From positions 1-33,884 of the forward strand of contig CALVAD010000017.1 of the NCBI GenBank assembly GCA_944325495.1: a stretch of DNA of 33,884 nucleotides, in the 5' to 3' direction. Below are positions 1 through 33,884 of the stretch, one piece after another (within the stretch, counting starts at the first letter, position 1; the number at the start of each line of letters is the position of its first letter). The stretch is from an uncultured Bacteroidales bacterium (GTDB lineage: Bacteria; Bacteroidota; Bacteroidia; Bacteroidales; UBA932). A program made the translations under genes and the position numbers. The notes under the pieces are model-generated. The model did not search any database and was not told the origin of the DNA. It worked only from the letters and a program-made list of their open reading frames with translations.

Positions 1-21
1 AAGAAGCTCGGAATCAGATGA
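1..21 (+). CDS. C-terminal end of an upstream gene (possibly psd)
   Basis: The first 21 bases read in frame 1 as KKLGIR followed by TGA, and that stop overlaps the pssA start in an ATGA arrangement. This is what the end of a co-transcribed upstream gene would look like. In many Bacteroidetes the gene before pssA is phosphatidylserine decarboxylase (psd), so psd is the natural guess, but six residues cannot prove it. Confidence 0.4.
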   Translation, partial: KKLGIR

Positions 22-734
22 GCTTGAGGAAGTACATTCCTGATTTTCTTACGGCGATGAATCTCGTATGCGGACTCGTCGCTCTTGTCCATGCTTTCGG
101 CGGCCGGCCCGACATCGCTTTCTGCCTGATGCTGGCCGCTGCCGTGTTCGATTTCTCCGACGGCTTCGCCGCCCGCGCCCTCCACGCATATTCGGACATG
201 GGCAAGGAACTGGATTCTCTGTGCGACCTCGTGAGTTTCGGAGTGCTTCCTGCGGTGCTGATGCATATGCAGATGAAGTCTGCCGGGATTCAGGACTGGA
301 GCTGCTGGCTGCCGCTGCTCATAGCGGTGTTCAGCGCCCTGAGGCTCGCGAAGTTCAATGTGGACGAGCGGCAGCGTGCCTCGTTCATCGGTCTGCCGAC
401 TCCTGCCTGCGCGATGATATGCGCGGCATTGTGCCATTATGTCCACATGAATCCCTCCGGCCTCCTGGCGGCCTGGGCGTCGGGACCCGTTTTCATCCCG
501 CTGCTGTCAGTCTGCCTGTGCGCCCTGCTGGTATGCGGGATACCGATGTTCTCGATGAAATTCCATGCCGACGACGGCCGGGCGCTCAAGATGAAGCGTC
601 TCGTGTTCCTGCTGCTGTCGCTGCTTGCGGCGGTTTCCTGCCCCGTATTCGGCCTTACCTGGTCGATGGCGGTGCTGCTGGTTTTCGTCGTGTATGTGCT
701 GATGAATGTGATTTCCGCAATTTTCCGAGTATGA
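18..734 (+). CDS. pssA: CDP-diacylglycerol--serine O-phosphatidyltransferase
   Basis: Integral inner-membrane enzyme that joins L-serine to CDP-diacylglycerol to give phosphatidylserine, the precursor of phosphatidylethanolamine. The 238-residue protein carries the complete CDP-alcohol phosphatidyltransferase signature D-G-x2-A-R-x8-G-x3-D-x3-D at residues 48-70 (D48, G49, A52, R53, G62, D66, D70). Several hydrophobic helices follow, including a long one near the C-terminus. The length is normal for Bacteroidetes PssA. The start overlaps the previous stop (ATGA) and its stop overlaps the next start at 731, so translation is probably coupled along an operon. A PgsA-type enzyme is the main alternative in this superfamily, but the N-terminal pattern (IPDFLTAMNLVCG) is typical of PssA. 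Confidence 0.93.
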   Translation: MSLRKYIPDFLTAMNLVCGLVALVHAFGGRPDIAFCLMLAAAVFDFSDGFAARALHAYSDMGKELDSLCDLVSFGVLPAVLMHMQMKSAGIQDWSCWLPLLIAVFSALRLAKFNVDERQRASFIGLPTPACAMICAALCHYVHMNPSGLLAAWASGPVFIPLLSVCLCALLVCGIPMFSMKFHADDGRALKMKRLVFLLLSLLAAVSCPVFGLTWSMAVLLVFVVYVLMNVISAIFRV

Positions 735-1831
735 AGATACAGGCTTATGTCTGCGCATTCGCTGCGCTTGCCGCCGCTGCGGTTTCCTGCGGACCGCGGG
801 AGACCGGCCTCCGTCCGACCATACCTTATGTAGAGGAAATCCTCGACGGCAGCCGCGCCCGCGAGCGTTCGCTGCTGGAGGATTACGCCGTGCCCGTCCC
901 CTCCGGCGGCATCTGCATGATCGGCAGTTCGGATGTCTGCTATGCCTATGCGGATTACCTTGCCGCCTATGACCGCAGGGACAATGTGGACGGTTCCCGA
1001 CAGTCCGACGGACTGCCGGATTTCGCCGGCGAGACGATAGCCTGCATAGCCGGAGGGCGCTTGCCGGCTCCCGGGAGCGGCGACACTCTTGAACTGCGCA
1101 GGCAGGCGGTCATGAGGTATATCTGCGCGCTGGATACGCTCGTGCACATCTCTCCCTATGATCCTGACGGTTTCGGGGGCAAGCGGACGTCCAAGCTGGT
1201 CGTCTTCGCCGATCCATGCATGTGCGAATACGGCATGTTCGACATCGACACCCTGAAGAAGGTTTCGGGAAATTCCGTGCCGGTGGTCTCTCCGCTCGAC
1301 CTGATGCTCGATACGGTCCTCGGCGGCCGCGGAGGAGCAAGCCTGAACATAGGGATAGTCCATGATCCTGAGCTCGTGCCGCAGGAAGTGTATCTGACGC
1401 GTTTCCGCAGGGCTGCCGAGAGGAACGGAGTCCCCGGATCGACCTGCATCGTCTTTCCTTCGGGAAGCGCCGACAGTCTGCTGCACAGGCTCGTGGGAGG
1501 CTATGCTTCCGCCGGAGGGCTCAGGCCGCTGGACGCGGTGATAGTCGATGACCCCGGAGTGGAGCCTGACAGCGTGAAGACCGAGCTGGCCGACATGCTG
1601 TCGGTCATGAATGCGAGTTCCCTGACCTACGGGCGCATGCTTGCGCCGGATTTCAGGATGCTGCACTGCTGCGACGCGCTCGCCGACTATGCCTACGACT
1701 TTCTGAGAAGCCGCAATCTCTTTACCCACGACATCGCCTTCCCGGAGATTGAACTGTTCCGGCCGGTTCCGAATCCAGGTTCCGAAGAAGGTGAGATAAT
1801 ACTGGTACCTGATTTATATGTTCAAAATTAG
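731..1831 (+). CDS. Lipoprotein of unknown function
   Basis: A 366-residue protein that I do not recognise. The start at 731 overlaps the pssA stop; the reading frame stays open far upstream, but only this start gives a clean lipoprotein signal: basic start, Ala-rich core and lipobox AVSC with Cys20, so it should be anchored in the membrane facing the periplasm. The body alternates hydrophobic strands and helices (for example KLVVFADP near the middle and LDAVIVDDPGVEPD later), which would fit a two-lobed, periplasmic-binding-protein-like fold; that is inference only. Several Cys residues are scattered through the mature part. The 3' end overlaps the following exonuclease gene by 14 bases. Its place between pssA and a nuclease gene gives no direct clue to its job. 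Confidence 0.75.
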   Translation: MKIQAYVCAFAALAAAAVSCGPRETGLRPTIPYVEEILDGSRARERSLLEDYAVPVPSGGICMIGSSDVCYAYADYLAAYDRRDNVDGSRQSDGLPDFAGETIACIAGGRLPAPGSGDTLELRRQAVMRYICALDTLVHISPYDPDGFGGKRTSKLVVFADPCMCEYGMFDIDTLKKVSGNSVPVVSPLDLMLDTVLGGRGGASLNIGIVHDPELVPQEVYLTRFRRAAERNGVPGSTCIVFPSGSADSLLHRLVGGYASAGGLRPLDAVIVDDPGVEPDSVKTELADMLSVMNASSLTYGRMLAPDFRMLHCCDALADYAYDFLRSRNLFTHDIAFPEIELFRPVPNPGSEEGEIILVPDLYVQN

Positions 1832-2442
1832 CATACAGCCGGAAGAAATAGAGAAGATGCCTCTGGGAGCCTTTCCCGGAGAGATTCATGTGATTGACAA
1901 GGTCGGGCTCGACTATGCGCGCGCTATCGCGTACCTGATGGGCCAGAAGATCATAGGTTTCGACACTGAGACCCGCCCTGTGTTCACTCCGGGACATCCC
2001 CATCATCATGTCGCCCTGCTCCAGCTGTCCGGGCCCGACAAGGCGTATCTTTTCAGAATCAACAAGATGGGCATGCGCAGGCTTATGTGCGCCGTGCTCT
2101 CCAACCCGAATATAATGAAGGTCGGCGCCGCGGTCCATGACGATGTGCGCGGGCTGCAGTACCACAGCAAGTTCGAGGCGAAGAATTTCGTGGACCTCCA
2201 GAAGATCGTCTGCGAATGGGGCATAAAGGACAAGAGCGTCAAGAAGATGTCGGCCATAATCCTCGGCTGCAGGATTTCCAAGACTCAGCAGCTCTCGAAC
2301 TGGGAGGCGGACGAACTGTCGGGAGCCCAGAAAATGTATGCGGCCACCGACGCGTGGATATGCCGCGAGATGTATATGAAGCTGCTGGGCTCGGAGAAGA
2401 ATCCGCTTACCCCGGAGCAGCTGGCACCAAATCCTCAGCAGA

Positions 2443-3645
<1,203 letters not shown>

Positions 3646-3654
3646 GCGGTTACG

Positions 3655-3772
3655 ATGCGGGAGAGGCTGACTGCCTCCGGAGAGGTTCCGCTGCGCTCCA
3701 TCGATGCTGCGCATCGCCCGCTCACTGCCGCGGGCGGCAAGCCTCTCCGGAGGCAGTCAGCCTCTCCCGCAT
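3655..3772. repeat. Long perfect inverted repeat with structured spacer (element 1)
   Basis: Two 31-base arms, 3655-3685 and 3742-3772, are perfect reverse complements. The 56-base spacer can form inner hairpins: CGATGC-TGC-GCATCG near 3702-3716 and CCCGC...GCGGG near 3717-3735. Each left arm in this family consists of 20 variable bases, then CTCCGGAG, then 3 bases. The right arm reaches the last base of the ispG stop codon, and the left arm begins 9 bases after the methyltransferase stop, so the element fills the gap between two convergent genes. It could act as a bidirectional terminator or transcript-end stabiliser. A second element of the same design lies at 21930-22059. Confidence 0.9.
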
Positions 3773-5001
3773 TAAACGGTCTTTTCCGATTCTATCAGTT
3801 CCAGGAGCCTGTCGATGGCTTCGGAGTCGGGGATGTGGCGCAGGACGGGCTCGCCCTTGCGGTAGATGGCCACCTTGCCTCCGCCTTCTCCGACATAGCC
3901 CCAGTCGGCGTCGGCCATCTCGCCGGGACCGTTCACGATGCAGCCCATCACGGCTATCACAACTCCCTTGAGATGCGAAGTGCGCGCCTTGACTTCGGCG
4001 AAGGTCTTCTGGAGGTCGTACATCGTGCGGCCGCAGCCCGGGCAGGCTATGTACTCGGCCTTGTAGAAACGGCGCCGCGCGGCCTGCATTATCTCGTTTG
4101 CCAGATATTCCGACACTCCGGCCTCTGCCGGAATCCCGTCGATTTCATGTTTGAGCAGTTTTGGCCCCCATTCTATCGCCGCGTCGAGCATAGGGTCGCC
4201 CTTGCGACCTTCGGCGAGGTAGCGGGCGACCGGCAGTTCGTTCTCGGGCGGTTCAGTAAGCGAGACCCGGATGGTGTCGCCTATGCCTTCCTGAAGCAGG
4301 GATGCGATGCCGATGCATGACTTGATTCGGCCGCTGTCGCCGCCTCCGGCCTCCGTGACCCCGAGGTGCAGCGGAAAGACGCATCCTTCCTGCCGCATCA
4401 TGCCCGCAAGCTCCCTGTAGGCCCGGGTCATGACCACCGTGTTGCTGGCCTTGAGGGAGACCACGACATTCATGAAATCTGCGTCCATGCACATCCTGAC
4501 CCATTCCATCGCGGCGGTGGCCATGGCGAAGGGCGTGTTGCCGTACTGTTCGGTGATGTAGCGGCCAAGAGAGCCGTGGTTCAGTCCGATGCGTATCGCG
4601 GTGCCGTTGTCGCGGCAGACCTCTATGAGTCTGGAGAACTGGGCGCGCGCCTTGTCGTGGTCTGCGTGGAAGTTGCCGGGATTGATCCTGACCTTCTCCA
4701 CCTCCGGGGCCACGGCTATCGCGGTTTCGGACGAGAAGTGGATGTCGGCGGCCAGGGGGACTTTGCAGCCGCTTTCACGCAGCCGGCGGCGTATCTCCCT
4801 GACATGCGCCACGTCGTTGAGCCCTGGAACCGTGATGCGTATCAGCTGCGCTCCCGCGGCGGCCAGACGCAGGCACTGCGCCGTCGTGGCCTCCACGTCG
4901 GAAGTGTGCGTGTCGCACATCGTCTGTACGGCTATGGGTGCGTCCCCTCCTATGATCAGGGAATCACCTATTCTTACCGGAATTGTCCTGAGTCGTTCCA
5001 T
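3772..5001 (-). CDS. ispG: 4-hydroxy-3-methylbut-2-en-1-yl diphosphate synthase, short form
   Basis: IspG (GcpE) reductively converts methylerythritol cyclodiphosphate to HMBPP in the MEP isoprenoid pathway, using a [4Fe-4S] cluster. The 409-residue protein has the TIM-barrel N-terminus (VQTMCDTHTSDVEAT; VRINPGN; LHLGVTEAGGGDSG) and the cluster domain with CPGC (C320, C323), C354 in MGCIVNGPGE and E361. The C-terminal wording (EYIACPGCGRTMYDL, GEMADADWGYVG) resembles the long, three-domain IspG of Bacteroidetes, Chlamydia and plants, yet only about 70 residues separate TEPPE (250-254) from CPGC, too few for the usual inserted domain. The start overlaps the upstream PorT-like gene by 38 bases. 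Confidence 0.95.
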   Translation of the reverse strand: MERLRTIPVRIGDSLIIGGDAPIAVQTMCDTHTSDVEATTAQCLRLAAAGAQLIRITVPGLNDVAHVREIRRRLRESGCKVPLAADIHFSSETAIAVAPEVEKVRINPGNFHADHDKARAQFSRLIEVCRDNGTAIRIGLNHGSLGRYITEQYGNTPFAMATAAMEWVRMCMDADFMNVVVSLKASNTVVMTRAYRELAGMMRQEGCVFPLHLGVTEAGGGDSGRIKSCIGIASLLQEGIGDTIRVSLTEPPENELPVARYLAEGRKGDPMLDAAIEWGPKLLKHEIDGIPAEAGVSEYLANEIMQAARRRFYKAEYIACPGCGRTMYDLQKTFAEVKARTSHLKGVVIAVMGCIVNGPGEMADADWGYVGEGGGKVAIYRKGEPVLRHIPDSEAIDRLLELIESEKTV

Positions 5002-5770
5002 ATACGGTGTCGTATGCCTCCTGCCGTATCTGTCTTCTGGTCTTGCCGCTGCGCTTGGTCAGCTGGAAATGCAGTCCGACGGAGGCTATGATGTCTATAG
5101 GATAGGCGTAGTTGTAGTAATAGCGGCTCGCATAGTCCGGCTGGCAGAGGGTGGACCAGGACCACCTGACCAGGCAGTTGAAGTGAATCTCCACCGGGTC
5201 GAACATCAGGGCGAAGCCGGCCCCTCCGAGGAAGCCGTAGTCAATGCGGTTCTCGTAGTCCCGGAAGCTGTCGCTCCACTGCGGGTCCAGATTCGGCCCC
5301 CTTCTGACTATGCTCTGCCTCCATCCGCCGTAGACGCCGGCGTTGACCATGAACTTGAAAGGCTCGGAGTCTATGTGTATCTGGGCCATGGCCGGAACTT
5401 CGAACACCTTCATGGAGCACCATGTGGCCCCGTCGAAATCATTGGTCTCGCCGGTCTCCTTGTCGGCTTCGAAGCCGAAACCTTCGTTGCCCATCGCCGC
5501 GCCCAGCACCACGGCGAAGTATGGCAGGGTGTCGAACATCTTGCAGTGCTTGGTCCAGGTCACCGAGACATAGTTGGGGGCGAAGACATAGATGCGGTTG
5601 TGCCTGGAAGGGCTGAAGTACATGTTGGAGAAGGTCACGCCGTAGTTCACGCCTATCAGGGAGTAGTCGTTTATCAGGGACGGCGCGGTGTCGACGCCGG
5701 TGCTGTCGTTCTGGGCCCAGGCCGTCGCGGCGGGCAGCAGCAGGGATATGAGGATCAGAAGTCTTTTCAT
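4964..5770 (-). CDS. PorT-like outer membrane beta-barrel protein
   Basis: A 268-residue protein with a clear signal peptide ending in AWAQ (about residue 20). The mature part shows alternating aromatic/hydrophobic strands with glycines (INDYSLIGVNYGVTFSNMYF, GVYGGWRQSIV, IDYGFLGGAGFALMF, DIIASVGLHFQL), as expected for a small outer membrane beta-barrel of the PorT / OMP_b-brl family common in Bacteroidetes. The final ~30 residues are basic and polar. The role is unknown; PorT itself is tied to type IX secretion, but this cannot be assumed here. It lies 6 bases downstream of the Ig-like lipoprotein gene and overlaps ispG by 38 bases. Confidence 0.8.
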   Translation of the reverse strand: MKRLLILISLLLPAATAWAQNDSTGVDTAPSLINDYSLIGVNYGVTFSNMYFSPSRHNRIYVFAPNYVSVTWTKHCKMFDTLPYFAVVLGAAMGNEGFGFEADKETGETNDFDGATWCSMKVFEVPAMAQIHIDSEPFKFMVNAGVYGGWRQSIVRRGPNLDPQWSDSFRDYENRIDYGFLGGAGFALMFDPVEIHFNCLVRWSWSTLCQPDYASRYYYNYAYPIDIIASVGLHFQLTKRSGKTRRQIRQEAYDTVYGTTQDNSGKNR

Positions 5771-5776
5771 TCCGGG

Positions 5777-7567
5777 TCAGTCTTTGAACATTTCGGCGAT
5801 GTCTATGGTCTGTTCGAGCTCGGTGGAAGGAGGAATGTCGATGTACTCCTCGCCGTCTATCTCGTAGAACATGACCTTCTCGGGCTGTCTCCTCTCGAGT
5901 ATCGAGCCTGTGTCCACGAAGGAGTTGCGGTTGGCGTCCTCCGTTATGCGCACGCAGTACCTGCCTTCCTTGAGATAGGGGAAGCTCAGGCTTGCGTCGG
6001 AGTCGATAACATAGTTCCGCAGGACCTTGTCGCGCTTTTCGTCGAGCAGGTCGATGATGAGCTTGCGGTCCACTCCGGTGAAATTGATCTTCATCACGCT
6101 GAGCTTGTCGTCCGACGGCAGACTGCATTTGACTTCGGAGCTGTCGGAATAGAAGCCGTTTATGTCACGGAAGGCTCTGTGAGGCACCTTCAGGCGGTAT
6201 TCATAACCCTGCTGCAGGGCTATGTCGGGTATTATCGAATACCTCCGGAGGTTGAGGCTGTCGCGCACCACATGGAAGGTGGCTGTGTCGATGCTCTGCC
6301 TGGGGGTTACGTAGCTGAAGACCAGGGAGTCGAAGTTCTCGTAGATTATGGGGTATTTGAATTCGATGATATATCCTGTCTGCTCGATGGTCTCGGGATT
6401 GGCCGTGAGGGTGAAGGTGCAGGTGGTGTCCTCCTGCGTTATGTCCCTCCTCGATCTTTTGGAATAGGTGCGCTTGTCATTCTCCATGGGCAGCTTTATC
6501 TCCTCGACTTCCGGCCTGAGCACTCCGGTGGAGTCGGTCTTGTAATAGTCGACCGATATCTTCATGGTGTCGGGGGCGGCGCGCCGGCTGTTGATCCAGA
6601 GTTCCAGGCTGTCGCGCTGCAGGTTGAACTGGCTGATGATCTGGTTGGGCCTGTAGTCATTGATGCCTATGGAGTTGATGACGGCGTCGTGGGCCATGAA
6701 AGTTATGTAGGCCGCCCTCTCCGCTGTTCTTTCCCTGTTGACCAGATACTGCTTTGAAGGTATTTCCCTGAAAAGCTTGAGCTCGTATTCGCTATGCCTG
6801 GCCAGGCAGGACAATGTGTCGAGCATGTCGTACCTGAGCATCTCCCTCGTCGTGTCCGAGGCCGTCATGACAGGCCTTACCAGCGAGTCGTTGAAGCCTA
6901 TGAACTCGGTGTCGGGGTTCAGCAGGTTGTCGTTGTTGGCGTCCTTGAGGGCATAGAGCCGGTAGACGGTGTCCTGGATGAAAGGTATCACGAAGAAGCC
7001 CCAGTCGTCGGTCTTCGCCACGGCATACGGAAGGGTCTTGAAGACCGCGGAGTCCGAGGCGTCCTTGTGGAGCAGCACGGTGGCGCCTTTCACGGGAGCC
7101 AGGGTGTTGCAGTCGCGGACGGTTCCGGTGATCATCATCGAATCTATCTTCTCTCCGGTGGAGAATGCGTAGGAGTAGCCTGCGAACATGTTGCCTTCGT
7201 TGGCGTCGGCTATCGCGTCGGTGAAGCTGAGGGTGTAGGTGGTGTTCGGCCTGAGGTCCTCCTCGAAGCTGACCACGAGGTTCCGGCCCCTGAGCCTGGC
7301 GACCGGCCTCTTCTGCTGGGGAGGGGAGAGAAGGATGTTCGCGTTGTTCTTTATGGTCACGTATTCGTTGAAGCTGAACACTATCGAGGCGCCCCTGACG
7401 GGCACGCCCGTGGCTCCGGGCAGAGGGTTGATGGCGACGATGTAGGGCGGGATGGTGTCCTTGTCGCCGCCGGACGGGGCTTCCGTGGTGTTGGCGCAGG
7501 AATTCATGAACATCAGCGGCCCGAGCACCGCGCATACTGCTATTATCAGCGGGATGAACTTCTTCAT
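5777..7567 (-). CDS. Ig-like (Big_5) domain lipoprotein
   Basis: A 596-residue surface or periplasmic lipoprotein. The signal sequence ends in lipobox MNSC (Cys25), followed by a short polar linker. Residues about 40-140 form a Big_5 Ig-like domain (DTIPPYIVAINPLPGATGVP, FSFNEYVTI, LRPNTTYTLSFTDAIADANEGN). A second part (MITGTVRDCNTLAPVKGATVLLH) looks like a carboxypeptidase-regulatory/CNA-B-like beta-sandwich, and the C-terminal region holds a similar strand pattern (GRYCVRITEDANRNSFVDTG). This architecture is widespread in Bacteroidetes as 'Ig-like domain-containing protein' without a fixed function. The start lies 1 base after the Rel/Spo stop, so the genes are probably co-transcribed. Confidence 0.85.
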   Translation of the reverse strand: MKKFIPLIIAVCAVLGPLMFMNSCANTTEAPSGGDKDTIPPYIVAINPLPGATGVPVRGASIVFSFNEYVTIKNNANILLSPPQQKRPVARLRGRNLVVSFEEDLRPNTTYTLSFTDAIADANEGNMFAGYSYAFSTGEKIDSMMITGTVRDCNTLAPVKGATVLLHKDASDSAVFKTLPYAVAKTDDWGFFVIPFIQDTVYRLYALKDANNDNLLNPDTEFIGFNDSLVRPVMTASDTTREMLRYDMLDTLSCLARHSEYELKLFREIPSKQYLVNRERTAERAAYITFMAHDAVINSIGINDYRPNQIISQFNLQRDSLELWINSRRAAPDTMKISVDYYKTDSTGVLRPEVEEIKLPMENDKRTYSKRSRRDITQEDTTCTFTLTANPETIEQTGYIIEFKYPIIYENFDSLVFSYVTPRQSIDTATFHVVRDSLNLRRYSIIPDIALQQGYEYRLKVPHRAFRDINGFYSDSSEVKCSLPSDDKLSVMKINFTGVDRKLIIDLLDEKRDKVLRNYVIDSDASLSFPYLKEGRYCVRITEDANRNSFVDTGSILERRQPEKVMFYEIDGEEYIDIPPSTELEQTIDIAEMFKD

Positions 7568-7568
7568 G

Positions 7569-9758
7569 TCAGATGTCGGTTCTTACAACGTCCTGGATGC
7601 CGTCTATCTTCTTCAGGCCTTCTCCCATCCGGGTGAGAATGCGCTTGTCCTTCACGAGGAGTTCTATGAAGCCTTCGAACACTCCGCCTTCGGTGGAAAG
7701 GTGCAGCTTGCGCATATTTATGCCGAGCGTCTTGGAGATGAATCCGGAGATCTCGTTGAGCAGGCCGACCCTGTCTATGCCCTTGAGCGAAATCTGGACG
7801 GGATATTCCCTGTCGAAGGCCGACCACTGCGGCACGACCATGCGGTTGCCGTAGCGGCTGGCAAGCCTCTCGGCGACGGGACAGGATTTCTTGTGGACCA
7901 TTATCGTGTGCTCGTCGATGAAGAAACCGATCAGCGGCTCGCCCGGAATGGGGTTGCAGCATTCGGCGATCTTGTAGCTGATGTTGTCGGCATGGTCCGA
8001 GTCGAGCACATACTTCCGTTTTCCGCCCGTGGACATCTTGTCCTCGTCGATTATGGTCTGGAACTGCTCCTGGTCGAGGACCCCGAGCCCTATGCGGAAG
8101 TAGAACTCGTCGACGTCCTTCAGCTGGCAGTAGTCCATGAAGCGGCCGAGAAGCCTGTCGCTGTTCTTGTGGCCCAGCATCCTGACCCTTTCCTCGAAGA
8201 TCTTCCGGCCCTGCCTTGCGATTCTGTCCTTGTCGCCGCGGAAGTATTCCATGACCTTGGACTTTGCGGTGCGCGTCTGCAGGAACTGCAGCCATTCCAT
8301 TTTCGGCGCGGCATTGGCGGCCGTGATGATTTCGACCTGGTCTCCGGACTTGAGCACGCATGAGAGCGGCACCAGCTTCATGTTGACCTTGGCCGCTATC
8401 GCCGAGTTCCCAATGTGGGTGTGTATCATGTAGGCGAAGTCCAGCGCCGTGGCTCCGTTGATTATGGACTTCTGGTCGCCTTTCGGGGTGAACACCACTA
8501 TCTCCGTGCTTACGAGGTCCTTGTGTATGATGTCCAGCAGCTCCAGGGCGCTCACGTCGTTGCTCAGCAGTATCTCCTGGATCTGCCCCAGCCAGTTGTC
8601 GACCTCGGAATCGTTCTCCGAGATGTAGCCGTCGTTCTTGTAGGCCCAGTGGGCGGCGATGCCCTTCTCGGCGATGTCGTCCATGCGCCGTGAGCGTATC
8701 TGCACCTCTATCCACACGCCGGCGTGGCTCATGAGGGTGCAGTGCAATGCCTCGTACCCGTTGTTCTTGGGCCTGGAGATCCAGTCGCGGCGCCTGCTGA
8801 AGTTCTCGCTGTACAGGTTGGTTATCAGCGAGAAGATCAGGTATGCCTGGCTTTTTTCGCTCTGCTGGCTGTTCGCCTCGGGGTCGAAGACTATGCGCAC
8901 CGCGTACAGGTCGAAGATCTGTTCGAAGGGCACATGCTTCGTGTGCATCTTGTACCAGATGGAATAGGGTGTCTTGATGCGTTTCTTGATTGTGAACCTG
9001 AACCCGGCTTCCGAAAGGGCCTTGTCGATAGGCGCTATGAAATCGTCGATGTCCTTGTCCCTCGTAGCTATGTTGCGGCTTATGCGTTCGGTGATGTCGC
9101 GGTAGTCCTCGGGCTCCTTGTATTTGAGCCAGATGTTCTCCATTTCGGACTTCACTCCATAGAGCCCGAGCCTGTGGGCCAGCGGGATGAATATGTACAT
9201 GGTCTCCGACAGGATCTTGTCCCTCTTGTGTTCGGGCATGAACTCTATGGTGCGGCAGTTGTGAAGCCGGTCGGCGAGCTTGATGAGCACCACCCGTATG
9301 TCGTCGTTGAGGGTGAGCAGTATGCGCTTGAAGTTCTCGGCCTGCAGGCTTTCGGTGCTTGCGGTCGCCCCTTTCCTGTCCTCGTTGTCGAGCACGGTCT
9401 TGATCTTGGTGAGTCCGTCGACGAGCGAGGCTATCTTGTCGCCGAACAGGCTGCGTATGTCGTCTACGGTGTAGCCTGTGTCCTCGACGACGTCGTGGAG
9501 CAGTGCGGCGCAGATGGACTTGTAGCCGAGTCCTATCTCGCTGACCACTATCTTCGCCACCTCGATGGGATGCAGGATGTAAGGCTCGCCGGAGCGCCTG
9601 CGGACATTCTTGTGGGCCTGGTTCGCGAATTCGAAGGATTTCTGCACGCAGTCTATCTCCTCCTCGTTGCGACAGCGGCGCCGCGCGATCTCGAGCAGGG
9701 AGGCGTAGGCCTCGTCGATGATCCTGAAATCGTCTTTTGTAAATTCTGAAAAGCTCAT
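7569..9758 (-). CDS. relA/spoT: Bifunctional (p)ppGpp synthetase/hydrolase (RelA/SpoT homologue)
   Basis: A 729-residue long RSH enzyme that makes and degrades the alarmone (p)ppGpp in the stringent response. Domain order: HD hydrolase (about 45-200) with intact HDVVED (H88, D89, E92, D93); synthetase (about 230-380) with NNGYEALHCTLM, EVQIRS and GIAAHWAYK; TGS (about 410-470; VVFTPKGDQKSIINGATALDFAY); a helical/zinc-finger-like region; and a C-terminal ACT domain (about 655-729). Intact hydrolase residues argue for a bifunctional SpoT/Rel type over a synthetase-only RelA. Bacteroidetes often carry two such paralogues, so the exact name is open. The start is immediately next to the stop of the upstream YihY gene. 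Confidence 0.95.
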   Translation of the reverse strand: MSFSEFTKDDFRIIDEAYASLLEIARRRCRNEEEIDCVQKSFEFANQAHKNVRRRSGEPYILHPIEVAKIVVSEIGLGYKSICAALLHDVVEDTGYTVDDIRSLFGDKIASLVDGLTKIKTVLDNEDRKGATASTESLQAENFKRILLTLNDDIRVVLIKLADRLHNCRTIEFMPEHKRDKILSETMYIFIPLAHRLGLYGVKSEMENIWLKYKEPEDYRDITERISRNIATRDKDIDDFIAPIDKALSEAGFRFTIKKRIKTPYSIWYKMHTKHVPFEQIFDLYAVRIVFDPEANSQQSEKSQAYLIFSLITNLYSENFSRRRDWISRPKNNGYEALHCTLMSHAGVWIEVQIRSRRMDDIAEKGIAAHWAYKNDGYISENDSEVDNWLGQIQEILLSNDVSALELLDIIHKDLVSTEIVVFTPKGDQKSIINGATALDFAYMIHTHIGNSAIAAKVNMKLVPLSCVLKSGDQVEIITAANAAPKMEWLQFLQTRTAKSKVMEYFRGDKDRIARQGRKIFEERVRMLGHKNSDRLLGRFMDYCQLKDVDEFYFRIGLGVLDQEQFQTIIDEDKMSTGGKRKYVLDSDHADNISYKIAECCNPIPGEPLIGFFIDEHTIMVHKKSCPVAERLASRYGNRMVVPQWSAFDREYPVQISLKGIDRVGLLNEISGFISKTLGINMRKLHLSTEGGVFEGFIELLVKDKRILTRMGEGLKKIDGIQDVVRTDI

Positions 9759-10694
9759 CTATTTGTTCTCACTGTCCCATTCGAGGACTTTATATCGGTC
9801 AACATTATGGTATCCGTAGCACAGCTCGGCCCCCAGGATTATTATCTGCCAGCTCAGGTTCAGCCATACGAGGAACAGCGGTATGGCGGCTATGACGCCA
9901 TAGACGCTGCCCAGCCGTCCCACGAACATCTGGGTTTCGAGGTAAATATACTGAAAGATTACGAAAAATACAGCCGTCACAGCCGCGGATTTGAGCGCAT
10001 ACCTGAATCTTACCTTCGCGGCCGGGATGAACTTGTACATCACCGACAGGGTCAGGACGCTCACCGCATAGAAACCCGTGTATCCGAGTATCTTCGGGAG
10101 GAAGCGGAGCTCGGAGAGGTCGAGGCCTATGAGGTTCGTGATGTTCGTGTAATAGGCGATTCCGGTACCGAACAGCAGAATCAGGAAAGGCGTGAGCCCG
10201 AGCACCAGCATGTAGAACCCGAAACGCTTGAACAGGTTGCGGGGAATCTTGCGTATGCCCCAGACATTGTTGAACACCCGCTCGACCTGGAACATCATCC
10301 ACAGCACGGTCCATATCAGGGTCAGGGCCGAAGCCAGCCCCAGACCTCCGCCCTTGGCCGATTCGAGCAGTTCGTTGGCCTTGTCCATTATGATGTCGAT
10401 GTACTCGGGATTGTTGGCGAAGAAGCCATGCAGGATTTCCGAGATCCTGTCGGACAGCCCGAGGTCGCCCGTGACGGCGAAGATGAACGCTATCAGCGGT
10501 ATTATGGCAAGCGTCACGAAGTAGCTGAGGGCCACGCACTGGAAGCCCATGCGGTTCTGCGTGAAGGTGTCAATGGTCACGCGTATGACCTTTATGTGCC
10601 TGACCAAGGAGGCGTAGCCCTTCGAGCACGCCGAGGTGTCGATGGTCCATATCCTGTCGGTGAACAGGTCGAATATCCTGTCGGCAAATCTCAT
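9759..10694 (-). CDS. YihY/BrkB-family integral membrane protein
   Basis: A 311-residue membrane protein of the YihY (UPF0761, formerly BrkB/'RNase BN') family. About six hydrophobic helices are visible, and family patterns occur: FQCVALSYFVTLAIIPL near residue 55, WMMFQVERVFNNVWGI in the middle, and VYGVIAAIPLFLVWLNLSWQIIILGAEL near the end. The molecular function of the family is not established. It is placed 7 bases downstream of ligA and directly abuts the Rel/Spo gene. The acidic C-terminal tail (WDSENK) is probably cytoplasmic. Confidence 0.9.
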   Translation of the reverse strand: MRFADRIFDLFTDRIWTIDTSACSKGYASLVRHIKVIRVTIDTFTQNRMGFQCVALSYFVTLAIIPLIAFIFAVTGDLGLSDRISEILHGFFANNPEYIDIIMDKANELLESAKGGGLGLASALTLIWTVLWMMFQVERVFNNVWGIRKIPRNLFKRFGFYMLVLGLTPFLILLFGTGIAYYTNITNLIGLDLSELRFLPKILGYTGFYAVSVLTLSVMYKFIPAAKVRFRYALKSAAVTAVFFVIFQYIYLETQMFVGRLGSVYGVIAAIPLFLVWLNLSWQIIILGAELCYGYHNVDRYKVLEWDSENK

Positions 10695-10701
10695 CGGCGC
10701 A

Positions 10702-12780
10702 TCAGAATAACGAGAGTTCCGTCACGTCGCCGGCCCCCTGGTTTCCGGACGGCAGCATTTTCATGAACTCCTCCTCGGAGATTACGGGGACGCCCAGCTT
10801 TTCGCACTGCTTCAGCTTCTCCGGTCCGGGCTTGCTTCCGGCCAGCAGGAACGCCGTCTTGCCGCTCACGGAGGAGCCGGCCTTGCCCCCGTGGGCCGCT
10901 ATCAGCTCCTTCATGGCTTCGCGGCTTATGCTGAAAGTGCCGGAGATGACTATGGTCCTGCCTTCCAGGGCTGCCGACATAGCCGTCCGGGGGCTTTCGG
11001 CGGAGAAGCGCAGCCCCGCGGCCTTGAGCCGTGATATCTCCTCGAGCTGCACCGGGTCGCGCATGAAGTCGTAGACGCTTGCGGCGATGACCTCCCCGAC
11101 GTCGTCCACTTTGAGCAGCTCCTCCATGCCGGCCGCCGCGATGGCGTCGATGCTGCCGAAGTGCCTTGCGATTCCCTTGGCGGTAGCTTCGCCGACATAG
11201 CGTATCCCCATGGCGAACAGCACTCTTTCGAAAGGCACCTTCTTCGAGGCTTCGAGGCTGTCGAGGAAGCGCTGGGCGGACCTGTCCTTCCATCCGTCCA
11301 GCGAGGTGAGCTGCCACTTGTTGAGGCTGTAGAGGTCGGAGGGCCTGCGTGCGAGCCCGCGGTCATAGAGCTGCTCCACAGTGACTTCCCCTGCGAGGAT
11401 GTCCATGGCCCTGCGGCTCATGAAATGCAGCAGCCTGCCCTTTATCTGCATGGGGCAGCCGTCTCCGTTGGGGCAGAACCATCTGGCTTCGTCCTCGCTG
11501 CGCACGAGCGGAGTGCCGCAGTCCGGACAGACTGACGGAAATTCCGGTCTCTGCGCGCCGGCTTCGCGTCTTGACATGTCGACGCCGGTGATCTTCGGGA
11601 TGATCTCCCCTCCCTTTTCGACGAACACCCAGTCGCCGTCGCGTATGTCGAGCCCCGCCATCACGTCGGCGTTGTTGAGAGTGGCTCTCCTGACCACCGT
11701 GCCGCTGAGCTGCACGGGTTCGAGGTTGGCCACCGGGGTTATCGCTCCGGTGCGCCCGACCTGATAGTCTATGCTCAGAAGCCTGGTGCATGCCTGCTCC
11801 GCCTTGAACTTGAAGGCCACTGCCCATCTCGGGAATTTCGCCGTGTATCCCAAGGTGCGCTGGCAGTCGAGTTCGTTGATCTTTATGACTATGCCGTCGG
11901 TGGCGAAAGGCAGGAACTTCCTCTGCCTGTCCCAGTAGTCTATGTATTCGCGTATCTCGGAGATGCCGTGGCAGAGCCTGCGCTTGTCCGATACCGGCAA
12001 GCCCCAGCTCGCGGCGGCGTCGAGCGCCTCCCAATGCGAGCCGAAGGTCACGGATTCGGCGGGAATATGGTATAGCGTGCATATGAGCCCCCTGTGGGCG
12101 ACTTCTTCGGGATCGGCCAGCTTCAGGGAGCCGGACGCGGCGTTGCGCGGATTGGCGAACGGCGGGTCTTCATTGTCCTCGCGTTCGCGGTTCAGCGCAT
12201 CGAAGGCCTCGTAGGGCATCAGAATCTCGCCGCGTATCTCGAACTCCGCAGGGTAGTCGCCGTGCAGCTGCCTGGGGATGTTGCCTATGCGCATGGCGTT
12301 CTCCGTGACGTCGTCGCCGTAGACTCCGTCGCCGCGTGTCAGGGCCTGGACCAGACGGCCTCCGCGGTAGGTCAGGCATATCGCGGTCCCGTCGAACTTG
12401 AGCTCGCAGCTGTAGCTGAACCTGGCTCCGTCAAGGGTCTTCTCGGCGCGTGCGGTGAAATCTTCTATTTCCGAGATGGAATATGTATTGCCCAGCGACA
12501 GCATGGGATAGCGGTGAGGCCTCTGCACGAACCCCGTCCTGGCGAGCGGCTCCGCATTCCCGCCCGCCGGCGCGTCGAGATCGGAGCCTACCTTGTGGGT
12601 GGGGGAGTCCGGCGCGTCGAATTCGGGATATTCGGCCTCCAGCCTTTCAAGTTCGTGCATCAGCGAGTCGAACTCGAAGTCGGATATGACGGGCGCGTTG
12701 TCCACATAATAGCGTCGGCTGTTCTCCTCGAGAGTACGGCGCAGTTCTTCGATTCTGTTCTTGGCCTCGGTTCTGTCCAT
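10702..12780 (-). CDS. ligA: NAD-dependent DNA ligase
   Basis: LigA seals 3'-OH/5'-phosphate nicks in replication and repair using NAD+. Counted from the chosen start (692 residues): an Ia/adenylation region with catalytic Lys in ELKFDG (K128); OB fold; four-Cys zinc finger (CPDC, then WFCPNGDGC); helix-hairpin-helix repeats; and a C-terminal BRCT domain (LEGRTIVISGTFSISREAMKE). The frame opens at 12798, but MDRTEAKNRIEELRR at 12780 matches the usual LigA N-terminus, and the promoter -7 box lies at 12787-12794, so the upstream ATG would not be on the transcript. Length is normal. Confidence 0.95.
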   Translation of the reverse strand: MDRTEAKNRIEELRRTLEENSRRYYVDNAPVISDFEFDSLMHELERLEAEYPEFDAPDSPTHKVGSDLDAPAGGNAEPLARTGFVQRPHRYPMLSLGNTYSISEIEDFTARAEKTLDGARFSYSCELKFDGTAICLTYRGGRLVQALTRGDGVYGDDVTENAMRIGNIPRQLHGDYPAEFEIRGEILMPYEAFDALNREREDNEDPPFANPRNAASGSLKLADPEEVAHRGLICTLYHIPAESVTFGSHWEALDAAASWGLPVSDKRRLCHGISEIREYIDYWDRQRKFLPFATDGIVIKINELDCQRTLGYTAKFPRWAVAFKFKAEQACTRLLSIDYQVGRTGAITPVANLEPVQLSGTVVRRATLNNADVMAGLDIRDGDWVFVEKGGEIIPKITGVDMSRREAGAQRPEFPSVCPDCGTPLVRSEDEARWFCPNGDGCPMQIKGRLLHFMSRRAMDILAGEVTVEQLYDRGLARRPSDLYSLNKWQLTSLDGWKDRSAQRFLDSLEASKKVPFERVLFAMGIRYVGEATAKGIARHFGSIDAIAAAGMEELLKVDDVGEVIAASVYDFMRDPVQLEEISRLKAAGLRFSAESPRTAMSAALEGRTIVISGTFSISREAMKELIAAHGGKAGSSVSGKTAFLLAGSKPGPEKLKQCEKLGVPVISEEEFMKMLPSGNQGAGDVTELSLF

Positions 12781-12786
12781 AAACTG

Positions 12787-12819
12787 CAAAATTAGCATTT
12801 TTGAATGATTATCCGCAAA
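12787..12819 (-). promoter_or_regulatory. ligA promoter (Bacteroidetes -33/-7 type)
   Basis: On the minus strand TAATTTTG (12787-12794) is a perfect TAnnTTTG -7 box and TTTG (12816-12819) is a -33 element; the spacing of 21 bases is in the range known for Bacteroides sigma-ABfr promoters. Only 6 bases lie between the -7 box and the LigA ATG, which predicts a nearly leaderless mRNA. Confidence 0.65.
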
Positions 12820-12822
12820 TGA

Positions 12823-12858
12823 AGAGGGTGACCAGATGCCGTGTCCTGGTCACCCTCT
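12823..12858 (-). terminator. Hairpin downstream of purA
   Basis: A perfect 13-bp stem (AGAGGGTGACCAG pairing with CTGGTCACCCTCT) and a 10-base loop lie 23 bases after the purA stop. The U-rich tail on the minus strand is weak (TTCATTTG), so termination is plausible but not canonical. The stem abuts the ligA -33 element. Confidence 0.6.
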
Positions 12859-12880
12859 CCGTCCGCGGCCGCCGCGCCGC

Positions 12881-14146
12881 CTATCTGATTACGATTTCGC
12901 TGCGGTCGGGGCCGGTCGAGATGATCTTCACGGGGCAGCCGGTCTCCTGCTCTATGAAGGAGATGTAGTCCTTGAGCTCGGCGGGGAAGTCCTCGTAGCT
13001 GCGCACTTTGCAGATGTCGCAGTCCCAGCCCTTGAACTCCCGGTACACCGGAGTGAGGTCCTCTCCGCATTCGAAGGGGAAGTGTTCCACCTTCCTGCCC
13101 CCGATCTCGTATGCGGTGGCGACCTTTATGGTCTTGAAGCCGCCCAGCACGTCGGCCTTCATCATTATGAGCTCGGTGACCCCGCTCATCATCACGGCGT
13201 ATTTGAGAGCCACCATGTCGAGCCAGCCGCAGCGGCGGGGTCTTCCGGTGGTGGCTCCGTATTCATTGCCTATGCGCCTGAGCTCCTCGCCGGTCTCATC
13301 GGACAGTTCTGTGGGGAAGGGCCCGCCGCCCACGCGCGTGCAGTATGCCTTGAAGATTCCGATGACCTTGCCCACGCGGCCCGGTGCCACGCCGAGTCCG
13401 GTGCATACCCCTGCCGCCATGGTGTTGGACGAGGTCACGAAAGGGTAGGTGCCGAAGTCGATGTCGAGCATCGAGCCCTGGGCTCCTTCCGCGAGCACCG
13501 GCATGTCATCGTCGAGGCAGCGGTTCACTTCGATTTCGCTGTCGATGAATTCGAAGCGCCTGAGCTCCTCGACGGCGGCCAGCCATTTCCGTTCGTAGTC
13601 GCTGATGTCGAACTGGAAGTCATACTGCGCCAGCATTCCCAGATGCTTGGTCTTGAGCGCCTCGTAGCGCCGCCTGAATTCGGGGGAGAGTATGTCGCCT
13701 ATGCGCAGGCCGTTCCTGCCGGTCTTGTCCATGTAGGCCGGGCCTATGCCCTTGAGCGTCGAGCCTATCTTGGCCTTGCCCTTGGCGGCTTCGCTGGCGG
13801 CGTCGAGCATCCTGTGCGTGGGCAGGATCAGCTGCGCCCTCTTGGAGATCTTCAGCCTGCCCGTGATGGGGCCGGCCTTCTCTTCGATGCTGTGTATCTC
13901 CTCCGCCAGTATCACGGGGTCGACAACGACTCCGTTGCCGATTATGTTCATCGAATCACTGCGGAAGATTCCGGAAGGGACAGTGTGGAGCACGAAACCG
14001 TCACCGTCGAACTTGAGCGAATGTCCGGCGTTCGGTCCTCCCTGGAACCGGGCTATGACCTTGTAGTCGGGCGTGAGCACGTCGACGACCTTTCCTTTTC
14101 CCTCGTCTCCCCATTGGAGTCCGAGCACTACGTCGAGTTTCTTCAT
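12881..14146 (-). CDS. purA: Adenylosuccinate synthetase
   Basis: PurA joins IMP and aspartate with GTP to give adenylosuccinate, the first committed step to AMP. The 421-residue protein begins with the glycine-rich phosphate loop WGDEGKGK (catalytic D14) and has GGPNAGHSL with H42, both equivalent to the essential Asp/His of the family. Further signatures are EGAQGSMLDIDFGTYPFVTSSNT and TTGRPRRCGWLD. Length is typical. It stands as its own transcription unit: a promoter-like -7 box and a hairpin lie upstream, and a stem-loop follows the stop. Confidence 0.97.
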   Translation of the reverse strand: MKKLDVVLGLQWGDEGKGKVVDVLTPDYKVIARFQGGPNAGHSLKFDGDGFVLHTVPSGIFRSDSMNIIGNGVVVDPVILAEEIHSIEEKAGPITGRLKISKRAQLILPTHRMLDAASEAAKGKAKIGSTLKGIGPAYMDKTGRNGLRIGDILSPEFRRRYEALKTKHLGMLAQYDFQFDISDYERKWLAAVEELRRFEFIDSEIEVNRCLDDDMPVLAEGAQGSMLDIDFGTYPFVTSSNTMAAGVCTGLGVAPGRVGKVIGIFKAYCTRVGGGPFPTELSDETGEELRRIGNEYGATTGRPRRCGWLDMVALKYAVMMSGVTELIMMKADVLGGFKTIKVATAYEIGGRKVEHFPFECGEDLTPVYREFKGWDCDICKVRSYEDFPAELKDYISFIEQETGCPVKIISTGPDRSEIVIR

Positions 14147-14185
14147 TTTCTATATAATAAGGTATGAGATTTCACCGTTTCCGGC

Positions 14186-14220
14186 GGAACGCGGCCGCTG
14201 CGTTCCAAACTCTAAAGATA
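14186..14220 (-). promoter_or_regulatory. purA promoter -7 box and 5' leader hairpin
   Basis: On the minus strand TATCTTTA (14213-14220) matches TAnnTTTG at 7 of 8 fixed and free positions. It would give a leader of about 60 bases. That leader contains a perfect 7-bp hairpin, GGAACGC and GCGTTCC (14186-14206), close to the presumed start of the transcript. No purine riboswitch fold was recognised. Confidence 0.4.
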
Positions 14221-14277
14221 AGGAAATAATCCGAAAGGACAACGGTTTTTCCGGCCGGCCTCCCCGGGCGCGAAGGG

Positions 14278-15693
14278 TCAGGCGGTCTCCCGTCCCTCCG
14301 TGAGCCGCGTGTGCATCCATCTGTCGCCGCGTATGCGCACCGCGAATATGACGCCCTTTATGCCGAGCTCCACGGCCATCGCCGTCCAGTAGCCGAGAAG
14401 GCCCATGTGCGGAATCAGGATCAGGGCCAGCCCGAGCCTGATGACCCACATGCTGAGGAGGTTGATCAGGGAAGGCAGAAGGGTGTCTCCTGCTCCGACG
14501 CAGCAGCCGTAGGCGACGATGCTGACTCCGTAGAGCAGTTCGGCCCAGGCCTCGATCCTCAGGCATTTCGCTCCGAGCTCTATGACTTCTGGGTCGTGGC
14601 TCATCATACCCATGATCTCGTAGGCGAACAGCCACATGAGCACCGCGAGGAAGGTCATCATGGCGGCTCCCGAAGCTATCGTGATCCTGGCGAAGCTGCG
14701 CGCGGTCTTCTTCCTTCCGGCCCCGAGGCTCTGCCCTATCAGCGCCGTTGCCGCGTCCTGCATGCCGTAGCCCGGCAGGTAGCAGAAACCTTCCGCGATG
14801 ATTGCGAAGGAATTGGCGGCTATGGCAATGGTCCCGAGCGGTGCGACTATCACCGTCGCGGCTATGTATGCGCCCCTCGAGACAAGGTTCTGCAGCCATA
14901 GCGGCCAGCTTATGCCGAAAGCGTTGGTGAATATCTCCCTGCGGCTGCACGGCCTCAGCGGCTCGGCCCTGTCCTCTTCGGTCATCAGCCTATGCCCGCC
15001 GAGCTCCCGGCTGGAAGCGAAGATGTATGCGAGCAGGAAAAGTCCGGCGCAGAGCATGGACAGCCCCGTTCCGATCGCCGCGCCGGGAACGCCCATCCCA
15101 AGCCTGAAGATGAACAGGTAGTTGAAGATGACGTCGAGCACGCACATGGACATGCTGGTGATGCCGGGAATCTTGGTGTTGCCGCTTGCCACCAGCGAGC
15201 CCTGGCAGAACACGGCGAGCTGATACGCCGGCAGGAACATCGAGTATATGCGGAAGTACGCCGACGCGTCTTCCAGTATTTCGCTGGATCCCCCGAGCCA
15301 GCCGGGCAGCGCCCCGCTCAACGATATCCCGAGCAGGGAGAGCAGCACGCTTGCGGCCAGCACGCTGGCCAGACCCTGGCGGAAGATGCCCGCCGCGCCC
15401 CTGAAGTCCCTCGCTCCGCAGCGGTGGGCGATCTGCACGCTGAAGCCCGAGCTGTTCGCATAGCAGAAACTGCCGAGTATCCATGTGGAGGTGCTCACGA
15501 GGCCTATCGCGGCGGCCTCCTCGGAGCCGAGCCGCCCGACCATCGCGGCGTCGATGTAGCTCATCAGGCACATGGACAGCTGCGCCATTATGGAGGGAAA
15601 CGCCAGGTACATGGTCAGCCTGAACTGCTCCCTGCCGTTCATCTCCGCTCCCGTCCTCAGTTTCGCGAGCAATATTTCCTTTCCGTCGGCCAT
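14278..15693 (-). CDS. MATE-family multidrug/cation efflux transporter
   Basis: A 471-residue inner-membrane antiporter of the MATE family (NorM/DinF superfamily), which expels organic cations or drugs against Na+ or H+. Twelve hydrophobic helices can be traced; family patterns include YIDAAMVGRLGSEEAAAIGL near residue 45 and GVPGAAIGTGLSMLC in the first half, with the repeat in the second half (GYGMQDAATALIGQSLGAGRKK). The start at 15693 gives an N-terminal 17-residue extension; an internal ATG at 15642 (MNGREQFRLTMYLAFPSI), preceded by GGAG, matches usual MATE N-termini better and may be the true start. Substrate is unknown. It is divergent from nrdD. Confidence 0.92.
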   Translation of the reverse strand: MADGKEILLAKLRTGAEMNGREQFRLTMYLAFPSIMAQLSMCLMSYIDAAMVGRLGSEEAAAIGLVSTSTWILGSFCYANSSGFSVQIAHRCGARDFRGAAGIFRQGLASVLAASVLLSLLGISLSGALPGWLGGSSEILEDASAYFRIYSMFLPAYQLAVFCQGSLVASGNTKIPGITSMSMCVLDVIFNYLFIFRLGMGVPGAAIGTGLSMLCAGLFLLAYIFASSRELGGHRLMTEEDRAEPLRPCSRREIFTNAFGISWPLWLQNLVSRGAYIAATVIVAPLGTIAIAANSFAIIAEGFCYLPGYGMQDAATALIGQSLGAGRKKTARSFARITIASGAAMMTFLAVLMWLFAYEIMGMMSHDPEVIELGAKCLRIEAWAELLYGVSIVAYGCCVGAGDTLLPSLINLLSMWVIRLGLALILIPHMGLLGYWTAMAVELGIKGVIFAVRIRGDRWMHTRLTEGRETA

Positions 15694-15700
15694 CGGGATG

Positions 15701-15736
15701 CAAATTTACAAACATTGTTCAAAACTTTGTTGAAAA
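15701..15736 (-). promoter_or_regulatory. Promoter-like -7 box upstream of the MATE gene
   Basis: TAAATTTG on the minus strand (15701-15708) is a perfect TAnnTTTG -7 box; the -33 element is weak (TTTTC around 15732-15736). With translation starting at 15642 the leader would be about 55 bases; with 15693 it would be almost leaderless. Confidence 0.5.
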
Positions 15737-15785
15737 CTTCCGCCACCGGCGCTGACATTGCTTTCCCTGCTGGGGGATTTATGTT

Positions 15786-15793
15786 TAAATTTG
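15786..15793 (+). promoter_or_regulatory. Candidate -7 box for nrdDG
   Basis: TAAATTTG on the plus strand is a perfect -7 box in the AT-rich divergent region and would give a leader of about 85-90 bases before nrdD. No convincing -33 TTTG sits at the right distance, and no NrdR-type box was recognised. Confidence 0.35.
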
Positions 15794-15882
15794 TGAGGTT
15801 TTGCAAATTGATTTTAGAATATTTCTAAATAGGACCACATCGTTTTCATTGAGTTTAACTGATTGATAACTAACGAGATACT

Positions 15883-18093
15883 ATGGATGTTCGTAAAACG
15901 AACGGCTCTGTCGAGGAGTACGACAAGGCCAAACTGGCCAGAGGAATTCACCAGGCCTACAAGACTGCGCACGAGTATTGCGACGACGCGATAGTCGTGT
16001 CCATAATCAATAATCTCTACATCTACGAGGGCATCACGAGCGCCGAGATCCGCCGTCAGGTGGAGGAGTCGCTGATGTCGATCAACAAGAAGGTCGCCCA
16101 CGCCTACATCGAGACCTTCGACGCCGGCATCGACCTCCGCAAGAAGCGCGACTTCATCAAGGACTACATAGCGGCGTCCAACGCCGCCACCGGCTCGAAG
16201 TTCGATTCCAACGCGAACGTGACACGCAAGAACATCGTGACCCTGGGCAACGAGCTCTACAAGGAGAACAACATCAAGCAGAACCGCTACATCATGTGCG
16301 ACAAGATCAAGACGATGTACGACCGTTCGCTTGCCGACCAGTATCTCGCCGACCTCAATTCACATGTGCTCTACAAGCATGACGAGAGCGGCACGCCCGG
16401 CTTCCCCTACTGCGTGGCAATAACGATGTACCCCTTCCTCGTCAGCGGGCTCAAGGAGCTCGGCGGAGTGTCCATCGCGCCCACCGACCTCAAGTCCTTC
16501 TGCGGGGAGTTCATCAATCTCGTGTACTCGATATCCTCGCAGTTCATGGGCGCTGTCGCGACTCCCGAGTTCCTGATGTATCTCGACTACTTCATCCGCA
16601 AGGACTACGGAGACGACTACCTCGAGCATCTCAATGACGTCGTTGAGCTCAACGCCAAGAAGCGCACTCTCGTCAAGGTCATCGACAACTATTTCCAGCA
16701 GGTGGTGCACTCGATGAACATGCCTGCCGGCAACAGGGGCTACCAGACCGTGTTCTGGAACATCAGCTACTTCGACCGGAACTACTTCCAGGGCGTGTTC
16801 GGCGACTTCCGCTTCCCCGACGGCAGCGCTCCGAAGTGGGAGACCCTCGACTGGCTCCAGAGGCATTTCATGAACTGGTTCAACGAGGAGAGGAACAACT
16901 ACATCCTGACCTTCCCCGTGGAGACCATGGCCCTGCTGACCGACGGCGGGGACGACTACCTCGACAAGGACTACGCCGACTTCACGGCGGAGATGTGGTC
17001 CAAGGGGCACAGCTTCTTCTGCTATATCTCCAACAGCCCCGACTCGCTGTCGAGCTGCTGCCGTCTGCGCAACAGCCTCAAGGACCTGCAGGACAGGGAG
17101 GACTCCGAGCACAACCACACCACCCACCAGTACTCGATGGGCACCGCGTCCGTGGCTACCGGCTCCAAGTCGGTTATGACCATCAACCTCAACCGCCTTA
17201 TCCAGGATTCCGTGCGCAGGTACTTCCTGGAACGCAGGGGAGTGACCCTTTCCGCGGGAAAGCCGCTCGACCCCCGCTCCCAGTTCTATGACAAGGAGGA
17301 TCTCTACCACAACTATATCTGCAAGGATCTCACCGAGATGACGGAGAGGGTGCACAAGTACCAGATGGCCTTCAACGAGATAATCAAGGACTTCTTCAAG
17401 GCCGACATGCTCGACGTCTACAGCGCCGGCTTCATCGACATGAAGAAGCAGTACCTGACCGTGGGCGTCAACGGCCTGACCGAGGCCGCCGAGTTCCTCG
17501 GGCTCGAAATCAGCCCCAACAAGGAGTACAACGACTTCGTGAACAGCATACTCGAGACGATCAACGTCTGCAACAGGAAGGACCGCACTCCGGAAGCCAT
17601 GTTCAACACGGAGTTCGTGCCCGCCGAGAACCTCGCGGCCAAGAACTACAAATGGGACAAGAAGGACGGCTACTTCGTGTCTTCGAAGCACAACCTCTAC
17701 AGCTCCTATTTCTACAATCCCGAGGACGTGAACGTGTCCGTAATCGACAAGTTCAAGCTCCACGGCGAGAACTTCGTCAAGTATCTCGACGGCGGTTCGG
17801 CTCTGCACATGAATCTACAGGAGCACCTGACCAAGGAGCAGTACCGCCAGCTGCTCAACGTGGCGGCCCATTACGGCACCAACTATTTCACATTCAACGT
17901 GCGCAATACGGTATGCAACGACTGCGGGCACATCAGCAAGGACACGCTGACCGAATGCCCGAAGTGCGGAAGCCGGAACATCGACTATCTTACACGCGTC
18001 ATAGGCTATCTCAAGAGGGTCTCCTCTTTCGCCGAACCGCGCCAGGTCGAGGCCCAGCACCGTTTCTATGCGAAGAAGGACGGGCGCATATGA
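15883..18093 (+). CDS. nrdD: Anaerobic (class III) ribonucleoside-triphosphate reductase
   Basis: NrdD reduces ribonucleotides to deoxyribonucleotides under anoxia with a glycyl radical. The 736-residue protein begins with an ATP-cone regulatory domain (about 1-95; VRKTNGSVEEYDKAKLARGI). The barrel carries SSCCRLRN, which fits the active-site Cys region. The C-terminus has a four-Cys zinc site (CNDCGH and CPKCGS) followed by RVIGYL with the radical Gly708. The start gives the full cone; no Shine-Dalgarno is visible, as usual in this phylum. The stop overlaps the nrdG start (ATGA). Presence of this enzyme fits a strict anaerobe. Confidence 0.97.
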   Translation: MDVRKTNGSVEEYDKAKLARGIHQAYKTAHEYCDDAIVVSIINNLYIYEGITSAEIRRQVEESLMSINKKVAHAYIETFDAGIDLRKKRDFIKDYIAASNAATGSKFDSNANVTRKNIVTLGNELYKENNIKQNRYIMCDKIKTMYDRSLADQYLADLNSHVLYKHDESGTPGFPYCVAITMYPFLVSGLKELGGVSIAPTDLKSFCGEFINLVYSISSQFMGAVATPEFLMYLDYFIRKDYGDDYLEHLNDVVELNAKKRTLVKVIDNYFQQVVHSMNMPAGNRGYQTVFWNISYFDRNYFQGVFGDFRFPDGSAPKWETLDWLQRHFMNWFNEERNNYILTFPVETMALLTDGGDDYLDKDYADFTAEMWSKGHSFFCYISNSPDSLSSCCRLRNSLKDLQDREDSEHNHTTHQYSMGTASVATGSKSVMTINLNRLIQDSVRRYFLERRGVTLSAGKPLDPRSQFYDKEDLYHNYICKDLTEMTERVHKYQMAFNEIIKDFFKADMLDVYSAGFIDMKKQYLTVGVNGLTEAAEFLGLEISPNKEYNDFVNSILETINVCNRKDRTPEAMFNTEFVPAENLAAKNYKWDKKDGYFVSSKHNLYSSYFYNPEDVNVSVIDKFKLHGENFVKYLDGGSALHMNLQEHLTKEQYRQLLNVAAHYGTNYFTFNVRNTVCNDCGHISKDTLTECPKCGSRNIDYLTRVIGYLKRVSSFAEPRQVEAQHRFYAKKDGRI

Positions 18094-18566
18094 TAAAGTA
18101 CATCCCCGAGCTCACCGACGTGGTGCTCGAAGAAATACCCGACAGAGTGACCCTGGCGCTGGAGATTCCGAACTGCCAGGGTTCATGTCCGGGCTGCCAC
18201 TCCTCCTTCCTGAAACTGGACATAGGGAAGGAGCTCACTCCGGACGAGGCGGACAGGCTCATCGAGGACAATTTCGGAATCAACTGCTTCCTGCTGCTCG
18301 GCGAAGGCAATGACCGCAAGGCCCTGCTGTCACTGGCCGCGCATGTCAGGGAGCGTTTCCCGAGGCTGGAGCTGGCTCTGTATTCCGGACGGCAGGAAGT
18401 GGAGCCTGAAATCTTCGAGGCCTTCGATTTCGTGAAGGTCGGCCCGTATGTCAGCGAGCTTGGCCCGCTCAACGAGCCTGCCACCAACCAGAGGCTCTAT
18501 TATCATGGAGATGACATAACTTCCCGTTTCTGGCACAAAGGGCTCGAAGCTTCAAAAAACCGATGA
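18090..18566 (+). CDS. nrdG: Anaerobic ribonucleotide reductase activating protein (radical SAM)
   Basis: NrdG uses a [4Fe-4S] cluster and S-adenosylmethionine to place the glycyl radical on NrdD. The frame is open further upstream inside nrdD, but the ATG at 18090 overlaps the nrdD stop and gives a 158-residue protein, the right size. The radical-SAM Cys motif CX3CX2C is C29, C33, C36 (CQGSCPGC). Further family traits are LLGEGNDRKALLSL and a YSGR strand. Its stop overlaps the start of the next gene, so nrdD, nrdG and the glycosidase-like lipoprotein gene form one chain. Confidence 0.93.
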   Translation: MIKYIPELTDVVLEEIPDRVTLALEIPNCQGSCPGCHSSFLKLDIGKELTPDEADRLIEDNFGINCFLLLGEGNDRKALLSLAAHVRERFPRLELALYSGRQEVEPEIFEAFDFVKVGPYVSELGPLNEPATNQRLYYHGDDITSRFWHKGLEASKNR

Positions 18567-20656
18567 TGATGAAAGGAACAGCATTCATTGCAGCAATTGC
18601 TCTTGCAGCCGTATCCTGCGGCACCAGGATTGACAGGCCCGCTCTCGTGGAGCGCAACAACCCGCATGTGACCGCGATCGACACGCTTGCGTCGCTCTCC
18701 GTAGGGAACGGCCGCTTCGCGTTCACCGTCGATGTGACCGGACTCCAGACCTTTCCCGAACTCTATTCCGGAGGCGTGCCTCTCGGAACTCAGTCCCAGT
18801 GGGGCTGGCATTCATTCTCCAATCCCGAGAACCTGCGTTTCGCGGAGACTCTCAAGGCCTACGATTTCGGCCGCGGGCATGAGGAGCTCTATGCCTGCCA
18901 GCTCAAGGAGGGCAGGGGAAAGGCCGCGTCCGACTGGTACCGTGTGAATCCCCACCGCCTGCATCTCGGCGTCATAGGCTTCGCCGGGCTTGAGCCTTCC
19001 GATGTCGGGAATATCGACCAGACTCTCGACATGTGGAACGGCGTCATCAAGTCTTCGTTCGTGACCGGAGGCGAGCCGGTATCCGTGACCACCTCATGCG
19101 ACCCCGAAAGGGACATGGTCGCCGTGAACATCGCAAGCCCCGCGCGTCTTCCAGTGGCCTTCCGCTTCCCCTATCCTACAGGGCAGCATTCCGACGACGC
19201 CTGCGACTGGACGAAGGACGAACTGCATGAGACCGTTGTCGAGTCTCAGGGCGACGGCGTGGCCGTCATCAGGCATACGCTCTACGACGACGAGACGACA
19301 TATTATGTGAAAGTCTCCTTCACGGATGCCGATATCGCGTCGACCGGGCGCAATGTTGTGACTCTGACGCCTTCTTCCGACGACTGGAGCTTCACTGCCG
19401 AGTTCTGCGAGGACATGCCCTCTCTGGAATCCGACGACGCCGCTTCTTCGAGGGAGCGTTCGGCCGCATACTGGCAGAGCTACTGGCAGGACGGCGGAGT
19501 CGTGGACTTCAGCCATTGCACCGATCCCAGGGCCGCGGAGTTCGAGCGCAGGGTGGTGCTGAGCCAGTATCTGCTCGCGATACAGTGCTGCGGCGACATC
19601 CCTCCGCAGGAGACCGGACTGACCTACAATTCCTGGTTCGGCAAGCACCACATGGAGATGATATGGTGGCATCAGGCCCATTTCCCCCTATGGGGTCACG
19701 AGGACCTGCTGGCCCGCACCCTGCCTTGGTACGGCAAGGTCGAGCCGGTTGCCCGGGAGATTGCGGAGCGCCAGGGATTCAAGGGCGTTCGCTGGATGAA
19801 GATGACCGATCCTTCAGGAATCGAGGCTCCCTCGAATGTCGGTTCCTTCCTGATATGGCAGCAGCCTCACCTCATTTATCTCGCCGAACTGCTCTACAGG
19901 GCGAATCCTTCGCAGGAGATAATCGACGAGTATTTCGACCTGATCCAGGCGACCGCCGAGTTCATGGCCGACTTCGTGACCTACGACGAGGCGAACGACA
20001 GATACATAATCAAAGGCTGCATCGCTGCCCAGGAGACCCTCAAGGCCGACAAGACGGTCAACCCGCCCTACGAGCTGTCCTATTGGCATTTCGGTCTCTC
20101 GACCGCCCAGCTCTGGAGGGAGCGCAAGGGATTGGAACGCGATCCCGAGTGGGATGGGATAATCGCGAAGCTTTCGCACTTCGCATCCCGCGACGGACTT
20201 TATTTGGCTGCCGAGAGCGAGCCTGACACCTATTCCGACATACGCATGTATTCCGACCACATGGCCGTGCTGGCCGCCGTCGGAGTGCTGCCCCAGACTC
20301 CGCAGTCCGACCCCGAGATCATGAAGAACACCTTCGACTGGGTCTATGACAACTGGAACTGGGACAAGACCTGGGGCTGGGATTTCCCCACGACCTGCAT
20401 GAACGCGGTGAGGGTCGGAGAGCCCGAGAAGGCCGTGAACGCGATACTTATGGACCAGAGGACCAACACCTATCTGCCTAACGGCCACAACTATCAGGAC
20501 GGCCGCCTGCGCTGCTATCTGCCCGGCAACGGCGGACTGCTCACTGCCGTGGCCCTGATGTGCGCCGGCTGGGACGGCTGCGAGGTCGAGAATCCCGGCT
20601 TCCCCAAGGACGGTACCTGGGACGTGCGCTGGGAGGGGCTCAAGCCGCTGCCCTGA
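18563..20656 (+). CDS. Lipoprotein glycoside hydrolase-like protein, (alpha/alpha)6-barrel type
   Basis: A 697-residue exported protein with lipobox AVSC (Cys19). The N-terminal ~280 residues look like a beta-sandwich (SLSVGNGRFAFTVDVTGLQTFPE; GVPLGTQSQWGWHSF), and the C-terminal part is a helical, Trp/His-rich region resembling the toroid of GH65/GH15-like enzymes (GKHHMEMIWWHQAHFPLWGH; PYELSYWHFGLSTAQLW; KTWGWDFPTTCMNAVRVG). Acidic residues in MEMIWW and AAQETLKAD are possible catalytic sites. The exact family and substrate are not known to me; it could be a glycosidase or phosphorylase-like protein acting on an oligosaccharide. It starts within the nrdG stop codon, an unexpected partner, and is followed by a good terminator. 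Confidence 0.7.
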   Translation: MMMKGTAFIAAIALAAVSCGTRIDRPALVERNNPHVTAIDTLASLSVGNGRFAFTVDVTGLQTFPELYSGGVPLGTQSQWGWHSFSNPENLRFAETLKAYDFGRGHEELYACQLKEGRGKAASDWYRVNPHRLHLGVIGFAGLEPSDVGNIDQTLDMWNGVIKSSFVTGGEPVSVTTSCDPERDMVAVNIASPARLPVAFRFPYPTGQHSDDACDWTKDELHETVVESQGDGVAVIRHTLYDDETTYYVKVSFTDADIASTGRNVVTLTPSSDDWSFTAEFCEDMPSLESDDAASSRERSAAYWQSYWQDGGVVDFSHCTDPRAAEFERRVVLSQYLLAIQCCGDIPPQETGLTYNSWFGKHHMEMIWWHQAHFPLWGHEDLLARTLPWYGKVEPVAREIAERQGFKGVRWMKMTDPSGIEAPSNVGSFLIWQQPHLIYLAELLYRANPSQEIIDEYFDLIQATAEFMADFVTYDEANDRYIIKGCIAAQETLKADKTVNPPYELSYWHFGLSTAQLWRERKGLERDPEWDGIIAKLSHFASRDGLYLAAESEPDTYSDIRMYSDHMAVLAAVGVLPQTPQSDPEIMKNTFDWVYDNWNWDKTWGWDFPTTCMNAVRVGEPEKAVNAILMDQRTNTYLPNGHNYQDGRLRCYLPGNGGLLTAVALMCAGWDGCEVENPGFPKDGTWDVRWEGLKPLP

Positions 20657-20692
20657 CGGACGATGATTTTTTAACTTCCATATTCTTCAGGA

Positions 20693-20730
20693 GGGACTGC
20701 TGCCGGTGTCGGGGCGGTCCCTTATTTTTT
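20693..20730 (+). terminator. Rho-independent terminator after the glycosidase-like gene
   Basis: A GC-rich stem (GGGACTGCTG pairing, with G-U pairs, to GGGGCGGTCCC) is followed directly by TTATTTTTT. It lies 36 bases after the stop and should end the nrdDG transcript. Confidence 0.8.
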
Positions 20731-20763
20731 GGTACCAGGTCTTGCCGAAAATCTGACAGTTCC

Positions 20764-20842
20764 GGCGGCCGCAGCTGACACGAGGGAGGCTTTTCCCCCC
20801 CCCCCCAATCACCCGCCTCGCGAGGGGCAGGCTGCGGCCGCC
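20764..20842. repeat. Inverted repeat enclosing a poly-C tract
   Basis: CGGCGGCCGCAGC near 20764 has its exact reverse complement near 20830. The spacer contains TTTT followed by eleven C residues (20796-20806) and the palindrome CCTCGCGAGG. The long homopolymer is unlike anything else in the window and may vary in length. No shared sequence with the 31-base-arm elements beyond GC-richness was found. Confidence 0.65.
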
Positions 20843-20970
20843 GTTTCCCGTGATTCGCACAAACCGCCGGACGCGGCAACGGACAGTTAGTCCAGTCGAC
20901 TTGTTTTCGAATCTATCCCGGCAGGCATGGCATGTTTATCGATCTTCATACATTTCGTTCTGTTTTATGT

Positions 20971-21037
20971 CTGACAGCGGACAGGACAGCCGCAAAGGAG
21001 GGAAAGCCTCCCTTGCGGCTGTCCTGCCCGCTGACGG
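20971..21037. repeat. Long near-perfect hairpin
   Basis: Two arms of about 31 bases (20971-21001 and 21007-21037) pair at about 27 positions around a 5-base loop GAAAG; a core such as CAGGACAGCCGCAA is perfectly matched. It lies about 50 bases beyond the stop of the minus-strand secreted-protein gene, but no U-run follows on either strand, so it is not a canonical terminator. Confidence 0.75.
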
Positions 21038-21087
21038 GTCAAGAAACGTTGTCGTGTGTGGCCGGATCGTGCCGGGAATCTGCCCTG

Positions 21088-21834
21088 TCAGCGGCGGTGA
21101 TGTCTCCTGTGATGCGGAGGTGGAGGAGGCGGATTGGGGCAGTAGTGGTAATCGTGCGGGCTTTCGAGCAGCTGCCTGGCGAGGTTCACCGTGTTGATGT
21201 ACTGGATCACGATGTTGAACCTGCAGTCCCTGTCGGTCTGCGCCCGCAGCAGGATCTCGGGGTCTTCGAACTCGAAGCTGATGATATGCCTGTTGCGTCC
21301 GTATTCCTGTCCCGTGGTCTTCCTGTCAGCCTGCTCATAGCGTCTGTCGATGTGCGTGATTCTGTATTCGCCGTATTTCCGCGCATAGCGGTGAACCACT
21401 GGCATCACGCTTTTCTCGACGAATTTGTTCAGGTTGTCTCCGCGTACCGTGAATGAGATTGCGGCGTATGCGATATTCCTGTCCTCCACGGAGACTGGAT
21501 ATAGGACAAGATTGGCTTTTCTTCTCATGAACATGCCTTCGAGCAGCACGCCGTTGAGATATCGTTTGTCTTTCGGTAGTCCGGCTTTCTCCAGTCTGTC
21601 TTCGGGGAATCTGTCGAAGGGGTTGCTCCAGCCATGCTGCTTGAGTCTGGCGGCGACTTTCTCGACCGTTCCTTCGAGCGTGACGCCGTTGATGACAGGT
21701 GCTTCATAGCTGGCGGCGGCGCTTTCGATCAAGCTGTCGACCTGCGCTCTCGTGAATATGGCTTCCTGTGCCTTGCATGTCAGGATGGCGGACAGGATAG
21801 CTATAAATGTCGGAATGCACCTTTTCATAAGCAA
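21088..21834 (-). CDS. Secreted protein of unknown function with His/Arg/Pro-rich tail
   Basis: A 248-residue protein (or 246 from the second Met) with a signal peptide ending near CKAQ. The mature part has two similar beginnings, INGVTLEGTVEKVAARL and LNGVLLEGMFMRRKANLVL, a pattern found in small periplasmic proteins of Bacteroidales; the family name is not known to me. The end is unusual: a run of six prolines followed by HHRRHHRR, which could bind a metal ion or an anionic surface. It has its own promoter and is flanked by gene-poor DNA, so it is probably monocistronic. Base use is less GC-rich than in neighbouring genes. Confidence 0.72.
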   Translation of the reverse strand: MLMKRCIPTFIAILSAILTCKAQEAIFTRAQVDSLIESAAASYEAPVINGVTLEGTVEKVAARLKQHGWSNPFDRFPEDRLEKAGLPKDKRYLNGVLLEGMFMRRKANLVLYPVSVEDRNIAYAAISFTVRGDNLNKFVEKSVMPVVHRYARKYGEYRITHIDRRYEQADRKTTGQEYGRNRHIISFEFEDPEILLRAQTDRDCRFNIVIQYINTVNLARQLLESPHDYHYCPNPPPPPPHHRRHHRR

Positions 21835-21853
21835 ATATTTTTACTGTCCACTC

Positions 21854-21887
21854 TAAAGTTAATAAAAATATTTTCGATAAAAGCAAA
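21854..21887 (-). promoter_or_regulatory. Promoter of the secreted-protein gene
   Basis: On the minus strand TAACTTTA (21854-21861) is a near-consensus -7 box and TTTG (21884-21887) a -33 element, 22 bases apart, in a very AT-rich stretch. The leader would be about 20 bases. Confidence 0.6.
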
Positions 21888-21929
21888 TTATTTGAAAATA
21901 TTTTGTAGCTATCGGCGTCCATAGGTTTG

Positions 21930-22059
21930 AGCGCCGGACAGGTATATGTCTCCGGAGGGTTTCGCGCTTCGCGCTCATCCCGTCACTCGCTGCACTCGTG
22001 ACACCCGCTATCGGCCGCGGGTGGCCAGACCCTCCGGAGACATATACCTGTCCGGCGCT
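21930..22059. repeat. Long perfect inverted repeat with structured spacer (element 2)
   Basis: Arms 21930-21960 and 22029-22059 are perfect 31-base reverse complements, the same length as in the element at 3655-3772. Both left arms have 20 variable bases, then CTCCGGAG, then 3 bases. Both spacers begin TTC and end AG and share CCCGCT and CCGCGGG in the same order. Inner hairpins GTCAC...GTGAC and CCCGC...GCGGG correspond in place to those of element 1. Here the element is not between convergent gene ends: it lies upstream of the secreted-protein promoter, with no gene close on the other side. Confidence 0.9.
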
Positions 22060-22700
22060 GTCGCATTAGTCTGCTCATATAGGCCGTACAGTTTGGGATA
22101 ATAGCCGTTCCTTGTCTGTGCTGCTGATATAGGCGTCTGGCGCTTGATACGGCCGGATATAATTTGACCTCCTTCTTTTCGCGCTTCGTGCAAAACGCCT
22201 GTCGCGCCGGCAGCCCTCTGACATGCGTACATTGCCGCAGGCTGCAAACGGTCTCCCTGATTCCGTGTGACCAGTTGCAGCTCCAGACCATGGAACCTAA
22301 TATAATGCCAATGATTGCAACCGGTGTTTTGCACGACGGACTGCATCATGACATTCCGCAGCTAACGGCCATGAACCTTCCATGTCTGGACTGTGCGGAA
22401 CAGACTGCAGGCGGCATCGGCATGGATGGTCGCACGGAACCGGTCTCGCTGTCCAACTTCAGTGACTCCGCATCGCATCGGGCAGGCAACTGGCTTGGAT
22501 GGCGTCTTTCATTATTGCGGTATTGCCGACGGGCATGTTTGTCATGTCTTGTCAGTGCTTCCGAGGAAACTGATCTGACTCGTGGCGCTGAGTGAACCGG
22601 TGACGGATGCGCGTAGACTCTCCCGAGGATGGTATGGCGAGGAACTGAATCTGCTGAATGTCCGAGTTGAAGAGAAAAACATCTGTGTATGACATGACGC

Positions 22701-22733
22701 AAAAAGGCCGCCCCGATTGCCCGGAGCGGCCTT
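22701..22733 (-). terminator. Rho-independent terminator of the rhamnose operon
   Basis: On the minus strand AAGGCCG pairs with CGGCCTT, extended inward with one mismatch, followed by a T5 run. It lies about 24 bases after the rhaT stop. Confidence 0.85.
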
Positions 22734-22756
22734 CAACAGAGATATTCCTAAGGCGG

Positions 22757-23773
22757 CTATGCCATCAGCTGAGGCAGGAAGGTGCTGAAGATAAGCACCG
22801 CGAGGCCTCCGACAAGCACCGCGATGGTCTTGCCGCTGCAACCCTTCCACTCCTTGAGGATGATGCCCCAGACATTGGAGAAGGTCACGTTGAGTGCCAT
22901 GAGTATGCACCAGCTGAAGGTGATGAGCACGGGGAAGTCGGTCAGGAAGCCCTTTCCGAGGCTGAGTCCGAAGAACTGGCTGTACCAGAGCAGGCCGGCG
23001 AGGGCGCAGAACACGATGTTGTTGCCCCACAGCGAGCCCTGCCTGTAGTCGGAGAAGGTCTTGTTCTTCGAATTCTGGTAGAGACAGTAGACCGCGTTGG
23101 TGATGAAGCCTCCGATGGTCACGAGGAAGGTGGCGGGCAGAGTCGCGAAGATCTCCCTGGTCTCGGCCCAGCGCAGCGGGGCGCCGAAGTTGAGGCCGAT
23201 GTTGAAGCACGCGCTCATGAAGCCGCAGAGCAGGGCGATTATCATGCCCTTGCCGAAATTGAAGTCCTTGACGGCCTTCTTCTTCTCCTCCTCCGGTAGC
23301 GAAGCGGACTTCATGCCGCCGGCGATGCCGATGATCGCTATTCCGACGAGCGTCACGACCACGCCGACCCATACGGCTGCGGTCAGAGTGTCAGCCTGGC
23401 CCGTGAACAGGGGGCCGAGGATGGCGCCGAGTCCCGCGCAGGTGCCGAGGGCTATGCTCTGGCCGAGGGCCACGCCGAGGTATCTCATCGAAAGTCCGAA
23501 GGTCAGTCCTCCGATGCCCCAGAGCACGCCGAACACCATGGTCAGCAGGCTCTCCTTGGGATACTGGGCGTAGATCTCGAACAGGCTGTGGCCTGAAGGA
23601 ACCGCCAGCAGGGCGCCGAGCAGAGGGAACACCAGCCAGGCGAAAACTCCCTGGATCAGCCAGTAGCTCTCCCAGCTCCACTTCTTTATCTTGTTGATCG
23701 GCACGTAGCTGCTCGACTGGCAGAACGCGCCGACCGCAATGATAAGCAATCCCAGAAAGATTGAAGACTGCAT
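22757..23773 (-). CDS. rhaT: L-rhamnose/H+ symporter
   Basis: RhaT imports L-rhamnose with a proton across the inner membrane. The 338-residue protein has about ten hydrophobic helices and the N-terminal pattern typical of the family (GAFCQSSSYVPINKIKKWSWESYW; VFAWLVFPLLGALLAVP). Further family patterns are GGLTFGLSMRYLGVALGQSIALG and GKTIAVLVGGLAVLI. It starts 8 bases after the rhaA stop and is last in the operon before a terminator. Size and order are as in other Bacteroidetes rhamnose loci. Confidence 0.93.
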   Translation of the reverse strand: MQSSIFLGLLIIAVGAFCQSSSYVPINKIKKWSWESYWLIQGVFAWLVFPLLGALLAVPSGHSLFEIYAQYPKESLLTMVFGVLWGIGGLTFGLSMRYLGVALGQSIALGTCAGLGAILGPLFTGQADTLTAAVWVGVVVTLVGIAIIGIAGGMKSASLPEEEKKKAVKDFNFGKGMIIALLCGFMSACFNIGLNFGAPLRWAETREIFATLPATFLVTIGGFITNAVYCLYQNSKNKTFSDYRQGSLWGNNIVFCALAGLLWYSQFFGLSLGKGFLTDFPVLITFSWCILMALNVTFSNVWGIILKEWKGCSGKTIAVLVGGLAVLIFSTFLPQLMA

Positions 23774-23781
23774 GGGCCAGA

Positions 23782-25032
23782 CTACCTCTTTGAGGTTACA
23801 TCCTTCTCATACTGCTCGATCACGCCGATGACTTCGTTTCCTACGGGAACGTTGTTCCTCACGCAGAACTCGTCATAGACGGCGTTCCAGGGCATCGCCT
23901 TCTCTTCCTCGACGAGCTGGAGCACCTCGAACGTGCGTCCTTCGAGCTCGAGCTTGGAAATCATCTCCTTGGGTTCGAGCAGGGCCTTGATCATGCACTT
24001 CTGGGCGGAGCGGCTTCCGATTACGTAGGCGCCGATTCTGTTGATGGAGCCGTCGAAGAAGTCGAGTCCGTAGTGAACCCTGTCAAGAGCGTTCGCGCGC
24101 ACGATTTCGTAGAAGAGATCCTGGGTGTTGTCGTCCATGATGGTCACATGGTCGGAGTCCCAGCGTATGGGGCGGCTTACATGGAGCATGAGCTCGGGAA
24201 CGAAGTTGAGCACCGCGCTGACCTTGTCGCCGGGGATCTCGGTGGGATGATAGTGTCCGGTGTCGATGGTCAGGATCTTGTTGTTCTTCGCGGCGTATGC
24301 GGTGTAGAAGTCATGTGAGCCTACGGTGAAGCTTTCGAGACCGATTCCGAAAACCTTGCCCTCGATGCAGTCCTTCATCCAGTCCTTCTTCTCTGCGAAG
24401 ATCTCGTCGAGGGACTCCTTGAGAAGGGAGCGGTAGAGCATGTGGTTCACCGAAACGTCCTTGCATCCGTCGTGAACCCATACGTTCATGATACAGGGGT
24501 CGTTCTGGGCCTTTCCCATCGCATCCGCGATGTCGCGGCAGCGCTTGGTGTGCTCGATCCAGAAGTTGCGGATGTCCTTGTCCGGGTTGGCGAGCGAGAG
24601 GTTCCCGCTCTTGGGGTGAGAGAATGAGGTCGAGTTGAAGTCGAGCTTGGTGTCATTCTCCTTGGCCCAGTCGATCCAGCTCTGGAAGTAGTCGACGGTG
24701 ACCTCGTTGCGGTCCACCACCTTGCCCTTGAAATCTCCGTATATCTCGTGGAGGTTGAGACGGTGGGTTCCGGGAATCAGGGACTTGGCCTTGAGTATGT
24801 CGGCGCGGAGCTCGTCGATATTGCGTGCGGCTCCGGGATAGTTTCCGGTGGACTGGATTCCTCCGGAGAGGGCTCCGGCCTGAACCTCGAATCCCTTCAC
24901 GTCGTCCGCCTGCCAGCAGTGCATTGAAAGGTGGAAATCCTGCATCTGGGCGAGAACTTTCTCGGTGTCCACGCCAAGTTCGGCGTAGCGCTCCCTGGCG
25001 ATAGCATAAGCTTTGTTGACTGATTCTTTCAT
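23782..25032 (-). CDS. rhaA: L-rhamnose isomerase
   Basis: Converts L-rhamnose to L-rhamnulose, the first cytoplasmic step of rhamnose catabolism. The 416-residue TIM-barrel protein carries the family features HLSMHCWQADDVKGFE near the N-terminus, WVHDGCKD and the metal-site region LTIDTGHYHPTE, and VHYGLDFFDGSINRIGAYVIG near the C-terminus. Length is standard. It lies between rhaB (gap about 19 bases) and rhaT (gap 8 bases), consistent with one transcript. Confidence 0.97.
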   Translation of the reverse strand: MKESVNKAYAIARERYAELGVDTEKVLAQMQDFHLSMHCWQADDVKGFEVQAGALSGGIQSTGNYPGAARNIDELRADILKAKSLIPGTHRLNLHEIYGDFKGKVVDRNEVTVDYFQSWIDWAKENDTKLDFNSTSFSHPKSGNLSLANPDKDIRNFWIEHTKRCRDIADAMGKAQNDPCIMNVWVHDGCKDVSVNHMLYRSLLKESLDEIFAEKKDWMKDCIEGKVFGIGLESFTVGSHDFYTAYAAKNNKILTIDTGHYHPTEIPGDKVSAVLNFVPELMLHVSRPIRWDSDHVTIMDDNTQDLFYEIVRANALDRVHYGLDFFDGSINRIGAYVIGSRSAQKCMIKALLEPKEMISKLELEGRTFEVLQLVEEEKAMPWNAVYDEFCVRNNVPVGNEVIGVIEQYEKDVTSKR

Positions 25033-25051
25033 GTTGGTTGAGATGATGTTA

Positions 25052-26473
25052 TTAGTTGTTTGGAAGATATTCTTTCAGTTCTACCGAATGTGCGACGATT
25101 TCGCGCATTTCAGGCAAAGTGCGTACCAGACCCTGGGCCTTTATCTGCATGAGCACGTTTCCGAGAGCCGTGCCTTCGGTGGGGCCGCAGATCACGGGCA
25201 TCTGGAGGGCGTCGGCGGTGAACTGCATCAGGTGCCTGTTCTTGGAACCGCCGCCTATCACATGCAGGCACTTGATGTCCACGGGGGACATCTGGCGGAG
25301 CAGCTCGATGATCGCCGTGTAGCGGTGGGCCAGACTCTTGTAGATGCATCTGATGTATTCGGCGGGAGTTCTCGGAGCGATCTGTCCGGTCTTCTCGCAG
25401 TAGTCGTCTATGGCCTTGGTCATTGAAGCGGGATGTGCGAATGAGGGGTCGTCGGGGTTGATTATCGATGCGAACCTCGTCGTCTCGCAGAGTGCCGTCA
25501 GCTCGGTGATGTCTTCAGGCACATCCTTGAATTCCGGGCGGCACTGCTCGAACAGCCAGAGTCCGCAGATGTTCTTGAGGAAGCGGGTCGTGCCTTCGAT
25601 TCCGCCTTCGTTCGTGAAGTTCTGCTTGTAGCTTTCGTCGGTGATTATCGGACGGGGGGACTCGATTCCCATCAGCGACCATGTGCCGCAGCTGAGGTAG
25701 GCGAAGTTCGGATCCTTTGCAGGCACGGCGGCGACGGCCGAAGCCGTGTCGTGTGACGCTATGGCCACCACGTTGACCTCCGGACCGAGTCCGGTCACTT
25801 CCTGAAGCTGCTTGGTCAGGGGGCCTATCACGGTACCCGGCTCGGTCATCTCGCCGAACTGTTCGCGCTGCAGGCCTATGCTCTTGAGCAGGCTCTTGTC
25901 GAGGTCCCTGGTGTTGGGGTCGAGCATCTGAGAGGTGGACGCTATGGTGTACTCGCATATGGCCTTGCCGGTCAGCATGTAGATCAGAGCGTCCGGGATG
26001 AAGAGTATCTTGTCGGCGTCTTCGAGGGCGCTGCATCTGTTGTGGCGCAGGGTGTCGAGCTGGAACAGGGAGTTGAACTCCATGAACTGTATGCCCGTCA
26101 TCTCGTAGATCTCCCGCTTGTCGTGCATCTTCATATAGCGCTCGATGGCGCCGTCGGTGTGCGGATCGCGGTAGCAGTAGGGGAGTCCGAGGAGCTCTCC
26201 GTCCTTGCCGAAGAAGGCGAAGTCGCAGCCCCAGGAGTCGATGCCTATGGACTCGATCTTGATTCCTTCCTTGACGGTCATGGCGATGGCCTTGACAATC
26301 TCGTTGTAAAGGTAGGGAAGATCCCAGAAAAGATGTCCTCCCAGAGGAATCATGGGATGCTTGAAACGGGTGAGTTCGCGCATGTCGACCTTATTTCCGT
26401 CATACGAGGCGATGATCGTTCTTCCGCTCGTGGCTCCGAGGTCGACTGCCAGATAAGTTCTGATGGATGTCAT
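25052..26473 (-). CDS. rhaB: Rhamnulokinase
   Basis: FGGY-family sugar kinase that phosphorylates L-rhamnulose at C1 with ATP. The 473-residue protein begins with the phosphate-1 motif AVDLGATSGR and shows IGIDSWGCDFA, ASHDTASAVAAVP (phosphate-2-like) and the adenosine motif VIGGGSKN near the C-terminus. It is the first gene of the rhaB-rhaA-rhaT set and has its own promoter in the 50-base gap behind the DUF4861-like gene. Confidence 0.96.
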   Translation of the reverse strand: MTSIRTYLAVDLGATSGRTIIASYDGNKVDMRELTRFKHPMIPLGGHLFWDLPYLYNEIVKAIAMTVKEGIKIESIGIDSWGCDFAFFGKDGELLGLPYCYRDPHTDGAIERYMKMHDKREIYEMTGIQFMEFNSLFQLDTLRHNRCSALEDADKILFIPDALIYMLTGKAICEYTIASTSQMLDPNTRDLDKSLLKSIGLQREQFGEMTEPGTVIGPLTKQLQEVTGLGPEVNVVAIASHDTASAVAAVPAKDPNFAYLSCGTWSLMGIESPRPIITDESYKQNFTNEGGIEGTTRFLKNICGLWLFEQCRPEFKDVPEDITELTALCETTRFASIINPDDPSFAHPASMTKAIDDYCEKTGQIAPRTPAEYIRCIYKSLAHRYTAIIELLRQMSPVDIKCLHVIGGGSKNRHLMQFTADALQMPVICGPTEGTALGNVLMQIKAQGLVRTLPEMREIVAHSVELKEYLPNN

Positions 26474-26509
26474 AATATTGGTATAGGTGTTTAATTACGT
26501 GTTATCGTA

Positions 26510-26517
26510 CAAAGATA
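26510..26517 (-). promoter_or_regulatory. rhaB promoter -7 box
   Basis: On the minus strand TATCTTTG is a perfect TAnnTTTG box 36 bases before the rhaB start, giving a leader of roughly 30 bases. A -33 element is only weakly visible within the end of the upstream gene. It suggests that rhaBAT can be expressed apart from the preceding gene. Confidence 0.55.
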
Positions 26518-26523
26518 TGAAAA

Positions 26524-27384
26524 TTATTTCCTCATGTACTCGAAAAACTTCTCGGCGGTGTTCAGCTCGTCCTCCTTGACCGACGCGGCCACCACTTCGG
26601 TGCTGATCTGCGATGCGGGCTTCGACACTATGCGCACCATGTCGGCGGTCTGCTCGACCATCACGAACTTGCCCGGCTTGAACCACATTCCCGCGCCGAT
26701 GGGGCTGGGGTCCTGGGAGACGTCGGCGGGATGTACTCCCCAGACGGCTATGTACTTGCGTCCGTACTCGACCTGCTCGTCCTTCTGGAAGTTGACGCCG
26801 GTCAGGAACTGAACCTTCCTGCCGTTAAGTTCGGTGGCTATGACCTTGGCCACGCGGCTGCCGTCCTTCATCTCCACGCGTATCGAGATGTCCACGAACT
26901 CGTCCTTGTAGGGCACTCCGTAGGCTATCATCTCGGCGAAAGAGCCTCCGCGCATTTCTCCGACGCGGGCGGTGCGGCCCTTGGTTGCCTTGAGCTTGAC
27001 CTCCCCGCTCCCGTCCCAGAGAGCGATGCCTCCGAGTCCGACCGTCCTCCCGACCAGATACTCATCGCAGCCGGCGCCCTCCTCAGCCTGCTGGGCTTCG
27101 GTGGGATACCAGAGGTATTTGCGCAGTTCCATCTGCTTTCCGCTCTTGGAATACACGTCGATGGCCCCGCTGTCGTTGAAATAGATGCGCAGTGCGCAGT
27201 GCGAATTCTCGACCGCCGGACCGTGATGTCCTACGAAGGTGTACTGGACCGCCTGTTCGGAGACTATCTCCTTGACCTGGATGCTGTCCGCGCGCCAGAA
27301 GAGGCTGGTGGCCGTCTGCGCCGCGGCTCCGGCGGCCGACATGAGCATTGCGGCGGAGGCCGCGATTAGGATTGAGTGTTTCAT
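26524..27384 (-). CDS. DUF4861-like secreted protein
   Basis: A 286-residue exported protein. The frame is open up to 27504, but MKHSILIAASAAM at 27384 starts a classic signal peptide (cleavage near AAAQ) and lies 25 bases after a -7 box, so it is taken as the start. The mature part is beta-rich with VWGVHPADVSQDPSPIGAGMWF and AVQYTFVGHHGPAVENSHCALRIYF, which I associate with the DUF4861 family that often accompanies pectin-degradation genes in Bacteroidetes. Function is not established; a carbohydrate-active or carbohydrate-binding role is an inference. It precedes rhaB in the same direction. Confidence 0.7.
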   Translation of the reverse strand: MKHSILIAASAAMLMSAAGAAAQTATSLFWRADSIQVKEIVSEQAVQYTFVGHHGPAVENSHCALRIYFNDSGAIDVYSKSGKQMELRKYLWYPTEAQQAEEGAGCDEYLVGRTVGLGGIALWDGSGEVKLKATKGRTARVGEMRGGSFAEMIAYGVPYKDEFVDISIRVEMKDGSRVAKVIATELNGRKVQFLTGVNFQKDEQVEYGRKYIAVWGVHPADVSQDPSPIGAGMWFKPGKFVMVEQTADMVRIVSKPASQISTEVVAASVKEDELNTAEKFFEYMRK

Positions 27385-27408
27385 TGTGGTTATCTGTCTA
27401 TATCCAAG

Positions 27409-27416
27409 CAAAGTTA
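27409..27416 (-). promoter_or_regulatory. -7 box for the DUF4861-like gene
   Basis: TAACTTTG on the minus strand is a perfect TAnnTTTG box, 25 bases before the chosen start at 27384. The same small divergent gap contains TATCTTTA on the plus strand (27429-27436), a likely -7 box for the TlpA-like gene. Confidence 0.55.
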
Positions 27417-27458
27417 CTAAAAAATGCTTATCTTTACTGAAAATCGGATTCAATTTAT

Positions 27459-28622
27459 ATGCATAAAATCGCCATGTTCGCCGCCGCGGCGCTTCTGGCA
27501 TCATGCGCCCCCGTGCGCAATGTCTTCGTAATCAGCGGCAATATCCAGGCTCTGCCCGACAGTACCGAGATCCTGCTGTACGCCGTCCGTGATGACGGTC
27601 TGATGCAGGTCGTCGACACGGCATTGTCGGAACGAGGGAAGTTCGTTCTCGAGCACCCGCTGGATTCCGCGCAGGAACTTTCCATAGTAGCCCGGAGTCT
27701 CGGCTCGTCGCTGCTGACCGTCTATGCCGCCCCGGGGGAAAAGGCCGGAATCAGCGGAGACGCGGGGAATGTGATGCTCTGGAAGGTCAGAAGCCGCGTG
27801 CCCGGGCAGCGCGAGTACAACAGGTATCTGGAAAACGTGTGGACGGAGATGGAGGAGCAGGCGGGACTGCGTGAAGAAAGCGATTCTCTTCGCAACATGC
27901 TGTACGGCATGGATGACCGCGGCACGGATGAGGCGAAGGAGCTGCAGAGCCTCGTCCTCAAGCTCAGGGAGCAGGAGGACAGCGTGGTGAAAGTCAGGTA
28001 CGGAAAGACGCTCGACCTGCTGGCGGTGTCTGAGGTCAGCCGCATATTCGCCGAAGAACTCTCTGACATCATTACAATGATAGGGTATTATCCAGCGAAA
28101 TACGGAGAGTTCAGGGACAGGGCGGCGGAGCAGTACGAACGGCTGTCAGATGAGGTGAAGGCCTCCCCGGAAGGAAGGGACATGAAGGCCCTTCTGTCGG
28201 TGACCGACAGAGTCAAGGTCGGCGACAGGTTCTTCGACGGTGAGTTCAGGGATCTCGACGGCGGGACCCACAGGCTGTCCGACTATCTCGGGAAATATAT
28301 CCTGCTTGACTTCTGGGCGTTCTGGTGCGGCCCCTGCCGCATGTCGATGCCCGAACTCAAGTCTCTCGCGGAGCAGTACGGCGACAGCGTGAACTTCATA
28401 AGCCTGAGCGAGGATCCGGACGAGCAATGGAGGGAGGCGAGCGAGGAGCACGGCATCAGCTGGAACAATTTCAACTACGGCGGCGACCTGGCCTTCAAGC
28501 TGACCTACGATGTCAGCGGCATCCCCTCATATTTCATAATCTCCCCCGACGGCGTCATAGTGGACAGCTGGGCCGGCTATTCGGAAGGCGTGATCCGGGA
28601 GAGGCTCGGGAAATTCCTGTAG
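27459..28622 (+). CDS. TlpA-like thioredoxin-fold lipoprotein
   Basis: A 387-residue lipoprotein disulfide oxidoreductase. Signal ends in lipobox LASC (Cys16). Residues about 25-115 resemble the DUF4369 beta-domain found in Bacteroidetes TlpA-like proteins (FVISGNIQALPDSTEILLYAV). A helical middle (EEQAGLREESDSLRNML) follows, then a C-terminal thioredoxin/AhpC-TSA domain with the redox motif W289-C290-G291-P292-C293 and the conserved cis-Pro region SGIPSYFIISPDG. It probably keeps periplasmic thiols reduced. It starts a plus-strand series and is divergent from the DUF4861-like gene. Confidence 0.9.
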   Translation: MHKIAMFAAAALLASCAPVRNVFVISGNIQALPDSTEILLYAVRDDGLMQVVDTALSERGKFVLEHPLDSAQELSIVARSLGSSLLTVYAAPGEKAGISGDAGNVMLWKVRSRVPGQREYNRYLENVWTEMEEQAGLREESDSLRNMLYGMDDRGTDEAKELQSLVLKLREQEDSVVKVRYGKTLDLLAVSEVSRIFAEELSDIITMIGYYPAKYGEFRDRAAEQYERLSDEVKASPEGRDMKALLSVTDRVKVGDRFFDGEFRDLDGGTHRLSDYLGKYILLDFWAFWCGPCRMSMPELKSLAEQYGDSVNFISLSEDPDEQWREASEEHGISWNNFNYGGDLAFKLTYDVSGIPSYFIISPDGVIVDSWAGYSEGVIRERLGKFL

Positions 28623-28688
28623 CGGCCCCGTCATGCAACCCGGTTGCGAATTTTGCCGCAGGTTCTCCTGAATCTGCGGGATATTTCG

Positions 28689-28696
28689 TACTTTCG
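28689..28696 (+). promoter_or_regulatory. Weak -7 box upstream of the SGNH hydrolase gene
   Basis: TACTTTCG differs from TAnnTTTG at one base and lies 29 bases before the start at 28726. A -33 element at the right distance is not evident. The gap also holds a small stem, CCGCAG...CTGCGG. Confidence 0.3.
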
Positions 28697-28725
28697 TAAT
28701 CGGACTTTGAAAATGTCCTGAAAAC

Positions 28726-29550
28726 ATGAACCGTTTTATGAAGATCATTTCAATTTGCGCCGCGCTTCTCGCGGCCTTGCAGCTGGCGGCGGCACAGCCG
28801 CAGATCCGGAGCCAGTGGGAGGGCGCCAGGGTGGCGTTCCTCGGAGATTCGATCACCGACGCGCGCCAGATAGGCACGTCCAACGACGTCTACTGGAACA
28901 ACCTCAGGGACATTCTGGGCATCGAGGCGTATGTCTACGGCATCAGCGGCCACCAGATGAGCCATATCGTCGGCCAGGCCGAAAAGCTGGAGGCCGAGCA
29001 CGGGCAGGAAGTGGATGCGATAATGGTTTTCATAGGCACGAACGACTTCAACAGCAGCATCCCTCTGGGAGAATGGTACAGCTATGACTACGAGGTGGTC
29101 GAAGTCGACGGTCCGACCGACGTGCTGCGGCGCCACCGGGAGCTGATCTACGATGACTCCACCTTCAGGGGCCGCGCCAATATCACGATGCGCTGGCTCA
29201 AGAGCCACTATCCCGACAAGCAGATCATCTTCCTGACCCCGCTGCACAGAGGATACGCGAAATTCAGCGAAGGCAACATACAGCCGCCCGAGGCGTATGC
29301 GAACGCCTGCGGCTTCTTCATAGACGATTATGTGCAGGCGGTGAAGGAACTCGGCAATGTCTGGGCTGTCCCCGTGATAGATTTGAACAGCATAAGCGGA
29401 CTCTACCCGGTGGCCGACGAACAGGCCCCCTATTTCCGCAACAAGGACACCGACCGCCTGCATCCGAACACTCCGGGCCATCTGCGCATGGCCTGGGCGC
29501 TCGCGTATCAGCTTCTCGGATATCCTTCCGGCTTCGATGAACTCAAATAA
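28726..29550 (+). CDS. Secreted SGNH/GDSL-type hydrolase (putative esterase)
   Basis: A 274-residue exported serine hydrolase. After a signal peptide (to about AAAQ, residue 24) the SGNH blocks are clear: block I GDSIT with Ser42, block III GTND, and block V DRLHPN with D243 and H246 completing the triad. Such enzymes remove acetyl or other acyl groups from polysaccharides; the neighbouring GH28-type gene 17 bases downstream makes a pectin/rhamnogalacturonan deacetylase plausible, but substrate is inferred from context. A second ATG at 28738 is an alternative start. Confidence 0.88.
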   Translation: MNRFMKIISICAALLAALQLAAAQPQIRSQWEGARVAFLGDSITDARQIGTSNDVYWNNLRDILGIEAYVYGISGHQMSHIVGQAEKLEAEHGQEVDAIMVFIGTNDFNSSIPLGEWYSYDYEVVEVDGPTDVLRRHRELIYDDSTFRGRANITMRWLKSHYPDKQIIFLTPLHRGYAKFSEGNIQPPEAYANACGFFIDDYVQAVKELGNVWAVPVIDLNSISGLYPVADEQAPYFRNKDTDRLHPNTPGHLRMAWALAYQLLGYPSGFDELK

Positions 29551-29567
29551 CCATTAACCGCATATCG

Positions 29568-30980
29568 ATGAAGAAGTTAATTTTTCTGATCCTGGTTTTC
29601 GCGGGTGTCGCCGCCCAGGCGAAAGTCTACAATGTACGTGATTTCGGAGCGGCCGGAGACGGCGTTCAGATCGACTCCCCGGCGGTCAACGAGGCCATCG
29701 ACGCCGCGTTCACCGACGGAGGAGGCGTCGTGTATTTCCCCGACGGAGTCTACAGCTGCTATTCCATACGCCTCAAGGACGACATCACCCTGAGGCTGGC
29801 CGCCGGGGCCGTGATAAAGGCCGCCGCCCCCACAGCGGAGCAGGGCTATGACCTTCCCGAGCCGAACGAGTGGGACGCATATCAGGATTTCGGCCACAGC
29901 CACTGGAAGAACTCCCTGATATGGGGCATGGATCTCGAGAACATCACGATAGAGGGACGCGGCCTGATCGACGGCACGGGAGTGCTGTCCAGGGGAGTGC
30001 CCCGCAAGGGCTCTTTCGCCGAGGCCAACAAGGCCATCGCGCTGAAGAACTGCCGGAACGTGAAGATAAAGGACATACGCATGCTCCAGTGCGGGCATTT
30101 CGCGATGCTGCTCACGGGCGTGGACTGGCTTGAGATAGACGGAGTGCTCGTGGACACCAACCGCGACGCCCTCGACATAGACTGCTGCGCGAACGTGAAG
30201 ATAACGGACTGCGTGGTGAACACGCTCAACGACGATGCGATAGTGCTCAAGAGCTCCTACGGCCTCGGCTGGGCCAAGCCTACCGAGAACGTGCTGATCA
30301 AGAACTGTCTGGTGAGCGGATATGACCCGGGCACCGTGATGGACGGCACCTTCGGCACCAGCATCACGGCGGCTCCCGACCGCGACGGCCCCACCGGACG
30401 CATCAAGTTCGGAACCGAGAGCAACGGAGGCTTCAAGAACATCGTCATCAGGAACTGCGAGTTCAAGCGCTGCCGCGGCCTCGCCTTCGAGACCGTCGAC
30501 GGCGGTCTGATAGAGAATATCAGCGTCAAGGGCATAGTCATGGACGACATCTGGAATTCACCTATATATATCCGCGTAGGCGACCGCATGAGAGGGCCCG
30601 AAGGGCTGCCCGCGTCTGCGGCGCGCAACATCGAGATCTCCGATGTCCGCGTCACGAACTGTGACAGCCGCTATGCGCTGCTGATAGTCGGGCTTCCCGA
30701 CAGCCCTGTCGAGAATGTGAGCCTCAAGAACATCAGCATACAGTACAAGGGCGGGCTCACCAAGGACGACGTGCGTGAGCAGCGCGGTTCGAATCCTTTC
30801 TTCTTCGGGCGCAACAACGGATATCCCGAGCCTTCCGCCCACGGAATCCAGCCGGCCTGGGGGCTGTCGATGCAGCATGCCCGCAACATCAGCTTCAAGA
30901 ATGTCGAGATGGAGCTGATGCAGCCGGACGAGAGGGAGAAGATTTATCTGAAGGATGTAGAGAACTTTAGCTGGGAATAG
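29568..30980 (+). CDS. GH28-type pectinase (polygalacturonase-like), exported
   Basis: A 470-residue right-handed beta-helix protein with signal peptide (to about AQAK). The N-terminus YNVRDFGAAGDG is the hallmark of pectate-lyase-superfamily GH28 enzymes. Catalytic-type acids are present: N-x-D-x-x-D with D200 and D203, and the DD pair D222-D223 (NDDAIVLKS). The GHG loop of classical polygalacturonases is not obvious; at its place the protein has FGTESNGG, as in several bacterial GH28 relatives, so exo-acting or rhamnogalacturonan-type specificity is possible. It follows the SGNH hydrolase by 17 bases and ends 6 bases before the copper ATPase gene. Confidence 0.87.
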   Translation: MKKLIFLILVFAGVAAQAKVYNVRDFGAAGDGVQIDSPAVNEAIDAAFTDGGGVVYFPDGVYSCYSIRLKDDITLRLAAGAVIKAAAPTAEQGYDLPEPNEWDAYQDFGHSHWKNSLIWGMDLENITIEGRGLIDGTGVLSRGVPRKGSFAEANKAIALKNCRNVKIKDIRMLQCGHFAMLLTGVDWLEIDGVLVDTNRDALDIDCCANVKITDCVVNTLNDDAIVLKSSYGLGWAKPTENVLIKNCLVSGYDPGTVMDGTFGTSITAAPDRDGPTGRIKFGTESNGGFKNIVIRNCEFKRCRGLAFETVDGGLIENISVKGIVMDDIWNSPIYIRVGDRMRGPEGLPASAARNIEISDVRVTNCDSRYALLIVGLPDSPVENVSLKNISIQYKGGLTKDDVREQRGSNPFFFGRNNGYPEPSAHGIQPAWGLSMQHARNISFKNVEMELMQPDEREKIYLKDVENFSWE

Positions 30981-30986
30981 GCGCAG

Positions 30987-33590
30987 ATGAGGCAGTTTGA
31001 TGTCAGCGGAATGACCTGCTCGGCCTGCGTGGCGCATGTCGAGAAGGCGGTATCCAAAGTCGAGGGAGTGAAGACCTGCTCGGTCAGTCTTGTCACCAAT
31101 TCGATGAATGTCGAAGGGTCAGCGACGGACGAGGCGATAGTCGCTGCGGTAGGCAGGGCCGGGTATCATGCGTCTCCGAAGGGTGCTCCGGCGTCCGCCG
31201 GCCAATCCGCGCTGCCGCGCCACAAGCTTCTGGCGCGCAGGCTCGCCGTTTCGCTGATCTTCCTTCTGCCTCTGGTGTATGTCTCCATGGGCGTGATGCT
31301 GTGGGACTGGCCGCAGCCGCGCTTCTTCGAGCTCAACTGCGTCGGGAACGGGTTGCTCCAGCTGCTTCTCGCGCTCGTGGTCATAGCCGTCAATTCGGAG
31401 TTCTTCATCAGCGGTTTCAAGTCGCTGATGCACGGCTCTCCGAACATGGACACCCTTGTCGCCCTGGGCTCAGGAGCAGCGTTCGCCTATAGTCTCGTCG
31501 CGCTGTTTCTGATGAGCGGTGCCGCGGCGGACGGCGGGAACGCGGCCGCGGCGGCGTATATGGACAAGCTGTATTTCGACAGCTCGGCGATGATTCTCGT
31601 GCTGATTTCTGTCGGAAAGATGCTTGAGGCGCGCTCGATGGGAAAGACTACCGATGCGCTGAAGGCGCTTGCGAGACTTTCTCCAAGGACCGCCGTGGTG
31701 GTCAGGGACGGTAAGGAGGCCGAAGTGCCGGTGGAGCAGGTCGCGGAGGGTGACATATTCGTGGTGCGGCCCGGCTGCAGCATTCCCGTGGACGGAACGG
31801 TGCTCGAGGGAAGCAGCGCCGTGAACGAGTCGGCGCTCACCGGCGAGAGCATCCCGGTGGACAAGTCGGAGGGCGATGCGGTTTCGGCCGCTACGATCAA
31901 TGTCTCCGGTTTCCTGCGCTGCAGGGCCAGCCGCGTCGGTGAGGATACGACCTTTGCGAAGATAATAAGGATGGTCAGCGACGCGTCGGCGACCAAGGCT
32001 CCGATAGCGAGGATAGCCGACAAGGTGTCTTCGGTGTTCGTTCCTGCCGTGATACTTATCGCGTTCGTGACCTTTGCCGGCTGGCTGATGGCAGGCGAGA
32101 CCGTCGGAGCCGCTCTCTCCCACGCGGTGGCGGTGCTCGTGGTCAGCTGCCCCTGCGCTCTCGGGCTCGCGACTCCGGTGGCGATCGTCACGGGAAGCGG
32201 TACAGGCGCGCGCAACGGCATACTGTTCAAGACCGCGACCGCTCTCGAGCAGACGGGGAAGATAAAGACGGTGGTTCTCGACAAGACCGGGACTCTGACT
32301 TCCGGTACCCCCGAGGTTACCGAAATACTGCCTCACAAGGGCTTCTCCGCCAACAGGCTGCTGCGTCTCGCGTATTCGCTCGAACTGAAGAGCGGACATC
32401 CGCTGGCGAAGGCCGTGGTGGCGAGGGCGTCGGCCGAAGGGCTCAAGGCCCTGGACATTGAGGAGTTCGAGATATTTCCGGGCGGAGGAATAGCCGGAGT
32501 CGTTTCGGGAGGCAAGCTGCTCGCAGCCGGCAATCTGAAGTTCGTTCAGGCGTGGTCACGAGTCCCCGAAGAGGCGCGCATGAAGGCGGAGGAGCTGGCC
32601 GATTCCGGCAGGATGCCACTGTTCTTCTGCTACGCCGGCCGCTTCATAGGCATGATGGCGGTTGCGGACGTGCTCCGTCCCGACAGTCGGGAAGCGGTTG
32701 CAGAACTCAGGGAGATGGGAGTCCGTGTGGTAATGTTGACGGGTGACAACGAGCGCACGGCCAAGGCTATAGCCGAGGCCGCCGGTGTCGATGAGCTTGT
32801 GTCCGGTCTGCTCCCTGAGGGTAAGGAGAGCCGTATCCGCGAAATGCGCGGAAACGGGCTTGTGGCCATGGTGGGTGACGGCGTCAACGACGCGCCGGCT
32901 CTGACTGCGGCCGATGTGGGCATAGCCATCGGTTCCGGACTCGATGCGGCGGTGGACGCCGCCGACGTGGTGCTCATGAAGAGCCGTCTGTCGGACGTGC
33001 CTGCTGCCATACGGCTCGGGCGGAAGGTGCTTATCAACATAAAGGAGAACCTCTTCTGGGCTTTCTTCTACAATGTCTGCGGAATCCCGCTGGCATCAGG
33101 AGTCCTGCTTTCGCTGACAGGGTTGAGCCTGAGCCCTATGTTCTGCGCGGCCGCGATGGGGCTTTCGAGCTTCTGCGTGGTCTCCAATGCCCTGAGGCTG
33201 AATTTTGTAAAAATATATCCGGGACGCAGATCCTCATCTCCGGCCCCGACTGCCGCGCCTGCAGGTGATGTTCCGTCCGCCATGGTGCGGGGACGCAGCA
33301 GGCGCGAGGCGCAGCCGGCTGCCACGGAGAGGACAGACTCGGAATCAGATGAAGTCATGACACAAAAAAAGACAGTTATGAAAAAGACACTCAAAATCGA
33401 AGGAATGACGTGCCCCAACTGTGAAAGGCACGTCGTGAAGGCTCTTGAGGCTCTGCCCGGAGTCGTATCCGCCACTGCTGACCACGTGGCGGGAAGCGCG
33501 TCAGTCGATCTTGACAGCGAAGTCTCCGACGCCGACTTCAAGAAGGCGATCGAGGAGGACGCAGGCTACAAGCTGCTCGGAATCGAGTGA
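30987..33590 (+). CDS. copA: Copper-translocating P-type ATPase with C-terminal CopZ-like domain
   Basis: An 867-residue P1B-type ATPase that exports Cu(I). N-terminal metal-binding domain GMTCSAC (C11, C14); transmembrane helices; actuator loop LTGES; CPC in the ion path (388-390); phosphorylated D432 in DKTGT; SGHPLA in the nucleotide domain; GDGVNDAP; and the YN and MxxSS helices (FFYNVCG, MGLSSFCVVSN) that select Cu(I). The usual ATPase ends near residue 745; a Ser/Pro/Arg-rich linker follows, then a full second metal-binding domain GMTCPNC (C809, C812) that looks just like a free CopZ chaperone. In-frame ATGs at 33357 and 33378 could start a free chaperone. A terminator follows. Confidence 0.95.
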   Translation: MRQFDVSGMTCSACVAHVEKAVSKVEGVKTCSVSLVTNSMNVEGSATDEAIVAAVGRAGYHASPKGAPASAGQSALPRHKLLARRLAVSLIFLLPLVYVSMGVMLWDWPQPRFFELNCVGNGLLQLLLALVVIAVNSEFFISGFKSLMHGSPNMDTLVALGSGAAFAYSLVALFLMSGAAADGGNAAAAAYMDKLYFDSSAMILVLISVGKMLEARSMGKTTDALKALARLSPRTAVVVRDGKEAEVPVEQVAEGDIFVVRPGCSIPVDGTVLEGSSAVNESALTGESIPVDKSEGDAVSAATINVSGFLRCRASRVGEDTTFAKIIRMVSDASATKAPIARIADKVSSVFVPAVILIAFVTFAGWLMAGETVGAALSHAVAVLVVSCPCALGLATPVAIVTGSGTGARNGILFKTATALEQTGKIKTVVLDKTGTLTSGTPEVTEILPHKGFSANRLLRLAYSLELKSGHPLAKAVVARASAEGLKALDIEEFEIFPGGGIAGVVSGGKLLAAGNLKFVQAWSRVPEEARMKAEELADSGRMPLFFCYAGRFIGMMAVADVLRPDSREAVAELREMGVRVVMLTGDNERTAKAIAEAAGVDELVSGLLPEGKESRIREMRGNGLVAMVGDGVNDAPALTAADVGIAIGSGLDAAVDAADVVLMKSRLSDVPAAIRLGRKVLINIKENLFWAFFYNVCGIPLASGVLLSLTGLSLSPMFCAAAMGLSSFCVVSNALRLNFVKIYPGRRSSSPAPTAAPAGDVPSAMVRGRSRREAQPAATERTDSESDEVMTQKKTVMKKTLKIEGMTCPNCERHVVKALEALPGVVSATADHVAGSASVDLDSEVSDADFKKAIEEDAGYKLLGIE
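33357..33590 (+). CDS. Possible internally started CopZ copper chaperone
   Basis: Within the end of the ATPase gene and in the same frame, ATG codons at 33357 (codon 791) and 33378 (codon 798) each begin a complete HMA domain of about 70-77 residues with CPNC metal ligands. The local sequence is A-rich, unlike the GC-rich surroundings, as is typical of translation starts in Bacteroidetes. In most relatives CopZ is a separate gene after copA. Whether a free product is made here is not shown by the sequence. Confidence 0.35.
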   Translation: MTQKKTVMKKTLKIEGMTCPNCERHVVKALEALPGVVSATADHVAGSASVDLDSEVSDADFKKAIEEDAGYKLLGIE

Positions 33591-33673
33591 GGCGGCGCGG
33601 ACTCAGGCCTTGCGGAGGCCATATCTTCCGAGAGGCTGGGCCTGCAGTAATTTACGCCGTCAGGCATGCGGAG

Positions 33674-33729
33674 ACCGCAATGGAGACCGGCTGACAAGTG
33701 AGGTCCGGCTCCATTGCGGTTCTGTTTTT
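33674..33729 (+). terminator. Rho-independent terminator after copA
   Basis: ACCGCAATGGAG (33674-33685) pairs perfectly with CTCCATTGCGGT (33709-33720), with a further CCGG/CCGG pairing inside, followed by TCTGTTTTT. It lies about 85 bases after the stop. Confidence 0.85.
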
Positions 33730-33762
33730 CCCGAAGTCAGTCCGGAGTCGTTTCCGGATGTC

Positions 33763-33808
33763 CGCACGCCCGGGCGGCTTTGCCGCCTGCTGTCCAGCCG
33801 GGCGTGCG
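33763..33808. repeat. Nested inverted repeat near the end of the window
   Basis: CGCACGCCCGG and CCGGGCGTGCG form an 11-bp outer stem that encloses a second perfect hairpin, GGCGGC-TTT-GCCGCC. It lies 14 bases beyond the stop of the partial minus-strand gene and could serve as its transcript end, though no U-run follows. Confidence 0.6.
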
Positions 33809-33822
33809 CCGCGCCGGCAGGG

Positions 33823-33884
33823 TTATCTTATGAGCTCGTCAATCTGCTTTAGCATGCCGTCGAGCATGGCGTTCTGCCTGCGGT
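33823..33884 (-). CDS. C-terminal end of a minus-strand gene, truncated by the window
   Basis: The last 62 bases read on the minus strand as RRQNAMLDGMLKQIDELIR followed by TAA, an amphipathic helix typical of a real protein end. The rest lies outside the window, so the family cannot be named. Confidence 0.5.
   Translation of the reverse strand, partial: RRQNAMLDGMLKQIDELIR

Follow-up and report, generated by a model that had tools for sequence, protein, structure and literature searches.

A dispersed palindromic repeat family of Bacteroidales, apparently new, with arms probably kept complementary by arm-to-arm DNA copying

Among the described systems closest to the elements reported here, REP/REPIN sequences have a tag of the GTAG/GGAG/CGTC type adjoining the palindrome, and the Rickettsia palindromic elements are bacterial palindromic elements located in frame inside genes. 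A different kind of precedent is template switching, which in yeast homogenises the arms of inverted repeats and inverts their spacers, as described in an excerpt of PMC8604942. An excerpt of PMC8794818 adds that template switching creates and maintains perfect hairpins whose loops become inverted. The inverted spacers in the excerpts of both papers are short, comprising 2-5 substitutions in yeast and up to 7-8 nt in rRNA (PMC8604942, PMC8794818).

The window, meaning the whole stretch of 33,884 nt analysed here (positions 1 to 33,884 of contig CALVAD010000017.1, assembly GCA_944325495.1), comes from an uncultured Bacteroidales bacterium and contains two long hairpin elements. From the sequences compared, these elements probably represent a dispersed REP/MITE-like palindromic repeat family of Bacteroidales, apparently new, in which long arms enclose a conserved, structured core of some 47-78 nt, the arms being kept complementary by arm-to-arm copying of DNA.

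The two window elements and their family

Element 1 comprises two arms of 31 nt on the plus strand (3655-3685 and 3742-3772), which are 100% complementary and enclose a core of 56 nt (3686-3741). In the repeat analysis the left arm consists of 20 variable bases followed by CTCCGGAG and AGG. Two hairpins are recognised in the core by sequence and covariation: P3 (GATGC/GCATC, 3703-3715), which is variable across the family, and P4 (CCCGC/GCGGG, 3717-3734). The P4 loop TGCC (3726-3729) may pair with the tail GGCA (3736-3739), forming a pseudoknot or an alternative hairpin within 3726-3739. An identical core is present in another copy of the same genome (L055, C37:7186-7263). Two convergent genes flank element 1, which fills the space between them. 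The first is a plus-strand gene with PUA and SAM-methyltransferase domains (2443-3645), presumably RlmI-like, and the second is ispG/gcpE (PF04551) on the minus strand (3772-5001); the stop codon of ispG (3772-3774, minus strand) overlaps element 1 by one base, sharing its first position with the final base of the right arm.

Element 2, also on the plus strand, has arms of 31 nt at 21930-21960 and 22029-22059 with perfect pairing, which the repeat tool's own extension carries to 36 nt at 94%. Its core of 68 nt (21961-22028) contains P3 (GTCAC/GTGAC, 21982-22002) and P4 (CCCGC/GCGGG, 22004-22021), both identified by sequence. The anatomy given in the original prediction (20 variable bases, CTCCGGAG, 3 bases, and a spacer that begins with TTC, contains CCCGCT and then CCGCGGG and ends with AG) is true of both elements, as is the perfect self-complementarity claimed for their 31-base arms. 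Chance does not account for these hairpins: folding z-scores for both strands of both copies, relative to shuffles, range from -10.6 to -12.4, and triplet shuffling of 136 kb of sequence from this genome left 0 comparable hairpins, against 45 in the real sequence.

Eight sites in 136 kb of the same genome carry hairpins of another, plain class (arms of 17-31 bp, loops of 15-24 nt): 20975-21033 in the window; 2984-3054 in L049; 1177-1256 and 1368-1445 in L051; 2460-2528 in L055; 1390-1447 in L072; 3054-3131 in L076; and 1391-1459 in L081. Their loops are partly alike, being of a TTTTCCC type or of a TAGGGT..GCG type, the latter in both orientations.

When 61 genomes of the genus and 149 of the family (the window's own genome in each set) were searched for an exact pattern flanked on either side by CTCCGGAG, the matches outside this genome looked unrelated by eye, and a covariance model was needed. 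One of those matches (G028) is a long hairpin that lacks the family core. The model was built from the four copies of the window's genome with CTCCGGAG on both sides. In this 2.0-Mb genome, assembled in 61 contigs, it has 41 matches at E up to 1, and 40 of them lie below 0.003, which bears out the family proposed from the two elements. Set against these 41 matches, the four places show that CTCCGGAG is no fixed part of the family. The original prediction had left room for a coincidence if no further copies, or only copies with unpaired arms, existed; in this genome there are further copies and their arms are paired. The search of related genomes that it had suggested gave matches in at least 39 of 151 genomes of the same genus (E 0.01), and the genus-wide counts are lower bounds, because a maximum of 30 candidates was scored per genome and the filters were strict. 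The relatives G345 and G319 hold 27 and 41 matches, respectively.

A core pattern that characterises other species occurs at no fewer than 120 loci of named genomes, mostly metagenome assemblies. The 80 titles listed belong to Bacteroidales or Bacteroidia bacteria, Ca. Cryptobacteroides and Ca. Merdivivens, with two from a Rikenellaceae isolate. Arms were measured in these 80 loci, the further ones being BLAST targets only. Five copies cut by the end of the locus were excluded, and 45 of the 75 usable copies have a gapless stem of at least 16 bp; several of the remaining stems are bulged or decayed by eye. L021, from a genome of the window's genus (G233), has flanks identical to those of L186, a contig of Ca. 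Cryptobacteroides caccocaballi, which makes Ca. Cryptobacteroides the probable genus of the window. Above the gathering score, Rfam had 0 matches in the window and matched only tRNA and rRNA in 15 element loci. No description of the family was recognised in limited searches of open-licence papers, which is weak evidence for its being undescribed.

Arm pairing and core orientation

Extraction gave 178 copies; 34 were excluded because their gapless arms fell short of 16 nt, and 144 remained with arms of 16 bp or longer. Arm pairing is perfect in 63 of the 144 (20 of the 36 from the window's genome), and their 3736 arm pairs are divided into 3561 Watson-Crick pairs, 30 G.T, 57 A.C and 88 other mismatches. 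For the 35 copies of the window's genome compared, the two arms of one copy pair at 0.986 over outer positions 13-20, whereas arms taken from different copies pair at 0.367, only 2 of 1190 cross pairs reaching 0.95 or above. The idea that pairing is preserved and sequence is not, first drawn from two copies, thus holds across the genome. At inner positions 1-12 the values for the same genome are 0.955 within and 0.575 between copies, the latter being the cross-copy identity of a stretch near CCTCCGGAGAGG that is loosely common to the copies.

Exceptions are L058, L060 and L062 of the window's genome, which have common arms, and a set of nine G319 copies with the same arms, each on a contig of its own and most of them within a larger repeat extending beyond the arms. 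With these two groups, the earlier argument that the copies of a simple MITE would all have identical terminal repeats does not dispose of mobility. The larger repeat, carrying hairpin and arms, was amplified in G319 (L096/L354, L355-L360, L362 and L367), and L371 has a similar hairpin with perfect arms and lacks the surround of this repeat. Three other copies (L171, L217 and L242) are nested, MITE-like, in longer outer inverted repeats near TTATCCGCAAAATTACCCC, and similar outer repeats are found in L129, L164 and L182.

The rlmI-ispG region is best matched in G345 and G319, where ispG has nucleotide identities of 87% and 84%, respectively. Flank matching gave 35 site-by-genome comparisons, 11 of which were dropped because a usable stem was lacking or the stretch was too short: L003, L054, L073 and L084 in G319; L070, L076 and the empty site of L064 in G345; and L056 and L069 in both genomes. 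For window element 1 no site was matched in G345, and at the corresponding site G319 has another element. Among the 24 comparisons with a usable stem, 12 have arms alignable at 70% identity or more and 12 have unalignable arms, including L080 and L081, which look related by eye. Of the 312 pair positions in the 12 alignable comparisons, 279 are the same; both partners differ at 23 and a single partner at 10. All changes are two-sided in L055 (7/7) and L058 (3/3), and each of the three changes in L075 is single-sided. The double changes comprise 8 transitions and 15 transversions, and therefore most of them are not explained by G-U intermediates. A transversion excess was considered as a signature of template switching and is not claimed, 15 of 23 being not clearly above the flanks, with 1068 transversions and 967 transitions among 2035 changes.

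Core orientation differs between species. There are 14 usable sites shared with G345, from which 12 were chosen for an alignable core and site, and at 5 of these the core is inverted between colinear flanks: L050, L052, L004 (window element 2), L055 and L080. The two omitted sites, L074 and L082, have unalignable arms and the same orientation, which makes the count 5 of 14. Across all usable rows, inversion was called in 10 of 24 comparisons, five of them with unalignable arms. In element 2 the arms are identical to those of G345 at 30 of 30 compared positions and the core is identical at 67 of 68, in reversed orientation. L053 lies some 145 bp away from L050, and its core has kept the same orientation. 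Segments between 31-bp repeats could have been flipped in assembly, although the arms of L080 are imperfect, their longest exact run in G345 being 14 nt. At the G345 site of L070 and L076_1791, which are two neighbouring inverted elements in the window's genome, a single and apparently fused element (L381) was identified, as if a deletion had taken place between neighbours.

Paired arm changes and inverted cores between colinear flanks would both follow from template switching. In the reading that we favour, DNA-level copying would repeatedly rewrite one arm from the other, through template switching in replication (quasipalindrome correction) or a related hairpin or cruciform conversion, and the arms would stay complementary; the same copying event, when it spans the spacer, would leave the core inverted. 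The DNA hairpin maintained by arm-to-arm conversion, one of the roles originally suggested, is on these two observations the best fit. Points against this reading are the unrelated outer arms of copies with identical cores (described below), the unalignable arms in half of the usable comparisons, the bulged or decayed stems in the named genomes, the much shorter spacers inverted in the published cases and the chance of assembly flips. If this is right, a single genome contains some 40 naturally replicated versions of one hairpin whose arms have diverged, and, with both core orientations present in relatives, the effect of template switching on palindromes could readily be studied here. Strong covariation, the usual sign of a selected RNA structure, could then stem from DNA copying alone.

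Other explanations and gene context

A structured RNA under selection, such as a 3' UTR element or a small RNA in which the pairing of the arms, P3, P4 and loop-tail is kept for its work as RNA, is an unlikely explanation that nevertheless accounts for several features. P3, P4 and the contact between P4 loop and tail are conserved, with 96.2% of cells paired in an alignment (A3) of 94 rows, 89 of them distinct, that is biased to the structure of its own model, the loop-tail pairs lying outside that model. Over the 89 distinct rows the covariation score is 0.550, against 0.166 when shuffled and at most 0.110 when slid, and the covariation first read from two copies is upheld. Double changes occur at 21 of the 25 pairs, and the first loop-tail pair is GC in 39 of the distinct rows, UA in 28 and AU in 14. 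This is no proof of RNA selection, because template switching alone yields covariation, and neither can it be counted as proof of RNA function, since template switching also maintains the pairing of P3 and P4. An H-type pseudoknot was considered as well and not retained; the loop-tail pairing covaries, yet an alternative hairpin is equally likely because the spacing between P4 and the tail is one base. At the sites shared with G345 the cores are identical at 766 of 803 positions (95.4%), against 87.2% in the flanks, and this slower change leaves room for an RNA function of the core.

In the arms, A.C pairs exceed G.T pairs (57 against 30), and an RNA from the complementary strand is conceivable because A.C is there G.U. 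However, both types together amount to 87 of the 3736 arm pairs. A structured RNA alone would predict many G-U steps and a fixed orientation, whereas the double changes are mostly transversions and the core is inverted at 5 of the 12 chosen sites. The missing Rfam match is a further point against it.

Gene context was called with a purpose-written gene finder, orthologous sites being pooled, in 133 copies. Of these, 124 are intergenic and 9 are within a predicted gene. The intergenic copies are distributed in convergent gaps (44), co-directional gaps in sense (41) or antisense (28), and divergent gaps (11). The distance to a sense stop codon, measured from the 5' edge of the element, has a median of 18 nt (n=85), and the distance from the 3' edge to an antisense stop codon has a median of 85 nt (n=72), a contrast with p=0.0007 when related sites are pooled. 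This position near gene 3' ends is consistent with an RNA element, but the co-directional gaps, with 41 sense and 28 antisense copies, speak against one. Four predicted genes in named loci (L133, L142, L165 and L184) share one reading frame through the core, giving a peptide of the type NFA...PPVHEATGGHG, and in two others (L161 and L185) the core is read in reverse; none of the six contains internal stops.

A moving core whose arms are made or met at insertion, by inverted target duplication or by insertion into the loop of an existing hairpin, is doubtful. In its favour are three pairs of copies of the window's genome with identical 56-nt cores and unrelated outer arms (mean identity 0.42), a turnover that could reflect either homogenisation of cores between copies or renewal of arms at insertion. 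Plain long hairpins also exist, both in this genome (the eight sites above) and between rlmI and ispG in G418 (L112), where a perfect 30-bp stem was found without the core. The rlmI-ispG region was fetched from 30 loci, 17 of them with both gene ends (one being the window's own). In 12 of the 16 relatives the two genes are separated by just 3-28 bp, which argues against a moving core. The gap contains 127 bp of other sequence in L110, and in G319 and G011 an element with different arms. At site L064 the element is present in the window's genome and G319 and absent from G345, along with some flank; the G345 site is empty and has no arm sequence, again against a moving core. The empty sites at rlmI-ispG and L064 have diverged too far for a target-site duplication to be readable. 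An origin of the arms as copies of other genomic sequence was rejected, a search with 28 arms against the window's genome (E up to 10) giving no second origin. The matches were mainly the two arms themselves, copies sharing arms and weak or partial matches. Three of the partial matches are a coding sequence (L318), a damaged-looking element near a contig end (L319) and a weak match in coding sequence (L320). The common arms of L058, L060 and L062 and those of the nine G319 copies are also against such a core, even if most of the latter lie in the larger repeat.

A variant that we hold to be just as doubtful is a core that is itself a mobile or self-renewing unit, rebuilding its perfectly complementary arms either out of target sequence or through recurrent long template switching. 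If true, each copy would have private arms and a flipping core, and the family would be an invertible palindromic element needing no recombinase site.

An inverton, that is, an invertible DNA switch flipped by a site-specific recombinase, is improbable. The segment lies between inverted repeats and differs in orientation among relatives at 5 of 12 chosen sites, and gut Bacteroidales are, in the excerpted literature, known for invertible promoters. However, the copies have no common long recombination site because the arms vary from site to site, only the inner stretch near CCTCCGGAGAGG being loosely common (0.575), and few copies (11/124) are in divergent gaps.

Most improbable is an intergenic transcription terminator, the transcript-end device of the original prediction: element 1 occupies the whole gap between two convergent genes, and divergent gaps hold just those 11 copies while they make up 66 of the 336 intergenic gaps of at least 30 bp (own and named loci), but a T-rich end (six or more T in the adjoining 10 nt, at either end) was found in only 2 of 37 copies of the window's genome, L155, L162 and L186 come after a T-tailed terminator that looks ordinary by sequence, and 9 of 133 copies are inside a predicted gene.

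Comparison with known systems

The family resembles REP/REPIN sequences with RAYT in being formed by palindromic intergenic repeats with tens of copies per genome. It differs in that the arms vary by copy and in length, four family copies that were folded having 107-130 bp, against 20-40 bp for REP/REPIN in an excerpt of PMC3733652. GGAG is present within CTCCGGAG and absent from the arms of some copies. A Y1 (RAYT) transposase gene was identified over the cut-off in 8 of the 16 genus genomes searched, and four Y1 loci were inspected without finding an element in them. No such gene was found in the three best-studied genomes, namely the window's own (G000, 89% complete), G345 (82%) and G319 (93%), and mobility by RAYT was rejected for this reason.

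MITEs are likewise dispersed and palindromic. The arms of the present family, however, are unrelated between most copies, and terminal repeats are common only within subfamilies, which are L058/L060/L062 and the G319 group, mostly in its larger repeat. The likeness to the Rickettsia palindromic elements is that some copies are in frame inside predicted genes. With the invertons, represented by the invertible promoters of gut Bacteroidales, the family shares inverted repeats and a segment in both orientations, here between species, but it has no common long site and is usually outside divergent gaps.

Template switching, or quasipalindrome correction, presents the same homogenised arms and inverted spacers in the excerpts of PMC8604942 and PMC8794818. 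In comparison with these precedents the family has longer spacers (56-78 nt where the core is inverted), and a single repeat family is affected at many sites at once.
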